Shown here: positions 1 to 64,000 of the stretch, one piece after another
Numbering within the stretch: the first letter of the stretch is position 1
Layout: every line of letters begins with the position of its first letter
Assembly: GCF_025506335.1 (NCBI RefSeq)
Contig: NZ_JANZYO010000001.1
Span: forward strand, 1-64,000
DNA from: Mumia quercus
GTDB lineage: Bacteria > Actinomycetota > Actinomycetes > Propionibacteriales > Nocardioidaceae
Reading direction: 5' to 3'
Length of the DNA: 64,000 nt
Made by a program: the position numbers and the translations under genes
Notes under the pieces: model-generated
What the model saw: only the letters and a program-made list of their open reading frames with translations
Told to the model about the DNA's origin: nothing
Database searches by the model: none

Positions 1-98
1 GACCCTTCGAGTACTGCGACGACCTCACACCCGTCGAAGCCGAGGCCGCTCACTACGCTCACCACCAGACCCCGACAACGGTCGGAGTCTCAAACTAG
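1..98 (+). pseudogene. 3' end of an IS3-family transposase (OrfB), cut by window edge
   Basis: Reading from base 3 gives 31 codons to a TAG at 96-98. The peptide contains TPVEAEAAHYAHHQ and ends TVGVSN, which resembles the C-terminus of IS3-family DDE transposases (…PxEYEAxYYA…). The rest of the gene lies outside the window, so whether the copy is intact is unknown. A typical IS3 terminal sequence follows directly (101-127), which supports the assignment. Confidence 0.75.
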
Positions 99-100
99 AA

Positions 101-127
101 AGTCTCCGGACACGCCGGGGTGGTTCA
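101..127. repeat. Right terminal inverted repeat of the IS3-family element
   Basis: Bases 101-127 begin agtctccgga and end ggtggttca. Read on the other strand they start TGAACCACCC and end TCCGGAGACT, the usual end pattern of IS3-family elements. This marks the right boundary of the element; the left end is outside the window, so a target duplication cannot be checked. Confidence 0.7.
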
Positions 128-224
128 TACCGAGAGCGGTAGCGATCACGACCGTTCGAGCACCGTCGTCGTCGCCGCTCACCTTGAGGACCTCGTAGCC
201 GGGCAGGTTGAACAATACCGACAC
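128..224 (-). pseudogene. 5' fragment of an ISL3-type transposase, interrupted by the IS3 element
   Basis: On the minus strand a GTG at 224-222 opens a frame beginning SVLFNLPGYEVLKV and continuing SGDDDGARTVVIATA. This resembles the N-terminus of ISL3-family transposases (LxLPGYxVxxVxxDDDGxRxV). The frame runs straight into the IS3 end at 127, so the transposase was disrupted there and the remainder is beyond the IS3 copy or lost. No clear ISL3 terminal repeat was seen upstream of the GTG. Confidence 0.6.
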
Positions 225-684
225 AGCCGAAGAGGCGGCGCCATCCGTAGGCTAAGACACGCTCGTGGTCCCTGTTCTGGATAGATGCCTGAGAACACCC
301 ACCCTGCCGCAGGGCCACCAGCGCCTACATCAGGACCGCATCACGCAGAGAGTCGAAGAGTCGGTGTACGGGTCGATAGGACCGGGTTCGGCGGTGCTTG
401 GCCAGCTGGCCGCAGGCGCCGCTGTCGGTGCGCACCGCCTTGGCGGTGATTCCACGCGCGGCGAAGAACCCTCGGACCTCCGGGGCGGACCTGGGCGCGT
501 GGTTGCTCCGCTCTTCACTGCAGAGGCTTCGTCTCAGTCCTGCCGAACCTCGTCCCCAATTGACTTGGTCGACCAGCCAGCAGATGGTTCGCGCAGGCCA
601 GCGCTCCTCACCACGTCTAGGAACAGCGAAGAACCACGGCACCCATCGGTCTCAAAATGGGCACCATTCCGATGCGACTAGTCA
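225..684. other. Decayed mobile-element debris, no intact gene
   Basis: This 460-base stretch lies between the ISL3 fragment and the STAND gene. No frame looks like an intact protein. The only recognisable piece is a short IS481-like transposase relic (367-462, minus). The content fits an insertion hotspot rather than a promoter region. Confidence 0.45.
367..462 (-). pseudogene. Relic of an IS481-type transposase catalytic core
   Basis: The minus strand reads AARGITAKAVRTDSGACGQL followed by AKHRRTRSYRP. This resembles the DDE core of the intact IS481 transposase at 18298-19290, where GVTIERVLSDNGSC is followed, after a longer stretch, by HKRTRPYRPQ. In the relic the second catalytic Asp is present (RTDSG) but the segment between it and the RTRxYRP motif is shortened, and no E-containing motif follows. 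It is a degraded fragment; the similarity was judged by eye. Confidence 0.4.
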
Positions 685-3303
685 TCAAGCCTCTGCCTCC
701 CGAACTAGGCGGTCGTGCAAGCTAGCGCAATGCCCGTTGGTCTCGTCGATGGCTAGGCCCGCGTTGACCCAGGCGGTAGCCGCTTCGACGTCCTGAAGGT
801 TCATGCAGAGCCAGGCGAGCCGCGACAGATCCGTGGCGTCGGCTTCAGCGGACCTTGACTCCATCAGTCGTCGAAGCCGCTGACACATCAGTCGGCGCTC
901 GTCGGCGTCCAGGGAGATCTCGCGACGGGAGATTAGGCCATTGAGTCGCGCAGCAGCGCTGCTCAGATCCTCGAAGTCAGAGTCGAGTAACTCGGCAAGC
1001 TGGAGACGAGCGTGCATCTCACCCAACGGGTCACCGACCCTTCGGTAGAGAGCGACCAGAGATCGCCACGCGCCACCGTCTTGGGGCGCTGATTCGAGGT
1101 ATCGATTGATTGAAGCAAGCGCTTCCTGGGTGGCGCCCGTCTCCTGCTGCAGGCGGGCAAGATTGAGCCATGCTGGCGCGTATCCGGATGCGATGTACTC
1201 AAGGACTGCGATCTCTTGGTCGACATCTCCACCATCAGCTTGGCGCTTCGCAACGGCTCGAGTAAGGCGGTCAAGCCGCGGGGCGAGACCGAGGGCAACG
1301 TCAGCTGCTCTGACCGGCCCAAAGTGACGAACGAGTTCCAGGTCGGCATCAATCGCGACCTTGAGCGGGGACGTCACCAGTTTGCGCTTACCGAAGAGGG
1401 CCGCAGCCAATGGAACCGAGACGAAGGGGGTCTGCCCCTCCGAATCCTCGACGACCTCGACGAGTGAAGCACGCTCGAGTTCTGCGATGGAGCCGTCAAC
1501 GTCGAGTCGCTCGTTCCCAGGCCGGAGAAGTACAGCCTCGAGTCCCAGCCTCGGAACATATGATCTCCAACTGCATAGCGTGAGAAACACCCGCTGTCCC
1601 GCCAGTGACAACGAAGAAAAAGAACGGTCGAAGAGGGCGTCGAGTAGTGCATCCTTCGTAGCGACGACGCTTTTTAGGGATACCTTCCGATTTCCGCGAG
1701 CGCTTTCACCGAGGAGAACCTTAGTTATGTACGGATGTCCGTCGGACTCCTCGTACAGCTGGTCTTCGTAGGCCTCCGAAACGAGCTCGAGGACTCCCAA
1801 GCTGGAGGCAGTCTCCCTGACCAGAGCGTGATACTCGTCGCGAGCCATGCCCGCGACGCCGATGGGGTAATCGGCTTTGAAGTCCCGGGTTCGAGTGGTG
1901 ATCAGGACCTTGTTCGGCAATCGGATCGCGTTATTGAAGTACTCGTACAGGCTCACCTGTTCTCGGATGGTCTCAAAATTGTCGAAAACGAACAGAAATG
2001 GCCCGTCGGGCGCCTGGCCTGCGAGACAATCCGTGAAGTATTGCAGAGCCCCCGCGTTGTTTAGCTTCTCCTTCGGTCGCATGAGTCCAGCGAACTCTTT
2101 GGCAACATCCTCGGTCGAGAGGATGTCGGCACGGACGACCTTTGGTCCGTCCTGAAGTAGATCGATGTCCCGTGCGCTGAACCACACAACTGCGAAGAAC
2201 TCCTGCGTGTTCGAGAGTTCGTGGAGAACCTCGAGGGCGAGTGATGTCTTTCCTACCCCACCCCTGCCTTGCAGCGTGATGACAGGATTTCGTTCATCAA
2301 TCAGCACGGCCCTAAGATCGTTTTCAAGAACAGGTCGCGGCACGTAGCCCTCGCGCTTGGGTGGCATATTGGAGAAGACCTGGCCCACGACATCGAGGTC
2401 GGGTTGCGCGGTGGTTTCGCTCCGGGGCCGCGCCTCGATCGGCATTGCCCACGCGGCACCATCCTCGCCCCGGGTCTCATCCGTGATGTACGAGATCGCC
2501 TCAAAGCGCTGCTTTCGGTAGTTGCCGTTCGGCAGGAAGAAATCGCTCAGGTCGGCGTCAGTACGAACCAACGCGACGGGTCGCGGTTCCGGAAGTGCGA
2601 TGTAGACGCCGTCGTGAAACGAATGGCCGGCTTCTCGCGCTAGGTAGGAGAAGGTTTCGCGGCTGCCGCCGAAACAACTGACGCGGTACTTCCCAGACAA
2701 CGTCTGCGAGAGATGCACCCAGTCCCGCGCAAAGGTCGGTGCTCCTTCGATGAGTGAATCCAGCGAATCTGCTAGGGCTGGACAGACCCTCGAAAGGGTG
2801 CCGGCCTTCGGAGCTCCATGGCCACGCGTCCTATTGCGTAGCCATGCAAACCTTCGCCCCCACTGACGAAACGATGTCTTCTGTCTCGTTGTCATGGGGA
2901 TATCCGCGTCGAGGTAATGGCAGGCCTCGTTGAGCCGATCTACCGCTCGCCTCTGCCAACTGTCGTTCCCCGTGCCGACGTTCATGCTCAGCTCCCGCTG
3001 GGTCTCCCGCGCGGCGGGGTTGAGGAGTTGGCTCGGTGGTCCCGCGAGAACCTCCTCGAGCACCTCCGCCCACTCGCCGATTCCATCAGCGCGGACGAGT
3101 CTGCATTCAAGGGCATACCGATTGTGGTCTCGGTCGTCGTCGACTGCGGCAACCAGATCAGCAACGACGATTTTCAAAAGCATCTCTCCCATGTAGAGGA
3201 GATCAAAGAAGTACGACGTGTCGGACTCGTCCCGCGCCAGGCGGGTGCGCTCCCTCATTCTTTCGACTGGAACTAATGGAAGGCGAACCTGCTCTTCACT
3301 CAA
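685..3303 (-). CDS. HEPN-STAND NTPase, probable antiviral (abortive infection) protein
   Basis: The 872-aa product (TTG start) has an N-terminal helical region with RNRTRGHG at about residues 156-163, matching the HEPN ribonuclease signature R-N-x4-H. A STAND/NB-ARC ATPase core follows: Walker A GRGGVGKT near 346-353, Walker B FLFVFDN near 436-442, and an ITTRTR motif near 468-473. The C-terminal third contains helical repeats like TPRs (…AWLNLARLQQETG…). Proteins of this build sense phage or stress and then switch on a nuclease; RNA cleavage here is inferred. The frame stays open upstream to an ATG at 3384, but the TTG at 3303 has GAGAGGAAGG just upstream and is preferred. The gene is visibly lower in G+C than its neighbours and sits beside IS debris, which suggests horizontal transfer. 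Confidence 0.72.
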   Translation of the reverse strand: MSEEQVRLPLVPVERMRERTRLARDESDTSYFFDLLYMGEMLLKIVVADLVAAVDDDRDHNRYALECRLVRADGIGEWAEVLEEVLAGPPSQLLNPAARETQRELSMNVGTGNDSWQRRAVDRLNEACHYLDADIPMTTRQKTSFRQWGRRFAWLRNRTRGHGAPKAGTLSRVCPALADSLDSLIEGAPTFARDWVHLSQTLSGKYRVSCFGGSRETFSYLAREAGHSFHDGVYIALPEPRPVALVRTDADLSDFFLPNGNYRKQRFEAISYITDETRGEDGAAWAMPIEARPRSETTAQPDLDVVGQVFSNMPPKREGYVPRPVLENDLRAVLIDERNPVITLQGRGGVGKTSLALEVLHELSNTQEFFAVVWFSARDIDLLQDGPKVVRADILSTEDVAKEFAGLMRPKEKLNNAGALQYFTDCLAGQAPDGPFLFVFDNFETIREQVSLYEYFNNAIRLPNKVLITTRTRDFKADYPIGVAGMARDEYHALVRETASSLGVLELVSEAYEDQLYEESDGHPYITKVLLGESARGNRKVSLKSVVATKDALLDALFDRSFSSLSLAGQRVFLTLCSWRSYVPRLGLEAVLLRPGNERLDVDGSIAELERASLVEVVEDSEGQTPFVSVPLAAALFGKRKLVTSPLKVAIDADLELVRHFGPVRAADVALGLAPRLDRLTRAVAKRQADGGDVDQEIAVLEYIASGYAPAWLNLARLQQETGATQEALASINRYLESAPQDGGAWRSLVALYRRVGDPLGEMHARLQLAELLDSDFEDLSSAAARLNGLISRREISLDADERRLMCQRLRRLMESRSAEADATDLSRLAWLCMNLQDVEAATAWVNAGLAIDETNGHCASLHDRLVREAEA

Positions 3304-3665
3304 TGCTGAGCCTTCCTCTCGGAACTCTTCTTCATGCTCGCCGCCCAACCGTCGTCGGCCCGTACACACTCTGCCACCTGCCAAATCTGATCACGTGCGA
3401 ACCTGACAATTTCTTCGGGTCCACTGCCTTCGGCGTAATCTCGGGCGCCCGGTTGACACAGGTGGCTCCGCCGTCGGCAGACAGTCAAGCTAGGGACGTA
3501 TCAAGCACGCCCGTAACGACTGGTGGGGCAAGCGTCCCCGCTCCTCGCAAACTTGCACCCCGCTGAACCCCCGCGCTCGTACGGTCGTCCAACGCCCGGC
3601 CTCTCGGAACGGCCCGGGATGACCAATCCGCGCTCGGCGGATCGCACACACGGGGGAACACCAGG
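3304..3665. other. Divergent intergenic region, 362 bases
   Basis: This region separates the STAND gene (minus) from the beta-helix gene (plus). It holds the STAND ribosome-binding site, a TTGACA hexamer on the plus strand near 3453 without a convincing -10 partner, and the ggggga purine run before the ATG at 3666. No additional gene or RNA was recognised. Confidence 0.4.
3311..3320 (-). promoter_or_regulatory. Ribosome-binding site selecting the TTG start of the STAND gene
   Basis: The minus strand reads gagaggaagg ending 7 bases before the TTG at 3303. The ATG at 3384 lacks a comparable purine run, so this site decides the start. Confidence 0.55.
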
Positions 3666-6600
3666 ATGCTTAGCGCTGCGCGCACGGCTGCGCTCATGCT
3701 CGCCACCACGACGGCTGTCGCCGGAACACTCGCGGCCACGGCACCGGCCGCCGCGGCGAGCCCGTACGTCGTGACGTCCGCCGCCGACTACACCGACGCG
3801 ACACCGGGCGACGGCCAGTGCCGTACGAGCGCAGCGACCGGCGCGGTCTGCACGTTGCGCGCCGCGATCCAGGAGGCCAACGCGGGCGGCGGCGCGGACA
3901 CGATCCGCTTCGCCATCGGCTCCGGCCCGGTCACGATCTCGCCGACGTCCGAGCTCCCGCTGATTACCGAGCCGGTGACGATCGACGGCTTCACCCAGCC
4001 CGGCGCCGGGACCACCCCGATCGTCCACCTCGCTGGCGACACCGTCGGCGTGAACGGCGACGGCCTGCGTCTCGCAGCCGGCACGAGCTCGGTCTCCGGC
4101 CTTGTCTTCTCCAAGTTCGACGTCGCGATCTTCATCTCCGGCCCGGGCGGCAACCTCGTCACCGGCAACTACATCGGGATTGCCACGGACGGCACGACCG
4201 CGCGCGGCAACTCGTACGGGATCGTCATCGACAAGTCGCCCGACAACGTCATCGGCACCTCCGCCAGCCGCAACGTGATCTCCGGCAACGCCAAGGCAGG
4301 CATCACGGTCACCGGAGCGGCGGCGAAGGACAACGAGATCGCCGGCAACCGCATCGGCACCAACGCCACCGGGACCGCCACCGTCGCGAATCTCCTCGGC
4401 ATCACCGTCCTCGACGGCGCCCTCGACACCCGCATCGGCGGCACCACCGACGCCGACGGGAACCTCCTCTCGGGCAACGTCAGTCACGGCGTCGAGGTCG
4501 CCCAAGCGGCGAAGGGCACCGTCGTCTCCCGCAACCGCATCGGCACCGACGCCGCCGGCACCGCCGCATTGCCGAACCGCATGCAAGGCGTCGTCGCCAT
4601 CAGCGCCGCCAAGACGACCCTCCACGCCAACGTCATCTCCGGGAACGGCGAGACCGGCGTGTGGGCGTACGGCATCGCGGGCTCCGACGCCCACGAGATC
4701 ACCGACAACCTCGTCGGGACGAACGCAGCCGGCACGGCAGCCCTCGGCAACACCTCCGACGGGATCCGCCTGTCGGGGCCGACCGACTTCAGCACCCCCG
4801 CCGCGTTCGCGAAGATCACCGGCAACACCGTCTCCGGCAACGGGCGCGACGGCATCCGTACGGCCGACAGTGGCCGAAACGACATCAGCACCAACACCAT
4901 CGGCCTCGCCAAGGGCGGCGGCGCCACCCGGATCGCCAACAAGGGCGTCGGCATCCTCCTCTCCCACGACAAGCGGTCGTCGGTGCGCCACAACGTCGTC
5001 TCCGGCAACGACGGCGGCGGCATCTTCGCCGTCGGGGGCCACGCGGGCGAGCCGCTCGAGCTCCTCAGCAACAAGGTCGGCACCGACGGCACCGGCGTGT
5101 GGGCCGTCCCGAACAAGGTCGGCGGCATCAAGCTCACCGCCGAGCCGTCAGCGCCGACCGCCGGCGCGTACGGGGATGTCCGCAGCAACCTCGTCTCCGG
5201 CAACGATGGCGACGGCATCGTGGTCGCGCACGGCGTCGCGGCGAGCACCGTTACGGACAACACCGTCGGCGCGAATCTCGCCAGGACCGGCGCCCTCCGC
5301 AACCAGGGGGTCGGCATCTGGGTCGAGAAGGGCAGCGGTCACGTCGTCGGCACCCCGGGCCACGGCAACGTGGTGGTCGCCAACAGCAACGGCATCCTTG
5401 TACGCGGTGCGTCGGGCGTCTCTGTCGCGGCCAACACCGTCGGTGTCCTCCCCGGCGGAGGCAACGCCCCCAATCGCAACCAGGGCATCAAGGTCGACGG
5501 GGGCGCGACGCAGGTGACGATCGGCTTCAAGCCCGCCGATGCGATTCCCGCCGGCAGCTGTACCGGAGCCTGCAACACGGTCAGCGCCAACGCGGGAGCC
5601 GGCATCGGCGTCGACGGCGCGGCCACCAGTGGCATCACGATCCGCGGCAACGTGATCGACAAGAACACCGGCATTCCGATCGACCTCGGTGCGAGCGACC
5701 CGACCCCTAACGACGCCAAGGACGCCGACACCGGTCCCAACGGCCTGCTCAACTTCCCGGTCGGTGTCTCTGCGTCGTACGACAAGGTCCAGACGAAGAC
5801 GTTCGTCACCGGTGTCCTCGCGACACCCGACCCGAAGGGCACGGTCGTCGACGTCTACAAGGCGGCGGGCCCTGGGCCGGTCAGCGGATTCGGCGCGGCG
5901 AAGGAGTGGGTCGGCACGGCGACCCTCCACCCGACCGCCACCGGCGGGCACTTCGTCCTCGAGCTGCCCGGCGACCAGACGAGGAACGCCACCTACTCGG
6001 CGACCGCGACCGGTGCCGACGGCTCGACCTCTGAGGTGTCGATGGTCTGCCTGGACACCGACGGCGACGGGACGCTGGACGACGACGGCGACGCCATCTG
6101 CGACAGCTGGGAGCGGGACGGTATCGACTACGACGGGGACCGCACCATCGACCTTCCGCTCAACGCAGCGCCGTACGGGGCCGACCCGACCAAGCCCGAT
6201 GTGTACGTGGACGTCGACTACATGGAGGGCTCGCTGCACAGCGACCGCCCGTCCGCACTGGCGCTGGAGCGGGTCATCAAGGCGTACGAGTTCGCGCCGA
6301 ACGGCGGCATCAACCTCCACCTCTCGCCCGGGTCCGCCGGTCGCGTCGACGATGCGGTCGAGCACAGCGGTGACATCTTGGTGATGGCGCGCGGCTCGGG
6401 CGACGAGGACGACTACTGGGACCTCAAGGACGGCAAGCCGGGTGACCTCTGCGACGGGGCGTTCGGTACCAAGGCCGACCGGTCGGGACCGCGCTGCCAC
6501 GCGGTGCTCGGGGCGAAGCGGCTGATCTACCGGTACGCGCTGTTCACCCACCGCTTCGACGAGGCCCCCAAGACCTCCGGCGTCGCGGACCTCGGCGGTC

Positions 6601-9600
6601 AGGACGTCCTCATCAGCCTCGGCAGCTGGGACGACGACGATGTCATCCGGACCGGCGGCACGCTCAGCCGCTGCGTCACCGTCGAGCACTGCAAGAGCGA
6701 GATCGAGGCCGGCACCTTCATGCACGAGCTCGGCCACGCGATGGGGCTAAACCACGGCGGCGCGGACGGCGTCCACAACAAGCCGAACTACCTGAGCGTC
6801 ATGAACTACACGTTCCAGTTCCTCGCCTCGACGCCCACCCGCCCGCTCGACTACTCGCGGTGGAAGCTCCCGACGCTGCACGAGAACAACCTCGACGAGG
6901 TCGCCGGGATCGCCGCGAACGAGTCGGCCGCGACGAAGGCCGAGATCACGAAGCGTTGGTCCGCCACCGCGTTCAGCTGGTACGACGCCGTGCAGGGCGA
7001 GTGCGTCTGGCGCAGCGGGTCGCCGGTCTGGGCCATCGACTGGAACCAGGTCGGCGGCGCGGCGCAGACCGGTGTCCGGGCCGGCATCGCCGCCGACGGG
7101 CGCGGCGGCACCGCGTGCCAGACGATCCGGCCGATCGCGCTGGAGGGGCACGACGACTGGGCGAACATCCGGTACGACCTGCGCAGCTCGGGCGGATACC
7201 GGACCGAGGGCGTGTCCGCGCAGGGCGCCGCGCGTGCCGGCGCCGAGCGGGCGGGGCAGGACGTCGAGGACGCTACGGCGCTGTCGACGCTCTCGGACAG
7301 CGACGACGACGGCGTCCCCAACGCGGCAGACGTGTGTGTCCTCAAGGCCGACCCTGCGCAGAAGGACGAGGACGCCGACGGCATCGGGGACGCGTGCGTC
7401 GACGACATCACCGACCGCGACGTGTCGCTGACGGTCACGGCGCCGACCGAGGAGCCGCCGGTCGGGTCGCCGGCGACGGTGCGGGTGTCCGCGTCGAACT
7501 CCTTCCCGCTCGCGGCGACGGATCTCGAGATCGCGGTACGGGTGCCCGAGGGCCTCACGCCCGTGTCCGCGACGCCCAGCCACGGGTCGTACGACCAGAG
7601 CTCGGGCACGTGGACCCTCCCGTCGCTGGCGAAACGCTCGTCCGCCACGCTCGACCTGGCGGTGCGCGCGACGCGGGCCGAGGTGGACCTCGACGTCGAG
7701 GCCGAGGTGGTCGCGGCCGGCGAGGACGACCGCGACTCGGTGCCCGACAACGCGGATCCGCTCGAGGACGACCTTGCGTCGGCGGCCGTACGGGCGAAGC
7801 TCGTCTACACGCTCGAGGCGTTGCCGAAGGACGTCATCGGCGCGGTCCGCGACGGCGCGACGATGGCGACGCTGCACCGCGACAGCGCGGGCACGAAGCG
7901 GATCACGCTCGAGCACGCAGGCCGTACGACGACGCTGCCGATGGCGTCGGACAACCTCAACCTCCAGGCCGTCAACGCGCACGGCGACGTCGTGTACTGG
8001 ATCGGTGACGTGTCGTACGTGTGGCGTGGCGGCACGTCGGTGCGGCTGCCGGACAACTTCGTCGCCTCGGGGATCAACGACGCGGGCACGGTCGTCGGCC
8101 GGTCGTACAACAAGGCCGCGACGTGGGTCGACGGCACCGTCACGCACCTCGCGGACCTCGACCCGACCCATCCGGGAGCCGGCGGCGTCGCGACCGCGAT
8201 CAACGACGACGGGTTGATCGTCGGCTACTCGATCTCGCGGTTCGGTCGGGAGAACGCGGTCCGGTGGGTCGACGGCGTGATCGACTCGATGGGCATGCCC
8301 GCGGGCGACGCGTCGCTGGCCCTCGGCGTCGGTTCCACCGGTGCGGTCGCCGGTCAGCTGATGTCCCGCCCGCTGCGCATGGTGGGCAACGCCCGCACGA
8401 CGATCGAGGAGAGCCCGGGACGGGCGGAGTCGGTGAACGCGTACGGCGACTTCGTCGGGCGGACGCAGGATCTGCGGGCCTTCCTGCATACGAACGGCAA
8501 GGCCCGGAGCCTGGAGTCGCTGCTCGCGCCCGGACAGGACTGGGGGCTGCTGCACGACGCGACGGACATCGCGGACGACGGGGCGATCGTCGGGTCGGGC
8601 GTGTATCGCGGGGAGCCGCGCCTGTTCGTCGCGCGGCCGGGTGTGGGTGCGCGCGCGGCGCGGCTCACGGCAGATCCGGGCAGCGTCGACGTCGGCGTGG
8701 TCCGGGTGGGGACGAGCTCCGGTGCGCAGGCGGTGACGCTGACGAACGGATCGCCGGGCCCGGTCGAGGTCGAGGCGCCGCGCCTCGAGGGCGCAGATGC
8801 GGCGGACTTCGAGGCCGACCCCGGGACGCTGCCCCGTACGCTCGCGGCCGGCGAGTCCGCCGAGGTGTCGGTGAGGTTCGCGCCGACGGCGGCCGGCTCG
8901 CGTACGGCGACGCTCGTGGTGCCGGCGTCGAGCGGGGACGTGACGGTGCCGCTGCGCGGTGAGGGGATAGTGCCCGACGACGCCGCGCCGGTGGTCCGGT
9001 GCGCGACGGCGCCGGGGACATGGTCCCGGACCGACGTGTCGATCGCGTGCACGGCAACCGACGCTGGCAGCGGGCTGGCGAACGCCGCGGACGGGACATT
9101 CGTGCTGAAGACGTCCGTGGCCGCGGGGACGGCGAGCGCGAACGCGGCGACCGGTACGCGGCGCGTCTGCGACAAGGCCGGCAACTGCGCCACGGCCGGA
9201 CCCGTACGCGGGGTGCGCGTCGACAAGCGGGCGCCTTCCGCGAAGGCCGCGCGCGGTGCTGCGGTGACGCTCGACGGCAAGGCCGTCGTACGGGTGTCGG
9301 GCACGGACATCGGGTCCGGCGTGGCGTCGTACGACACCCGCGTCCGTACGGTCGCCCGCTCGGGAGCGACGTCCGGATGGTCCGTGCCGAAGGGCTGGCA
9401 GGCGTCGCGGACGACGACGCTCACACGTGCCGTGGCGGCGGGGACGACGGCGTGCTTCTCAACGCGGTCGCGTGACCGGGCAGGCAATGTTTCCGGGTGG
9501 AGCCCTGCGGTGTGCACGAGTGCTCCGTACGACGACCGTGCGCTCAAGGCCTCGGCCGGATGGAAGCGGACGAAGGGCGCGGCGTACCTGCAGCGCACGA

Positions 9601-9872
9601 TCTCCACGAGCACTCGCAAGGGCGCGACGCTGAGGAGCGCCGCGACTCGTGGTGGGGCGATCGCGCTTGTCGTCACGCGGTGCAAGGGCTGCGGCAGCGT
9701 CGACGTGCTCGTCGGGTCGCGGCGCGTTGCGCGGGTGAGCCTCCGCTCGACGGCGACGCGTCACCGCCAGGTCGTCGTGCTCCCGCGGCGGGCGTTCGCG
9801 GGGCCGATCACGCTCAAGGTGGTGACGAAGCGGAAGCCGGTCCGCATCGACGGGGTGGCCGTCCTGCCATGA
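3666..9872 (+). CDS. Giant secreted protein: parallel beta-helix plus zincin metalloprotease
   Basis: The 2068-aa product begins with a signal peptide (TAPAAAASP region) and a CSLREA-like segment (CRTSAATGAVCTLRAAIQEA). Residues ~80-690 are a right-handed beta-helix with recurring GNxIGTxxxGTA and VSGNxxxGI turns, as in NosD-like proteins. Calcium-binding TSP3-like acidic repeats lie near 797-835 and 1212-1249. Between them HELGHAMGLNH (1020-1030) is a HExxHxxGxxH zinc site, followed by the Met-turn SVMNY (1044-1048), the metzincin arrangement. Then come a DUF11-like domain (~1258-1345), HAF-type repeats (INDDGLIVGY), a choice-of-anchor D domain (~1660-1775) and Ig/FnIII-like domains. Cell-surface or extracellular protease/adhesin is the likely role; the substrate is unknown. 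ATG 3666 follows gggggaacaccagg. Confidence 0.8.
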   Translation: MLSAARTAALMLATTTAVAGTLAATAPAAAASPYVVTSAADYTDATPGDGQCRTSAATGAVCTLRAAIQEANAGGGADTIRFAIGSGPVTISPTSELPLITEPVTIDGFTQPGAGTTPIVHLAGDTVGVNGDGLRLAAGTSSVSGLVFSKFDVAIFISGPGGNLVTGNYIGIATDGTTARGNSYGIVIDKSPDNVIGTSASRNVISGNAKAGITVTGAAAKDNEIAGNRIGTNATGTATVANLLGITVLDGALDTRIGGTTDADGNLLSGNVSHGVEVAQAAKGTVVSRNRIGTDAAGTAALPNRMQGVVAISAAKTTLHANVISGNGETGVWAYGIAGSDAHEITDNLVGTNAAGTAALGNTSDGIRLSGPTDFSTPAAFAKITGNTVSGNGRDGIRTADSGRNDISTNTIGLAKGGGATRIANKGVGILLSHDKRSSVRHNVVSGNDGGGIFAVGGHAGEPLELLSNKVGTDGTGVWAVPNKVGGIKLTAEPSAPTAGAYGDVRSNLVSGNDGDGIVVAHGVAASTVTDNTVGANLARTGALRNQGVGIWVEKGSGHVVGTPGHGNVVVANSNGILVRGASGVSVAANTVGVLPGGGNAPNRNQGIKVDGGATQVTIGFKPADAIPAGSCTGACNTVSANAGAGIGVDGAATSGITIRGNVIDKNTGIPIDLGASDPTPNDAKDADTGPNGLLNFPVGVSASYDKVQTKTFVTGVLATPDPKGTVVDVYKAAGPGPVSGFGAAKEWVGTATLHPTATGGHFVLELPGDQTRNATYSATATGADGSTSEVSMVCLDTDGDGTLDDDGDAICDSWERDGIDYDGDRTIDLPLNAAPYGADPTKPDVYVDVDYMEGSLHSDRPSALALERVIKAYEFAPNGGINLHLSPGSAGRVDDAVEHSGDILVMARGSGDEDDYWDLKDGKPGDLCDGAFGTKADRSGPRCHAVLGAKRLIYRYALFTHRFDEAPKTSGVADLGGQDVLISLGSWDDDDVIRTGGTLSRCVTVEHCKSEIEAGTFMHELGHAMGLNHGGADGVHNKPNYLSVMNYTFQFLASTPTRPLDYSRWKLPTLHENNLDEVAGIAANESAATKAEITKRWSATAFSWYDAVQGECVWRSGSPVWAIDWNQVGGAAQTGVRAGIAADGRGGTACQTIRPIALEGHDDWANIRYDLRSSGGYRTEGVSAQGAARAGAERAGQDVEDATALSTLSDSDDDGVPNAADVCVLKADPAQKDEDADGIGDACVDDITDRDVSLTVTAPTEEPPVGSPATVRVSASNSFPLAATDLEIAVRVPEGLTPVSATPSHGSYDQSSGTWTLPSLAKRSSATLDLAVRATRAEVDLDVEAEVVAAGEDDRDSVPDNADPLEDDLASAAVRAKLVYTLEALPKDVIGAVRDGATMATLHRDSAGTKRITLEHAGRTTTLPMASDNLNLQAVNAHGDVVYWIGDVSYVWRGGTSVRLPDNFVASGINDAGTVVGRSYNKAATWVDGTVTHLADLDPTHPGAGGVATAINDDGLIVGYSISRFGRENAVRWVDGVIDSMGMPAGDASLALGVGSTGAVAGQLMSRPLRMVGNARTTIEESPGRAESVNAYGDFVGRTQDLRAFLHTNGKARSLESLLAPGQDWGLLHDATDIADDGAIVGSGVYRGEPRLFVARPGVGARAARLTADPGSVDVGVVRVGTSSGAQAVTLTNGSPGPVEVEAPRLEGADAADFEADPGTLPRTLAAGESAEVSVRFAPTAAGSRTATLVVPASSGDVTVPLRGEGIVPDDAAPVVRCATAPGTWSRTDVSIACTATDAGSGLANAADGTFVLKTSVAAGTASANAATGTRRVCDKAGNCATAGPVRGVRVDKRAPSAKAARGAAVTLDGKAVVRVSGTDIGSGVASYDTRVRTVARSGATSGWSVPKGWQASRTTTLTRAVAAGTTACFSTRSRDRAGNVSGWSPAVCTSAPYDDRALKASAGWKRTKGAAYLQRTISTSTRKGATLRSAATRGGAIALVVTRCKGCGSVDVLVGSRRVARVSLRSTATRHRQVVVLPRRAFAGPITLKVVTKRKPVRIDGVAVLP

Positions 9873-9923
9873 GCGGCGGCTGCACCGAAGGAAACGGACC
9901 TTTATTCGGATCTCTTTTCGACG

Positions 9924-9929
9924 TACGAT
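9924..9929 (+). promoter_or_regulatory. -10-like hexamer for a leaderless antitoxin transcript
   Basis: TACGAT at 9924-9929 would place the transcription start at or next to the ATG at 9936. No Shine-Dalgarno sequence precedes that ATG, so the mRNA is probably leaderless, common in actinobacteria. No good -35 was seen. Confidence 0.4.
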
Positions 9930-9935
9930 GGCGCC

Positions 9936-10217
9936 ATGCCGACAATCCCGCTGACGGAGGCCAAGACACGCCTCAACGAGCTCGTCGACGAGGCCGTGTC
10001 GACGCACGAACGCGTGACGATCACCAAGCATGGCCGCCCGGCTGTGGTGCTCATCAGCGTCGATGACCTTGAGGCGATCGAGGAGACGCTCTACTGGCAG
10101 GCACAGCCGGGCGTGCGTGACGACCTCGAGACGAGTCGCGAGGAAGCAGCGGCCGATGAGCTGTGGGACGAGGAAGCGGTGCGCGAGCGGTACGGCGTGA
10201 ACCGCGGTGACCGCTGA
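9936..10217 (+). CDS. Phd/YefM-family antitoxin
   Basis: The 93-aa product begins PTIPLTEAKTRLNELVDEAV and continues with the pattern ERVTITKHGRPAVVLISVDD, the Phd/YefM fold that binds DNA and neutralises a partner toxin. The C-terminal acidic tail (ETSREEAAADELWDEE) would be the toxin-wrapping segment. The next gene overlaps by 11 bases and encodes the toxin. Autorepression by the antitoxin-toxin complex is expected from the family. Confidence 0.88.
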   Translation: MPTIPLTEAKTRLNELVDEAVSTHERVTITKHGRPAVVLISVDDLEAIEETLYWQAQPGVRDDLETSREEAAADELWDEEAVRERYGVNRGDR

Positions 10218-10485
10218 CCGCTCGTGGTCGGTGAAGTTGTCCGGATCGGCGATCCGGGACATGGACCGACTACCTCCCCGGGTTGTGCCGGCGGTGATCG
10301 AGTTTCTCTTCGGACCGTTGGCGAACGAGCCTCGACGCGTGGGCAAGCCGCTGCGCGATGACTTCGATGGCGAGTGGAGCGCGCGACGCGGCAGCTATCG
10401 CGTGCTCTACCGCATCGAGGATGATCTCGACCGCATCATCGTCACCCGGCTCGCGCACCGTGCTGACGTCTACCGACCGCGCTGA
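10207..10485 (+). CDS. RelE/ParE-family toxin
   Basis: The 92-aa product (GTG start) shows the RelE-type layout: WSVKLSGSAIRDMDRLPPRV, KPLRDDFDGEWSARRGSYRV and a C-terminal RIIVTRLAHRADVYR. RelE members cleave ribosome-bound mRNA; the RRGSYRVLYRI strand carries the usual basic residues. The start lies inside the last codons of the antitoxin gene, giving translational coupling. A ParE-like gyrase target cannot be excluded, but RelE is favoured by the sequence pattern and the YefM-type partner. Confidence 0.85.
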   Translation: MTADRSWSVKLSGSAIRDMDRLPPRVVPAVIEFLFGPLANEPRRVGKPLRDDFDGEWSARRGSYRVLYRIEDDLDRIIVTRLAHRADVYRPR

Positions 10486-10491
10486 GCCCGC

Positions 10492-11322
10492 TTAGCCTCC
10501 AAGCCCTCGGCCCCACACAGCGTCGAGGCCACGCGCTGGCAGCACTGCCTTCATCGCCACGATCGCTCGCGCATCTCCGCCGACGAGCGTCCGTGTGCGC
10601 ATCCGCCGCCGGCTCAGCTCGCGCTCGACGACCGCCGCAACCTGGTCAGGCGGCTTCGCGTTCTTGCGGATCTTCGCGACCAGCTCCCGCTCGCCGGCGA
10701 AGTGCGCCGCGTACAGGTCCCGATACTCCGCGCCGAGCCCCGCCTCGAGCCCGTCGAGGACCTGATCCATCTCGTGCCACGGTTCGGTGTCGATGACGCC
10801 CGGCTCGATCAGCCCGACCTGCACGCCGAACGGACACAGCTCGACGCGCAGGCAGTCCGCCACCGCCTCGACGGCGTACTTCGATGCGTTGTACATCCCC
10901 GTGAACGGGAACGACACCCGCCCGTTGATCGACGAGAGGAACACGATCCGCCCGCGCGCCGCCCGCAGCCGCGGCAGCATCGCCCGCATCACCGCCAGCG
11001 GCCCGATCAGGTTCACGTCGAACTGGCGGTGCATAGCCTCCCGCGACAGCGTCTCCACCGGCCCGGCGACGGCGATGCCGGCGTTGTTGACCAACGCGTC
11101 GAGTCGCTCAGGGAGATCGCGGTCGAGCGCCGCCACGTGCTCGGGCACGGTGACGTCGAGCTCGACCGGCGTGATCCGGTCGGACTCCGCGGCGAGCTCC
11201 TTCGCGGCAAGGTCGGTGCGGACGCCGCCGTACACCTGCCAGCCCGAGCCGGCCAGGCGTACGGCGGTGGCGCGGCCGATGCCGCGACCGGCACCGGTGA
11301 CGAGGACGGTACGAGTGCTCAT
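10492..11322 (-). CDS. Short-chain dehydrogenase/reductase
   Basis: The 276-aa product is a classical SDR. It has TGAGRGIG (residues 9-16) for NAD(P) binding, NNAG (79-82), the catalytic serine in LSSINGR (about 130-131) and YNASK (Tyr144, Lys148). Substrate is unknown; the sequence GVQVGLIEPGVIDTEPW is typical of the family's sterol/retinol-like branch. It is transcribed away from the LuxR-type regulator that starts 77 bases upstream, so that regulator may control it (inference). Confidence 0.85.
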   Translation of the reverse strand: MSTRTVLVTGAGRGIGRATAVRLAGSGWQVYGGVRTDLAAKELAAESDRITPVELDVTVPEHVAALDRDLPERLDALVNNAGIAVAGPVETLSREAMHRQFDVNLIGPLAVMRAMLPRLRAARGRIVFLSSINGRVSFPFTGMYNASKYAVEAVADCLRVELCPFGVQVGLIEPGVIDTEPWHEMDQVLDGLEAGLGAEYRDLYAAHFAGERELVAKIRKNAKPPDQVAAVVERELSRRRMRTRTLVGGDARAIVAMKAVLPARGLDAVWGRGLGG

Positions 11323-11387
11323 CCATCGACGTTCGCGCGGACCGGCCCAGGCGGTGCAAGTAGTCCGGTACTCGAATCGCGCGTCGC

Positions 11388-11393
11388 TAGCCT
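11388..11393 (+). promoter_or_regulatory. -10-like hexamer for the LuxR-type regulator gene
   Basis: TAGCCT at 11388-11393 is 6 bases before the ATG at 11400, and no ribosome-binding site is present. A leaderless transcript is likely. No clear -35 was found. Confidence 0.35.
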
Positions 11394-11399
11394 GATGAC

Positions 11400-13949
11400 A
11401 TGGAGCGGCTGTGGCCGCTGACCGGTCGGGACGAGGAGCTGCGCAGGATCGCGGCGGCGATCCGGCCTGGTAGGGCGGGGATCGTGGTGGCGGGCCCGGC
11501 GGGGATGGGCAAGACCCGGCTCGCCCGTGAGGCGCTGGCCGGTCCGCGGGGTCGTGGCGCCACGGTTCTGTGGGCTCATGGCAGCGCCGCCGCCCGGCCG
11601 TACCCGCTGGGGGCGTTCGCTGGTGTCCTCGACATCCCGGCAGGTGACGCCGCCGAGACCATCGGCCGCGCGCTCGAACAGCTCGCTCAGCGACAGCCGC
11701 TGGTGCTGGCCGTCGACGACGCGCACCTGCTCGACGAGCACTCCGCGATCGTGCTGCACCGCCTGGTCGTACGACGGCTGGCCCCGGTCGTCGTCACCCT
11801 CCGGACCGGGGAGCCCGCCCCCGACACGGTGACGTCCCTGTGGAAGGACGACCATCTCCCACGCCTCGACCTGACACCGCTCGACGTCTCTGAGACCACC
11901 GGCCTGGTCGCCCGCGTGCTCGGTGGGCCGGTCGACTCGGCATCCGCCCAGCGGTTGTGGGCGTTGACCCAGGGCAGCCCGCTGTTCCTCCGGCATCTGT
12001 TGGCCGGGGAGGTGGCGGCGGGACGGTTCGCCCCGACGACGGGGATCTGGCGGTGGACCCGCGAGCTCGCGATCTCTCCCGAGCTCACCGACCTCCTCGA
12101 ACGCGAGATCGGCGCCCTGCCGGCGGGCGTACAGGACGTCGTCGACATGGTCGCGCTGGCCGAGCCCGTGACCGTGCCGACGCTGTGCACGCTGACCTCG
12201 CCTGCGGATGTCGAGCGGGCCGAGGGGCGCGGACTCGTACGCACCAACGGACTCATCGCCAGGCTCGCGCACCCCCTGTACGGGGAGGTCCGCCGTGCCG
12301 TGATGGGAACGCTGCGCGCGCGCCGCCTTCGGGGCCAGGTCGCGCGGACGCTCGACGCGTCACCCGATCCGATCCCGCGCGCCGTCCTCACCCTCGACTC
12401 GGACCTGTCGCCAGACCCGGCGCTGTTCCTGCAGGCCGCGGAGGCGGCGACGCGGATGTACGACCTGCCGCTGGCCGAGCGGTTGGCCCGCGCTGCCGCC
12501 GCGACGGGCGACCCGCTCGCTCGGCTCGTCCACGCCGGGGCGCTGTCCTGGCTCAGCCGCGGCGACGAGGCCGAAGCGATCCTCGCCGACCTCGCCGCGA
12601 GCGCGCCGGACGAGGGGACGCGTGCCATGGCACAGCTGCACCGCACGGGCAACCTGCTGTGGACCATGGCGAGTCCTGACAAGGCCCGCGAGGCGCTGGC
12701 CGCAGCCGAAGCGACCGGCGCGGCTCCGCTCTACGTCGGCGCGATGTCACTCGCCCTCGCGGCCGCGGTCGGTGAGATCGAGCCGGTCCTCGCACGCGGC
12801 CCAGCGCTGCTGCGTACGGAGCTGCCCGACGACCTGGCCCGCATCCTCGTCGGGTCTGCCGTGTCCGCGGCGGCGGCCGTCACCGGCGACCGCGCGCTGC
12901 TCGACGAGGCCGCAGCGGTCGGCGGGCTCACGGCCGACCGCGTGCCCACGGGCATCCCCGGATTCGGGCTGGCCGATCTGCAGGTCCTCGGGCACCGCCT
13001 CGCCGGGACGCCCGACGTTGCCGAGGACCAGGCGCGCCGGATGCAGGCCGCGTCGGCGGACCTTCCCGGACCCGCGCGGCTGATGGGGCTGGTCGTCGCG
13101 GGGCACGCGGCGCTCGCCGCCGGTCGCGTCGGTGATGCGCTGGTCGCGCTGCGGGAGGCGTGGGCGGGGCTGGCGGAGTCGGGTCACGAGTTCCGGTTCC
13201 GGTGTCGTACGTTGCTGGCTGCCGCGCTCGGCCAGGCGGGCCTCGCCGAGGAAGCGGCGCCGCTGTGCGCCGAGATCGCCGCCGGGCAGCACCCCGCGTA
13301 CCGGCTCCTCCTCTCCGACGACCTCCTGGCGCGCGCCTGGGGAGCGGCGGCCGCGGGGGCGACGACGGAGGCGGTCGGTCACGCCGTCGCTGCGGCCGAC
13401 CTCGCCCGGGAGGCGGGCGAACCCGCGTACGAGGCGCTGGCGTGGCAAACCGCGGTCCAGCTCGGCGACGCGACGGCGGCAGCGCCCCGCCTCGCAGCGT
13501 TGGCCGGGCTCAGTCCTCGGGCGACGACGGCGTGCGCCCACGCGCAGGCCCTGGCCGACGGAGACGGCGCCGAGCTACTGGACGTGGCCGACGCGTGGGC
13601 CCGGCTCGGCGATCTCGTCGCGGCCGGGGACGCGGCGGCTCAGGCTGCGGAGCAGCATCGCCAGCACGGCCGGCAGGGCTCGGCGCTGTCTGCGGCGGCC
13701 GTCGCCGAGAAGCTGGCCCGCCGCTCCGGAGCTCGTACGCCGGCGCTCGCGGTCGCCGCCCGCCCCTTGCCGCTGACTGCGCGCGAGCGGGAGATCGCCG
13801 CGTTGGCTGCCCGCGGCCTGTCGAACAAGGAGATCGCCGAGCGGCTGACCCTGTCCGTACGGACGGTGGAGGGTCACCTCTATCGCGCCGGGCAGAAGCT
13901 CGGCGTCTCCGACCGGGCCGCGATGGCGGACATCCTCGGAGTCGAGTAA
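11400..13949 (+). CDS. LAL-type LuxR transcriptional regulator with AAA ATPase
   Basis: The 849-aa product has a Walker A motif GPAGMGKT (32-39) and a Walker B-like QPLVLAVDDAHLLDE, as in the ATP-binding LuxR (MalT-like) regulators. A long alanine-rich helical middle region resembles TPR repeats. The C-terminus is a LuxR helix-turn-helix: LTAREREIAALAARGLSNKE followed by IAERLTLSVRTVEGHLYRAG. Length is in the family's usual range (800-950). It is divergent from an SDR and upstream of a small cupin gene. The inducer is unknown. Confidence 0.88.
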   Translation: MERLWPLTGRDEELRRIAAAIRPGRAGIVVAGPAGMGKTRLAREALAGPRGRGATVLWAHGSAAARPYPLGAFAGVLDIPAGDAAETIGRALEQLAQRQPLVLAVDDAHLLDEHSAIVLHRLVVRRLAPVVVTLRTGEPAPDTVTSLWKDDHLPRLDLTPLDVSETTGLVARVLGGPVDSASAQRLWALTQGSPLFLRHLLAGEVAAGRFAPTTGIWRWTRELAISPELTDLLEREIGALPAGVQDVVDMVALAEPVTVPTLCTLTSPADVERAEGRGLVRTNGLIARLAHPLYGEVRRAVMGTLRARRLRGQVARTLDASPDPIPRAVLTLDSDLSPDPALFLQAAEAATRMYDLPLAERLARAAAATGDPLARLVHAGALSWLSRGDEAEAILADLAASAPDEGTRAMAQLHRTGNLLWTMASPDKAREALAAAEATGAAPLYVGAMSLALAAAVGEIEPVLARGPALLRTELPDDLARILVGSAVSAAAAVTGDRALLDEAAAVGGLTADRVPTGIPGFGLADLQVLGHRLAGTPDVAEDQARRMQAASADLPGPARLMGLVVAGHAALAAGRVGDALVALREAWAGLAESGHEFRFRCRTLLAAALGQAGLAEEAAPLCAEIAAGQHPAYRLLLSDDLLARAWGAAAAGATTEAVGHAVAAADLAREAGEPAYEALAWQTAVQLGDATAAAPRLAALAGLSPRATTACAHAQALADGDGAELLDVADAWARLGDLVAAGDAAAQAAEQHRQHGRQGSALSAAAVAEKLARRSGARTPALAVAARPLPLTAREREIAALAARGLSNKEIAERLTLSVRTVEGHLYRAGQKLGVSDRAAMADILGVE

Positions 13950-14014
13950 CCGACTACTCGCTCCCACGCTGCGTGACCGCCCGACGCTGGGCGTACGAAG
14001 GCAGAGGAGGAGCC

Positions 14015-14467
14015 ATGAGTACGGTGCACATCCCGCCCGGAGAGGGGCGGCACTATCCGATGATCGACGGCGACCACGTCGCGAAGGTCGCCGTACGCGA
14101 CGACTGCGGGGCGTTCGAGGTGTTCGAGGTCGTCGCGCCGGCCGCGCCGATGGCGCCGCCGCACGTCTCGCCGTGGACGGGCGTGCTGTTCCTGCTCGAA
14201 GGGCGGGTCACCGCGATCGTCGACGGCACCTCGTACGAGGTGGAGCCTGGCGGGGTGGTCGTCTTCCCGGCGGGGACGCCGAGCACGTTCGGGGTGGTCG
14301 GGGAGTCGGCGCGGTTCGTGGCGATCACGTCGGGTGACGGGGCGGGGAAGTTCTTCGCGGATTTCTCGCAGTCGGTGCCAGCGGGTCAGCCGGTGGAGGA
14401 GTCGATGGCGGCGATCCTGTCCGTGACACAGCGGCACGGAGTGGCGGTGGCGGAGCCCCAGCGCTAA
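14015..14467 (+). CDS. Cupin-domain protein
   Basis: The 150-aa product has the two cupin motifs in relaxed form: PHVSPWTGVLFLLEGRVTAI, then VEPGGVVVFPAGTPSTF. This predicts a small beta-barrel, perhaps metal-binding; a single His (in PPHVSPW) is visible in motif 1, so catalysis is uncertain. The frame is open far upstream, but the ATG at 14015 follows gcagaggaggagcc, a strong ribosome-binding site. Its stop overlaps the stop of the convergent reductase gene by 4 bases (14464-14467). Confidence 0.75.
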   Translation: MSTVHIPPGEGRHYPMIDGDHVAKVAVRDDCGAFEVFEVVAPAAPMAPPHVSPWTGVLFLLEGRVTAIVDGTSYEVEPGGVVVFPAGTPSTFGVVGESARFVAITSGDGAGKFFADFSQSVPAGQPVEESMAAILSVTQRHGVAVAEPQR

Positions 14468-15132
14468 GGCCGGGGGATGCCGTGCTTCGCTGCGGCGAGG
14501 TTGGCGGCCAGCTCCTCGCGGGTCTGGTGGGCGTGCGCGTTCCAGGCGGGCTGGCCGGGACCGCTGCGCCACGACTCGCTCAGCGGACTGTTGTCGACGG
14601 TGTCGAACCCGAACTCGTCGTACAACCGCGTCACCACCTCCACCGCCTCAGGGAAGTCGCTCGACACGGACAGCGCGTGCCGCCTCGGCGTACCTGCCGG
14701 GCTCGCCGACAAGAACAGCCTCGGCGCCTGGATGTGTGTGAACGCCTTGGCGACCTTCGAGTGCGGGAGGTGCTCCTGGCGCAGCTCGTGCTCGGTCTTC
14801 TCGCCCGAGTCGACCATCGGGTAGTGCCCGTCGCGCCACGCCATGTAGTTGTTCGTGTCGAGCACGATCTTCCCGGCCAGCTCGTCGACGGGCAGATTGT
14901 TGTCGAGCGTCAGCGGCGCGGCCACGACGACGATGTCTCCGGCGGCAGCAGCAGCGGCCGCAGTCGCCGCGCGGGCGCCCGGCCCGAGCTCGTCGATCAG
15001 CGCGGTCAGCGTCTCGGGGCCGCGCGAGTTGGCGAGGACGACGTCGTACCCGACCTTCAGTGCTGCCCGCGCGATCTGGCTCCCGACCTCGCCGGCGCCG
15101 ATGATGCCGATCGTCTTGACGACCGTGCTCAT
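14464..15132 (-). CDS. F420-dependent NADP reductase-like oxidoreductase
   Basis: The 222-aa product starts with a Rossmann motif, IGIIGAGEVGSQIARAALK, followed by VVLANSRGPETL, as in F420H2:NADP oxidoreductase and related NAD(P)-binding proteins. DTNNYMAWRDG and KAFTHIQA are also family-like. A role in redox transfer is likely; F420 use is an inference from the fold. Its ATG overlaps the stop of the upstream TetR gene (15129-15132, ATGA), so both are one operon. Confidence 0.72.
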   Translation of the reverse strand: MSTVVKTIGIIGAGEVGSQIARAALKVGYDVVLANSRGPETLTALIDELGPGARAATAAAAAAAGDIVVVAAPLTLDNNLPVDELAGKIVLDTNNYMAWRDGHYPMVDSGEKTEHELRQEHLPHSKVAKAFTHIQAPRLFLSASPAGTPRRHALSVSSDFPEAVEVVTRLYDEFGFDTVDNSPLSESWRSGPGQPAWNAHAHQTREELAANLAAAKHGIPRP

Positions 15133-15731
15133 GCGTCGGCCTCCCCCGCGGCGCGCCCGATCAGGTGCAGGACGGCGTCCTTCGCGAGGCGGAGCTCATC
15201 GTCGCCGATCCCGGACTTGTGGAGGAACTCGATGCCCTGCATCACCGCGATCAACGCGCGCGCGGTCTGGTCCGCATCGAGGTCGCCGTCGATCTCGCCA
15301 CGCTCCTGCGCCGCGGTGATCTGTCGGGAGAACAGCGCAAGAGTCCCCTCGTACGCCTGGCAGGCGCGGGTGCGTACCTCCTCGTCCTGAGCGCTCAAGG
15401 CAGCGGTGCTGTTGGCCATCAGGCAGCCCTGCTGCGGCAGGTCGAGGCGACCGCCGTCCTCGAACGTCACAGCCGCCTTGAGCCCGTGCCACGGACTCGA
15501 GTCGGTCGCCACGGCGGACTCGAGGCCGGCCGCCTGGCGTGTGCCGTACTCGTCGAGGACCCGCAGGAAGAGGTCGTGCTTGCTCCCGAACGCCCCGTAC
15601 AGGCTCTGCGTCTTCAACCCTGTCGCCTCGGTCAGGTCCTGCACCGAGGTGCCGGCGTAGCCGTCGCGCCAGAAGGCATCCCGGGCGGCTTCGAGGACGT
15701 CCTGCTCGTCGAACTTCCGTGGCCTGGGCAT
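15129..15731 (-). CDS. TetR-family transcriptional regulator
   Basis: The 200-aa product begins MPRPRKFDEQDVLEAARDAF and contains the TetR helix-turn-helix TSVQDLTEATGLKTQSLYGAF. A QQGCLMANS motif like that of the AcrR/YxaF-like subgroup follows. The frame is open 70 codons further upstream, but the ATG at 15731 fits the family start. It is co-transcribed with the reductase and divergent from an SDR gene. Two near-identical dyads in the shared promoter region are likely its operators, so it probably represses both itself and the SDR. Confidence 0.86.
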   Translation of the reverse strand: MPRPRKFDEQDVLEAARDAFWRDGYAGTSVQDLTEATGLKTQSLYGAFGSKHDLFLRVLDEYGTRQAAGLESAVATDSSPWHGLKAAVTFEDGGRLDLPQQGCLMANSTAALSAQDEEVRTRACQAYEGTLALFSRQITAAQERGEIDGDLDADQTARALIAVMQGIEFLHKSGIGDDELRLAKDAVLHLIGRAAGEADA

Positions 15732-15750
15732 GGGCTGAGCGTACGGGTTA

Positions 15751-15766
15751 TTGATCGAGCACTCAA
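15751..15766. promoter_or_regulatory. Putative TetR operator, copy 1
   Basis: ttgatcgagcactcaa: TTGA-N8-TCAA dyad, sharing TTGATC-N3-CACTCAA with copy 2. It lies 20 bases upstream of the TetR start codon. Confidence 0.55.
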
Positions 15767-15795
15767 ATATGACTCCGCGCTCCCATGGTGGTTTC

Positions 15796-15811
15796 TTGAT
15801 CATCCACTCAA
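15796..15811. promoter_or_regulatory. Putative TetR operator, copy 2
   Basis: ttgatcatccactcaa: same TTGATC-N3-CACTCAA pattern as copy 1, 45 bases away, just before the SDR ribosome-binding site ggaagga (15817-15823). Confidence 0.55.
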
Positions 15812-15828
15812 TAACTGGAAGGACCCCC

Positions 15829-16575
15829 ATGACGACACGACCGCTCGAGGCCAAGACCGCACTGGTGACCGGCGGATCGCGAGGAGTCGGCGCCGGCATC
15901 GTCGCGCGCCTCGCGGCCGACGGGGCGAGGGTGGCGTTCACCTACGCCAACGCCAAGGAGCGCGCCGAGGGCGTCGCAGATGGCGTCACCGCGGCCGGCG
16001 GGACGGCGCTCGCGATCCACGCCGACAGCCGGTGCGAGCAGGACGTCGAGTCGGCCGTCGCGCGGACCGTCGAGCAGTTCGGCGGGCTCGACATCCTGGT
16101 CAACAACGCGGCGGTCGGCAGCTTCGGCCCGATCACCGAGCTGGCCATGGCCGACATCGACGCGATGCTCACCATCAACGTCCGTTCCGCGGTCGTCGCG
16201 ATCCGCGAGTCGCTCGCGCACCTGGGCGACGGCGGCCGCATCGTCAACATCGGCAGCATCAACGCCGACCGCACACCGTTCCCAGGTCAGTCGGTCTATG
16301 CGCTGACCAAGGGCGCGTTGGCGAGCCTGACCCGCGGCCTCGCGCGCGAGCTGGCGCCGCGCGGGATCACCATCAACAACATCCAGCCAGGCCCGAGCGA
16401 CACCGACGCCAACCCGGCTGATGGCCCGCTCGCCGGGCACATGCTGGAGGTCATGGCGAGCGACCGGTTCGGTACGACGGCCGAGATCGGCGCCCTCGTG
16501 TCGTACCTCGCCGGCCCGGAGGCGGCGTTCATCAACGGTGCGAGCCTCGACATCGACGGCGGCTTCGCCGCGTGA
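15829..16575 (+). CDS. Short-chain dehydrogenase/reductase (TetR-module target)
   Basis: The 248-aa product is a classical SDR with TGGSRGVG near residue 15-22, NNAAVGSFG, the serine-containing GSINADRTPF, and YALTK as the Tyr/Lys pair. The C-terminal INGASLDIDGGFAA is typical of FabG-like members. A longer reading frame exists from 15751, but the ATG at 15829 has ggaagga 5 bases upstream and matches the family start. It is divergent from the TetR/reductase operon with two shared operators. Substrate is unknown. Confidence 0.87.
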   Translation: MTTRPLEAKTALVTGGSRGVGAGIVARLAADGARVAFTYANAKERAEGVADGVTAAGGTALAIHADSRCEQDVESAVARTVEQFGGLDILVNNAAVGSFGPITELAMADIDAMLTINVRSAVVAIRESLAHLGDGGRIVNIGSINADRTPFPGQSVYALTKGALASLTRGLARELAPRGITINNIQPGPSDTDANPADGPLAGHMLEVMASDRFGTTAEIGALVSYLAGPEAAFINGASLDIDGGFAA

Positions 16576-16632
16576 CCGAGCCCTTGGCGGGAGGGGCGGG
16601 GGACCTCCGCCAGGCCTGGGGAGAACGTATTT

Positions 16633-16664
16633 CCATAATGCTTGCGAAATCGCTAGCATTATGG
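16633..16664. promoter_or_regulatory. 32-bp near-perfect palindrome over the promoter of the HTH/nucleotidyltransferase pair
   Basis: Outer arms ccataatgc (16633-16641) and gcattatgg (16656-16664) are perfect; inside, gcga-aa-tcgc (16644-16653) is also palindromic. In total 28 of 32 positions are symmetric. It covers the expected -35 to -10 region, with TAGCAT (16654-16659) as a -10 that would start transcription at the ATG at 16667. This is the expected layout for an autorepressor operator. Confidence 0.65.
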
Positions 16665-16666
16665 GC

Positions 16667-17473
16667 ATGAGCAAGTTGTCGGTTCCGCAAGCGGCCAAGC
16701 GGCTGGGCGTCACCTCGGCGCGCGTCCGTCAGCGCGTCGATGACGGCTCCCTGGTGGCGGAGAAGATCGGCGGTCGCTGGTTGGTCGACCTCGATGCATC
16801 GCACGCCGAGCCTCCGCAGCGCGGTCGCCCCGTCTCGCCACTGTCTGTGTGGTGGTCGCTCGAGTGTGCCGAGGCGGCGAGGGTGGGTGCCCGCCTCCGG
16901 GATGGGGAGTCGCTCCTCGACCGCATGCGTGACGCAGAGCTCGAGCTCGTCGACAGTGACTCCTCCGAGGTTGCAGCAGAGGCGATGAGGCTCGGGCGGT
17001 CTACCCGCGGCCGGGCGGTGCGTCGACTTGCAGGCGCGCTTGAGGGACGAGATCACAAAGCGCTCTTGTCGTGGTTGCGCGGTCGCGCGGCGCGGGTCGC
17101 GTACGTGGCCTCGCCCGCCGACCTGCCCGCTCTCCGGGCGGACATCAGACTCGTCCTCTCGGGAGTCTCGCACGGCCGCTCGGGAGTCGAGGACCCGCGC
17201 ATCGTCGAGGCGTACGTCGGTGCAGCGGACGTCGACGGCCTCGTCGGCGACTACTGGCTCGACAAGCCTGTGGTCGACGAACGACCCAACGTCGTTCTTC
17301 ATGTCGCGCCGGTCCGTCCGCCCCGCGCGGACGCCCTGCTGCTCGCCGCCGACCTCGCCGAGCACGGTGGGCCGCGCGAGCGCCAGCGCGCCCGTGAGCT
17401 CCTCGACGAGGCCATCGACGCGCTCCTTTCTGGCGTCCCGGACGATCCGGCGGCAGATGAGGTGGTCGCATGA
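16667..17473 (+). CDS. Helix-turn-helix protein, probable antitoxin/repressor of an AbiEii-like module
   Basis: The 268-aa product starts MSKLSVPQAAKRLGVTSARV and continues RQRVDDGSLVAEKIGGRWLV, an excisionase/MerR-type winged HTH. The remaining ~200 residues are helical and not recognised. The gene overlaps the nucleotidyltransferase gene by ATGA (17470-17473). This arrangement recalls AbiE-type (type IV) toxin-antitoxin systems, where a DNA-binding antitoxin autoregulates and protects from an NTase toxin; the HTH class differs from AbiEi, so the relation is inferred. An in-frame ATG at 16661 is possible, but 16667 fits a leaderless start. A 32-bp palindrome precedes it. Confidence 0.6.
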   Translation: MSKLSVPQAAKRLGVTSARVRQRVDDGSLVAEKIGGRWLVDLDASHAEPPQRGRPVSPLSVWWSLECAEAARVGARLRDGESLLDRMRDAELELVDSDSSEVAAEAMRLGRSTRGRAVRRLAGALEGRDHKALLSWLRGRAARVAYVASPADLPALRADIRLVLSGVSHGRSGVEDPRIVEAYVGAADVDGLVGDYWLDKPVVDERPNVVLHVAPVRPPRADALLLAADLAEHGGPRERQRARELLDEAIDALLSGVPDDPAADEVVA

Positions 17474-18180
17474 TCGTGCTTCCGGAGATGGGTGATGCCC
17501 AGGTGCAGGCGTGGCACGCGTTGCTCGACCTGCACGAACGGCACTCCGACGGTTGGACCTTGATCGGTGGGCAGATGGTCCACCTCTACTGTGCCGAGCG
17601 CGAGTACGAGCCGTCGCGGCCGACAACTGATGCGGACGCCGTCGTCAACGTTCGAGAGCCTGGCCTGCTGGGTGCGGTGACGGCGACTCTGGTCGCCATG
17701 GGTTTCGCCGCGGAGCCGAGCGCCGATGGCGTCCAGCATCGTTGGGTTCGCGACGCGGCCGTCCTGGACGTACTCATTCCCGAGGGCGCAGGCGAGCGAT
17801 CCGCGTCACGGAAGAGTGCGAGCGGATTCCCGACCGTGCCGGCGCCAGGCGGGACGCAGGCGCTCGCGAGGAGCGAGGCGGTCGAGGTGCAGGTGGCCGG
17901 TCGGGTCGGTGCTGTTCGGCGGCCGGTGCTGCTCAGCGCCATGATCCTGAAGGCTGCAGCGCGACTCGAGACGAACGGGGCTGCGCGGGAGCGTCACTGT
18001 CTCGACTTCGCTGCGCTCGCCGCCATGATGGCCGCCCAGGACACGACCGCGTTCGTTCTCCAGCGGAAGGACAAGAAGCGCCTGCGCGCGATGATCGCCC
18101 TGACTCGCGCGTCGACCCAGGCGATGGAGCAGAACCCAGCGGCAGCTCGTCGCCTCGACCGTCTTGAAACGCTGCTCTAG
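17470..18180 (+). CDS. AbiEii-like nucleotidyltransferase, probable toxin
   Basis: The 236-aa product has LIGGQMVHLY (Gly33-Gly34) followed by RPTTDADAVV (Asp54, Asp56), the GG…DxD signature of the nucleotidyltransferase fold. LLSAMILKAAAR further on is typical of AbiEii/DUF1814-like proteins. The upstream gene overlaps by 4 bases. Members of this fold in toxin-antitoxin pairs modify tRNA; the target here is unknown. Its TAG stop (18178-18180) lies in the target site of the adjacent IS481 element, yet the coding sequence ends normally. Confidence 0.65.
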   Translation: MIVLPEMGDAQVQAWHALLDLHERHSDGWTLIGGQMVHLYCAEREYEPSRPTTDADAVVNVREPGLLGAVTATLVAMGFAAEPSADGVQHRWVRDAAVLDVLIPEGAGERSASRKSASGFPTVPAPGGTQALARSEAVEVQVAGRVGAVRRPVLLSAMILKAAARLETNGAARERHCLDFAALAAMMAAQDTTAFVLQRKDKKRLRAMIALTRASTQAMEQNPAAARRLDRLETLL

Positions 18181-18181
18181 G

Positions 18182-18201
18182 TGTGATGTCCGGGGAGGTT
18201 G
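18182..18201. repeat. Left terminal inverted repeat of the IS481 element
   Basis: tgtgatgtccggggaggttg; exact reverse complement at 19266-19285. Confidence 0.9.
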
Positions 18202-18238
18202 TCCCGCTCGGCGTCGGTGAGTCTGCCTGACAGACGAA

Positions 18239-18294
18239 GGCCTCCGGTTGTGAAGTGGAGCTGTCTAGTTCAACCGCTTCACTGACCGGAGGCC
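18239..18294 (+). promoter_or_regulatory. Hairpin that can mask the transposase ribosome-binding site
   Basis: Left arm ggcctccggt (18239-18248) plus gtgaag (18250-18255) pairs with cttcac (18277-18282) plus accggaggcc (18285-18294). The right arm contains the Shine-Dalgarno GGAGG (18288-18292) five bases before the GTG at 18298. In an RNA read in from outside, the site would be buried, limiting transposase translation. This is an inference from pairing. Confidence 0.5.
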
Positions 18295-18297
18295 CTC

Positions 18298-19290
18298 GTG
18301 TCCCACGCTAACGCTGTCTTGACCCCAATCACCCGCTTGCGTCTGGCTCGTCTCGTCGTCGACCACGACTGGACCTACGCAGCGGCAGCCAGGATGTTCA
18401 TGGTCGCCCCCCGCACCGCGAAGAAGTGGGCCGACCGCTACCGGCTCGAAGGCCCGGCCGGGATGGTCGACCGCAGCTCGCGGCCACACACCAGCCCGAC
18501 CAAGACCCACCCCCAGATCGTGCGTCAGATCGTTCGACTGCGATGGCGTCAGCGGCTCGGACCGGTCCAGATCGCCCGCCGACTCGGCATGCACGCCTCC
18601 ACCGTCCACGCCGTCCTGGTCCGCTGTCGGATCAACCGACTCACCCACCTCGACCGTGTCACCGGCGAACCCCTGCGCCGCTACGAGCACCCACACCCCG
18701 GCTCACTGATCCACGTCGACGTCACCAAGTTCGCCAACATCCCCGACGGCGGCGGCCACCGGTTCGTCGGCCGCCAACAGGGCTACACCAACCAAGCAGC
18801 CACGCCCGGACTACCCCGAGGCAAGGACCACAAGCCACGCACCGGCACCGCGTTCCTGCACACCGTCATCGACGACCACTCCCGCGTCGCCTACGCCGAG
18901 ATCTGCACCGACGAGAAAGCCGACACCGCCATCGGCGTCCTCCAGCGGGCCGTAGCGTGGTTCGCCGACCACGGCGTCACCATCGAACGCGTGCTGTCCG
19001 ACAACGGCAGCTGCTACCGGTCCTACGCCTGGAGCGATGCCTGCAAACAGCTCGCCGTCGTCCACAAGCGCACCCGGCCCTACCGTCCACAGACCAACGG
19101 CAAGATCGAACGCTTCCACCGCACCCTGGCCGACGGCTGGGCCTACGCCCGCATGTACCAGTCAACAGCCGAGCGCAACGCCGTCCTCCCAGACTGGCTG
19201 CACTTCTACAATCACCACCGCGCCCACTCCGCCATCGGAGGCAAGCCCCCGATCACCCGACTGACCAACCTCCCCGGACATCACATCTAG
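18298..19290 (+). CDS. IS481-family transposase
   Basis: The 330-aa product (GTG start, SD ggagg) has an N-terminal HTH region (YAAAARMFMVAPRTAKKWAD) and a DDE integrase core. The catalytic triad is visible in HVDVTKF, VLSDNGSCYRS and KIERFHRTL, followed by FYNHHRAHSAI. Length is normal for the family and no frameshift is seen, so it is probably active. Its TAG stop (19288-19290) lies in the target duplication, outside the element proper. Confidence 0.93.
   Translation: MSHANAVLTPITRLRLARLVVDHDWTYAAAARMFMVAPRTAKKWADRYRLEGPAGMVDRSSRPHTSPTKTHPQIVRQIVRLRWRQRLGPVQIARRLGMHASTVHAVLVRCRINRLTHLDRVTGEPLRRYEHPHPGSLIHVDVTKFANIPDGGGHRFVGRQQGYTNQAATPGLPRGKDHKPRTGTAFLHTVIDDHSRVAYAEICTDEKADTAIGVLQRAVAWFADHGVTIERVLSDNGSCYRSYAWSDACKQLAVVHKRTRPYRPQTNGKIERFHRTLADGWAYARMYQSTAERNAVLPDWLHFYNHHRAHSAIGGKPPITRLTNLPGHHI
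19266..19285. repeat. Right terminal inverted repeat of the IS481 element
   Basis: caacctccccggacatcaca; exact reverse complement of the left repeat. It encodes the last residues of the transposase. Confidence 0.9.
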
Positions 19291-19300
19291 GCGATCAGCG

Positions 19301-19876
19301 TCAGACCCCGACCTTGTCCGCGGCGTACTCGGCCTGGGCCTGGGTGAACGCGTCCCCGCTCGGTGCCGTGAGCTGCCGGATCAGGCTCTGGCGGTCGAAG
19401 CCGCCCTGCTCCATGTACCCCTCCGCGGCCTCGACAGCCTCGGCGTTCCAGTCGGCGTCGACGTGGTCTGCTGCGAACGTCGCGTCCGCCTCGCTGACGG
19501 TGCCGCCCTTCAAGGTGACGAGGTGGCGGATGAGGCCGGTCCGGGAGACGGCCGTCACGGCGACATAGTCCTCGGCAGCCTGGACGGCTTCCTTCTGGCT
19601 CTCGGTCCACGACTCCTCGTCGGACGCGGGTGACTCGGTCGCCCCTGGCGTCTCGATCGACTGGGACGTCCCCGGGTCCTTCGCGTTCTCCGCCTCGTCC
19701 TCCTTCTGCTCGTCGTCGCCGCCGATGCCGGCGAGCCACACGACGAGGACGATCCCGGCGAACAGGAGGACGACGAGGAAGGCGGCCCTCTTGTACCAAG
19801 GGCGCTTGGGCCCGGGGTCCTGGGCCAGCGGATCGCGGGCACTGTCCCTCGGCTCTGGTGGTGGTGCGTTCGACAC
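19301..19876 (-). CDS. Ltp-like membrane-anchored protein with two C-terminal repeats
   Basis: The 191-aa product (GTG start with AGGAGG at 19881-19886) has a proline-rich cytoplasmic N-terminus, one membrane helix (AAFLVVLLFAGIVLVVWLAG), an acidic linker and two ~48-residue repeats: SQKEAVQAAEDYVAVTAVSR… and WNAEAVEAAEGYMEQGGFDR…. These match the host-cell surface-exposed lipoprotein (Ltp) repeat family, found in phage superinfection-exclusion and surface proteins. Function here is unknown. The IS481 duplication ends 10 bases past its stop. Confidence 0.75.
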   Translation of the reverse strand: MSNAPPPEPRDSARDPLAQDPGPKRPWYKRAAFLVVLLFAGIVLVVWLAGIGGDDEQKEDEAENAKDPGTSQSIETPGATESPASDEESWTESQKEAVQAAEDYVAVTAVSRTGLIRHLVTLKGGTVSEADATFAADHVDADWNAEAVEAAEGYMEQGGFDRQSLIRQLTAPSGDAFTQAQAEYAADKVGV

Positions 19877-19963
19877 GTACCCTCCTGACGTAGCCCTCTC
19901 GGCAACGTAAGCGAGAAGCAGACAAACCGCGCCCTGAGCGGCGCCGAGCTCAGGAGCACGTAC

Positions 19964-20335
19964 GTGGAAGCCTCCGTCATCGCCAGCTGGACCCTCCAGA
20001 ACGAGATCCCGATCCCGGAGGACGTGATGCCGCTGCTCACGCCCGGCGAGCAGCCGGTCGCGGCGTTCAAGACGTTCCGCGACAGCGCGGTGTTCACGTC
20101 GAAGCGGCTGATCGTGCGTGACGCGCAAGGGCTCACCGGCAAGAAGGTCGAGATCTACTCCCTGCCGTACAGCGCGATCAACATGTGGTCGTCCGAGAAC
20201 GCGGGCCGCCTCGACTTCAGCTCCGAGATCGAGCTCTGGACGCGCGCCGGGCACATCAAGATCAAGCTCGCGAAGGGCGCGGACGTCCGGCGGATCGACA
20301 GCCTCATCGCGTGGGCGGTCCTCGGGAACGCCTAG
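19964..20335 (+). CDS. Bacterial PH-domain protein
   Basis: The 123-aa product (GTG start) reads PGEQPVAAFKTFRDSAVFTS, KRLIVRDAQG and KKVEIYSLPYSAINMWSSEN, the pattern of bacterial pleckstrin-homology-like domains (bPH_1). These small proteins are of unknown role, possibly membrane stress related. It is divergent from the Ltp-like gene, and its TAG stop overlaps the stop of the convergent GNAT gene (20332-20335, CTAG). Confidence 0.75.
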   Translation: MEASVIASWTLQNEIPIPEDVMPLLTPGEQPVAAFKTFRDSAVFTSKRLIVRDAQGLTGKKVEIYSLPYSAINMWSSENAGRLDFSSEIELWTRAGHIKIKLAKGADVRRIDSLIAWAVLGNA

Positions 20336-20901
20336 CTCACGGCCTCGGCTGAGAGGCGGTCGAAGGGCGCGGCGAACCGGAACGTGCCGGTCGCGCCGGC
20401 GTACGAGGTCAGCCTCCGTACCTGGAAGGCGTCGCCCCACGCCGGATCTGGGGCGCTCACCCCGAGCGGGCGCGCAGGGACGAAGCCGAACCGCCGGTAG
20501 TACGCGGGGTCGCCGAGCAGTCCGACCAGCGGCTCGTCGAGCGCGTCGGCAGCGCCGAGCACGGCGTGCATGAGCGCGGTGCCGATCCCGGATCTCTGGT
20601 GGTTCGGCAGCACGCTCAGCGGCCCCACGCCGAGGGCCGGCTCGGCGTCCACGTACGCGCGCGTGGCGACGACGTGACCGGCCACGACGTCGTCCTCGAC
20701 CGCGACCAGCGACAGCTGCGGCACCCAGCTGTCGTCGTCGCGCAGCCACGACACCAGCGTCGCCTCGCCCGGGTCACCGTTCGGCTCGACGGGCGGTGCG
20801 CTGTGCGGGGCCGTACGGAATGCCGCCGCCGTCACCGCCCGGATCGCGTCGATGTCGGCCGGGAGCTCGCGTCGGATCATCACGAGTGAACGGTCCGCCA
20901 T
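20332..20901 (-). CDS. GNAT-family N-acetyltransferase
   Basis: The 189-aa product has the GNAT order: IRRELPADIDAIRAVTAAAF, then VVAGHVVATRAYV, LGVGPLSVLPNHQRSGIGTA (the acetyl-CoA binding Q/RxxGxG/A motif) and LGDPAYYRRFGFVPA. Members of this YhbS-like group acetylate small molecules or proteins. The start could also be the ATG at 20880 (182 aa), which lies closer to the fold's beginning. Substrate unknown. Confidence 0.82.
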   Translation of the reverse strand: MADRSLVMIRRELPADIDAIRAVTAAAFRTAPHSAPPVEPNGDPGEATLVSWLRDDDSWVPQLSLVAVEDDVVAGHVVATRAYVDAEPALGVGPLSVLPNHQRSGIGTALMHAVLGAADALDEPLVGLLGDPAYYRRFGFVPARPLGVSAPDPAWGDAFQVRRLTSYAGATGTFRFAAPFDRLSAEAVS

Positions 20902-20914
20902 GCGGGGTTGTTCG

Positions 20915-21433
20915 TCAACGCGATTTCGCGGCGGCCTTGAGGTCGTCGATCGCTTCCGCTGCCCGTGCGGTGCCGAGGTCGACGGGTTCGCTGCCTTTGG
21001 CAGCGACCAGGTCGAGAATGCCCTCAGCGTCCCTTCTCCCGGCGAAGACGTACTCCTGCCCTTCGACGAGCAAGCTGTCGCCCTGCATGAGGAAGAGACG
21101 CCTGCCGTCCTTCGAGATCCCGCCGTCGAGGCCGACTTCGGTGGTTCGGTCGGGCGCGCCCTTGATCGGATCAAGCACCTCGACGGAGTAGACGGTCACA
21201 GGGACGTCGTCGCGCTCGTAGGAGGTGCGTCCTTCGGTGATGACGCGCCCGACGAAGACCTCGTCCGAGAAGCTGACCAGTTCTTCGGGGTCGTGCGGAT
21301 CGAGAACCTGGATCGCCCGGGTCCTCACAATCTCAGGGTCGCCGTCGTACGTGCCGCACGCGGTCGCCCCGAGGGCGAGCGAGAGAACTGCCAGCACGCC
21401 CGAGCGGAGCTTCGCTGCCTTCCCGCGCGTCAC
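20915..21433 (-). CDS. Putative lipoprotein of unknown function
   Basis: The 172-aa product has a lipoprotein signal (LAVLSLALGATAC, Cys26). The mature part, with FVGRVITEGRTSYERDDVPV, SVEVLDPIKGAPDR and FAGRRDAEG, resembles a short beta-rich fold, perhaps OB-like, often seen in exported proteins of Gram-positives. No function is recognised. It sits between GNAT and ABM genes on the same strand. Confidence 0.6.
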   Translation of the reverse strand: MTRGKAAKLRSGVLAVLSLALGATACGTYDGDPEIVRTRAIQVLDPHDPEELVSFSDEVFVGRVITEGRTSYERDDVPVTVYSVEVLDPIKGAPDRTTEVGLDGGISKDGRRLFLMQGDSLLVEGQEYVFAGRRDAEGILDLVAAKGSEPVDLGTARAAEAIDDLKAAAKSR

Positions 21434-21460
21434 CCGGTGAATCTACTTCCTCCCAGAGGA

Positions 21461-21811
21461 TCACCGCGAGATCCAGGGCTTGAACAGCTGGACGGGGCCG
21501 CCTTCGGCGAAGTTCGCGCGGAGGGCAGGGCTCGGGTCGCCGAGCAGCTCGCCGTGCACCGAGGCCGCGGTCGCGATCACCGGCTCCATCAGGTGGGCGA
21601 GGTTCTCCCCGTGCGCGAGGAGGGCGTCGGAGTCGCGGTAGCGCTCGATGACGATCGCCTCGCTCTCGTCGGCGTTGAAGGAGACGCTGTACTCGAGAGT
21701 GCCGGGTTCCTTCGCCCGGACGATCTCCATCGCCTGCTCCGACAGGCGCTTGAACTCCTCGACGTCGCCGCCGCGGAAGTCGAACCGTGCGATACCGATC
21801 AGCTCGCTCAT
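21461..21811 (-). CDS. Antibiotic biosynthesis monooxygenase (ABM) domain protein
   Basis: The 116-aa product reads GIARFDFRGGDVEEFKRLSE and GTLEYSVSFNADESEAIVIE, then RYRDSDALLAHGENLAHLM, the dimeric alpha/beta ABM fold (YgiN/quinol monooxygenase-like). It may act on quinones or as a small oxygenase without cofactor. It is a single gene with a gaaggga ribosome-binding site. Confidence 0.75.
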   Translation of the reverse strand: MSELIGIARFDFRGGDVEEFKRLSEQAMEIVRAKEPGTLEYSVSFNADESEAIVIERYRDSDALLAHGENLAHLMEPVIATAASVHGELLGDPSPALRANFAEGGPVQLFKPWISR

Positions 21812-21901
21812 GGTGGTGGATCCCTTCGTACGGGTGGGGTGCCTTCACCAGGGGAACGGAGCCGAAGCCGCCTTGTCGACATCGCGACGACATCGCGACC
21901 C

Positions 21902-21931
21902 TTGACCCCGCGACAAACCGCCTACTACGGT
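21902..21931 (+). promoter_or_regulatory. Candidate promoter for the NamZ-like gene
   Basis: TTGACC (21902-21907) and TACGGT (21926-21931) are 18 bases apart, upstream of the ATG at 22013. AAACGTTT at 21975-21982 is a small palindrome of LacI-family operator type in the leader. Confidence 0.4.
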
Positions 21932-22012
21932 CACGCAGAAGCAGATGCTTTTCCGCCTGGCACCGCATGATGCAAAACGTTTCCTCATCACCCACCACTT
22001 CGGGGAGAAACC

Positions 22013-23305
22013 ATGCGACGTAGGGAAGTTCTCGCAGGGATGTTGGGCGTGGCCGCCGTGCCGGTCCTCGGTGGGAGGCCCGCCGCGGCCGACCCCGGGG
22101 CGTACGGCAAGGGCCCGCAGGTCCGTACAGGCTTCGAAACACTGGCCGCGGCAGGGTTCGAGGAGCTGCGCGGCCAGCGCATCGGCATGATCTCCAACCC
22201 GACCGGCGTGCTGCGCGACCTCACCCACGAGGTCGACGTGCTCGCCGCGACCCCCGAGGTGAACATCGTCGCGGTGTTCGGGCCCGAGCACGGTTTCCGT
22301 GGCGTATCTCAGGCCGGCCAGGGTCAGCCGTTCTTCATCGACGCCAAGACCGGCCTCCCCGTCTACAACGCGTACAACGACGCCGCGCGGATGTCCGACC
22401 AGTTCGCCGAGGCGGGCATCGATACCGTGGTCTTCGACATCCAGGACGTCGGCGCCCGCTTCTACACCTACATCTGGACGATGTACCTCGCGATGGAGGC
22501 CGCGGCCGAGCTCGGCCTGCGCTTCGTCGTCCTCGACCGGCCCAACCCGATCACGGGCGTCGAGGCCGAAGGGCCGGTCCTCCACCCGGAGCACTCCACG
22601 TTCGTCGGGTTGAAGCCGATCGCCCAGCAGCACGGCATGACGGTCGGCGAGCTGGCGCAGCTGTTCAACGGCGAGTTCCTCCCCGAGGCGATCGGCAAGC
22701 AGGTCGACCTGACGGTCGTCCCGATGCGCAACTGGTTCCGTGACATGTGGTTCGAGGAGACCGGGCTCCCGTGGGTGCTCCCGTCGCCGAACATGCCGAC
22801 CGTGGACACCGCCGTCGTCTATCCCGGCACCGCGCTGTTCGAGGCGACGGCCCTGTCCGAAGGCCGCGGGACGACCCGGCCGTTCGAGCTGATCGGCGCA
22901 CCGGACATCGACCACCGCTGGGCCGAGGCGCTGAACGCCCGCAACCTGCCCGGCGTACGGTTCCGCGAGGCGTACTTCACCCCCACGATCTCCAAGCAGG
23001 CCAACAAGGTCTGCGGCGGCGTCCAGGTGTACGTCGAGGACCGCGACGCGTTCGACGCGATCCGCACCGGTCTCACGATGATCGTCACCCAGCGGCAGGA
23101 GTTCCCCCAGTACCGCTGGCGCAGCCAGGACGTCACCTCGTTCTGGCTCGACAAGCTCACCGGGACCAGCCGTGCGCGCCTGGTCATCGACGCCGGCGGG
23201 GACGTCGACGAGATCGTCGCCGGCTGGCAGGACGACCTCGCCGAGTTCCGGCGGACCCGCGACAAGTACCTCATCTACCGCCGCATGCGGGGTGGCAGGC
23301 ACTAG
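22013..23305 (+). CDS. NamZ-like exo-beta-N-acetylmuramidase (DUF1343)
   Basis: The 430-aa product starts MRRREVLAGMLGVAAVPVLGG, a Tat-like signal, so it is exported. It has ELRGQRIGMISNPTGV, VFGPEHGFRG, FDIQDVGARFYTYIWTM, LDRPNPITG and WVLPSPNMPT, all characteristic of DUF1343/GH171 enzymes that remove terminal MurNAc from muropeptides. The next gene, 13 bases on, is a serine hydrolase, a common partner in muropeptide salvage loci. Length is normal. Confidence 0.88.
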   Translation: MRRREVLAGMLGVAAVPVLGGRPAAADPGAYGKGPQVRTGFETLAAAGFEELRGQRIGMISNPTGVLRDLTHEVDVLAATPEVNIVAVFGPEHGFRGVSQAGQGQPFFIDAKTGLPVYNAYNDAARMSDQFAEAGIDTVVFDIQDVGARFYTYIWTMYLAMEAAAELGLRFVVLDRPNPITGVEAEGPVLHPEHSTFVGLKPIAQQHGMTVGELAQLFNGEFLPEAIGKQVDLTVVPMRNWFRDMWFEETGLPWVLPSPNMPTVDTAVVYPGTALFEATALSEGRGTTRPFELIGAPDIDHRWAEALNARNLPGVRFREAYFTPTISKQANKVCGGVQVYVEDRDAFDAIRTGLTMIVTQRQEFPQYRWRSQDVTSFWLDKLTGTSRARLVIDAGGDVDEIVAGWQDDLAEFRRTRDKYLIYRRMRGGRH

Positions 23306-23318
23306 GGGGAGGAGAGCC

Positions 23319-25079
23319 ATGCGTCGTACGAGCTGGGGTGCCGCACTCGCGGGGATGGCCGTCGTCGGGGCGCTCGCCGTACCGGCAGAAGCCGTGGACT
23401 CGCCAGGCCACGAGACCGGACCGCCGACCGTCACGGGAGAGGACGTGAGATTCTCGCCCGACCGCACGCTCCGCGAGGGCTCCCCGCAGGACGCGGGCCT
23501 CCTGCCCGAGCACATCGCCCGGATCATGCCGGACCTCGCGAAGTACCTCGGCACCACGCCGGAGAACCCCACGTACCCGATGTACGCCGGTGCGGTCGCG
23601 CTCGTGGCCAAGGACGGGGTCGTGGTCGAGCACGGCGCGGTGGGCGACGCCGTACGGTACGCGCGTGCCGACGGCACCGAGCTGCCGGAGTCCGAGCAGA
23701 TCCCGATGAGGGAGGACACGCTTTTCGACCTCGCCTCGGTGACGAAGCTGTTCACCGTCGTCGTGGTGCTCCAGCTCGTCGACCAGGGCGTCCTCGACCT
23801 GGACGCGCCTGCCGCGCAGTACCTGCCCGAGTTCGGCCAGGCCGGCAAGGAAGCCGTCACGATCCGGCACCTGCTGACGCACACCTCGGGCCTCCCGGCC
23901 TGGATCAACCTCTACTCCGCGTACCCGACGCCGGAGGCCCGCATCGCCGCCGTCTACGCGCGGCCGCTCGTGACTCCGCCGGGCGCGCAGTACGTTTACT
24001 CCGACCTCGGCCTGATCGTCCTCGGCAAGCTCGCCGAGCGGGTCACCGGCCAGCCTCTCGACGCGCTCGTCGCCGACCGCATCACCGAGCCGCTGGGGAT
24101 GACCGACACGATGTTCAACCCGCCGGCGTCGCTGCTCCCGCGGATCGCTGCGACGGAGGACATGTCGTCGATCGGGCGCGGCATGGTCCACGGCGTGGTC
24201 CACGACGAGAACGCCTGGTCGCTCGGCGGCGTCGCCGGGCACGCCGGTCTGTTCTCGACTGCGCGGGACCTCGCCGTGTTCGGCCAGATGCTGCTCAACG
24301 GCGGGCAGTACGGCAAGCACGAGATCCTGTCCGACGAGATCATGCGCGAGGCGATCACCGACCAGAACGTCGGCATCCCGCCCGCGATCACGTCCCGCCG
24401 CGGGCTCGGGTTCGAGCTGCACCAGCCGTACTACATGGCGTCGCTCGACTCGCCCGTGACGTTCGGCCACACCGGCTTCACCGGCACGTCGCTGGTGATC
24501 GACCCGCTGTCGAAGTCGCTCGCGATCCTGCTCACCAACCGCGTCCACCCCAACCGGGCGTGGGGCTCGAACAACGGCGCGCGGCAGTCCGTCACCCGCA
24601 ACCTCGGCCGCGCCATCCCGGTGAAGCCCGCCGTCGGTCGTACGGCGTGGTTCTCCGAGCGGCCCGACAACACCACGCACACGCTGACGGCGTCGCTCGC
24701 GCGACCGGCGAGCGAGTGGGCGCGGCTGGCGTTCCGGCTCTGGTACGACACGGAGGAGGACTACGACGTCGGGCGGCTCGAGGCCTCGACCGACGGGGGT
24801 ACGACGTGGCAGCTGGTGCCGTTCGACCTCAAGGCGGATCGCCACCGGTGGACGAGCGACGGCACGTTCTCCGGGTTCTCGGGCCGTCAGTGGCTGAAGG
24901 CCGATGCGGCGCTGCCGCCGGGCGCGACCCATGTGCGCTGGAGCTACACCGGCCTGCGTACGACGCCGTCGCGCGGGAGGGGTGTGTACGTCGACGGGGT
25001 GCTGGCCGTGGACCGCCGCGGCCTGCTCCTCCGCGAGGGCGACTTCGTACCTGTGGGCTGGACGGAGTCCACGAACTGA
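23319..25079 (+). CDS. Secreted serine hydrolase of the beta-lactamase (AmpC/esterase) family
   Basis: The 586-aa product has a signal peptide (ALAGMAVVGALAVPAEA), SVTK (Ser140, Lys143) as the active-site motif, YSD (227-229) in place of YxN, and FGHTGFTG in place of KTG. A C-terminal ~150 residues, starting near RTAWFSERPDN, form a beta-rich extra domain. Such proteins act as D-Ala-D-Ala peptidases or esterases. It forms an operon with the NamZ-like gene, so peptidoglycan fragment processing is the likely role. The ATG at 23319 follows gaggagagcc. Confidence 0.85.
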   Translation: MRRTSWGAALAGMAVVGALAVPAEAVDSPGHETGPPTVTGEDVRFSPDRTLREGSPQDAGLLPEHIARIMPDLAKYLGTTPENPTYPMYAGAVALVAKDGVVVEHGAVGDAVRYARADGTELPESEQIPMREDTLFDLASVTKLFTVVVVLQLVDQGVLDLDAPAAQYLPEFGQAGKEAVTIRHLLTHTSGLPAWINLYSAYPTPEARIAAVYARPLVTPPGAQYVYSDLGLIVLGKLAERVTGQPLDALVADRITEPLGMTDTMFNPPASLLPRIAATEDMSSIGRGMVHGVVHDENAWSLGGVAGHAGLFSTARDLAVFGQMLLNGGQYGKHEILSDEIMREAITDQNVGIPPAITSRRGLGFELHQPYYMASLDSPVTFGHTGFTGTSLVIDPLSKSLAILLTNRVHPNRAWGSNNGARQSVTRNLGRAIPVKPAVGRTAWFSERPDNTTHTLTASLARPASEWARLAFRLWYDTEEDYDVGRLEASTDGGTTWQLVPFDLKADRHRWTSDGTFSGFSGRQWLKADAALPPGATHVRWSYTGLRTTPSRGRGVYVDGVLAVDRRGLLLREGDFVPVGWTESTN

Positions 25080-25090
25080 CTCGTCCGCTT

Positions 25091-25253
25091 GGGTGGTCCA
25101 GGTAGCCCGAGCCGCGCCTCCCCTGGGTGGTCGAGTAGTCCGAGCCGCTAGGCGAGGACGTATCGAGACCGGGATCTCGATACGGGCTCCGCTAGCGCTC
25201 CGCCCTACTCGATCAGCCGGGGGCTGGCGCTCCGCCCTACTCGATCAGCCAGG
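25091..25253. repeat. Palindromic interspersed repeat, copy 1 (Nocardioidaceae type)
   Basis: A full unit runs from gggtggtcgagtagtccgag (from 25126) through gtatcgagaccgggatctcg to ctactcgatcagcc (to 25219), with partial copies before and after. The centre gtatcgaga…tctcgatac is a long dyad. It lies between two convergent genes and its right edge supplies the stop codon of the VanZ-like gene. Copies at 28088-28276 share almost all segments. Confidence 0.8.
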
Positions 25254-25742
25254 GTGGCGCCACCAGCGGCGGGAGGCGAGAGCGGCGAGGCCGGCGCCAG
25301 CGCTGTTGAGCAGGACGTCGTCGACGGAAGACACCCGCCCCATCGGGAGGACGTACTGGAGAGTCTCGATGACGAGCGAGCCGACAGCCGCCGCAGCAAG
25401 GACGCGCGGCACCGAGGCGAGCGCCGGGAACCGCAGGGGCGCGAAGAACCCGAAGGCCGCGAAGACCAGCAGGTTGCCGACGACCTGGTACGGCGGCATG
25501 CCGACGAGGTCCCGTAGGAGCGAGAAGTTCACCCCGTCCTTGCTGCCTGGTTCCATCGTGAGCCACACCCACGGTGCCGTCCCGTACACGATGCCGACCT
25601 CGGCCACCGCCGTACGCCATGCCGTCGCCTGCGCGAGACCTGCACGTAACCGCCCACGCGCCAGCACCCACGCGGCCAGTGCCGCAATCGGGAGCAAGGC
25701 CAGGACGACGAGGCCGACGGAGCCGTACCTGCCGGCGATCAC
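25245..25742 (-). CDS. VanZ-family membrane protein
   Basis: The 165-aa product (GTG start) has several membrane helices and the VanZ-type segments PPYQVVGNLLVFAAFGFFAP and ETLQYVLPMGRVSSVDDVLL followed by NSAGAGLA. VanZ proteins raise low-level teicoplanin resistance in some hosts; elsewhere their role is unknown. The start overlaps the stop of the VanY-like gene (GTGA, 25739-25742), forming an operon. Its TGA stop lies in an interspersed palindromic repeat. Confidence 0.8.
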   Translation of the reverse strand: MIAGRYGSVGLVVLALLPIAALAAWVLARGRLRAGLAQATAWRTAVAEVGIVYGTAPWVWLTMEPGSKDGVNFSLLRDLVGMPPYQVVGNLLVFAAFGFFAPLRFPALASVPRVLAAAAVGSLVIETLQYVLPMGRVSSVDDVLLNSAGAGLAALASRRWWRHPG

Positions 25743-26239
25743 CGCACCGTCCTCGGGTCCTGCGACGGATCGGCGTACGTGGGCGGGCAGCCCTCGGTGA
25801 TCGCGTCGCTGCGTCGCTCGAAGTGCCACGGCTCGTTGTCGTAGACGCGGCACAACCCGTACGAGGCGCCGTGCTCGGCCAGCCATCGGGCCGCCGAGCG
25901 GGGAGCGACGTCGACCGCGTCGCCGGTCTCGTGGCTCGACGTGCCGGGGCGGGCGACCCAGCGCTGCGCCTCCGTGGTCGAGCCGTACGTCGTCACCGCG
26001 TCCTCGAAGAGCCGCTCTTGGTGCGAGGACGAGCGCCACCCACTTGTGATCTGCAGGGTGATCCCGTGATCGGCCAGATCCGATGCGGCTTCCTGCAGCG
26101 CGGCGGCGAGGTCGGGATCGAGGGTGCCGTCGGCCGTCGCGACGTCGCTGTCCGCCGCGCCGACGACGCACGCGGACAGGGCGGCCGCGGCCAGCGCGGC
26201 GCTGGCGGCCGTCCGTGCTCGTGAGGAGTGTCTGAACAT
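25739..26239 (-). CDS. VanY-like D-Ala-D-Ala carboxypeptidase (M15B), lipoprotein
   Basis: The 166-aa product has a lipobox LSAC (Cys24) and the M15 zinc-peptidase motifs: ITSGWRSSSHQERLF, SSHETGDAVDVAP (His103, Asp110) and NEPWHFE (Glu136, His139). It would trim the terminal D-Ala of peptidoglycan stems outside the cell. It is coupled to the VanZ-like gene and divergent from a two-component system that may sense wall stress (inference). Confidence 0.85.
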   Translation of the reverse strand: MFRHSSRARTAASAALAAAALSACVVGAADSDVATADGTLDPDLAAALQEAASDLADHGITLQITSGWRSSSHQERLFEDAVTTYGSTTEAQRWVARPGTSSHETGDAVDVAPRSAARWLAEHGASYGLCRVYDNEPWHFERRSDAITEGCPPTYADPSQDPRTVR

Positions 26240-26315
26240 GGGCCCGAGTCAACGGATGGCGGTGTTGCTGCCGCGTTCGCAGTTTTCGATACGCCGACGA
26301 AACGGGTCGGCTCCC

Positions 26316-26321
26316 TACCAT
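26316..26321 (+). promoter_or_regulatory. -10-like hexamer for the two-component system
   Basis: TACCAT (26316-26321) is 6 bases before the ATG at 26328. A purine run ggagg touches the ATG directly, too close for a normal Shine-Dalgarno, so a leaderless start is likely. Confidence 0.35.
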
Positions 26322-26327
26322 CGGAGG

Positions 26328-27011
26328 ATGCGCGTACTGGTCGTCGAGGACGAGCCGCTGCTGGCGGAGGCCATCCGCGACGGCCTGCGCCTCGAGGCGA
26401 TCGCCGCGGACCTGGCCGGCGACGGCGACACCGCGCTCGAGCTGCTGAGCATCAACTCGTACGACATCGCCGTGCTCGACCGCGACATCCCCGGCCCACC
26501 CGGCGACGAGATTGCACGGCGGATCGTCGCCTCGGGGTCCGGCACGCCGATCCTGATGCTCACCGCCGCCGACCGGATCGACGACCTGGCTTCGGGCTTC
26601 GGGCTCGGCGCGGACGACTACCTCACCAAGCCCTTCGCGCTGCGCGAGCTCGTCCTGCGGCTGCGGGCGCTGGACCGTCGGCGCGCCCACCACCGTCCGC
26701 CCGTACGAGAGATCGCCGGGTTGCGGCTCGACCCGTTCCGCCGCGAGGTCTTCCGCGACGGCCGCTACATCGCCCTCACTCGCAAGCAGTTCGCGGTGCT
26801 CGAGGTGCTCGTCGCTGCGGAGGGCGGCGTGATCAGTGCCGAGGAGCTGCTCGAACGGGCGTGGGACGAGAACGCAGACCCGTTCACCAACGCCGTACGC
26901 ATCACCGTCTCCGCCCTGCGCAAACGCCTCGGCGAGCCCCGCCTGATCGCGACGGTGCCGGGCGTCGGCTACCGGATCGACACGCCGTCGGACGGGGTCG
27001 ACCGTGGATAG
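26328..27011 (+). CDS. OmpR-family response regulator
   Basis: The 227-aa product has a receiver domain with acidic pocket (VVEDEP), phosphoacceptor Asp51 (VLDRDIPGP), Thr79 and Lys101 (YLTKPF), then a winged-helix output (LTRKQFAVLEVLVAAEGGVI, FTNAVRITVSALRKRL, ATVPGVGYRID). The frame is open upstream, but ATG 26328 is the family start. It overlaps the histidine kinase gene by 8 bases. It is divergent from VanY/VanZ-like genes, which are plausible targets. Confidence 0.92.
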   Translation: MRVLVVEDEPLLAEAIRDGLRLEAIAADLAGDGDTALELLSINSYDIAVLDRDIPGPPGDEIARRIVASGSGTPILMLTAADRIDDLASGFGLGADDYLTKPFALRELVLRLRALDRRRAHHRPPVREIAGLRLDPFRREVFRDGRYIALTRKQFAVLEVLVAAEGGVISAEELLERAWDENADPFTNAVRITVSALRKRLGEPRLIATVPGVGYRIDTPSDGVDRG

Positions 27012-28098
27012 AGCGCCGGGGATGAGCGTGCGCCTCAAGCTCACCCTCAGCTACGCCGGCTTCCTCATGGCGGCTGGTGCGCTGCTGCTCGCCACCGTGT
27101 GGGTGTTCCTGCTGCGCTACGTGCCCGACCAGGCCAGGGGCGGGGTCGGCCCCGGCCCGTTCATGCCGAGTCGGTCGGACCTCCTGGACGCCTTCGCTCC
27201 CCGGGCCGCGCAGGCGCTGGCGTTCCTGCTCGTCTTGGGTCTGGTCGGGGGATGGTTCCTTGCGGGACGGATGCTGGCGCCGCTGAGCCGCATCACCCAC
27301 GCGACCCGCCGTGCCGCGACCGGGTCGCTGTCACACCGGATCGAGCTGGAGGGCCGGCGCGACGAGTTCCGCGAGCTCGCCGACTCGTTCGACGCGATGC
27401 TCGCGCGGTTGGAGGCGCACGTCGACGAGCAGCGACGGTTCGCCGCCAACGCGTCCCACGAGCTCCGTACGCCGCTGGCGGTGACGCAGACGCTCCTCGA
27501 CCTCGCCCGCAAGGACACGAGCCGCGACCCGGCCGAGCTCGTCGACCGTCTGTACGCGGTCAACGCCCGCGCCATCGACCTCACCGAGGCACTGCTCCTG
27601 CTCAGCCGTGCCGAGCAGGGCGCGTTCAGCCGAGAGCAGGTCGACCTGTCGCTGCTCGCCGAGGAGGTCGCGGAGACGCTGCTCCCGCTCGCGGAGCAGC
27701 GCGGTGTCACGCTCACGACGTCGGGTGACATCGCCACGACCAGCGGCTCGCCCTCGCTGCTGCTGCAGATGACGACGAACCTCGTGCACAACGCGATCGT
27801 CCACAACGTCGGCGACGACGGCAGCGTGTGGGTGGTGACGGGAGTCCGAGGCGCCGAGGTGCTCCTGACCGTGGAGAACACCGGTGCGACGCTCACGCCG
27901 CAGCTCGTCTCCACCCTCGTGGAGCCGTTCCGGCGGGGCACCGACCGGATCCACTCCGACCACTCCGGTGTCGGGCTGGGGTTGGCGATCGTGGACCACA
28001 TCGTCCGTGCGCACGACGGCAGCCTGAGCCTTGCGCCTCGCCCGGGCGGTGGGCTCTGCGTGACGGTCCGGTTCACGGCGTCGACGGTGGTCGAGTAG
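27004..28098 (+). CDS. Sensor histidine kinase
   Basis: The 364-aa product (GTG start) has two membrane helices (about 14-40 and 68-90), a HAMP-like linker, the H-box FAANASHELRTPL (His152), N-box NLVHNAIVHN and G-box GVGLGLAIVDH. The short extracellular loop (about 25 residues) suggests sensing at or in the membrane. The last codons GTG GTC GAG TAG come from an interspersed palindromic repeat (from 28088), so the C-terminus VVE and stop are repeat-derived. Confidence 0.92.
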   Translation: MDRAPGMSVRLKLTLSYAGFLMAAGALLLATVWVFLLRYVPDQARGGVGPGPFMPSRSDLLDAFAPRAAQALAFLLVLGLVGGWFLAGRMLAPLSRITHATRRAATGSLSHRIELEGRRDEFRELADSFDAMLARLEAHVDEQRRFAANASHELRTPLAVTQTLLDLARKDTSRDPAELVDRLYAVNARAIDLTEALLLLSRAEQGAFSREQVDLSLLAEEVAETLLPLAEQRGVTLTTSGDIATTSGSPSLLLQMTTNLVHNAIVHNVGDDGSVWVVTGVRGAEVLLTVENTGATLTPQLVSTLVEPFRRGTDRIHSDHSGVGLGLAIVDHIVRAHDGSLSLAPRPGGGLCVTVRFTASTVVE

Positions 28099-28276
28099 GC
28101 CGAGCCGGTGGGCGAGGGCGGGATCTCGATACGGGGGCTCGGCTAGCGCCTCGCCCCCTACTCGATCAGCGGCAGTGGTGGGTGGTCGGGTAGGCCGAGC
28201 CGCTGGGCGAGGGCGTATCGAGACCGGGATCTCGATACGGGGGCTCGGCTAGCGCCTCGCCCCCTACTCGATCAGC
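28088..28276. repeat. Palindromic interspersed repeat, copies 2 and 3 in tandem
   Basis: Unit 2 runs from tggtcgagtaggccgagccg (28088) to ctactcgatcagc (28170), lacking the gtatcgagacc part. Unit 3 runs 28183-28276 and is complete, from ggtcgggtaggccgagccgc to ctactcgatcagcc. Both match copy 1 at 25091-25253. The first unit starts within the histidine kinase gene and provides its stop. Confidence 0.8.
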
Positions 28277-28306
28277 CAGGTGGGCGGAAACCTCTTGCGT
28301 ACGCGC

Positions 28307-28337
28307 TAGTCAGCGTTACTATGTACTGGTAGTCAGC
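28307..28337. promoter_or_regulatory. Candidate PadR operator/promoter
   Basis: tagtcagc is repeated directly (28307-28314 and 28330-28337), and acta (28318-28321) faces tagt (28330-28333), forming a dyad around tgtactgg. It lies just upstream of the PadR gene, where an autoregulated operator is expected. Confidence 0.45.
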
Positions 28338-28367
28338 AACGTTGAGTAGTTGGAAGGAGCGCGATCC

Positions 28368-28721
28368 GTGGGCAAGCAGATGACGGAGATGCTCAAGGGA
28401 CTCCTGGAGGGCATCGTCCTCGCGATCCTGTCGCGGCGCCCCGCGTACGGATACGAGATCACCGCGTGGCTGCGTGAGGAGGGGTTCTCCGACATCGCGG
28501 AGGGCACCATCTACGCCCTGCTGGTCCGCATCGAGCAGCGCGGCCTCGTGGACGTCGAGAAGGTCCCGTCCGAGAAGGGCCCGCCGCGCAAGGTCTTCAC
28601 GCTCAACGCCGAAGGGCAAGAGCGGCTCGACGAGTTCTGGAGCACGTGGAGCTTCCTGGCCGAGCGCATCGAACAGCTCCACCACGACACCGACAGCACG
28701 CACGAGAAGGAAGAGAACTGA
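28368..28721 (+). CDS. PadR-family transcriptional regulator
   Basis: The 117-aa product (GTG start after ggaaggagcg) reads KQMTEMLKGLLEGIVLAILS, RRPAYGYEITAWLREEGFSD, GTIYALLVRIEQRGLVDVEK, the PadR winged helix. PadR proteins repress neighbouring exporters until a ligand binds. The genes downstream (DUF1048, ABC ATPase, ABC permease) form one operon with it. An upstream TTG start (28350) is possible but overlaps the ribosome-binding site. Confidence 0.9.
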   Translation: MGKQMTEMLKGLLEGIVLAILSRRPAYGYEITAWLREEGFSDIAEGTIYALLVRIEQRGLVDVEKVPSEKGPPRKVFTLNAEGQERLDEFWSTWSFLAERIEQLHHDTDSTHEKEEN

Positions 28722-28722
28722 G

Positions 28723-29103
28723 ATGGCCGCGAAGTGGATCGAAGCCCTCACCGGGAGCCTCGAGCAGAAGAAGCAGTTCCGCCAGTACAGGGCCCGCATC
28801 GAGGCCCTGCCGGACCCGTACGACAAGACCGCCAAGGCCGTCGAGCGCTACCTCATGTACAGCTCGGGCATCACCGACGGCGAGACCATGGTGCGCATGT
28901 TCGGCGACCTCGCCGACCTGTGGGAGCGCGCGGCCGTCGACGAGACCCCGGTGAGCGCGGTCGTCGGCGACGACCCGGTCGAGTTCGCCGAGACGTTCGC
29001 CGCGGCGTACTCCGGCAAGCAGTGGATCGACAAGGAGCGCAAGCGCCTCCGCGAGGCGATCGACGAGGCGACCGCCGCCGAGCACACCGAGGAGGAGTCG
29101 TGA
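28723..29103 (+). CDS. DUF1048 protein of a PadR-ABC operon
   Basis: The 126-aa product begins MAAKWIEALTGSLEQKKQFR and includes RIEALPDPYDKTAKAVERYL, typical of DUF1048 proteins. These usually sit between a PadR gene and an ABC exporter, and their role is unknown. It starts 1 base after the PadR stop and overlaps the ATPase gene start by 4 bases (GTGA). Confidence 0.8.
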   Translation: MAAKWIEALTGSLEQKKQFRQYRARIEALPDPYDKTAKAVERYLMYSSGITDGETMVRMFGDLADLWERAAVDETPVSAVVGDDPVEFAETFAAAYSGKQWIDKERKRLREAIDEATAAEHTEEES

Positions 29104-29876
29104 CCAGCACCCGTACGTCCGCGGTCCGCGTCAGCGGCCTCGAGAAGTCCTTCGACGACCTGCACGTCCTGCGCGGCGTGGACCTGGAGGTGGCGCCGGG
29201 CAGCATCTTCGCCCTGCTCGGCTCCAACGGTGCAGGCAAGACCACGTTGGTCCGCATCCTGTCGACGCTGCTCAGGGCTGACGCGGGGTCGGCGTCGGTC
29301 GCCGGGTACGACGTCGCGACGCAGGCAGCCGACGTCCGCGCGTCGATCAGTCTGACCGGGCAGTTCGCCGCCGTCGACGAGCTGCTCAGTGGCCGAGAGA
29401 ACCTCGTCCTGGTCGCGAACCTGCGCCACCTCAAAGACCCTGGCGCGATCGCCGACGACCTGCTGGCCCGGTTCTCGCTGACCGACGCCGGCAGCCGCAA
29501 GGCGTCGACGTACTCCGGCGGCATGCGCCGACGGCTCGACATCGCGATGAGCCTCATCGGCGACCCGCCGGTGATCTTCCTCGACGAGCCGACCACGGGT
29601 CTCGACCCGCAGGCGCGCCTGGAGGTCTGGGACGTCGTGAAGGAGCTCGCCGGTCAGGGAACGACCGTCCTGCTCACCACCCAGTACCTCGACGAGGCCG
29701 AGCAGCTCGCCGACCGGATCGCGATCCTCCACGAGGGTCGGATCATCGCCGACGGCACGCTCGCCGAGCTCAAGCAGCTCCTCCCGCCCGCCGAGATCGA
29801 GTACGTCGAGAAGCAGCCGACGCTGGAGGAGATCTTCCTCGCCGTGGTCGGCACCGAGAGCAAGGGATCACGATGA
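29100..29876 (+). CDS. ABC exporter ATP-binding protein (DrrA-like)
   Basis: The 258-aa product (GTG start) has Walker A GSNGAGKTT, signature YSGGMRRRLDIA, Walker B VIFLDEPTTGLD and the H-loop region VLLTTQYLDEAEQLADR, as in DrrA-type ATPases for drug or lipid export. The C-terminus is shorter than in some DrrA proteins. It couples to the permease by ATGA overlap (29873-29876). Confidence 0.92.
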   Translation: MTSTRTSAVRVSGLEKSFDDLHVLRGVDLEVAPGSIFALLGSNGAGKTTLVRILSTLLRADAGSASVAGYDVATQAADVRASISLTGQFAAVDELLSGRENLVLVANLRHLKDPGAIADDLLARFSLTDAGSRKASTYSGGMRRRLDIAMSLIGDPPVIFLDEPTTGLDPQARLEVWDVVKELAGQGTTVLLTTQYLDEAEQLADRIAILHEGRIIADGTLAELKQLLPPAEIEYVEKQPTLEEIFLAVVGTESKGSR

Positions 29877-30646
29877 CCGCCGCCACGCACTTCCTGCCCG
29901 ACACCGCGACGCTGACCGGACGGTCGCTGCGCCACATCACCCGGAGCCCGGACACGCTCATCACCACCGTGATCACGCCGATCGCGATGATGCTGCTGTT
30001 CGTCTTCGTGTTCGGCGGAGCGATCGACACCGGCGCCACCACCGACTCGTACGTGAACTACCTGCTGCCCGGCATCTTGCTGATGACGATCGCCTCCGGC
30101 ATCGCCTACACCGCGTACCGGCTCTTCACCGACCTGCAGACCGGGATCTTCGAGCGCTTCCAGTCGATGCCCATCGCCCGCTCGTCGGTGCTCTGGGCGC
30201 ACGTGCTGACCTCCCTCGTCGCGAACCTGGTCTCGGTCGTGGTCGTGATCGGTGTCGCGTTCGCGATGGGGTTCCGTACGAGCGCGGGCGTGCTCGACTG
30301 GCTCGCCGTCTTCGGGATGCTCATGCTGTTCACGCTGGCGCTGACCTGGCTCGCGGTCATCCCCGGGCTGACCGCGAAGACGATCGACGGCGCGAGCGGC
30401 TTCTCGTACCCGCTGATCTTCCTGCCGTTCATCAGCTCGGCGTTCGTCCCGACCGACAGCATGCCCGGCCCGGTGCAGTGGTTCGCCGAGAACCAGCCGG
30501 TCACGCCGATCGTCAACTCGATCCGCGCGCTGTTCGCCGAGCAGCCCGTCGGCAACGACATCTGGATCGCCCTGGCCTGGTGCGTCGGCATCCTCGTCGT
30601 CGCGTACGGGTTCGCGATGGCGACCTACCGACGCAAGATCGCCTGA
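29873..30646 (+). CDS. ABC-2 type permease (DrrB-like)
   Basis: The 257-aa product has six predicted membrane helices, starting TLITTVITPIAMMLLFVFVF, and the ABC-2 features YRLFTDLQTGIFERFQSMPI and FISSAFVPTDSMPGPVQWFA. It forms the membrane half of the exporter with the ATPase upstream. The exported substrate is unknown; the PadR control suggests a toxic compound. Confidence 0.9.
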   Translation: MTAATHFLPDTATLTGRSLRHITRSPDTLITTVITPIAMMLLFVFVFGGAIDTGATTDSYVNYLLPGILLMTIASGIAYTAYRLFTDLQTGIFERFQSMPIARSSVLWAHVLTSLVANLVSVVVVIGVAFAMGFRTSAGVLDWLAVFGMLMLFTLALTWLAVIPGLTAKTIDGASGFSYPLIFLPFISSAFVPTDSMPGPVQWFAENQPVTPIVNSIRALFAEQPVGNDIWIALAWCVGILVVAYGFAMATYRRKIA

Positions 30647-30731
30647 GGCCTGTCCACTAAAGGGGGTGCTGCGCGCTGGCCAGGCGTGGCACTCTCGGCA
30701 CGAGGAGACCGACCGGATCCGGGGAGGACCC

Positions 30732-31370
30732 ATGATCGACACCGCTGCCGCCGTCGGCATCGCCCTCGTCGCGCTCGGGATGGTGCTCACGCCCGGGCCG
30801 AACATGATCTACCTCGTCTCGCGCAGCATTAGCCAAGGTCCGGCGGCGGGCCTCGTCTCGCTCCTCGGCACGATGGTCGGCTTCGGCGTCTACATGGTGA
30901 TGGCGAACGTCGGGCTCGCCGCGGTGTTCGTCGTCGTCCCGTGGCTGTACGTGGCGCTCAAGGTGGCCGGCGCCGCGTACCTCTTCTGGCTCGCCTGGAA
31001 GACGCTGCGGCCGGGGGGCCTGTCGGCCTTCGAGACGCGTGACCTGCCACGCGACTCGCACCGGCGGCTGTTCACGATGGGGCTGACGACCAACCTGCTC
31101 AACCCGAAGGCGGCGATCATGTACGTGTCGCTGATCCCGCAGTTCGTCGACCTCTCGCGCGGCGACGTGGTGCTGCAAGGGTTCGTGCTCGGCAGCATCC
31201 AGATCTCGGTGAGCGCGCTGGTCAACGCGACGCTGATCCTCGTCGCCGGCGGGATCGCCGCGTTCCTCGCCAGCCGTCCGTCGTGGATGGCGTGGCAGCG
31301 CCGGGTCAGCGGGAGCCTCCTCGGGCTGGTCGGCATGAAGCTCGCCGTCGACGCCCCGAAGCCCGCCTGA
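30732..31370 (+). CDS. LysE-family translocator
   Basis: The 212-aa product has about six membrane helices and the LysE/RhtB motif GMVLTPGPNMIYLVSRSISQ, then TTNLLNPKAAIMYVSLIPQF. These exporters move amino acids or their analogues out of the cell. The ATG at 30732 follows ggggaggaccc. It is a single gene with an upstream gap of 85 bases from the ABC operon. Confidence 0.88.
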   Translation: MIDTAAAVGIALVALGMVLTPGPNMIYLVSRSISQGPAAGLVSLLGTMVGFGVYMVMANVGLAAVFVVVPWLYVALKVAGAAYLFWLAWKTLRPGGLSAFETRDLPRDSHRRLFTMGLTTNLLNPKAAIMYVSLIPQFVDLSRGDVVLQGFVLGSIQISVSALVNATLILVAGGIAAFLASRPSWMAWQRRVSGSLLGLVGMKLAVDAPKPA

Positions 31371-31468
31371 GCGGCGTGGTACGACGCGGGTGTCGCGGAT
31401 TAATCGCGTCGCGTCTGACACCGCACCGTCCTACGGTGGGAGGACGTGCGCGAGACGTAGGGGGCGGT

Positions 31469-32479
31469 GTGGACGAGTCGACCCGCGATCCGTCGCGCGC
31501 CGATGGGTTGGCCCCGCCTGTCGCCATGAACGATCCGGCAACCTCGTGGCAGCGCCGCGCGACCGCGATGGTGGTCTTCGTCGGGGCGTTCGTGCTGTGG
31601 ATGGTGTTCATCGGTCTGCCCACCGACGTGGTGCAGATCGTCGCCTGGCTGTGGGTGCTCACGATCGCCTGGAACTCCGGCGCAGGATGGAGCGCCCACC
31701 TCTCCTTCCTCAAGGACTGGTGGGGGCCGGTCGCGTTCCTGCTCGTCTACCTCTACAGCCGCGGCCTCGCGGACGAGCTCTTCCCGTTGCCGGTGCACGT
31801 CACCGAGCCGATCGTGTTCGACGAGTGGCTCGGCGGCGGCACCACGCCGACGCGTCACCTCCAGGACTGGCTCTGCGACCAGCCGTGCTCGTCCGCCTCC
31901 CCGCCGCACTGGTACGACGTGGTCTTCACGACCGTCTACTTCACGCACTTCGTCGCGGGTCTGACGCTCGCCGTGATCTTGTGGATGATGAGCCGCGGCG
32001 AGTGGGTGCGGTGGATGCGCCGTTATCTCGCGATCAGCTTCGGCGCCCTCGTGATCTACATCTTCTATCCGATGGCACCGCCGTGGATGGCCAGCCAGGA
32101 CGGCTACCTCTCCGAGGAGGTCGCGCGCCTGACCGGGCGGGGGTGGTCGACGATGGGGCTCGGCGGCTTCCACCTCGCGCTCGCGAACGTCGGCAACCCG
32201 GTCGCCGCGATGCCGTCGCTGCACGCGGGTCTCGCCGCGCTGATCGCGTTCTACGGGGTGCAACGCCTCCGCTCGTCGTGGAGGTGGCTGCTCCTCGCGT
32301 ACCCGCTGGTCATGTCGTTCGCGCTCGTCTACTACGCCGAGCACTACGTCATCGACATCATCGCCGGATTCGCGCTCGCCGGAGCGGTCCTGCTCGCGTG
32401 CGACGCCTGGGAGCGACGGCGAGGTCAGCGACCCCGGTACGCCGCGCGCGCGTCGCGCTCGGCCGAGCGGAGTCCCTAG
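31469..32479 (+). CDS. PAP2-superfamily membrane phosphatase/transferase
   Basis: The 336-aa product (GTG start, preceded by taggggg) has multiple membrane helices and the PAP2 motifs in the late form seen in inositolphosphotransferase-like proteins: MPSLHAGLAA and YYAEHYVIDIIAGF. WMASQDGYLSEE and PPHWYDVVFTTVYF are typical of the actinobacterial group. It may act on lipid phosphates or polyprenyl phosphates. Its stop overlaps the DUF4446 stop by 4 bases. Confidence 0.82.
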   Translation: MDESTRDPSRADGLAPPVAMNDPATSWQRRATAMVVFVGAFVLWMVFIGLPTDVVQIVAWLWVLTIAWNSGAGWSAHLSFLKDWWGPVAFLLVYLYSRGLADELFPLPVHVTEPIVFDEWLGGGTTPTRHLQDWLCDQPCSSASPPHWYDVVFTTVYFTHFVAGLTLAVILWMMSRGEWVRWMRRYLAISFGALVIYIFYPMAPPWMASQDGYLSEEVARLTGRGWSTMGLGGFHLALANVGNPVAAMPSLHAGLAALIAFYGVQRLRSSWRWLLLAYPLVMSFALVYYAEHYVIDIIAGFALAGAVLLACDAWERRRGQRPRYAARASRSAERSP

Positions 32480-32880
32480 CGGCGGGCTTCGGCCAGCGCC
32501 TGCTCCTCCTCCGGCGTCAGCGTCTGCTCGCTGGTCCACGCGGTGACGCTCTTGGCGTACGTACGGGTCTCGGTACGCCCGTGGATGGACGTGATGACGA
32601 CGCCGGAGCCGGAGTCGTCGAGGAGGGCGAGCGACCACGAGAGGGCGCCGCCGGTGTCCCCGAACGCGTCGTACCGCACGACCGCCAGGTGCCGGAACGT
32701 GTGCGTCTGCGCGTCGGACAGCGCCGCCACCTCTCGGCGCAACGCAGCGGTGTCGCGGGGCAGGTGGTCGACGGTACGTCCGGGGCCGCGGCGCTTGCTG
32801 GTGCGCGACGCGGCCGTCGCCGAGACGAGGAACGCACCCGCGGCTGTGACGAGGGCGAGGATCGAGATCGCGAGAGCCAC
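32476..32880 (-). CDS. DUF4446 protein
   Basis: The 134-aa product has one N-terminal membrane helix (ALAISILALVTAAGAFLVSA) and the conserved DUF4446 core FRHLAVVRYDAFGDTGGALS and DSGSGVVITSIHGRTETRTY. The function is unknown. It is convergent with the PAP2 gene, sharing CTAG at the two stops (32476-32479), and divergent from arcA. Confidence 0.82.
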   Translation of the reverse strand: MALAISILALVTAAGAFLVSATAASRTSKRRGPGRTVDHLPRDTAALRREVAALSDAQTHTFRHLAVVRYDAFGDTGGALSWSLALLDDSGSGVVITSIHGRTETRTYAKSVTAWTSEQTLTPEEEQALAEARR

Positions 32881-32917
32881 ATCCCCACCCTAGGCGGCAT
32901 GACCCTAGGGTGAGTGG

Positions 32918-34123
32918 ATGGACAACGGTGTCATCTCCCCCGGAGTTGCCAGCGAGGTCGGACGGCTTCGTACGGTCATGCTCCACCGACCGGGGCCCGA
33001 GCTCAAGCGCCTCACTCCGCGCAACAACGACTCGCTCCTCTTCGACGGCCTGCCCTGGGTGGGCAAGGCGGTCGCGGAGCACGACGTCTTCGCGGCGGCA
33101 CTCGCCGACCGCGGCGTCGAGGTCCTCTACCTGCGCGACCTGCTGGTCGAGACGCTCGAGAACTCTGCGGCGCACGCGACCGCGGTGTCGGACGTGACGA
33201 GCGACCTGCGGCTCGGCGACACGGTCTCCGACTACCTCGTCGCCGCGCTCTCGACGTACGACCCCGACGCGCTGGCCGAGGTGCTGACGGCAGGGCTGCG
33301 CAACGACGAGCTCGACGGCGTACGGAGCGTGGTGACGACGCTGCTGCAGCCCGACGACTTCCTCATCGACCCGCTCCCGAACCTCCTCTTCACCCGCGAC
33401 TCGTCGGTGTGGCTGCGCGACGAGGTGGCGCTCACGAGCTTCGCGATGCCGGCGCGCGAGCGCGAGTCGCACCTGACGCAGCTCGTGTACGAGCACCACC
33501 CGCGGTTCTCGCACGTGCCGCGCGTCCACGGTCCGCACCTCGAGCACCTCGAGGGTGGTGACGTCCTGGTGCTCGGCGACGGGGTCATCGCGGTCGGTGT
33601 CGGCGAGCGTACGACGCCCGCGGGGCTCGAGCGGATCGCGCGGCAGTGCTTCGCGCACGACCTGGCGACCACGGTGCTGGCGGTCCCCATCGCGCAGGAC
33701 CGCGCGACGATGCACCTCGACACCGTCGTGACGATGGTCGACGTCGACGCCGTGGTCATGTATCCGGCGGTCGCCGACACGCTTCAGGCGTACACCGTCA
33801 CCGACGGGCACGGCTCCGACCTCGCCATCGACGGCCCGGCGCCGTTCCTCGAGGCCGCCGCGAAGGCGCTCCAGATCGATCGGATCCGCGTCATCGACAC
33901 CGGTCTCGACGCGGTCACCGCCGAGCGCGAGCAGTGGGACGACGGCAACAACACGCTCGCGATCGCGCCGCGGCTCGCCGTGGCGTACGAGCGCAACGTC
34001 GAGACGAACGCGCGTCTGGAGGCGGCCGGCATCGAGGTCATCCGGATCCCGGGCTCGGAGCTCGGCACCGGTCGTGGCGGCCCGCGCTGCATGTCCTGCC
34101 CCATCGCCCGCGACCCTGTCTAG
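32918..34123 (+). CDS. arcA: Arginine deiminase
   Basis: The 401-aa product hydrolyses arginine to citrulline and ammonia. It has the N-terminal [33 protein letters not shown] (catalytic Asp region), [15 protein letters not shown] (Glu/His region), [12 protein letters not shown] and the C-terminal [10 protein letters not shown] with nucleophile Cys391. All key residues are seen. The other pathway genes (arcB, arcC, arcD) are not in the window, so the enzyme may serve nitrogen supply or acid tolerance alone. A ribosome-binding site agggtgag precedes the ATG. Confidence 0.93.
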
Positions 34124-34137
34124 GCCCGGCTCCCGTC

Positions 34138-34210
34138 CCGTCCCCGATTCGGGCACTTCTCCACCGTTTCGGCGCCGCATCCGGTGGCAAACCGCCCGAA
34201 TCGCGGACGG
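34138..34210. terminator. Nested inverted repeat after arcA
   Basis: Outer arms ccgtccccgattcgggc (34138-34154) and gcccgaatcgcggacgg (34194-34210) match 16 of 17; inner arms ccaccg (34161-34166) and cggtgg (34182-34187) pair inside. It probably ends arcA transcription. No T-run follows, as is usual in high-G+C hosts. Confidence 0.5.
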
Positions 34211-34272
34211 GGCGGAATGAACGCGACACCCCGTGTGGTTAGTTGCTGTGCGGAACTACGACAGGGGGCCTG

Positions 34273-35808
34273 GTGATCAGGACAGCACGACGGACGCACT
34301 ACCGGGTCACGCTCGCCGTGCTGAGCGTCGGAGTCGCGTCGTTCGCGCTCGTCCAGTCGCTGACCATCCCGGTCCTCCCGCGCATCCAGGAAGAGCTCGG
34401 CACGACCCCGTCGACGGTGACCTGGGTCGTGACCGCGTACCTCGTCTCGGCCTCCATCTTCACGCCGCTCGCCGGCCGCCTCGGTGACGCGACCGGGAAG
34501 GAACGCGTGCTCGTGTACGCCCTCGGGCTGCTCGCCCTCGGGTCCGTCGTCGCGGCCGTCGCGCCGAACGTGGCCGTCATGATCGCCGCGCGCGTGATCC
34601 AGGGGATCGGCGGCGGCGTTCTGCCGTTGGCCTTCGGCATCATCCGCGACGAGTTCCCCGAGCCCAAGATCGCCGGCGCGATCAGCTTCGTGTCGGCGCT
34701 GATGGGCGCGGGTGGCGGGTTCGGGACGGTCGTCGCGGGACCGCTCGTCGACTCCCTCGGCTACGCGTGGCTGTTCTGGCTGCCGGCGCTGGTGACCGGT
34801 GCGGCGGCGGTCGCCGCGTGGCTGCTCGTTCCCGAGTCACCCGTACGGACGCCGGGCCGCATCCCGTTGGCGCCGACGCTTCTCTTCGCCGGCTGGCTGA
34901 CCGCTCTCCTCATCGGCATCAGCGAAGGCTCGCGGGCCGGGTGGGCCTCGCCGCTCGTGCTCGGACTCCTCGCAGCGGCGCTCGTGCTGTGCGTCGGGTG
35001 GGTGCAGGTCGAGCGTCGCGTCCGGGTCCCGTTCATCGACCTGCGGATGATGCGGCTGCCCGCCGTGTGGACCGCGAACCTCGTCGCGTTCCTCGTCGGC
35101 GTCGGCATGTATGCCTCGTTCGCGTTCACGCCACGGCTGCTGCAGACCGACCCGAGCGTCGCCGGGTACGGGTTCGGCGCGACGATCACAGAGTCCGGTC
35201 TGCTGATGCTGCCGTCGGCGCTCGGGACGTTTGTCATGGGGTTCGTGTCGGCCCCGCTCACGCGCATCCGTGGCGCCAAGCCGGTCGTGGTCGTCGGCTG
35301 CCTGATCAGCGCGGTCGGCCTCGGCTCGATGGGTCTCGTCCACCACGCCCCGTGGCAAACCGCGGTCGCGAGCGGCCTCTTCGGGATCGGGCTCGGCGCC
35401 ACCTTCGCCTGCCTCGCCAGCCTGGTCGTCGCCGCGGTGCCGCCGGAGCAGACGGGTGTCGCCACCGGGATGAACGCCAACATCCGGACGATCGGCGGCG
35501 CCGTCGGCTCCGCCGTCATGGCCACGATCGTGACCGGCCACCTCGGACGGGGCGGGGAGCCCAAGGAGTCCGCGTACGTCGGGGGGTTCCTGTTCCTCGG
35601 CGCTGCCCTGCTCGTCGCGGCTCTCGTGGCGCTCGCGATCCCGAAGGCCACGTCGCGCGCCCGCGAGGACGGCGGCGAGCGTCAGATGTTGGAGCCGTCG
35701 GGCGGCGCGACCGGCGTCGCGGGATCGGAGCCGGCGGTGCCGTCGCCGGTGGCCGGGCGGTCCAGGTCGAGCGTGAAGGCCGTCATCGACAGGGACCCGT
35801 ACGTGTAG
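34273..35808 (+). CDS. MFS drug exporter (DHA2, EmrB/QacA-like)
   Basis: The 511-aa product (GTG start after cagggggcctg) has about 14 membrane helices. Motifs include TWVVTAYLVSASIFTPLAGR, LGDATGKERVLVYALGLL and the motif-C-like AGGGFGTVVAGPLVDSLGYA. It would export drugs by proton exchange. The C-terminal ~45 residues (from about REDGGERQ) read antisense through the 3' part of the convergent dioxygenase gene, 127 bases of overlap, so this tail looks like an extension after loss of an earlier stop. An upstream TTG start (34243) is possible. Confidence 0.87.
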   Translation: MIRTARRTHYRVTLAVLSVGVASFALVQSLTIPVLPRIQEELGTTPSTVTWVVTAYLVSASIFTPLAGRLGDATGKERVLVYALGLLALGSVVAAVAPNVAVMIAARVIQGIGGGVLPLAFGIIRDEFPEPKIAGAISFVSALMGAGGGFGTVVAGPLVDSLGYAWLFWLPALVTGAAAVAAWLLVPESPVRTPGRIPLAPTLLFAGWLTALLIGISEGSRAGWASPLVLGLLAAALVLCVGWVQVERRVRVPFIDLRMMRLPAVWTANLVAFLVGVGMYASFAFTPRLLQTDPSVAGYGFGATITESGLLMLPSALGTFVMGFVSAPLTRIRGAKPVVVVGCLISAVGLGSMGLVHHAPWQTAVASGLFGIGLGATFACLASLVVAAVPPEQTGVATGMNANIRTIGGAVGSAVMATIVTGHLGRGGEPKESAYVGGFLFLGAALLVAALVALAIPKATSRAREDGGERQMLEPSGGATGVAGSEPAVPSPVAGRSRSSVKAVIDRDPYV

Positions 35809-36539
35809 CCGTCGATCAGCACGTCCGCTCCCCGGCCCGAGTCGTCCGCCATCCCTGCGAGGTAGAGCAGCGGCAGGAAGTGGTCCGGCGTCGGGACGGC
35901 GGCGCGGTAGTCCGTGTGCGCGTCGAGCGTCGGGATGTTCGTCGGCTCCGCGGCCATCAGCTCCTTGGCCGACTCGTTGAAGCGGTGCGCCCAGTCGTAC
36001 CCCTCCTCCGCGAGCCCCCAGTCCATGCCGCGGAGGTTGTGGACGACGTTGCCGCTGCCGAGGACGAGGACGCCGTCGGCGCGCAGCGCGTTGAGCTTCT
36101 TGCCGAGGTCGAGGTGGTAGTCGAGGCCCTTGTCGGCGTTGATGCTCAGCTGCACGACCGGGATGTCCGCATCGGGAAAGACGTGGGCGAGCACCGACCA
36201 GGTGCCGTGGTCGATGCCCCACGAGTCCTTGTCCTCGCCGCACCACGTCGGGTGCACGGCGTCGGCGACCTCCTCGTACAGCTCGGGCATCCCGGGCGCC
36301 GGGTACTGCACGTCGAACAGCTCTTGAGGGAACCCGTAGAAGTCGTGGATCGTCCGCGGCGTACGCATCGCGGTGACCGCGGTGGCGTTGATGTACCAGT
36401 GCGCCGACACGACGAGGATCGCGCGCGGCTTCGGCAGCGACTCACCGAGCGCCCGCCAGGCCTCGGTGTAGCGGTTGCGCTCGAGGGCGTTCATCGGGTT
36501 GCCGTGGCCGATGAACGCGGCCGGCATCAGATCGGGCAT
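35682..36539 (-). CDS. DODA-type extradiol dioxygenase (4,5-DOPA dioxygenase-like, YgiD)
   Basis: The 285-aa product has the class III extradiol metal ligands: His12 (FIGHGNPM), His47 (VVSAHWYIN), IDHGTWSVLAHV and the motif GSGNVVHNLRGMDW. PTPDHFLPLLYLAG and TYGSLSMTAFTLD also fit YgiD-like proteins, which open aromatic rings. The C-terminal ~25 residues (RPATGDGTAGSDPATPVAPP and beyond) overlap the MFS gene antisense. Substrate is unknown. Confidence 0.88.
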   Translation of the reverse strand: MPDLMPAAFIGHGNPMNALERNRYTEAWRALGESLPKPRAILVVSAHWYINATAVTAMRTPRTIHDFYGFPQELFDVQYPAPGMPELYEEVADAVHPTWCGEDKDSWGIDHGTWSVLAHVFPDADIPVVQLSINADKGLDYHLDLGKKLNALRADGVLVLGSGNVVHNLRGMDWGLAEEGYDWAHRFNESAKELMAAEPTNIPTLDAHTDYRAAVPTPDHFLPLLYLAGMADDSGRGADVLIDGYTYGSLSMTAFTLDLDRPATGDGTAGSDPATPVAPPDGSNI

Positions 36540-36596
36540 CCCTCATTGTGACCGCCCGCCGGAATACTGGCCCGCCGCGACGCGCTCCCCAGTGGT

Positions 36597-37619
36597 GTGA
36601 AGAACGTCGGCTTTCTGTCCTTCGGCCACTGGCAGGCCGTCCCCGGTTCGCAGGTCCGTACGGCGCAGGACGCGCTGCTGCAGTCCATCGAGCTCGCCGT
36701 CGAGGTGGAGAAGCTCGGGCTCGACGGAGCATACGTACGGGTGCACCACTTCGCCCGGCAGCTCGCTTCGCCGTTCCCGCTGCTGGCCGCCATCGCGGCA
36801 CGGACGTCGCGGATCGAGATCGGCACCGGCGTGATCGACATGCGGTACGAGAACCCGTTCGCGATGGCGGAGCAGGCGGCGGCCGCCGACCTGATCAGCG
36901 CCGGGCGGCTCCAGCTCGGTGTCAGCCGCGGGTCACCGGAAAACGCGCAGCGCGGCTACGAGTCGTTCGGGTTCGTCCCGCCCGAGGGCAAGACGGACGC
37001 AGACATGGCGCGGACGCACAACGAGCTGTTCCTCGCCGCGATCGAGGGCGCCGGCGTGGCGCTCTCCGACCCGAAGATGACGGGCCAGCAGGTGCCGCTC
37101 GCGATCCAGCCGCAGTCGCCCGGGCTCCGCGAGCGCATCTGGTGGGGTTCGGGCACACGCGCGACGGCGGAGTGGACCGCGAAGCAGCAGATGAACCTCA
37201 TGTCCTCCACGCTGCTGACCGAGGACACCGGCGTGGCGTTCGACCAGCTGCAGGCCGAACAGATCGCGCGCTTCCGCGAGGCGTGGGCCGAGGAGGGCTG
37301 GGAGCGCGAACCGCGCGTCTCGGTGAGTCGCAGCATCGTCCCGCTGCTCGACGACACCGACCGCGCGTACTTCGGCGAGCGCTCCGACGCCGACCAGGTC
37401 GGCATGATCGACGGCCTCGTCGCGCGGTTCGGGAAGTCGTACGTCGGTGAGCCGGCCGCGCTCGCCGAGGAGCTCGCCGCCGACGCCGCCGTACGGGCCG
37501 CCGACACGCTGCTGATCACGGTGCCGAACATGCTCGGCGTCGCGTACAACGTCGAGCACCTCGCCGCGCTGACCGAGGAGGTCCTGCCCGCCATCGGCTG
37601 GGCGCCGCGCACGGACTGA
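36597..37619 (+). CDS. LLM-class flavin-dependent oxidoreductase
   Basis: The 340-aa product (GTG start) has the bacterial luciferase-like barrel: NVGFLSFGHW, VRVHHFARQLASPFPLLAAI, RIEIGTGVIDMRYENPFAMA and GVSRGSPENA. These enzymes use FMN or F420; which one cannot be told from motifs here. The gene stands alone, divergent from the dioxygenase gene. It is followed by a long inverted repeat. Confidence 0.85.
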   Translation: MKNVGFLSFGHWQAVPGSQVRTAQDALLQSIELAVEVEKLGLDGAYVRVHHFARQLASPFPLLAAIAARTSRIEIGTGVIDMRYENPFAMAEQAAAADLISAGRLQLGVSRGSPENAQRGYESFGFVPPEGKTDADMARTHNELFLAAIEGAGVALSDPKMTGQQVPLAIQPQSPGLRERIWWGSGTRATAEWTAKQQMNLMSSTLLTEDTGVAFDQLQAEQIARFREAWAEEGWEREPRVSVSRSIVPLLDDTDRAYFGERSDADQVGMIDGLVARFGKSYVGEPAALAEELAADAAVRAADTLLITVPNMLGVAYNVEHLAALTEEVLPAIGWAPRTD

Positions 37620-37622
37620 GCG

Positions 37623-37692
37623 ACGAAGCCACGGTTTCTGGGTCGAAGCCACGCGTACAAGGCGCGCTTGGTCCCAGAAACCGTGGCTTCGT
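37623..37692. terminator. Perfect 20-bp inverted repeat between convergent genes
   Basis: Arms acgaagccacggtttctggg (37623-37642) and cccagaaaccgtggcttcgt (37673-37692) are exact complements with a 30-base loop, and the word cgaagccac recurs inside the loop. It lies between the stops of the LLM and PAP2 genes, so it may terminate both transcripts. Confidence 0.6.
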
Positions 37693-37697
37693 GGGGC

Positions 37698-38228
37698 CTA
37701 CGGCACGCGGCGGCGTACGAGGAGGGCCGCGGTCGCGGGAGCGAGCAGCCGCGCGATCGCGACGGTGACGACGACCCCGAGCGCGGTCCCCGCCGCGACG
37801 TCCGCGAGATCGTGCACGCCGATCACGACGCGCCCGAGCGCGACCACGGCGGCGACCGGCACCGCGTACCGCCACCAACGCGGCAGCACCAGCGCCACCG
37901 CCGTCGCGAGCGCGGCGGCGATCGTCGCGTGGTTGCTCGGCCACGCCCAGTCACCCGGCGCCGGGCAGGCGGCGAGCGCCTCGACGGTGCGGCACGGGCG
38001 CTCGTCGCGGACGACCAGCTTGAGCAGCTCGCTCGCGCCGTACGAGAGGACGACGCCGACACCTGCGGCGATCCCGACGGCGAGCGGCCGCGGGCCACGC
38101 CCGTACGAGGCGGCCGCGAGGAGCAGCGCGAGAACGACGAGACCGGCGTCGGGCAGGAGCGCGACCGCGGGCGGGAGAGCGGTGCCGGCTTCGGCGATCA
38201 ACCGTGACAGAGGGTCGGAGATGAGCAC
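37698..38228 (-). CDS. PAP2-family phosphatase
   Basis: The 176-aa product has the full PAP2 signature: KLVVRDERP, WPSNHATIAA and GRVVIGVHDLADVAAG, with four to five membrane helices. It likely dephosphorylates undecaprenyl diphosphate or another lipid phosphate at the membrane. The stop lies close to the inverted repeat at 37623-37692. Confidence 0.88.
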   Translation of the reverse strand: MLISDPLSRLIAEAGTALPPAVALLPDAGLVVLALLLAAASYGRGPRPLAVGIAAGVGVVLSYGASELLKLVVRDERPCRTVEALAACPAPGDWAWPSNHATIAAALATAVALVLPRWWRYAVPVAAVVALGRVVIGVHDLADVAAGTALGVVVTVAIARLLAPATAALLVRRRVP

Positions 38229-38321
38229 TCCGCGACCGTACGACGGTGGGCGCCGTCAACCGTCAGCCTCGAGTCGGGACCTGGCGAGGGCGCGTCCGAC
38301 CACGGTCGTACGCAGACAGCA

Positions 38322-38357
38322 CGACGCCCCGCCGGCTGCGTGAGCGGCGGGGCGTCG
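38322..38357 (-). terminator. Terminator hairpin after pckG
   Basis: Arms cgacgccccgccg (38322-38334) and cggcggggcgtcg (38345-38357) are perfect, 13 bp, with a 10-base loop. It lies 11 bases past the pckG stop codon. Confidence 0.7.
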
Positions 38358-38368
38358 GTGCGGGGGTC

Positions 38369-40204
38369 TCAGGCCTCCAGGCGAGCCTTCAGGCCGTCGA
38401 GCTCGGTCCAGAGAACGGCCGGCAGCTTGTCGCCGAACTTCTCGAACCACTCGTTGATCTGCGGGATCTCGGCCTTCCACTCGTCGACGTCGACGGCGAG
38501 CGCCTTGGCCATCTGCTCGTCGCTGACGTCCAGGCCGTCGGTGTCGAGGGCACCCGGCGCGGGCACGAGGCCGATCGGCGTCTCGACGGCGTCGACCTTG
38601 CCCTCGATGCGCTCGACGACGTACTTGAGCACGCGGCTGTTCTCACCGAAGCCCGGCCACAGGAACGAGCCGTCCTCGTCGCGGCGGAACCAGTTGACGT
38701 AGAAGATCTTCGGGAACTTCGACTCGTCGTTGTTCTTCGCCATCGAGATCCAGTGGCTGAAGTAGTCACCGGCGTCGTAGCCGATGAACGGCAGCATCGC
38801 CATCGGGTCACGACGGACGACACCGACCGCACCGGTCGCCGCGGCCGTGGTCTCCGACGAGAGCGTGGCGCCCATGAAGGTGCCATGCGTCCAGTCGCGG
38901 GCCTCGGTGACAAGCGGGATCGTCGTCTTGCGACGGCCGCCGAAGAGGATCGCGTCGATCGGGACACCGTTGGGGTCGTCGTACTCCGGCGCGAGGATCG
39001 GGCACTGACGGATCGGGGTGCAGAAGCGGCTGTTGGGGTGCGAGGAGAGCTCCCCGGACTCCGGCGTCCAGTCGCGGCCCTTCCAGTCGGTGAGGTGCGC
39101 GGGCGTCTCGTCGGTCATGCCCTCCCACCACACGTCACCGTCGTCGGTGAGCGCGACGTTGGTGAACACCGAGTTGCCCTTGGCGATGGTGCGCATCGCA
39201 TTGGCGTTGGTGTCCCAGCCGGTGCCCGGCGCGACGCCGAACAGGCCGAACTCCGGGTTGACCGCGTACAGACGGCCGTCGGCGCCGACGCGCATCCACG
39301 CGATGTCGTCGCCGAGGGTCTCGACCTTCCAGCCCTCGATCGTGGGCTCGACCATCGCGAGGTTGGTCTTGCCGCACGCGCTCGGGAAGGCGGCCGCGAT
39401 GTACTTGACCTCGTTCTCGGGCGAGGTCAGCTTGAGGATCAGCATGTGCTCGGCGAGCCAGCCCTCGTCGCGGCCCATCACCGAGGCGATGCGGAGCGAG
39501 TAGCACTTCTTGCCGAGCAGCGCGTTGCCGCCGTAGCCGGACCCGTACGACCAGATCATGCGCTCCTCGGGGAACTGCACGATGTACTTGGTGTCGTTGC
39601 ACGGCCACGGCACGTCCGCCTGGCCGGGCTCGAGCGGGGCGCCGACGGAGTGCAGCGCGGGCACGTACGAGGCGTTGGTGGCCTCGATCTTGTCGAGGAC
39701 CTCGCGGCCGACGCGCGCCATCACGGTCATCGACGCCACGACGTACGCGGAGTCGGTGATCTCGACGCCGAACATCGGGTGCGCCGAGTCGAGGTGCCCC
39801 ATGACGAACGGGATGACGTACATGGTGCGGCCGCGCATCGACCCGTCGTACAGCTCGGTCATGAGGGCCTTCATGTCCGCGGGCGCCATCCAGTTGTTGG
39901 TGGGGCCTGCGTCCGCCTCGTCGACGCTGCAGATGAAGGTGCGGTCCTCGACGCGGGCGACGTCGGTGGGATCGGAGGCGCACCAGAAGGAGTTGGGCTT
40001 CTTGGTCTCGTCGAGGCGCACGAAGGTGCCGGCTTCGACGAGCTCGTCGGTGAGGCGGGTCCACTCGTCGGCGGTCCCCTCGATCCAGGTGATCGAGTCG
40101 GGCTTGGTCAGCGCGGCAACCTCATCGACCCACGCCTGGAGCTCGGCATGCGTCGAGCGGTACGTGGTCGTGAGGGGGTCGCCGGTGGTGATGTCTGCGG
40201 CCAT
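38369..40204 (-). CDS. pckG: Phosphoenolpyruvate carboxykinase (GTP)
   Basis: The 611-aa product converts oxaloacetate and GTP to PEP, the first step of gluconeogenesis. All key motifs are present: [20 protein letters not shown] (both lysines), [10 protein letters not shown] (metal His), [13 protein letters not shown] (P-loop with reactive Cys), GDDIAWMRV (metal Asp) and [20 protein letters not shown] (guanine site). The frame continues upstream to an ATG at 40264, but the ATG at 40204 follows gagaaggac and gives the family length. A CRP/GlxR-like site lies upstream. A second, divergent paralogue is at 58350. Confidence 0.96.
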
Positions 40205-40577
40205 GGTGTGTGTTGTCCTTCTCGCATCGCGATTCAAGCGTGTTGATCGCACTGTCCGCGTCATCCTGTGACCGGCCAGCTGATGTGGATAGGTGGTCTC
40301 GGCGCACGTGGTCTCAGCCGTTCGACCGGTCCGAATCGCGTGCGCCGTGCTGTCAATGTATGCCCCGTCGAGAGGTTTGTTACTCGGGGGTCGCGTTAGT
40401 GAACTACATCACATACCCGCTCTGACCTGCGCTTTTAAGTTGATCGGCCCGACAAAACTCCCGACGACCGGCCGAATTGGGGCAGTAGCCCAAATGTAAG
40501 GTTTCTAGATTTTCCGGACACCGCCCGGAAGGCGTTTCTAGGGTTTCTTCATTTCCTCGGCCCTCCCGGAGCAGCCC
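40205..40577. other. Divergent intergenic region between pckG and the giant secreted gene
   Basis: This 373-base region contains a CRP-like dyad (40398-40413), a minus-strand TTGACA (40351-40356) suitable as pckG -35 though no good -10 follows, a direct repeat gtttctag (40501-40508 and 40534-40541), and the dyad ttccgg/ccggaa (40512-40530) between those repeats. No additional gene was recognised. Confidence 0.5.
40398..40413. promoter_or_regulatory. CRP/GlxR-like binding site
   Basis: agtgaactacatcaca matches TGTGA-N6-TCACA at all but the first base. It is about 42 bases beyond a minus-strand TTGACA, a position suited to activation of pckG, and about 165 bases before the giant gene. Confidence 0.6.
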
Positions 40578-43500
40578 ATGAACACGGTCGTTCAGCCCCG
40601 CCGTCCCCTCGCCGCCGTCCTCGCTCTCGCTCTCGTCGCCGCGCTGCTCGCTCTCGCACCGGGCCTCAGTGATCCCGCCTCCGCCGCTCCGAGCGCGAGC
40701 AAGTGCGCCAAGTCCGGCCGCTGGCTCGCGCAGTACTACAAGGGCACCTCCTTCAAGGGCAAGCCGGTCGTCACGCGCTGCGAGAAGCGCGTCGCCGCCA
40801 CGTACCCGGCCAAGCGCAAGCCGTTCTCCGTGCGCTGGACGACGACCCGCAAGGTGAAGGGCTCGTACGAGCTACGGGCGCGCGCCACCGCCAAGGCGGT
40901 GCTGCGCATCGACGGGCGTACGGTCGCCACCTCGACCAAGGGCCGGTACGCCGCGGGTGTGCGCAAGCTGCGCAAGGGCATGCACACCTTCGAGGTCCGG
41001 TACGTGAAGAAGTCCGGCGCCGGCGCCGTCCGCGCCGAGTACGTCAAGGCCCCCGACCGGACGGCACCGCCCAAGCCGACCGGCTTACGCGCGGTCGCCG
41101 GTGACCGTGCCGTCGCGCTCAGCTGGAAGGCGTCCTACGCGCTCGACCTGCGTGGCTACCGGATCTACCGGGACGGTCGCCTCGTCCGCGAGGTCACGAC
41201 CCCGCGCTACACCGTCACCGGGCTGACCAACGGGACCACCTCCTCGTACGCGGTCGTGGCGGTCGACCACCGCCGCAACGCCTCGCGCCCGAGCGCGGCC
41301 GTCCGTGCGACGCCGCGCGACAAGGTCGCTCCCAAGACCCCGAGCGGGCTCGTCGCCGACGCCGGTGACGGCAAGGTCACGCTGACCTGGAAGAAGAACA
41401 CCGAGGCCGACCTCGCCGGTTACGTCCTTCGCCGCACCGGCGGCGGCGACGGCCCGAAGACCTGGAACCTCGCCAAGACCGCGACCACGGCCACCGACGG
41501 CACCGCCGTCAACGGGACCGCGTACGTCTACTCCCTCGTCGCCCGCGACACCTCGGGCAACTCCTCCTCGCCGGCCCTGGTCGCGGCCACCCCGCTGGAC
41601 AAGAGCGCACCCGCGACGCCGAAGGGGCTGGAGGCGGCCCCCGGTGACGGCGAGGTGACGCTGACCTGGACCGCGAACACCGAGCCCGACCTCGACGGGT
41701 ACGTGATCACGCGGACCCGCGCCGACGGCACCGGGATCGCGATCGAGATCACCGCAGGTGCAGGCGTCACCACCGTGACCGACACCAGCGCCGAGAACGG
41801 CATCGACTACCTGTACGTGATCCGCGCCCGCGACAAGGCCGGGAACGAGTCGGCCCCGTCGAACGCGGTGCCGGCCACCCCCGTCTCCGACCCGCCGGAC
41901 GACACGACGCCGCCGGCCGTGCCGACCGGCCTCGCGGCCACCGCGGGAGACGGTGAGGTCGCCTTGACCTGGACCGCCAACGGCGAGGACGACCTCGACG
42001 GCTACACCGTGTTCCGCAAGACCGGCGCCGGCACGTACGTCGCGATCGCCACGCTCGGCGCGGGTGCGACCGGCTACACCGACGACGACGTCGAGAACGA
42101 CACGCTCTACACGTACGCGCTGTCGGCCTTCGACGAGAGCGGCAACGACTCGCCGCTGTCGGCAGGCGTCGACGCGGCCCCGACGGACATGACGGCTCCG
42201 GCCGCGCCGACGGGCCTCGCCGCGACCGCTGCCGACGGCCAGGTCGCGCTGACCTGGACGGCGGGCCCCGAGGTCGACCTCGCGGGCTACCGCGTGTACC
42301 GGGCGACGACCGCTGACGTCCCGACCACCGGCGACGGCATCGGCGGCCCGGGCCTCCTGCCGACGGCGAGCTTCACCGACGAGGACGTCACCAACGGCAC
42401 GACCTACTTCTACGTCGTGGTCGCCGTGGACGGCCACGGCAACCGGTCTCCTGCCTCGGCCAGCGCGTCGGCGACGCCGCTCGACGCGACGCCTCCCGCT
42501 GCGCCGACCGGGCTGAAGGCCACCGCGAGCGAAGGCCAGGTCGCGCTCGACTGGGCGGACAACGCGGAGGCCGACCTCGACCACTACGCGGTCTACCGGA
42601 CCGTGGTCGGAGCGGCCGCACCGCTCGCCGACGACCCGCCGATCGCCGCGGTCGAGGCCTCGGAGTACGTCGACACGACCGTCGCGCCCGGCACCGCGTA
42701 CGCGTACTGGGTGGTCGCCGTCGACAAGACGGGCAACGCCTCGGCCGCGTCGGAGACCGTCGAGGTCACCACACCCGAGCCCGAGCCGGAGCCGGTCCAC
42801 GAGAAGTTCGTGTTCCAGCCCGCGTCCGGGCCCGGCGTCGCCGGCTACACCAAGCACACCGGCACCCCGTGGACCGACGCCGCGGGCAACGGCTTCGTCC
42901 GCGAGGACAGCCTGAGCGTCGCCACGCACGTGCCGCTGGACATGACGACCAACACGCGGTTCCGTACGCGGACCGCGCCGGTGACCGCGCTGCAGAACAG
43001 CCTCATCCACCTCCAGTACGGCACGTCGACCCCGCCGCTGCAGGGCGGGCAGAACACGGTCTCGGGCGCGTTCGAGCTCGCGGTGCCCGACGGCTGGTAC
43101 GCCGTGAAGGTCTCCGTCGGCGACCAGAGCGGTGGCGCGAACGGCTACGACAGCACGCACACCGTCAACGTCGAGGGCGTCAAGGCGATCGACGCGTTCA
43201 AGGGCACCACCGCCAAGGAGTACGAGACGGCGACGAAGACGGTCGAGGTCACCGACGGCCGGCTCACGATCGACGCCGTCGGCGGCACGAACACCAAGCT
43301 CAACTACGTCGAGGTCGACAGCACCGACGAGCCGGAGCCGCCGGGCGACGTCGACGAGAAGTACGTCTTCACCACGACCGCCGACAACGCCGTCCCCGCC
43401 GGCTGGACCAAGAACGACGGCTCGGCCTGGACCGACGCGGCGGGCATCGGCTGGGTCACGCAGGCGAGCCTCGCGACCGCCACGCACGTTCCGCTCGACC

Positions 43501-46500
43501 TCACGAAGAACACCCGCGTCCGCACCCGTACGGCTCCGGTGACGGCGCTGCAGAACAGGCTCATCCACCTGCAGTACGGCGACATCGCCAACGCCAACCC
43601 GAACAACGGCACCCTCACGGCGGGGGCGTTCGAGCGGGCGGTGCCCGACGGCTGGTACGAGGTCAGCGTCAGCGTCGGTGACCAGCCGGGCGGCACCGGG
43701 TACGACAGCCTGCACACCATCCGCGCCGAGGGCGTCACCGTCGTCGGCGGCTTCCAGGCGTCGGCCGCGAAGGAGTACGAGACGGGCACCAGCGTCGTCC
43801 ACGTGACCGACGGCCGCCTCACGGTCGACGCGATCGGCGGCACCAACACCAAGATGAACCACCTGTCGATCGTCAGCACCGACGCGCCGTCCGAGCCGGA
43901 CGTGCACCGTGCGGTGCGCTTCGCCGACGAGGCCAGCGCGCCGCCGACCGGCTACCTGAAGGACTTCGGCCAGGCGTACGGCGTCCGGACCGGCGCCGAC
44001 CAGGGCACCGGGCTGGCGTACGGGTGGATGCGCCTCGGCACGGTCGAGCCGCTGAGCATCGTCGGCAACGGACGCAACCGCCTCGACGGCGCTGCCGGCG
44101 GCGCACCCGTCGGGACCCCGGTGCTGCGTGCCGGCCTGATCCACATGCAGCTGCCGGAGAACGCGTCGCAGGGTGTGAAGATCCCGGCGTACTGGGAGAT
44201 GGAGGTGCCGAACGGCGCGTACCGCGTCGAGGTCTCGGTCGGTGACGCCGGCACGGCGACCGACTCCGTCCACTGGCTCAACGTCGAGGACCAGAACGCG
44301 GTCGCCGCGTACGTCCCCACCGGCGCGGCCGGGTCGCCGACGAAGCACGCCACGGCCGCCCGTACGGTCAACGTGACCGACGGCAGGCTGACGGTCTCGC
44401 CGAGCGGGGGCACCAACACCAAGATCAACTGGGTGACGGTCGACAGCGTCGCCGGTGCGTCGCTGCGGCCCTCGGTGCGCACGTCGACGCCGGCCAACCT
44501 CGCCACCGGCTTCTCGCCCACGGGCAGCGTCGTGAACGACCTCAACCTGGTCGGCAGCGGCGTTGCCCCGGGCTCGCTGAGCGGCGCCAGCGTCACGCTG
44601 ACCAAGGTGTCGGACGGCACCACGGTCGACGCCAACGTCATCACCAGCGGTGGCGCCGACGTCATCAACCTCTCGCCCAAGCAGGCGCTCGAGGCGAACA
44701 CGCTCTACCGCTACACCGTCACCGACGCCGTCAAGGACGTCGCCGGGCACGCGTTCCTGCCGTACTCGAGCGTGTTCACCACCGGCGAGACCACCGGGGG
44801 CGGCGGACCGGTCGCGTTCGACAAGTCCGACTCGGGCGCGCCCGCGGCGACCGGCGCGGAGATGGGCTACTCGAGCATCACCAAGGGCCCCGACGGCCGG
44901 ATGTACGCCGCGACGCTGGCGGGTGACCTCTACCGCTTCGACATCGCGGCGGACGGCAAGCTCACCAACCGGTTCAAGATCACCACCGTCCGCGACTACT
45001 CCAACAGCGCAGCCAGCGGCGACACGTACGTCAAGGGGACCCGTACGGTCATCGGGCTCGCGTTCGACCCGGCCTCGACCCCGACGAACCCGATCCTCTG
45101 GATCACCGACAACGCCCCGTACGTCGGCCAGAACAACGTGCCCGACCTCAGCGGTCGCCTCGCGAAGCTGACCGGGCCCAACCTCGGCACCTACACCGCC
45201 GTGCTGACGGGCCTGCCACGCTCGATCAAGGACCACGAGGCGAACTCGGTCGCGTTCGGACCCGACGGCGCCGTCTACTTCAACGTCGGCGCGAACAACG
45301 CCATGGGCGGGGCCGACGGGACGTGGGGCAACCGCGAGGAGCACCCGCTGTCGGCGGCCACGCTGCGCGTCGACCCGACGAAGCTGCCGGCCCAGCTGCC
45401 GCTGGACGTGCGGCCGGAGGCGTACGACCCGTTCGCCGCGAACGCGCCGGTGACGGTCTACGGCAGCGGCATCCGCAACGCGTACGACCTCGTCTGGCAC
45501 AGCAACGGCAGCCTGTACGTGCCGACGAACGGCTCGGCCGCCGGCGGCAACGTCCCGGCCGTCCCGACGACGCTGCCTTCGCACTGCGCCAAGCGCCCCG
45601 ACGGGGGTTACAGCGGGCCGACCGGCATCGCGGGCATCACCAACAACCCGAACGCGGAGACCGACTACGTCTTCCGCGTCCGCCAGGGGAAGTACTACGG
45701 CCACCCGAACCCGAGCCGCTGCGAGTACATCCTCAACAACGGCAACCCGACCGCCGGCACCGATCCGTTCGAGACTGCCCGCTACCCCGTGGGGACGGCA
45801 GCGGACCCGAACTACGACCTGGCCGGCGTGTTCGACGCGGGCCAGCACGCGAGCGCCAACGGCGTCATCGAGTACAAGAGCAACGCCTTCGGAGGAGCGC
45901 TCCGCGGCAAGCTGCTCTACGTCCGCTACAGCCAGGGCCAGGACATCGTGACGTTCGACGTCGCGGCCAACGGCACGCTGTCGAACCGCAAGGTCGGCAC
46001 CACCGGCCTGACCGGCTTCAACCAGCCGCTCGACGTGACCGAGGACCCGGCCAACGGCAACCTGTACGTCACGCAGCTCGGCAACGGGACGATCTCGCTC
46101 GTCAAGCCGCGCGGCGGTGTCGGCGGTCCCGGGGCGGACGTCACGCCGCGAGTGGTGCTCAGCGGGCCGGTGAACGCGACGTCCCCGGCGGCGTCGGCGA
46201 CCGTCACCAACACCGGGACGGACACGCTGACGATCCCGGCCGGTGGGCTGACGTTCGCCGGGACCGACGCGGCGATGTTCGCGACGACCACACCCAACGC
46301 GGCGCCGATCACGGTCGCGCCCGGCGCGTCCGCGCAGATCGCGGTCACCTTCCGTCCCACGTCGGTCGGCGTGAAGGCGGCGACGCTGCAGGTCGCGACG
46401 TCCGCCGGCCCGCGTACGGTCGCGCTGCGCGGTCTGGCGGCGGCCGGGCTCGGTGGCGCCAACGAGCCGTCGCTGCAGCGCATCATGGACACGCTGCAGA

Positions 46501-48851
46501 TCCCTATCAACGTCGGCGACCCCGACCCGGCGAACGCGTCGATGCCCGCGACGCAGGGGCCGATCGGTGACGAGATCGCGGCGCAGCGCTTCCAGAAGGC
46601 CGCCTTCGACGCGCCGATCAGCATCACGCCGCTGGCGGCGTACGGGCCGCAGAACAACGACCCGGCGGTGCACGTCGGCTGGTACGAGGCGGGCAAGCCG
46701 AACGCGCTCCACCCGCAGTTCTCGATCAAGGCGGCCGAGGCGCAGGGGCTGATGCTCAACCCCACCGGCTCGACGACGAACATCGACCCGGGTGAGGAGA
46801 CGGTCTTCGGGTTCTACTCCGAGTGGCCGTACTTCGGCGGCCGCAAGGCGTACACCGAGGACGCCCTCAACACCTGGGACGCGACCTACCCGCACCACAT
46901 CCGCGTCTACCCGTACAAGAACGCCGACGGCTCGGTCGAGCCCAACGCGTACGTGGTGGCGACCGAGGAGGTGCCGGGCTCGCCCTTCGACAGCCAGGAC
47001 ATCGTGCTGCTCGTCCGCAACGTCAAGCCGTACGTGCCGTCGGAGGTCGAGGGTGCCGTGCTCAAGGCGGTGAACCCCGACCCCGTCCCGTTCGCCGACC
47101 AGATCGCGTTCAACCGGCTGCAGACGACGGCCGACGGCAACCAGAAGATGGCCGACACCGGCACGGTGCAGATCACCAACCCTGGGACCGCCGCGTTCCA
47201 GGTGACCGGGCTGCCGATCACGGGTCAGTTCGAGCTGGTGAACCCGCCGGCGCTGCCGTTCACCGTGGCGCCGGGGACGACCCGCGACCTCACGGTGAAG
47301 TTCGTCGCCCAGTCGACGAAGGTCCACAACGGCACCCTCACGGTCCAGTCGAACGCGGCGACCAACCCGCAGCAGGTCATCCAGCTCGGCGGCCTCTGGC
47401 AGTCGCAGAGCGAGGGCGGGCAGGAACCGAACCTCTCGCAGATCGCGAAGGCGTTCGGGATCGGCAGCAACATCCCGAACGGGTTCACGAGCAAGGGCGA
47501 GTTCGCGCCGATCGGCGACGAGGTCCTCTCGCCGTACTGGTCGCGCGTCGACACCACCAAGCCGGTGACGGTGCGCCAGCTCGCGGGGTTCCACACCTAT
47601 CCCAACGGTGCGTCGCTGCGCTGGCAGAACAAGACGGGGTCCCTGACGACGCTGTTCGGGATGGGAGGCCAGTACGCGCAGTCGCTCCTGCCGCGGGTCA
47701 CCAACAACGTGGGCGCCGGGCCGGCCGCGGGGTCGTTCACGCCCGGTGCGAGCTTCGGATTCGCCGTCGACGGCGAGCACGGCGACCACACCAAGAACAA
47801 CGCGCAGGTCGACATCGACAACGGCTGCGTCGCACCGTGCGGGCAGCACGTGCGTCTCTGGCCGGTCAAGGACCGCGACGGCACGCTCGTCCCCGGGTCG
47901 TACCTGCTCTCGATGGACTACGCGGGGATCAACTACGACTACCAGGACAACGTCTACCTGGTGACCAACCTCCGTCCCGAGGTCATCACCACGCCGCAGG
48001 TCGTCGCCACCCCGGGCAACAACACGGTGACGCTCTCGTGGGGCCGCAACCCGTACGACGTGGGTGTCGGCTACCGGGTGTGGCGCGGGACGACTCCGGG
48101 CTTCGCGGTGAACGACGCGTCGCTGATCAGCGGACCGACGTCGAGCGACCCGATCACGGCGACGACGTTCACCGACACGACGGCAGTGAACGGCACGACG
48201 TACTACTACGTGGTGCGCGCCGTCTACAAGGGCCTCGGCAACTCCGGTGACGGCACCGCGACGGCGACCCCGACGGCCGCCGCGCAGGAGGTGGACGTCA
48301 AGGTCGACTTCGGCAACGAGGCGGCGCCGCTCGCGACGGGGTACCTGAAGGACTACGGGCAGGCGTTCGGCGCGCGGACGCGATCCGACCAGGGCACGGG
48401 CCTGACGTACGGGTGGCTCGGGGAGACGACGCTCCAGCCGCTCAACCTGTCGGTCGGCGGGACGACCGGGCCTGGCAACGGGCGCTGGCGTCAGTCGACG
48501 CAGCCGGACCTGCGCCTCGACACGTTCATGCACATGCAGGCCGACGACGTGCCGAACTTCAACGGCACGCCCCAGGCCGGCCGGTGGGAGATCGCGGTGC
48601 CCAACGGGTCGTACGACGTCACCGTCGCCGTCGGCGACCCGAACGTGAACTCCGACCCGGAGATCCACACGCTCAACGTCGAGGGCACGCGGGCGATCGA
48701 CGCGTTCGTCCCGAGCGGCGGCGCCGGCAGCGCGACACGGCACAAGACCGCGACCGTCGAGGTCACCGTGGAGGACGGGCGGCTCACGGTCGATGCGCTC
48801 GGCGGGACCAACACCAAGATCGGCTACGTCGACATCTCCACCGCCAACTAG
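40578..48851 (+). CDS. Giant secreted multidomain carbohydrate-binding/beta-propeller protein
   Basis: The 2757-aa product starts with a signal peptide (LALVAALLALAPGLSDPASA). Order: PA14-like domain (~42-155); six FnIII repeats (~162-733); three malectin-like modules (~741-915, 925-1101, 1108-1291) each ending DGRLT…GGTNTK; a Big_5-like domain (~1295-1406); a beta-propeller like sugar dehydrogenases (~1415-1843, with IRNAYDLVWHSNGSLYVPTN); a choice-of-anchor D domain (~1853-1955); two copies of an unrecognised ~190-residue domain (~1961-2155 and ~2278-2470) separated by another anchor-D domain; FnIII; and a fourth malectin-like module at the end. A role in binding or oxidising extracellular polysaccharide is inferred. 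No sortase motif or membrane anchor is seen. Confidence 0.82.
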   Translation: MNTVVQPRRPLAAVLALALVAALLALAPGLSDPASAAPSASKCAKSGRWLAQYYKGTSFKGKPVVTRCEKRVAATYPAKRKPFSVRWTTTRKVKGSYELRARATAKAVLRIDGRTVATSTKGRYAAGVRKLRKGMHTFEVRYVKKSGAGAVRAEYVKAPDRTAPPKPTGLRAVAGDRAVALSWKASYALDLRGYRIYRDGRLVREVTTPRYTVTGLTNGTTSSYAVVAVDHRRNASRPSAAVRATPRDKVAPKTPSGLVADAGDGKVTLTWKKNTEADLAGYVLRRTGGGDGPKTWNLAKTATTATDGTAVNGTAYVYSLVARDTSGNSSSPALVAATPLDKSAPATPKGLEAAPGDGEVTLTWTANTEPDLDGYVITRTRADGTGIAIEITAGAGVTTVTDTSAENGIDYLYVIRARDKAGNESAPSNAVPATPVSDPPDDTTPPAVPTGLAATAGDGEVALTWTANGEDDLDGYTVFRKTGAGTYVAIATLGAGATGYTDDDVENDTLYTYALSAFDESGNDSPLSAGVDAAPTDMTAPAAPTGLAATAADGQVALTWTAGPEVDLAGYRVYRATTADVPTTGDGIGGPGLLPTASFTDEDVTNGTTYFYVVVAVDGHGNRSPASASASATPLDATPPAAPTGLKATASEGQVALDWADNAEADLDHYAVYRTVVGAAAPLADDPPIAAVEASEYVDTTVAPGTAYAYWVVAVDKTGNASAASETVEVTTPEPEPEPVHEKFVFQPASGPGVAGYTKHTGTPWTDAAGNGFVREDSLSVATHVPLDMTTNTRFRTRTAPVTALQNSLIHLQYGTSTPPLQGGQNTVSGAFELAVPDGWYAVKVSVGDQSGGANGYDSTHTVNVEGVKAIDAFKGTTAKEYETATKTVEVTDGRLTIDAVGGTNTKLNYVEVDSTDEPEPPGDVDEKYVFTTTADNAVPAGWTKNDGSAWTDAAGIGWVTQASLATATHVPLDLTKNTRVRTRTAPVTALQNRLIHLQYGDIANANPNNGTLTAGAFERAVPDGWYEVSVSVGDQPGGTGYDSLHTIRAEGVTVVGGFQASAAKEYETGTSVVHVTDGRLTVDAIGGTNTKMNHLSIVSTDAPSEPDVHRAVRFADEASAPPTGYLKDFGQAYGVRTGADQGTGLAYGWMRLGTVEPLSIVGNGRNRLDGAAGGAPVGTPVLRAGLIHMQLPENASQGVKIPAYWEMEVPNGAYRVEVSVGDAGTATDSVHWLNVEDQNAVAAYVPTGAAGSPTKHATAARTVNVTDGRLTVSPSGGTNTKINWVTVDSVAGASLRPSVRTSTPANLATGFSPTGSVVNDLNLVGSGVAPGSLSGASVTLTKVSDGTTVDANVITSGGADVINLSPKQALEANTLYRYTVTDAVKDVAGHAFLPYSSVFTTGETTGGGGPVAFDKSDSGAPAATGAEMGYSSITKGPDGRMYAATLAGDLYRFDIAADGKLTNRFKITTVRDYSNSAASGDTYVKGTRTVIGLAFDPASTPTNPILWITDNAPYVGQNNVPDLSGRLAKLTGPNLGTYTAVLTGLPRSIKDHEANSVAFGPDGAVYFNVGANNAMGGADGTWGNREEHPLSAATLRVDPTKLPAQLPLDVRPEAYDPFAANAPVTVYGSGIRNAYDLVWHSNGSLYVPTNGSAAGGNVPAVPTTLPSHCAKRPDGGYSGPTGIAGITNNPNAETDYVFRVRQGKYYGHPNPSRCEYILNNGNPTAGTDPFETARYPVGTAADPNYDLAGVFDAGQHASANGVIEYKSNAFGGALRGKLLYVRYSQGQDIVTFDVAANGTLSNRKVGTTGLTGFNQPLDVTEDPANGNLYVTQLGNGTISLVKPRGGVGGPGADVTPRVVLSGPVNATSPAASATVTNTGTDTLTIPAGGLTFAGTDAAMFATTTPNAAPITVAPGASAQIAVTFRPTSVGVKAATLQVATSAGPRTVALRGLAAAGLGGANEPSLQRIMDTLQIPINVGDPDPANASMPATQGPIGDEIAAQRFQKAAFDAPISITPLAAYGPQNNDPAVHVGWYEAGKPNALHPQFSIKAAEAQGLMLNPTGSTTNIDPGEETVFGFYSEWPYFGGRKAYTEDALNTWDATYPHHIRVYPYKNADGSVEPNAYVVATEEVPGSPFDSQDIVLLVRNVKPYVPSEVEGAVLKAVNPDPVPFADQIAFNRLQTTADGNQKMADTGTVQITNPGTAAFQVTGLPITGQFELVNPPALPFTVAPGTTRDLTVKFVAQSTKVHNGTLTVQSNAATNPQQVIQLGGLWQSQSEGGQEPNLSQIAKAFGIGSNIPNGFTSKGEFAPIGDEVLSPYWSRVDTTKPVTVRQLAGFHTYPNGASLRWQNKTGSLTTLFGMGGQYAQSLLPRVTNNVGAGPAAGSFTPGASFGFAVDGEHGDHTKNNAQVDIDNGCVAPCGQHVRLWPVKDRDGTLVPGSYLLSMDYAGINYDYQDNVYLVTNLRPEVITTPQVVATPGNNTVTLSWGRNPYDVGVGYRVWRGTTPGFAVNDASLISGPTSSDPITATTFTDTTAVNGTTYYYVVRAVYKGLGNSGDGTATATPTAAAQEVDVKVDFGNEAAPLATGYLKDYGQAFGARTRSDQGTGLTYGWLGETTLQPLNLSVGGTTGPGNGRWRQSTQPDLRLDTFMHMQADDVPNFNGTPQAGRWEIAVPNGSYDVTVAVGDPNVNSDPEIHTLNVEGTRAIDAFVPSGGAGSATRHKTATVEVTVEDGRLTVDALGGTNTKIGYVDISTAN

Positions 48852-48882
48852 CTCGCCCGCTCGCGAGAGACTTTCGCACCGC

Positions 48883-48918
48883 TCGCGAGAGACCCCGGGT
48901 GTCTGGGGTCTCTCGCGA
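48883..48918. repeat. Inverted repeat after the giant gene
   Basis: Arms tcgcgagagacccc (48883-48896) and ggggtctctcgcga (48905-48918) are perfect, loop 8. The word ctcgcgagag recurs at about 48859-48869 and, inverted, at about 48932-48941. Confidence 0.6.
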
Positions 48919-48944
48919 TCTACGCGGCACCCTCTCGCGAGCGG

Positions 48945-48979
48945 AAGGGCCCGCACCCCGAACGGGGGTGCGGGCCCTT
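48945..48979. terminator. Bidirectional terminator hairpin
   Basis: Arms aagggcccgcacccc (48945-48959) and ggggtgcgggccctt (48965-48979) are perfect, 15 bp, loop gaacg. It sits between the stops of two convergent genes and has A/T at both bases of the stem, suiting both directions. Confidence 0.8.
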
Positions 48980-48996
48980 GGCCGTACGAGCGGGTG

Positions 48997-50856
48997 TCAG
49001 CGCTTCTTGGGCGCCTTGCCGTAGCGGATCACGGGGAGCATGACACCGCCGCTGACCACGGTGGCGGTCGCCTTGCGGGCCGTCTTGTCGACCGCGCGGC
49101 GGCCCGAGCCCATGCTCAGCACCGCGGTCACGTCGTTGCCGCGCTCCGCGGTCGACATCGCGCGGATGAGGCCCGGCAGCCCGGTGGCGTCGCCCGCGGC
49201 TGCGTACGCCTCCTCGCTGTACTCCTCGTAGTACTCCCACTCGTCCTGGCCCATGCCGGCGCCGCCGGTGATCGAGAGGAGGCCGATCGGGCTCTTGAGC
49301 TTCTTGCGAGGCACCTTGACCTTGAGGCTCACGACCTTGCGCGCGGGGCCGGCCGCGCCCTTGTCGCGCACCAGCGTCACGCGCAGGCGCAGGTAGCCGC
49401 CGCGGCGCGCCATCACGCCGTCCTCGTCGTTGACCGTCGTCCACTGGCCGAACTGCTTGGCCTGGACGCGGCCGACCGAGTACGCCTTGTACCCCTCGTT
49501 GACCGTCGACGTCTGGGTGGCGTCGACGATCGTCACGGGCTCGAAGTCGTTCGACAGCAGCGACTCGATGTCGCCGGCGAGCTGATCGGCGGCGCCCGCG
49601 GTGATGTCGGACCGGTCGGCAGTGATGTCGCTGCGGCGGTAGGTCAGGATCTGCCCGTTCGCGCGGCGCAGGCGGATCGTGCGGGTGGCGCGGGCCTCGC
49701 CGCCGAACGTGCCGTCGGTGACCGTCCAGGAGTCGTAGCTCGACTGCATCGCCGCGAGCGTGGAGATCCAGTCCGGCGACACGGCGGTGCTCGACGAGGT
49801 GCGCGTACGAGTGCCGAAGCGGTTGGTCGTCGTGATCTTGGCACCGGTGGGCACCGCCCCCACGGTGCCGACGATCGCCGCGAGCCGGTCCTGCGTCACA
49901 GAGCCGATCGGGGCGCCCACGTTGGCCAGCTTGAACGAGCCGTCGAGGTCACGCTCGACGTAGACGGCGTCGGCGCCGTGCAGCGAGAGCTTGGTCTTGC
50001 CCTTCCAGTCCATCGGGTGCCCGAACGCGTAGACGGTCGAGTCGCAGACCGCGGTCGTGGTGCCGACGCCGGCGAGCGTGAACGACCCGTACGAGTACGA
50101 GGCGGCGACGTTCGAGCCCGGTGCGACAGGGATCTTCTGCGTGCTCGTACGCCCGCTGGCGCTGCCCGAGCGGAACGTGACGCCCTTGAGGCGCGCCTTC
50201 TTGGCGATGGCGTTGGCCTTCGCGGTCGACAGCCCGGCCGGCAGCGCCACGGGCGTCGGGAGGCGGCGCATGGAGCCGGAGGTGGCGGCGGCGGAGGCAC
50301 CGGTCGACCGCATGGCCGAGGCGACCTTCGAGGTGATCGGCGCTGCCGCGGCGGCACCGTACGAGCCGGCGCGGTAGAGGTCGGCGGCCGGGGTGACGCC
50401 CGCGTACTCGCTCGGCGCGTACGACTGCCCGTACGAGACCGCGCCGACGAGGCGGCCGTCGGCGGCGTACAGCGGGGTGCCGGACATCCCGGACCAGATC
50501 CCGCGGTCGACGGCGCCTGCGGCGTTGGTGATGCGCGAGCCCGACATCTTGAAGATCAGCATGTCGATGCCGGGGGCGATGCCGTCCTCGAGAGTCCCGA
50601 CGAACTCGCCGGTGACGGTGTCCGGTGTCGTGCCGGAGGAGACCGTGAGCCCCTCGACCGTCGTGCCGGGGGTGGTGCTGGTCGGGCGGACGAGCTCGGC
50701 AGCGGGGAAGGCGGCGGGGCACGCAGAGCCGACGGCGGGAGCCGTCGGGGTGTCGGCGAGCGCGGGGCCCGTCATCGCCAGCGTCGCGGCGGTGACGGCC
50801 GTCAGGGCGACGACGGTCGTGAGCGGGCGCCTTCGGGCACGCACGGGTGGGGTCAT
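48997..50856 (-). CDS. Secreted SpoIVB (S55)-like serine peptidase
   Basis: The 619-aa product has a signal peptide (LTAVTAATLAMTGPALA) and motifs of the S55/SpoIVB-like family: GIWSGMSGTPLYAADGRLVG (Ser125 as putative nucleophile) and VYAFGHPMDWKGKTKLSLHG (His280). GSVTQDRLAAIVG is also typical. In Bacillus SpoIVB the His comes before the Ser; here the order is reversed, so catalysis needs caution. The C-terminal half is of unknown function. The host group does not sporulate like Bacillus, so a signalling or maturation protease is possible. Confidence 0.7.
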   Translation of the reverse strand: MTPPVRARRRPLTTVVALTAVTAATLAMTGPALADTPTAPAVGSACPAAFPAAELVRPTSTTPGTTVEGLTVSSGTTPDTVTGEFVGTLEDGIAPGIDMLIFKMSGSRITNAAGAVDRGIWSGMSGTPLYAADGRLVGAVSYGQSYAPSEYAGVTPAADLYRAGSYGAAAAAPITSKVASAMRSTGASAAATSGSMRRLPTPVALPAGLSTAKANAIAKKARLKGVTFRSGSASGRTSTQKIPVAPGSNVAASYSYGSFTLAGVGTTTAVCDSTVYAFGHPMDWKGKTKLSLHGADAVYVERDLDGSFKLANVGAPIGSVTQDRLAAIVGTVGAVPTGAKITTTNRFGTRTRTSSSTAVSPDWISTLAAMQSSYDSWTVTDGTFGGEARATRTIRLRRANGQILTYRRSDITADRSDITAGAADQLAGDIESLLSNDFEPVTIVDATQTSTVNEGYKAYSVGRVQAKQFGQWTTVNDEDGVMARRGGYLRLRVTLVRDKGAAGPARKVVSLKVKVPRKKLKSPIGLLSITGGAGMGQDEWEYYEEYSEEAYAAAGDATGLPGLIRAMSTAERGNDVTAVLSMGSGRRAVDKTARKATATVVSGGVMLPVIRYGKAPKKR

Positions 50857-51005
50857 GGGGGTACCTCGGATCTACGGGGGTTGCGGCCATCGGCGCAGTT
50901 CAGAACACTGCCACCGGCCAGGGAAACCTATCGCGAGGAGAGGTTCTCGCGGGTGGTTTGCACACGAAGGGGCATCCCCGATTTCGGTCTCCTGGGACGA
51001 CCCGC

Positions 51006-51011
51006 TAGAGT
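51006..51011 (+). promoter_or_regulatory. -10 element for tRNA-Arg
   Basis: TAGAGT (51006-51011), with ttcggt (50983-50988) 17 bases upstream as a weak -35, precedes the tRNA by 29 bases. Confidence 0.45.
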
Positions 51012-51040
51012 AGGGGTCGCTTCGCAGGAATGCGCAGCGG

Positions 51041-51113
51041 GCGCTCGTAGCTCAACGGATAGAGCATCTGACTACGGATCAGAAGGTTAGGGGTTCGAAT
51101 CCCTTCGAGCGCG
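51041..51113 (+). tRNA. tRNA-Arg (anticodon ACG)
   Basis: The 73-base sequence folds as a cloverleaf: acceptor gcgctcg with cgagcgc, anticodon stem tctga/tcaga with loop ctacgga (anticodon ACG at 51074-51076), and T-arm with ggttcgaat. The wobble A would become inosine to read CGN codons. CCA is not encoded. Confidence 0.95.
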
Positions 51114-51126
51114 CAGATCATCACCG

Positions 51127-51155
51127 AGGCCGGTCCCTCTCGAGGGGGCCGGCCT
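51127..51155 (+). terminator. Terminator hairpin after tRNA-Arg
   Basis: Arms aggccgg (51127-51133) and ccggcct (51149-51155), with inner ccctc/gaggg, lie 14 bases after the tRNA. Confidence 0.6.
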
Positions 51156-51164
51156 TCGTGCTGT

Positions 51165-51563
51165 TCAGGCAGGGTGCTGCGAGAGCAGGTCCCAGCGGTT
51201 GCCGACCAGGTCGAGGAACACCGCGACGCGCCCGTACGGCTCCGTACGAGGCTCGGACAGGAACCGGACTCCTGCCGCCCTCATCGGGTCCACGCACGCG
51301 TCGAAGTCGTCGACCCGCAGGAAGAGGCCGACCCTCCCGGCGAACTGGTCGCCGACGGCGCGCTCCTGGCGTTCGCCGTCGGCGCGCGCGAGGAGGAGTC
51401 CCGTGCCGCCACCCGCCGGACGTACGACGACCCACCGCTTCGGCCGGCCGTCGTTGGTCTGGGAGGGCGAGTCCTCGGCGAGCTCGAATCCGAGGACGTC
51501 GACGAAGAACCTGATCGCCTCGTCGTAGTCGGGGACGATCAGCGAGACGAGGTCGAGGTGCAT
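51165..51563 (-). CDS. VOC-family (glyoxalase/bleomycin-resistance fold) protein
   Basis: The 132-aa product begins MHLDLVSLIVPDYDEAIRFF and has LGFELAEDSP, FLRVDDFDACVDPMRAAGVR and EPYGRVAVFLDLVGNRWDLL, the paired beta-alpha-beta units of the VOC fold. Such proteins bind metals or small molecules; the function is unassigned. Single gene, divergent from mscR. Confidence 0.85.
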   Translation of the reverse strand: MHLDLVSLIVPDYDEAIRFFVDVLGFELAEDSPSQTNDGRPKRWVVVRPAGGGTGLLLARADGERQERAVGDQFAGRVGLFLRVDDFDACVDPMRAAGVRFLSEPRTEPYGRVAVFLDLVGNRWDLLSQHPA

Positions 51564-51667
51564 CCGGTCACGCTACGGCCCGCCTGAATCCGGCGCGGAC
51601 CGAGCATCTGCGAGCCGGAAGGTAGCGTGAACGAGCAGCGAGACAGCGACGAGAAGTGAGGCAACGG

Positions 51668-52753
51668 ATGCACGAGGTCAAGGGTGTCGTGGCGAGGGCC
51701 GTCGGAGAGCCGGTGAGCCTGGAGACGATCCTGGTGCCCGACCCGGGTCCGGGCGAGGCGCTGGTGAAGATCGAGGCGTGCGGCGTCTGCCACACCGACC
51801 TCCACTACCGGGAGGGCGGGATCAACGACGAGTTCCCGTTCCTGCTCGGCCACGAGGCCGCGGGCATCGTCGAGGCCGTCGGCGAGGGGGTCACCACGGT
51901 TGCTCCCGGCGACTTCGTCGTCTTGAACTGGCGCGCGGTTTGCGGTGAGTGCCGGGCCTGCGAGCGCGGCGAGCCGCAGTACTGCTTCAACACCCACAAC
52001 GCGACCCAGCAGATGACGCTGGCCGACGGCACGCCGCTCACTCCGGCGCTGGGCATCGGCGCCTTCGCCGAGAAGACGCTCGTCGCCGCTGGGCAGTGCA
52101 CGAAGGTCGACCCCGAGGCGCGGCCCGCGGCCGTCGGCCTGCTGGGCTGCGGCGTGATGGCTGGCATCGGCGCGGCGATCAACACCGGCAACGTCGGCCG
52201 CGGCAAGTCCGTCGCCGTGATCGGCTGCGGCGGCGTGGGGGTCGCCGCGATCGCGGGCTCCGCGCTCGCCGGCGCCGGGACGATCATCGCCGTCGACATC
52301 GACGCCAAGAAGCTCGATGCCGCGACGCGCCTGGGCGCCACCCACACGGTCAACTCGTCGGAGACGGACGCGGTCGAGGCGATCAAGGAGCTGACGGGCG
52401 GGTTCGGCGCCGACGTCGTCATCGACGCGGTCGGGCGTCCGGAGACCTGGAAGCAGGCGTTCTACGCCCGCGACCTCGCCGGGACGGTCGTCCTCGTGGG
52501 TGTCCCCACGCCGGACATGGAGCTGCCCGACATCCCGCTGATCGACTTCTTCTCCCGCGGGGGTGCGCTCAAGTCGTCCTGGTACGGAGACTGCCTGCCG
52601 AGCCGCGACTTCCCGATGTTCGTCGACCTCTACCGCCAGGGGCGCCTCGACCTCGACGCATTCGTCACCGAGGAGATCGGGATCGGCGACGTGGAGGCGG
52701 CCTTCGAGCGGATGCACCACGGCGACGTCCTGCGCTCGGTGGTGGTGCTCTGA
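51668..52753 (+). CDS. mscR: S-(hydroxymethyl)mycothiol dehydrogenase
   Basis: The 361-aa product is a class III-like alcohol dehydrogenase. It has [15 protein letters not shown] (zinc Cys41), GHEAAG, the structural-zinc cluster [15 protein letters not shown], and [12 protein letters not shown] for NAD. The [16 protein letters not shown] segment is typical of the mycothiol-dependent formaldehyde dehydrogenase. It oxidises the formaldehyde-mycothiol adduct. The next gene overlaps by one base and encodes an MBL hydrolase that usually accompanies it. Confidence 0.9.
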
Positions 52754-53373
52754 TGAGCACGTCGCCCGGCCCGCGTGTCGACCACGGTGTCGTCGCCGGC
52801 ACGTTCTCGCTCGACGGTGAGACGTTCGACGTCGACAACAACGTCTGGGTGGTCGGTGACGACTCGGAGTGCGTCGTGATCGATGCCCCGCACGACGTCG
52901 ACGCCATCCTCGCCGTCGTCGGCGACCGTACGGTCAAGGCGATCGTGTGCACCCACGCGCACGACGACCACGTACGGGTGGCGCCCGCACTGCGCGAGCG
53001 TGTCGGTGCACCGATCTTCCTGCATCCTGCCGACAAGCCGCTGTGGGAGCTCACGCACGCCGACGAGCTGTGGGACGTCGACCTGACGGACGGTCAGCGC
53101 ATCCCGGTCGGCGGCACGACTCTCGAGGTTCTCCACACGCCGGGTCACGCGCCGGGCGCGGTCTGCCTGTACGTCGCGGACCTCGGCGTCGTCTTCACCG
53201 GCGACACCCTCTTCGAGGGCGGACCCGGCGCGACGGGACGGTCGTACTCGGACCGCCCGACGATCGAGGACTCGATCCGTACGCGGCTGTTCGCGCTGCC
53301 GGACGAGACCGTCGTGCACACCGGGCACGGGGCCGACACGACGATCGGCGCGGAGAAGGCCAACCTCGGCTGA
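52753..53373 (+). CDS. MBL-fold metallohydrolase of the mycothiol formaldehyde pathway
   Basis: The 206-aa product has THAHDDH (His68, His70, Asp72, His73), HTPGHAPGAVCLY and FTGDTLFEGGPG, the binuclear zinc site of glyoxalase II-like enzymes. Beside mscR it probably hydrolyses the S-formylmycothiol product (inference from context and from homologous operons). ATG overlaps the mscR stop (TGATG). Confidence 0.87.
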   Translation: MSTSPGPRVDHGVVAGTFSLDGETFDVDNNVWVVGDDSECVVIDAPHDVDAILAVVGDRTVKAIVCTHAHDDHVRVAPALRERVGAPIFLHPADKPLWELTHADELWDVDLTDGQRIPVGGTTLEVLHTPGHAPGAVCLYVADLGVVFTGDTLFEGGPGATGRSYSDRPTIEDSIRTRLFALPDETVVHTGHGADTTIGAEKANLG

Positions 53374-53403
53374 CGCCCGCGCCCACGCTGGTCGGCGGCC
53401 CGC

Positions 53404-56400
53404 TCAGAGCAGGCCGTCGACCAGCGTCGTCGGTGTCCCGAAGCGGTGGGCAGTGACCGCGACCGCCTGCTCGTGGACGAACGTGAGGAGCTCGACGCGT
53501 CCTGCCTCGACGACCGGCTGCGCGTACAGCGCGAGCTCGGGGCGCCCGCCGGTCGCCGTCGCGAACGCCACCGGGTCACCACCGATCAGGCGCACGCGAC
53601 CCGCCGGGAGACCCGCGAGGGCGTCCCGCCAGGCAGCGGCGTCCTCGACGACCGGCGTCACCCCGACGTCACGGAGCGCGACGGTCACCGGCTCGGGCAG
53701 CGGCTCAGCGGTCGAGACGCGCATCGGGGCGCCCGTACGCAGTCCGGCGCCGACGACCCGGAGCAACTCTGCAGGCGAGCCCGCCTCCAGGCGGATCCAG
53801 GCCGGCACCGGCAGGTGGCGCAGCACGTTGCGCTCGATCTCCAGACCCGTGACGTCCTTCGCGACGCCGAGGTCCGCGGTCCACACCGCGGCGTCCGAGC
53901 CGAGGGCGCGCGCGAGGTATGCGGCGTCCTTCTCGTCGAGGAAGCCGCGTGCGTGCGCGAGCAGCCGCTGCGGCGCACCGTCGACGTCCGCGGTGGTGGT
54001 GGCTGGCGCGGTCGCCCAGTCGCTCAGCCCGATGAGATAGCTGGGCCCGCCCGCCTTCGTACCCGCACCGACCGAGCTCTTCTTCCAGCCGCCGAACGGC
54101 TGGCGCCGCACGATCGCACCGGTGATGCCCCGGTTGACGTACAGGTTGCCCGCCTCCACCGTCGCGAGCCATTGTGCGATCTCGTCGCGGTCGAACGAGT
54201 GCAGGCCCGCAGTGAGGCCGTACTCGACCTCGTTCTGGATCGCGACCGCCTCCTCGAGAGACTCGGCGGTCATCAGGCCGAGGACGGGACCGAAGTACTC
54301 GGTGAGGTGGTACTCCGAGCCGCGTCGTACGCCGGTCTTGACCCCCGGCGACCACAGGCGGCCGCCGTCGGGTGCGTCGGCGTCGAGAAGGCGGGGCTCG
54401 ACCAGCCACTGCTCGCCCGGGCCGAGGGTGGTGAGCGCGCGGGCGAGCTTGCCGGACGCGGGCTCGATGATCGGCCCCATCTGCGAGGTCGGGTCGGACG
54501 GGTAGCCGACCTTCAGCGAGCTCACCGCGTCGACCAGCTGCTCACGGAACCTGCGCGAGGTCGCGACCGATCCGACCAGGATGCCCAGCGAGGCGGCCGA
54601 GCACTTCTGACCCGCGTGCCCGAACGCGGAGGCGACGAGGTCCTTCACAGCGAGATCGAGGTCGGCGTGCGGGGTGACGACGAGCGCGTTCTTGCCGCTG
54701 GTCTCGGCCATCAGCGGCAGGTCGGGGCGGAACGAGCGGAAGAGCTCGGCGGTCTCGAACGCGCCGGTGAGGATCAGCCGGTCCACGGCGGGGTGCGCGA
54801 TGAGCTGCCGGCCGAGGTCGCTCTCCTCGACGTGCACGAGGCGCAGCGCCTCGCGAGGGACGCCGGCGGCCCAGAGCGCCTCCACCATGACCGAGCCGCA
54901 GCGGCGGGCCTGGGTGGCGGGCTTGACGACGACCGACGAGCCGGCCGCGAGTGCCGCGAGCGTGGAGCCGGCGGGGATCGCGACGGGGAAGTTCCACGGG
55001 GGCGTGACGACGGTGACCCGGACGGGGTGGGCGACCGCACCGTCGATGCGGTCGAGGTCCTCGGCGAGGCCGGCGTAGTACGCGGCGAAGTCGATGGCCT
55101 CCGACACCTCGGGATCACCCTGGTCGAGGGTCTTGCCGCACTCCGAGGCCATCACCTCGAGGAGGTCGGCACGCCGTCGCTCCAGCTCGACCACGGCACG
55201 ACGGAGGATGACCGCCCGCTCCGCGCCCGTACGGTCACCCCACCCGCTCGCCGCGGCGTCGGCGACGATCCGGTCGAGCGCGTCGGCGTCCGTGACCAGG
55301 TGGGCGGCGACCAGGTCGTCACCGCGCGTCGAGGTCGCGACGCGTTGCGTGATCACGCGCGCCCACTCGCGGTTGCCCGGCAACGACGGGTCGGTGTCGG
55401 GGGTGTTGGCGAACTCCGTCGGAGGAGTCTCGTCGACCGGCTTCCGGCGGTCCTGCGTGCGGTTCGGCGACGGGACCGTGTCGTCGAGGGCTTCGAGCGA
55501 CGCCACGAACCGGGCGCGCTCGCGTGCGAACAGCCCGGAGTCGTCGTGCAGGTCGAACACCGCAGACATGAAGTTGTCCTGGCTCGCGCCTTCCTCGAGC
55601 CTCCGTACGAGGTAGGCGATCGCGACGTCGAACTCCCGCGGGTGCACCACCGGGGTGTAGAGGAGGAGCCCGCCGACGGTCTCCTTCACCGCGGCGGCCT
55701 GCCCTTCGGCCATGCCGAGGAGCATCTCGAACTCGATCCCGTCCCGGACACCGCGGCGCCCGGCGAGCACCCACGCGTACGCGACGTCGAAGAGGTTGTG
55801 CCCAGCGATGCCGAGCCGTACGTTCTCGAGCCGTTCGGGCGTCATGGCCCAGCCGAGGACGCGCTTGTAGTTCGTGTCGGACTCCTGCTTCGTCGACCAG
55901 GTCGCGAGCGGCCAGCCGTGCAGTGTCGCCTCGACCCGCTCCATCGGCAGGTTGGCGCCCTTGACGACGCGGACCTTGATCGCCGCGCCCCCGCGCGCTC
56001 GCCGCTTCGCCGCCCACTCCTGCAGGTGCTGCATCGCCGCCAACGCGTCGGGGAGGTAGGCCTGGAGGACGATCCCGGCCTCGAGGTCGGTGAGCTCGGG
56101 GCGGTCGAGCAGGCGGGTGAAGACCGCGATGGTGAGGTCGAGGTCGCGGTACTCCTCCATGTCGAGGTTGATGAACTTCGGCGTCGGGGCCTGCGCCGCC
56201 AGCTGGAACAGCGGCAGCAGGCTCTTCTCGATGTGCGCGACGGCCTCGTCGAAGGCCCACGGGGAGTGCGGTGCCACGGTGGCCGACACCTTGATCGACA
56301 CGTAGTCGACGTCGTCACGCGCCAGGAGCCGGCGCGTGCCCTCGAGGCGGCGGTCGGCCTCCTTCTCGCCGAGCACCGCCTCGCCGAGGAGGTTGACGTT

Positions 56401-56844
56401 CAGGCGGACGTCGCGCTGACGCAGCCGGGCGATCGCCTTGCCAAGGCGGCTGTCCGTGGCGTCGATGAGGAGGTGGCCGACCATGTGGCGCAGGACGCGG
56501 CGTACGACCGGGATCACGAGGCCGGGTGCGACGGCCGAGACGGCGGCTCCGAGCCGTACGCCCGCACGCAGGTGCCACGGGAGGAAGCGGGGCGTGGTGC
56601 GCGCGAGCTCGCGGAGGCTCTGGGCGGCGACGCGAGGGTCCTCGGGGCGGATCACCCGGTCGACGAACCCCACGGTGAAGTCCAGCCCGGCGGGGTCCTT
56701 GAGGACGGCGGCGAGCTGACGCGCGGCCGGGTCGACGGGCTTGGTCGCCGCGACGTCCAGCCACCGTCGTACGAGGCCCTCGACCTCGCGGACCAGCTCG
56801 TCGTCGACACCGACGTCGTACGGGGTGGGGCTCAGCGGGGACAT
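53404..56844 (-). CDS. putA: Bifunctional proline dehydrogenase/L-glutamate gamma-semialdehyde dehydrogenase
   Basis: The 1146-aa product oxidises proline to glutamate in two steps. The N-terminal half is the FAD-binding PRODH barrel (DVDYVSIKVSATVAPHSPWA, FINLDMEEYRDLDLTIAVFT, KVRVVKGANLPMER, LLYTPVVHPREFDVAIAYLV). The C-terminal half is an aldehyde dehydrogenase (VVTPPWNFPVAIPAGSTLAA, LMAETSGKNALVV, GHAGQKCSAAS with Cys748). No N-terminal DNA-binding domain is present, as usual outside enteric bacteria. The frame runs on upstream, but the ATG at 56844 has gggagag before it and gives family length. A LysR gene is divergent. Confidence 0.94.
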   Translation of the reverse strand: MSPLSPTPYDVGVDDELVREVEGLVRRWLDVAATKPVDPAARQLAAVLKDPAGLDFTVGFVDRVIRPEDPRVAAQSLRELARTTPRFLPWHLRAGVRLGAAVSAVAPGLVIPVVRRVLRHMVGHLLIDATDSRLGKAIARLRQRDVRLNVNLLGEAVLGEKEADRRLEGTRRLLARDDVDYVSIKVSATVAPHSPWAFDEAVAHIEKSLLPLFQLAAQAPTPKFINLDMEEYRDLDLTIAVFTRLLDRPELTDLEAGIVLQAYLPDALAAMQHLQEWAAKRRARGGAAIKVRVVKGANLPMERVEATLHGWPLATWSTKQESDTNYKRVLGWAMTPERLENVRLGIAGHNLFDVAYAWVLAGRRGVRDGIEFEMLLGMAEGQAAAVKETVGGLLLYTPVVHPREFDVAIAYLVRRLEEGASQDNFMSAVFDLHDDSGLFARERARFVASLEALDDTVPSPNRTQDRRKPVDETPPTEFANTPDTDPSLPGNREWARVITQRVATSTRGDDLVAAHLVTDADALDRIVADAAASGWGDRTGAERAVILRRAVVELERRRADLLEVMASECGKTLDQGDPEVSEAIDFAAYYAGLAEDLDRIDGAVAHPVRVTVVTPPWNFPVAIPAGSTLAALAAGSSVVVKPATQARRCGSVMVEALWAAGVPREALRLVHVEESDLGRQLIAHPAVDRLILTGAFETAELFRSFRPDLPLMAETSGKNALVVTPHADLDLAVKDLVASAFGHAGQKCSAASLGILVGSVATSRRFREQLVDAVSSLKVGYPSDPTSQMGPIIEPASGKLARALTTLGPGEQWLVEPRLLDADAPDGGRLWSPGVKTGVRRGSEYHLTEYFGPVLGLMTAESLEEAVAIQNEVEYGLTAGLHSFDRDEIAQWLATVEAGNLYVNRGITGAIVRRQPFGGWKKSSVGAGTKAGGPSYLIGLSDWATAPATTTADVDGAPQRLLAHARGFLDEKDAAYLARALGSDAAVWTADLGVAKDVTGLEIERNVLRHLPVPAWIRLEAGSPAELLRVVGAGLRTGAPMRVSTAEPLPEPVTVALRDVGVTPVVEDAAAWRDALAGLPAGRVRLIGGDPVAFATATGGRPELALYAQPVVEAGRVELLTFVHEQAVAVTAHRFGTPTTLVDGLL

Positions 56845-56892
56845 GCTCTCTCCCAGGAAAGAAGGAGTGGGGATGACGCCAGTATCCGCGCG

Positions 56893-56911
56893 ACTTTTCG
56901 TAAGGTAAAGT
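56893..56911. promoter_or_regulatory. Candidate LysR operator between putA and its divergent regulator
   Basis: acttt (56893-56897) and aaagt (56907-56911) form a dyad with 9 bases between, in a short A/T-rich island of the 105-base divergent region. Confidence 0.4.
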
Positions 56912-56949
56912 GACGTTTTCTGACCATTACTGCTCAGAGGAAGTGAACG

Positions 56950-57870
56950 ATGCTGGACGTGCGGCGCCTGCGTCTCCTCCGCGAGCTCAGCCTCCGCGGG
57001 ACCCTCGCCGAGGTCGCCGAGGCGCTGCACCAGAGCCCGTCTTCGGTGTCCCAGCAGCTGTCCCAGCTCGAACGGGAGGTCGGCGTCCCCCTGCTGCGCA
57101 AGGCCGGGCGTCGCGTCCAGCTCACGCCGGCTGCGGAGCTGCTCGTGAGCCACACCGACGTGATCCTCCAACGCCTCGAGCAGGCGGAGTCCGAGGTGAG
57201 CGCGCTCGGCGACGAGGCGGTCGGCACCCTGCGGGTCGCCGTCTTCCAGTCGGCGGCGCTCGCCTTCATGCCGCAGCTCCTCGCCGACCTGGCCGTGCGT
57301 CATCCGCGGCTGCGCGTGACCATGACCCAGCGCGAGCCGGAGGACGCGCTGTACGAGACGTGGGTGCGCGAGTTCGACCTCGTGGTCGCCGAGCAGTACC
57401 CGGGGCACGCCGCTCCGTGGCACCCCGAGCTCGACCGCGACCCGCTGACGACCGACGCGCTGCGCCTCGCCGTGCCGCCGAGCGGTGACCCGTGGTCGGC
57501 GATCGAGAAGATCGAGGACGCGGCCCACGTGCCGTGGGTGATGGAGCCGCAGGGGGCGGCGTCGCGGCACTGGGCGCTGCAGATGTGCCGTACGGCGGGG
57601 TTCGAGCCCGACGTCCGTTACGAGACCGCGGACCTCCAGGCGCACGTCGCGCTCGTCGAGACCGGCAACGCCGTCGCGCTGCTGCCGGGGCTGATGGGCG
57701 TACGACGCGCGCCGGAGGTGCGCATGGTCGACCTCCCCGGCGCCCCGCGGCGTACGGTCTTCACCGCGACCCGCGCCTCCCTCGCCGACACCGCGTCGGT
57801 CGCCGCGTGCCGCGCGTCGCTGCACCGCATCCTCCGCACGCTGGAAGGCGCGGACGCGCCGCGGGAGTGA
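56950..57870 (+). CDS. LysR-family transcriptional regulator
   Basis: The 306-aa product starts MLDVRRLRLLRELSLRGTLA and has the LysR winged helix EVAEALHQSPSSVSQQLSQL, then an effector domain (GTLRVAVFQSAALAFMPQLL, VEPGN-like region VETGNAVALLPGL). Located divergently from putA, it likely controls proline use (inference). A hairpin overlaps its 3' end. Confidence 0.9.
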   Translation: MLDVRRLRLLRELSLRGTLAEVAEALHQSPSSVSQQLSQLEREVGVPLLRKAGRRVQLTPAAELLVSHTDVILQRLEQAESEVSALGDEAVGTLRVAVFQSAALAFMPQLLADLAVRHPRLRVTMTQREPEDALYETWVREFDLVVAEQYPGHAAPWHPELDRDPLTTDALRLAVPPSGDPWSAIEKIEDAAHVPWVMEPQGAASRHWALQMCRTAGFEPDVRYETADLQAHVALVETGNAVALLPGLMGVRRAPEVRMVDLPGAPRRTVFTATRASLADTASVAACRASLHRILRTLEGADAPRE

Positions 57871-57882
57871 GCCCGCGGCGCG
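57855..57882. terminator. Hairpin overlapping the LysR stop codon
   Basis: Arms cgcgccgcggg (57855-57865) and cccgcggcgcg (57872-57882) are perfect with a 6-base loop agtgag that holds the TGA stop. It separates convergent LysR and ArsR genes. Confidence 0.65.
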
Positions 57883-57887
57883 ACGTC

Positions 57888-58226
57888 TCAGCCGCCGTCG
57901 CGACGCAGCGCCGCGAGCATCCCCTCGGTGTCCTGCCAGATGTCGGCGAGGATCCGGCGGCCCGCCGCGAGCAGGTCCTCGACGTCGGAGGTCGACAGCT
58001 CGTACAGGACCGTCGAGCCGTGTCGTGACGAGGTGACGAGTCCGGCGCGGCGCAGGACCGCGAGCTGCTGCGAGAGGTTGGACGCCTCGATCTCGAGCTC
58101 GTTGAGGAGCTCGCGCACCGGCGTCGGCCCGGCCTGGAGGATCTCGAGGACGCGGATGCGGACGGGGTGGCCGAGCGTACGGAACAGCTCGGCCTTCGCC
58201 TGGTAAAGCGGTACGTTGCTCGTCAT
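57888..58226 (-). CDS. ArsR-family regulator without cysteines
   Basis: The 112-aa product reads AELFRTLGHPVRIRVLEILQ, then PVRELLNELEIEASNLSQQL and AVLRRAGLVTSSRHGSTVLY, the ArsR/SmtB winged helix. It contains no cysteine, so it does not sense thiophilic metals in the usual way. The gene is divergent from a PEPCK paralogue, and a dyad in the shared promoter is its probable operator. The frame opens further upstream (58271), but MTSNVPLYQ is the likely start. Confidence 0.85.
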   Translation of the reverse strand: MTSNVPLYQAKAELFRTLGHPVRIRVLEILQAGPTPVRELLNELEIEASNLSQQLAVLRRAGLVTSSRHGSTVLYELSTSDVEDLLAAGRRILADIWQDTEGMLAALRRDGG

Positions 58227-58282
58227 CGCCTCTGGTCCCGCGGACGCGTCGAATGGTGCTCGGGGCAACAAACGTAGGGGTT

Positions 58283-58300
58283 CTTGCAGAGTTCTTCAAG
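58283..58300. promoter_or_regulatory. Putative ArsR operator
   Basis: cttgcagagttcttcaag is symmetric at 14 of 18 positions and covers the -35 and spacer of the PEPCK-paralogue promoter. Confidence 0.5.
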
Positions 58301-58311
58301 TCATGTACCCT
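58284..58311 (+). promoter_or_regulatory. Promoter of the PEPCK paralogue
   Basis: TTGCAG (58284-58289) and TACCCT (58306-58311), spacing 16, lie 38 bases before the ATG at 58350, which has gaaagga as ribosome-binding site. Confidence 0.5.
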
Positions 58312-58349
58312 TCATCGCACCTTGCCGATCTGAAAGGACCCGAAGACAG

Positions 58350-60191
58350 ATGGCAGATCCCGACAAGGCCATGGACGAGGCCGGACTCTCCAACCCTCGT
58401 GTGCGCGAGTACGTCCGCCACTGGGCTGAGCTCACCGGCGCGGACCGTGTCGAGGTCGTCAGCGCCGCCGACGACGCGCGCCTGATCGACGAGGCCCTGG
58501 CGGCCGGGGAGCTGGAGCCCGCAGGTGAGGGCCGCTACTACTCCCGCAGCTACCACAAGGACACCGCGCGCTCCGAGGAGCGCACGATCGTCGCGACCAA
58601 CGACCCCCGTCACAAGGGCGTCTACAACAACTGGCGGCCCGCGTCGGAGATGCGGCCGCTCCTCGAGAGCAAGATGCGCGGTGCGCTGGTCGGCAAGACG
58701 ATGTACGTCGTCCCGTACCTGATGGCACCTCCGGGCAACGCGCTCGCACCCTGGGCCGCGGGTGTCGAGCTCACCGACACCCGGACCGTCGTGCTCCACA
58801 TGATCCGCATGGCGCGGGTGGGGTCGGAGTTCGTCAACGACCTCGAGGACCCCGACAGCTTCGTGCGCGCCGTCCACGTCACCGGCGAGCTCGAGTCCCT
58901 CGGGCACGGCACGCCGGACGACCAGCGCTACTTCTGCACGGTCGCCGACGAGCGGACGATCCTCCACTTCGGCTCCTCGTACGGCGGCAACGCGCTGCTC
59001 GGCAAGATCGCGCACGGCCTGCGCCAGGGGGCGTACGACGGGTGGGACTCGCGCAAGTTCCTCGCCGAGCAGTACATGCTCATCGGCATCCACGACAAGG
59101 AGACCGGCGAGACGTACCACGTCTGCGGCGGCTTCCCGAGCGCCTCGGGCAAGACGAACCTCGCGATGATGCTGCCGCCGGACGCGCTCGGCGACCGCTA
59201 CCACGTGTCGTTCTACGGCGACGACATCGCGTGGCTGTGGGTCGACGAGGAGTCGGGCCGTCTCTACGGGATGAACCCGGAGTACGGCGTCTTCGGTGTC
59301 GCGAAGGACACGAACGAGACCACGAACCCGACGGCGCTGCGGTCCATCGCCGAGGGCACGGGCACGATCTTCACCAACGTCGCGTACAACCCGCAGACCC
59401 AGGAGGTCTGGTGGGAGGGCCGTACGCCCGAGCCGCCGGCCGACGTCACCGGGTGGCTCGACTGGAAGGGCAACCCGATCGCCGACCGGACGCCCGAGCA
59501 GGCCGGCGAGCCGTGGGCGCACCCGAACAGCCGCTTCACGACGACGCTCGACAACGTCCCCAACATCGCGCCGGACTACAACGCCGCCTCGGGCGTGCCG
59601 ATCGACGCGATCATCTTCGGTGGACGCACCCGCGACCGCGAGCCGCTGATCCGGGCGATCACCGACCTCGCCGAGGGCGTGTACGACGGCCTGACCCTGG
59701 GTGCGGAGGCGACCTTCGCCGCCGAGGGCGTCGACGGGCAGCTGCGGTACGACCCGATGTCCAACCGGCCGTTCATGGCGTACGGGGAGGGCGACTACGC
59801 GCGGCACTACCTCGACGTGGTCGGGGCTGCGAAGGAGCTGCCGATCTTCGCGCACGTCAACTGGTTCCAGCGTGACCCGGAGGACGGGCACTTCCTGTGG
59901 CCCGGATACCGCGAGAACCTCCGCCCGCTCCTGTGGCTGATCCAGCTCAAGAAGGGCGAGGTCACCGGTCGCCAGACGCCGGTCGGCATCCTCCCGACGA
60001 AGGAGGAGCTGCTGCTCGACGGCGTCGACATCACGCCGGAGGACCTCGACAAGATCCTCTCCATCGACGTCGACCGCTGGCGTCAGGAGATCGGCTTCCG
60101 CGAGGAGCACCTCGAGCAGTTCGAGCGGATGCCGGAGGAGATCTGGGAGGCGCACCGCCGCGTCGCCGCCGCCCTCGACGCCGAGGCCTGA
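58350..60191 (+). CDS. PEP carboxykinase (GTP) paralogue with altered metal site
   Basis: The 613-aa product is full length and related to PckG throughout: [60 protein letters not shown], and NWFQRDPEDGHFLWPGY. Three conserved active-site residues differ. The second lysine of LLGKK is Ile220, the metal-ligand His region reads LAEQYML (Gln241/Tyr242), and the P-loop Cys is Ser266. The second metal Asp (292) and the substrate Arg (PNSRF) are kept. It may use another nucleotide, metal or phosphate donor, or be regulatory; activity cannot be assumed. It is divergent from a Cys-less ArsR gene with an operator over its promoter. Confidence 0.85.
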   Translation: MADPDKAMDEAGLSNPRVREYVRHWAELTGADRVEVVSAADDARLIDEALAAGELEPAGEGRYYSRSYHKDTARSEERTIVATNDPRHKGVYNNWRPASEMRPLLESKMRGALVGKTMYVVPYLMAPPGNALAPWAAGVELTDTRTVVLHMIRMARVGSEFVNDLEDPDSFVRAVHVTGELESLGHGTPDDQRYFCTVADERTILHFGSSYGGNALLGKIAHGLRQGAYDGWDSRKFLAEQYMLIGIHDKETGETYHVCGGFPSASGKTNLAMMLPPDALGDRYHVSFYGDDIAWLWVDEESGRLYGMNPEYGVFGVAKDTNETTNPTALRSIAEGTGTIFTNVAYNPQTQEVWWEGRTPEPPADVTGWLDWKGNPIADRTPEQAGEPWAHPNSRFTTTLDNVPNIAPDYNAASGVPIDAIIFGGRTRDREPLIRAITDLAEGVYDGLTLGAEATFAAEGVDGQLRYDPMSNRPFMAYGEGDYARHYLDVVGAAKELPIFAHVNWFQRDPEDGHFLWPGYRENLRPLLWLIQLKKGEVTGRQTPVGILPTKEELLLDGVDITPEDLDKILSIDVDRWRQEIGFREEHLEQFERMPEEIWEAHRRVAAALDAEA

Positions 60192-60203
60192 CGCCGCTCG
60201 CGG

Positions 60204-60287
60204 TTTCCCCCGCCAGCGTGGCGTCCTCCGGTTGGCGTGGCATGTTTGCCACGCCAACCAGAGTTTCGTGCGCTGGCGGGGGAAACT
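60204..60287. terminator. Nested inverted repeat after the PEPCK paralogue
   Basis: Outer arms gtttcccccgccagcg (60204-60219) and cgctggcgggggaaac (60272-60287) are perfect; inner arms ggttggcgtggca (60231-60243) and tgccacgccaacc (60248-60260) are perfect with a 4-base loop. A second cluster of palindromes (ccgttgg/ccaacgg, gccccacc/ggtggggc) fills about 60326-60411. The set separates two convergent genes. Confidence 0.6.
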
Positions 60288-60428
60288 CCCGCGAGGTCGC
60301 CGGTGTCCGGGCGGGGCCGACATTCCGTTGGCCCCAACGGAGAGTGGCGGCCCCACCTGAAACCTGCGGTGGGGCTCGCATCCTTCGGTGGTCCCAACGG
60401 AACGTGGCCCAGCCCGCGCTGGCGGTGG

Positions 60429-62627
60429 TTAGCGGCGCACCTTGGCGGTCGGGAGCGACGGCGCCAGCATCGGGTGGAGCGCCGGATCCTTGACCGACAC
60501 CACGGCGACGATCCGCTTGCCGACGTCGGCCGGCCGGACGTCGTACCGGTACGACGTCGCGCCGTCGACCCGCCGCCCACCGACCAGCCACGTGTAGCCG
60601 AAGCGCGTGACCTCGCGCGACCACGAGCCGTTGCTCACCGTGAGTGTCGCGCCCACCTTCGCCTCCCCGCTGATCCGCGGCAGCGCGGTCGGCACCACCA
60701 CACGCTTGCCGGGGTCGTCGAGGACGACGTCGTCGGCCTTCACGAAGACCTGCTTGTGGGCGTACCAGAGCTGGTAGTAGCGCAGCTGGCCCTTCACCAC
60801 GGTCCGGTCGTCCGGGATCGAGCCGTCGAACGACTTCGCGTAGTAGTAGTCGGTCTCGACGTCGTCGTCGCTGACGGCGTACCGCTGCCCGACGCCGACG
60901 GTGTACTCGAGCGCCGAGTGCGCCTGGTACGGGATCGCGTACGGCGCGTACGCCTCCTGCTCGGGATAGGCGCGCCCGAAGATCGGCGCCGCAGTCGTGG
61001 CGGACGTCGTCGTCACCGTCTTCGCGGTCGTACGGAACACCACCGGCTTGTCGGCCGGGTTGTGGACCCACACCAGCGAGCCGGCCCACCACACGCCGAG
61101 CCAGTCTTCACGCACCTCGGCGACGACCAGCTTGTGACCGGACTGCACGCGCGCGCTGATGTCGCTGGCGTACGTCGTGCCGGCGGCGCCGGTCGGCTTC
61201 CAGCCCGGATCCTTCGCCAGCGGCGCGTCGGCTGCCGGGGCCTGGCGGGCGAGGACGAAGTTCGTCCCCTGACCTTCGACGCAGTCCCCTGAGCCCGGCG
61301 ACGCCTGCTGGCATCCGGTGATCGTGTTGACGTTGTCCGCGTACCCGCCGCGCACCTCGACGACGTCGCCGGCCTTCACAGCGGGGGTGTTCTTCGCCGA
61401 CTGCCCGATCGGGGCACCGAGCAGGTCGAAGTAATGCTCCCAGTCCCAGTACGGTCCCGGGTCCCAGTGCACGCTCCGCGTCGAGCCGTACGCGACCCCG
61501 GGCACCTGGTCGTGCCCGATGATGTGGGCGCGGTCGAGCGGGATGTCGTGGGTGTGCGCGAGGTGGCGCACGAGCTTCGCCGACTGCTGGTACATCGCCT
61601 CGGTGAACCAGCCGGCCGATCCCGCCCAGCCCTCGTGCTCCAGGCCGATCCCGTGTGCGTTGACGTACCAGTTGCCGGCGTGCCAGCCGACGTCCTTCGG
61701 GTCCAGGTGGTTGGCGATGTGGCCGTCCGAGGAGCGGATCGTGTAGTTCCACGCGAGGTACGAGGGGTCGGTGACGAGCCGGATGGTCGGGTCGTACGCG
61801 GTCTCGGTGTCGTGGATGACGATGTACTTGAGCTTCGGACCACCCGGCCCGGTGCGGTCGGCCTTGTCGTGGTTGCCGTAGTTGCCGGTGCTGTCGGGCG
61901 CCGACGGGTCGAGCTTCGCGTACCCGGCGGGGATCCACTCGCACCCGAGGTCGGGCGGGCAGTCCGTCTCGGGGTCGCTCTGCGCGGGATCGGCGACGGT
62001 GATCGTCGGGTCACCCTCGAGGGTCACCTGCTCGCCCGTCGACGTGATTCGTTGCTGGCCGGTCCGCGCGGTCCTGAGCACCTGGGTGACGAAGCTGTCG
62101 GCCGTCGCGAACCTGCGGATCGCCGGCTCCCACGCGTTCGCCGGAGTGTCCTGCTCGAGATCGGGCGCGTACGAGGCGGTGAGCGCGGCCGCGGCGCAGA
62201 GGTTCGCGCGGTCGTTCGTACGGACGTCCGTCGGGGCCAGCCCGGTGAGCGCGGCGCCGCGGTCGATCTCGCTCGTGGTCGCGGCCTTCGGAGCCGGATC
62301 GCCCTTACCTGCGCCGTCCGGCACCGGGGCGGTGGTCGACTTGAGGTTGAACATGCCGTACCCGCCGTCGTTGCTCGCCTTGCCGCTGTGCCCCTCCCAG
62401 CGCGACTGCATGTACGAGACGGAGCGCAGGAGGTCGGCGGGCACGTCGGCGGTGGCGGCCGCGGCGTCGAAGGCGGCGTCGAGGGTGGGCGCTGCGAGGA
62501 CGGTGGAGCAGTCGACGTCGGGTCGGGCGAAGGTGGGTGAAGCCGAGACGAGCGAGGCTGGCAGAGCGGTCAGCAGCAAGGCCGACGCTCCTCCAGCCAC
62601 GCCGACCCGGACTAAGGGAGTGCGCAT
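60429..62627 (-). CDS. Secreted N-acetylmuramoyl-L-alanine amidase
   Basis: The 732-aa product has a signal peptide (ALLLTALPASLVSASP), a lysozyme/SLT-like helical region (LLRSVSYMQSRWEGHSGKAS), then an Amidase_2 domain: YIVIHDTETAYDPTIRLV (zinc His272), HGIGLEHEG, AHIIGHDQVPG and HWDPGPYWDWEHYF (His387). The C-terminal part holds SH3-like and Ig-like regions for wall binding. It cleaves the sugar-peptide link of peptidoglycan. The upstream ATG at 62648 contains the ribosome-binding site for 62627, so 62627 is preferred. Confidence 0.87.
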   Translation of the reverse strand: MRTPLVRVGVAGGASALLLTALPASLVSASPTFARPDVDCSTVLAAPTLDAAFDAAAATADVPADLLRSVSYMQSRWEGHSGKASNDGGYGMFNLKSTTAPVPDGAGKGDPAPKAATTSEIDRGAALTGLAPTDVRTNDRANLCAAAALTASYAPDLEQDTPANAWEPAIRRFATADSFVTQVLRTARTGQQRITSTGEQVTLEGDPTITVADPAQSDPETDCPPDLGCEWIPAGYAKLDPSAPDSTGNYGNHDKADRTGPGGPKLKYIVIHDTETAYDPTIRLVTDPSYLAWNYTIRSSDGHIANHLDPKDVGWHAGNWYVNAHGIGLEHEGWAGSAGWFTEAMYQQSAKLVRHLAHTHDIPLDRAHIIGHDQVPGVAYGSTRSVHWDPGPYWDWEHYFDLLGAPIGQSAKNTPAVKAGDVVEVRGGYADNVNTITGCQQASPGSGDCVEGQGTNFVLARQAPAADAPLAKDPGWKPTGAAGTTYASDISARVQSGHKLVVAEVREDWLGVWWAGSLVWVHNPADKPVVFRTTAKTVTTTSATTAAPIFGRAYPEQEAYAPYAIPYQAHSALEYTVGVGQRYAVSDDDVETDYYYAKSFDGSIPDDRTVVKGQLRYYQLWYAHKQVFVKADDVVLDDPGKRVVVPTALPRISGEAKVGATLTVSNGSWSREVTRFGYTWLVGGRRVDGATSYRYDVRPADVGKRIVAVVSVKDPALHPMLAPSLPTAKVRR

Positions 62628-62732
62628 GCGGGTGGCTCCTTCCGGCACGTGATCGGTTCACGCGATCTTTGGATGCAAGCGCAAACACAGCGATCTCGCC
62701 ACGCGAAGTGTCACCGCGACGACCAAGATCTG

Positions 62733-62740
62733 TTACGTAA
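62733..62740. promoter_or_regulatory. Short palindrome upstream of the amidase gene
   Basis: ttacgtaa is a perfect 8-bp palindrome in the 130-base gap between the amidase and aldo/keto reductase genes. No riboswitch was recognised in the gap. Confidence 0.25.
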
Positions 62741-62757
62741 ACGCGCAGCGGGCCGGA

Positions 62758-63645
62758 TCACGCCGCGAGGAGCGCGAGCTCGTCCGGGGTGAGCCGGATC
62801 GCCGCGGCGGCGACGTTCTCCTCCAGGTGGACGGGATCGCCGGTCCCGGGGATCGCCAGGACGTGCGGGCCCTGTTCGAGGGTCCATGCGATCCGGACCT
62901 GCGCGGAGGAGACGCCGTGCGCCTCGGCGACCTGCAGGACCGCTTCGTCCTCGGTGGAGGCAGACCGTCCTCGCTCGGCCCCGGATCCGGCGACGGCGAA
63001 GAACGGGACGAAGGCGATGCCGTGCTCGCCACAGCGGGCGAGGACGTCGCTGGACTGGCTCGACGCGCCGATGCCGTACCGGTTCTGCACGCTCACCACC
63101 GGGGCGACGGACAGCGCCTCGGCGAGATGCCGTGGGTCGACCGCGGAGAGGCCGATGTGCCGGATCATGCCGGCGTCGCGCAGGTCGGCGAGTGCGCCGA
63201 CGTGCTCGCTGACGGAGGCAATGGTGGGCATCCTCCGGAAGTAGACGAGGTCGAGATGATCACGGCCGAGCTGGCGCAGGTTCTCCTCGACCTGACCGCG
63301 AAGCTCCTCGGGACGGGCGGGCGGCAACCAGGCACCCGACGCGTCCCGTCCGGGCCCGACCTTGGTGGCGATCACGAGGTCGTCGGGGTACGGCGCGAGC
63401 GCGGTGTTCACCAGCTCGTTCGCCGAGCGCAGCGGGGAGAAGTAGAACGCGGCCGTGTCGAGGTGGTTGACGCCGAGCTCGACCGCGCGGCGCAGGACCC
63501 GGATGGACTGGTCTCGGTCGCGCGGCGTCCCGAGGTCGAACGCGGCGCTGCCTGTCAGACGCATCGTGCCGAGGCCGAGACGGTTCACCGTCATGTCGCC
63601 CAGCCGCCAGGTGCCCGCGGCGTCGGCGGAGATCATCGACGTCAT
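62758..63645 (-). CDS. Aldo/keto reductase
   Basis: The 295-aa product has GLGTMRLTG, HLDTAAFYFSPLRSANELVN (Asp63, Tyr68), VIATKVG (Lys95) and LDLVYFRRMP, where the usual catalytic His is Arg. VSVQNRYGI and AWTLEQGPHVLAIPGTG are also family-like. It reduces aldehydes or ketones with NADPH; substrate unknown. The frame is longer upstream, but the ATG at 63645 fits the family start. Confidence 0.85.
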   Translation of the reverse strand: MTSMISADAAGTWRLGDMTVNRLGLGTMRLTGSAAFDLGTPRDRDQSIRVLRRAVELGVNHLDTAAFYFSPLRSANELVNTALAPYPDDLVIATKVGPGRDASGAWLPPARPEELRGQVEENLRQLGRDHLDLVYFRRMPTIASVSEHVGALADLRDAGMIRHIGLSAVDPRHLAEALSVAPVVSVQNRYGIGASSQSSDVLARCGEHGIAFVPFFAVAGSGAERGRSASTEDEAVLQVAEAHGVSSAQVRIAWTLEQGPHVLAIPGTGDPVHLEENVAAAAIRLTPDELALLAA

Positions 63646-63748
63646 CGAAGGAGTCTCGCAGGTGAGGGTGCCTCTCAGTAGTGGCTCCGCTCGCCGCGGT
63701 GTCGAATCCGGTTGCGGCGGGGCGGGGTCGTCTGGTTGCGTGCGGGGC

Positions 63749-64000
63749 GTGACCCGACCTGACATCGAGTGGCCGCGGCGGACGGAGCGGCTCGAGCTTC
63801 GCCTGCCGACCGACGAGGACATCACCCGTGTCCTCGAGTGGCGCAACCACCCGGACGTGAGGCGGTGGCTGATCCGTACGACGGTCGAGCCCGAGGCCTT
63901 CCGCAGGGCGTGGCTCGACAGCATCGACGACCCGCTCGACCACGCAGCCTTCGTCCACCTCGACGGCGAGGTCATGGGCCTCGTGTCGCTCTCCGTCAGC
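63749..64000 (+). CDS. GNAT-family acetyltransferase, N-terminal part (cut by window end)
   Basis: A GTG at 63749 opens 84 codons to the window edge. The peptide has RTERLELRLPTDEDITRVLE, WRNHPDVRRWLIRTTVEPEA and AFVHLDGEVMGLVSLSV, the start of a RimJ/RimL-like GNAT. It is divergent from the aldo/keto reductase. The acetyl-CoA site is beyond the window. Confidence 0.75.
   Translation, partial: MTRPDIEWPRRTERLELRLPTDEDITRVLEWRNHPDVRRWLIRTTVEPEAFRRAWLDSIDDPLDHAAFVHLDGEVMGLVSLSVS

Follow-up and report, generated by a model that had tools for sequence, protein, structure and literature searches.

A conserved actinobacterial clade of phosphoenolpyruvate carboxykinase homologues with isoleucine and glutamine at two metal-ligand positions

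Known accounts of phosphoenolpyruvate carboxykinase (PEPCK) take Lys244 and His264 to be ligands of the catalytic metal. The window analyzed here, a stretch of 64,000 nucleotides from Mumia quercus, encodes a second PEPCK homologue in which both are replaced, whereas all rows outside its clade that were compared in this study retain this Lys and His of the transition-metal site. The question raised by this locus is whether such a protein still works as a PEPCK, and with which metal. A natural and conserved clade without Lys244 and His264, occurring in genomes with no other PEP-forming gene from the three families searched, would show what the catalytic metal is for, and with the variant the choice of metal by an enzyme of central metabolism can be put directly to experiment.

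The variant gene (58350..60191, plus strand) encodes a GTP-PEPCK homologue of 613 aa with Lys219, Ile220, Gln241, Ser266 and Asp292 in the active site. The reading frame is uninterrupted from the ATG at 58350, which is preceded by AAAGGA, to the stop at 60191. The protein matched NF003253, PEPCK (GTP), over nearly the full length with 619 bits (cut-off 504) and the Pfam models PF17297 and PF00821 with 403.6 and 185.3 bits (cut-off 23.8), while PF01293 (ATP-type PEPCK) was absent from its Pfam matches at E 0.001. The open frame and the full-length family matches bear out the first-pass annotation, which had called the protein intact. The curated model labels the variant proteins as ordinary GTP-PEPCK although their metal site differs. 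Two PEPCK matches were detected in the genome of the window (13 contigs, 99.98% complete), the variant and the canonical PckG, a GTP-PEPCK at 38 kb (38369..40264, minus strand), and they were 42% identical to each other. The canonical gene, with Lys-Lys, His, Cys and Asp present, served for comparison. In two within-genus pairs the dN/dS of the variant was 0.10 and 0.11, indicating that purifying selection acts on the gene. Pseudogene decay was rejected on account of the open frame and a dN/dS of about 0.1.

The active-site positions were compared in a main alignment of 91 variant rows (89 distinct proteins) and 20 canonical rows. Rat residue numbers were assigned to aligned positions by motif, and Lys244, His264 and Asp311 are taken to be the Mn ligands of PEPCK. 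Codons 216-222 of the variant (58995..59015, plus strand) read LLGKIAH where the canonical gene has LLGKKCY, codons 239-243 (59064..59078, plus strand) read AEQYM in place of AEHML, and codons 263-270 (59136..59159, plus strand) encode the P-loop PSASGKTN in place of PSACGKTN. Ile220 and Ser266 had already been proposed as the equivalents of Lys244 and Cys288, and both assignments held in 91 of 91 rows. For His264, either Gln241 or Tyr242 had been offered; since Glu240 is invariant in both classes (91/91 variant and 20/20 canonical rows), the equivalent is Gln241 and not Tyr242. By alignment counts, Lys244 was Ile, His264 was Gln and Cys288 was Ser in all 91 variant rows, and with identical replacements in every row, neither chance nor a sequencing error is a likely cause. 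Rat Lys243 and Asp311 aligned with Lys219 and Asp292 of the variant, and both were kept. With Asp at the Asp311 position in 91/91 variant rows and Lys and His replaced, two of the three manganese ligands are missing, just as had been claimed. All 20 canonical rows displayed Lys-Lys, His, Cys and Asp. A second row set gave the same picture: Ile, Gln and Ser, with Asp kept, were found in 16/16 variant rows (13 new, three repeated from the main alignment), and Lys-Lys, His, Cys and Asp in 21/21 non-variant rows, which comprised 13 canonical rows (one being the window's own, repeated) and eight divergent rows about 30-33% identical to PckG.

Among these replacements, the change from Cys to Ser had been given too much weight. 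Ser stands in place of the P-loop Cys in two Thermoplasma PEPCKs tabulated by Aich and Delbaere in 2007 (PMC2684135), and Cys273 of the M. tuberculosis enzyme was reported as not essential, yet its mutation altered rates (PMC5279734); the change is therefore a minor one. According to the same table, Lys-Lys occurs in all PEPCKs listed there except that of Aeropyrum pernix, and the second Lys of the motif is described as binding a metal (PMC2684135). One paper names Lys244, His264 and Asp311 around the cPEPCK site (PMC4631375). The account given for M. tuberculosis predicts that Asp, Lys and His form site 1 and that Thr and Asp form site 2, where the single Mn2+ of the crystal sits (PMC4370629). 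Judged from the sequences, the unusual part of the variant is Lys to Ile combined with His to Gln.

Most of the remaining active site was retained. That the substrate Arg, the metal Asp and the guanine site were mostly kept had been proposed from one protein, and the row counts in the 91 variant rows agree. Arg74, Arg395, Arg426, Tyr211, Asn393, Ser264 and Lys219 (variant numbering) were conserved in 91/91 variant rows, as was each of the substrate-site residues Arg87, Arg405, Arg436, Tyr235 and Asn403 in rat numbering. The P-loop GKTN (residues 267-270) and the kinase-2 GDD, which contains residues 291-292, were likewise found in 91/91. In the guanine pocket, Phe517 and Asn533 were invariant in all 91 variant rows, Phe525 was Phe in 83 and Tyr in eight, and Phe530 was Tyr in 88 and Phe in three, Tyr also occurring there in 2/20 canonical rows. 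The nucleotide-metal residues (Thr269 and Asp) were retained, and the variant thus has metal site 2 together with one of the three site-1 ligands. A different phosphate donor, as the first-pass annotation had suggested, is not supported by this pattern, in which GKTN and GDD are kept together with the guanine pocket.

Further class-specific changes included Ser to His206, Tyr to His222, Ile to Gln226, Arg to Thr427, Arg to Gln507 and Tyr to His502. These bear on the idea that the variant remains a normal Mn2+-dependent PEPCK, the lost ligands being replaced by new residues (candidates are His206, His222, His502 and Gln226) with chemistry and metal unchanged. His206, His222 and Gln226 occurred in 91/91 variant and 0/20 canonical rows, His502 is class-specific as well, and Gln226 was Leu in one row of the second set. 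The predicted structure of the variant (mean pLDDT 85.7, pTM 0.88) places His222 in a helix spanning residues 213-234, three residues after Lys219. At the two ligand positions themselves, however, only Ile and Gln align, and we regard an unchanged Mn2+ enzyme as quite unlikely. The model was poor at residues 265-267 in the P-loop and at 454-463. Among the 50 matches listed, the nearest solved structures (TM 0.84-0.89) were PEPCKs from M. tuberculosis, Polaromonas and rat and a mitochondrial PEPCK, that of M. tuberculosis being the closest fold (TM 0.89). A control model of the canonical PckG reached a pLDDT of 57 from an alignment that included 14 variant rows, and was left out.

The reading that we prefer, and hold with some confidence, is that the variant works as a PEPCK in which metal site 1 has been rebuilt. 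It would catalyze the conversion of oxaloacetate and GTP to PEP, GDP and CO2. By sequence, the nitrogen ligands Lys and His are lost, while Asp292 and the nucleotide-metal, substrate and GTP sites are retained. Site 1 would thereby turn oxygen-rich, built from Asp292, perhaps the carbonyl of Gln241, oxygens of the substrate and phosphate, water, or a newly acquired residue, for example His222. Because nitrogen donors are lost and oxygen donors kept, a shift from Mn2+ to Mg2+ preference is plausible, and the variant should run on Mg2+ and be less Mn2+-dependent than the canonical PckG. In gluconeogenesis it would replace or back up PckG. Counted against a working PEPCK is the yeast ATP-PEPCK, in which changing the matching Lys and His costs most of the activity.

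The distribution of PEP-forming genes was compared among the genomes of the family. The 123 matched genomes comprised 47 with the variant only, 52 with both genes and 24 with the canonical gene only, in an order-wide count that scored at most four candidates per genome; the status "both" was confirmed in 52/52 genomes, and variant-only status was confirmed with PF00821 in 14 of the 47. The one-or-other pattern gave a Fisher p of 2.4e-6, with "neither" taken as 0 from the listed unmatched genomes and kinship uncorrected; 14 further unmatched genomes, beyond those listed, probably belong to other families, judging by list order. Three family genomes in a survey of 39 relatives (G007, G020 and G022) were without any PEPCK match; they are 92, 85 and 62% complete, and it is therefore from the fuller genomes that the presence of one gene or the other in every genome is argued.

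Each of the 14 variant-only genomes checked (12 of genus g20, plus G443 and G474) carried one PF00821 gene and displayed no PF01293 and no PF01326 match, so that the variant is the sole PEP-forming gene found among the three families tested there. Because it is the only PF00821 gene in 14/14 of these genomes and is under purifying selection, with a dN/dS of about 0.1, the variant probably works, in line with the earlier suggestion of a functional protein. In a set of 25 genomes (20 variant-only, the window's own and four canonical-only), the ATP-PEPCK family PF01293 was found in none, and PPDK/PEP-synthase (PF01326) matched in nine, six of them variant-only and three canonical-only, with no match in the 12 genomes of g20 in this set. 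FBPase was present in 16/16 tested genomes, including the 14 variant-only ones above. Isocitrate lyase matched in 8/16, with most of the model covered in G024 and G411 only, and is neutral to the case. Over all 47 variant-only genomes, PF01326 was absent in 24 and matched in 23, some of the matches being partial and some full-length, and these 23 were counted against the working-PEPCK reading. Within g20, PF01326 was absent in 17/18 variant-only genomes. This genus is probably Aeromicrobium, since a protein from it shares 93% identity with that of a bin so named and 91% with that of A. stalagmiti. Tentatively, the whole clade may have given up the Lys/His transition-metal site, using Mg2+ only or the nucleotide metal alone as a manganese-sparing isozyme, which as a part of the same tentative reading would have replaced the canonical enzyme in many genomes of one genus.

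The variant was found in 11 genomes among the 39 relatives. In the order-wide sample of 293 genomes, 259 had a PEPCK match. The window's family accounted for 123 of these, 99 of them with the variant, which was absent from 136/136 matched genomes of other families. The phylum-wide sample of 396 genomes had the variant in three, with no score between 475.5 and 1189 bits. Named hosts among the best 80 of 402 relatives included Mumia, Nocardioides, Aeromicrobium, Janibacter, Knoellia, Phycicoccus, Blastococcus and Modestobacter, and these 80 also included metagenome bins labelled Jatrophihabitans, Sporichthya and Streptosporangiaceae. In one genome outside the window's class (L135, G194) the variant, on a 67-kb contig, was the only match; other genomes of that family have the canonical enzyme, and transfer or mis-binning may account for this case. 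Spread of the variant by plasmids was rejected, as all 59 matching plasmid records showed less than 60% identity. The clade appears undescribed in the open-access literature among the matches listed, which is weak evidence of absence as subscription papers lie mostly outside.

A phylogeny of PEPCKs carrying PSASGKTN had been proposed as a check. In a tree of 62 chosen rows, the variant formed one clade with a support of 100/100 on a long stem of 2.97 changes per column, in a tree for which the program flagged long branches. The branch joining the variant to canonical rows had a support of 94/90, and the branch excluding it from them 93/90. As far as the alignments and the tree go, the variant is a discrete, fast-diverged and now strongly conserved actinobacterial clade. 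The long stem could also mean a changed substrate. A PEPCK-fold enzyme that is active on another substrate or in another direction, for example one that takes another 2-oxoacid or mainly carboxylates PEP, would fit this stem, the many class-specific substitutions, several of which lie in active-site motifs, and the 52/123 genomes that keep the canonical PckG alongside the variant. The conservation of Arg74, Arg395, Arg426, Tyr211, Asn393 and Ser264 in every variant row and the 14 variant-only genomes without another PEP-forming gene in the three families tested speak against it, and we consider a new substrate or direction unlikely.

The variant and the canonical gene are usually close neighbors. 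Among the 52 genomes with both, 49 pairs shared a contig. The two genes were no more than 100 kb apart in 47 pairs, no more than 10 kb apart in 35 (29 in tandem with the variant upstream and six in divergent orientation) and no more than 1 kb apart in 12. Such pairing would be expected if an ancient tandem duplication had been followed by rapid divergence, or if the two genes are used jointly. It also gives the strongest case for a pseudoenzyme that has lost its metal ligands and binds or regulates the canonical PckG. Such a role is very unlikely, however, given 47/123 genomes with the variant and without a canonical match (PF00821 confirming 14/14 of those tested) and nucleotide and substrate residues that are invariant. 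A gap of 4.16-4.36 kb between variant and canonical gene was common to 11 genomes, its gene content being seen in Nocardioides pinisoli alone. There (L048:7875-11606), a PAS-GGDEF-EAL protein and a family-2 glycosyltransferase are encoded just 3' of the variant and before the canonical gene. In 7/7 Nocardioides loci scanned (L048, L045, L056, L057, L063, L036 and L061), a tRNA-Arg(ACG) gene preceded the variant by about 200-575 bp.

A gene for an ArsR-family regulator (57888..58226, minus strand) is divergent from the variant in the window. It encodes 112 aa from an ATG, and the Pfam matches PF01022/PF12840 were obtained on a longer reading with a TTG start. The translated protein has no Cys, and thus no thiol metal-sensing site. 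An imperfect inverted repeat, TTGCAGAGTTCTTCAA (58284..58299, plus strand), starts 66 bp before the variant ATG and is a candidate ArsR operator. An ArsR match was found in 25/91 variant rows, 21 of them divergent and within 240 bp. The repeat pattern occurred in 16/91 upstream regions (three of the 91 rows having less than 600 bp of upstream sequence), all 16 with ArsR, and in 0/66 rows without it; the association gave p 8e-12, with kinship uncorrected and the pattern chosen by eye after viewing the upstream sequences. It is possible that the inverted repeat is the ArsR operator. The variant had been credited with its own regulator, which holds for this lineage, where a divergent ArsR gene adjoins it in 21/91 rows, and not for most rows, which are without ArsR or repeat. 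When a conserved neighbor was sought by ORF comparison of 80 loci, no ORF family occurred in more than 36/80, the families including shadow frames and probably the canonical pckG itself; ArsR was the nearest recurrent gene upstream of the variant in these loci. Beyond ArsR, the window carries a proline dehydrogenase/aldehyde dehydrogenase gene (minus strand) and a LysR gene (plus strand) at 53404-57870. An in-frame search of the compared loci for PutA gave one weak match (L061, 28%), so that the pairing of PutA and PEPCK is local. The MBL neighbor had no match in the in-frame search of the compared loci.

Among known systems, the PPi-type PEPCK (EC 4.1.1.38) performs the same carbon chemistry and is described as evolutionarily unrelated (PMC8100219). 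The PEPCK of Aeropyrum pernix, which is ATP-like, resembles the variant in having no second Lys, for which the authors suggest a lost metal site; it differs in being nearer to the ATP type and in having Met at this position, where the variant has Ile (PMC2684135). The GTP-PEPCKs of Thermoplasma acidophilum and T. volcanium, set beside the variant from Table 2 of that paper alone, share the P-loop Ser (SASGKTN) but retain Lys-Lys (PMC2684135). L147-L154, divergent PEPCKs from other lineages of actinobacteria, are homologous and about 30-33% identical to PckG; unlike the variant, all eight keep Lys-Lys, His, Cys and Asp. These proteins have GLKK and a different guanine-pocket stretch, and resemble the Pyrococcus/Thermococcus rows of Table 2 (PMC2684135). 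The canonical actinobacterial PckG (M. tuberculosis Pck, PDB 4R43) has the same fold as the variant (TM 0.89) at 38-43% identity, and the two have the substrate Arg and the guanine pocket in common, as well as GDD and the P-loop GKTN. They differ at Lys244 (Ile), His264 (Gln) and Cys288 (Ser) and at many class-specific positions. Relative to metal site 1 of the canonical Mn2+-dependent PEPCK (EC 4.1.1.32), the variant lacks Lys244 and His264 and retains Asp311.
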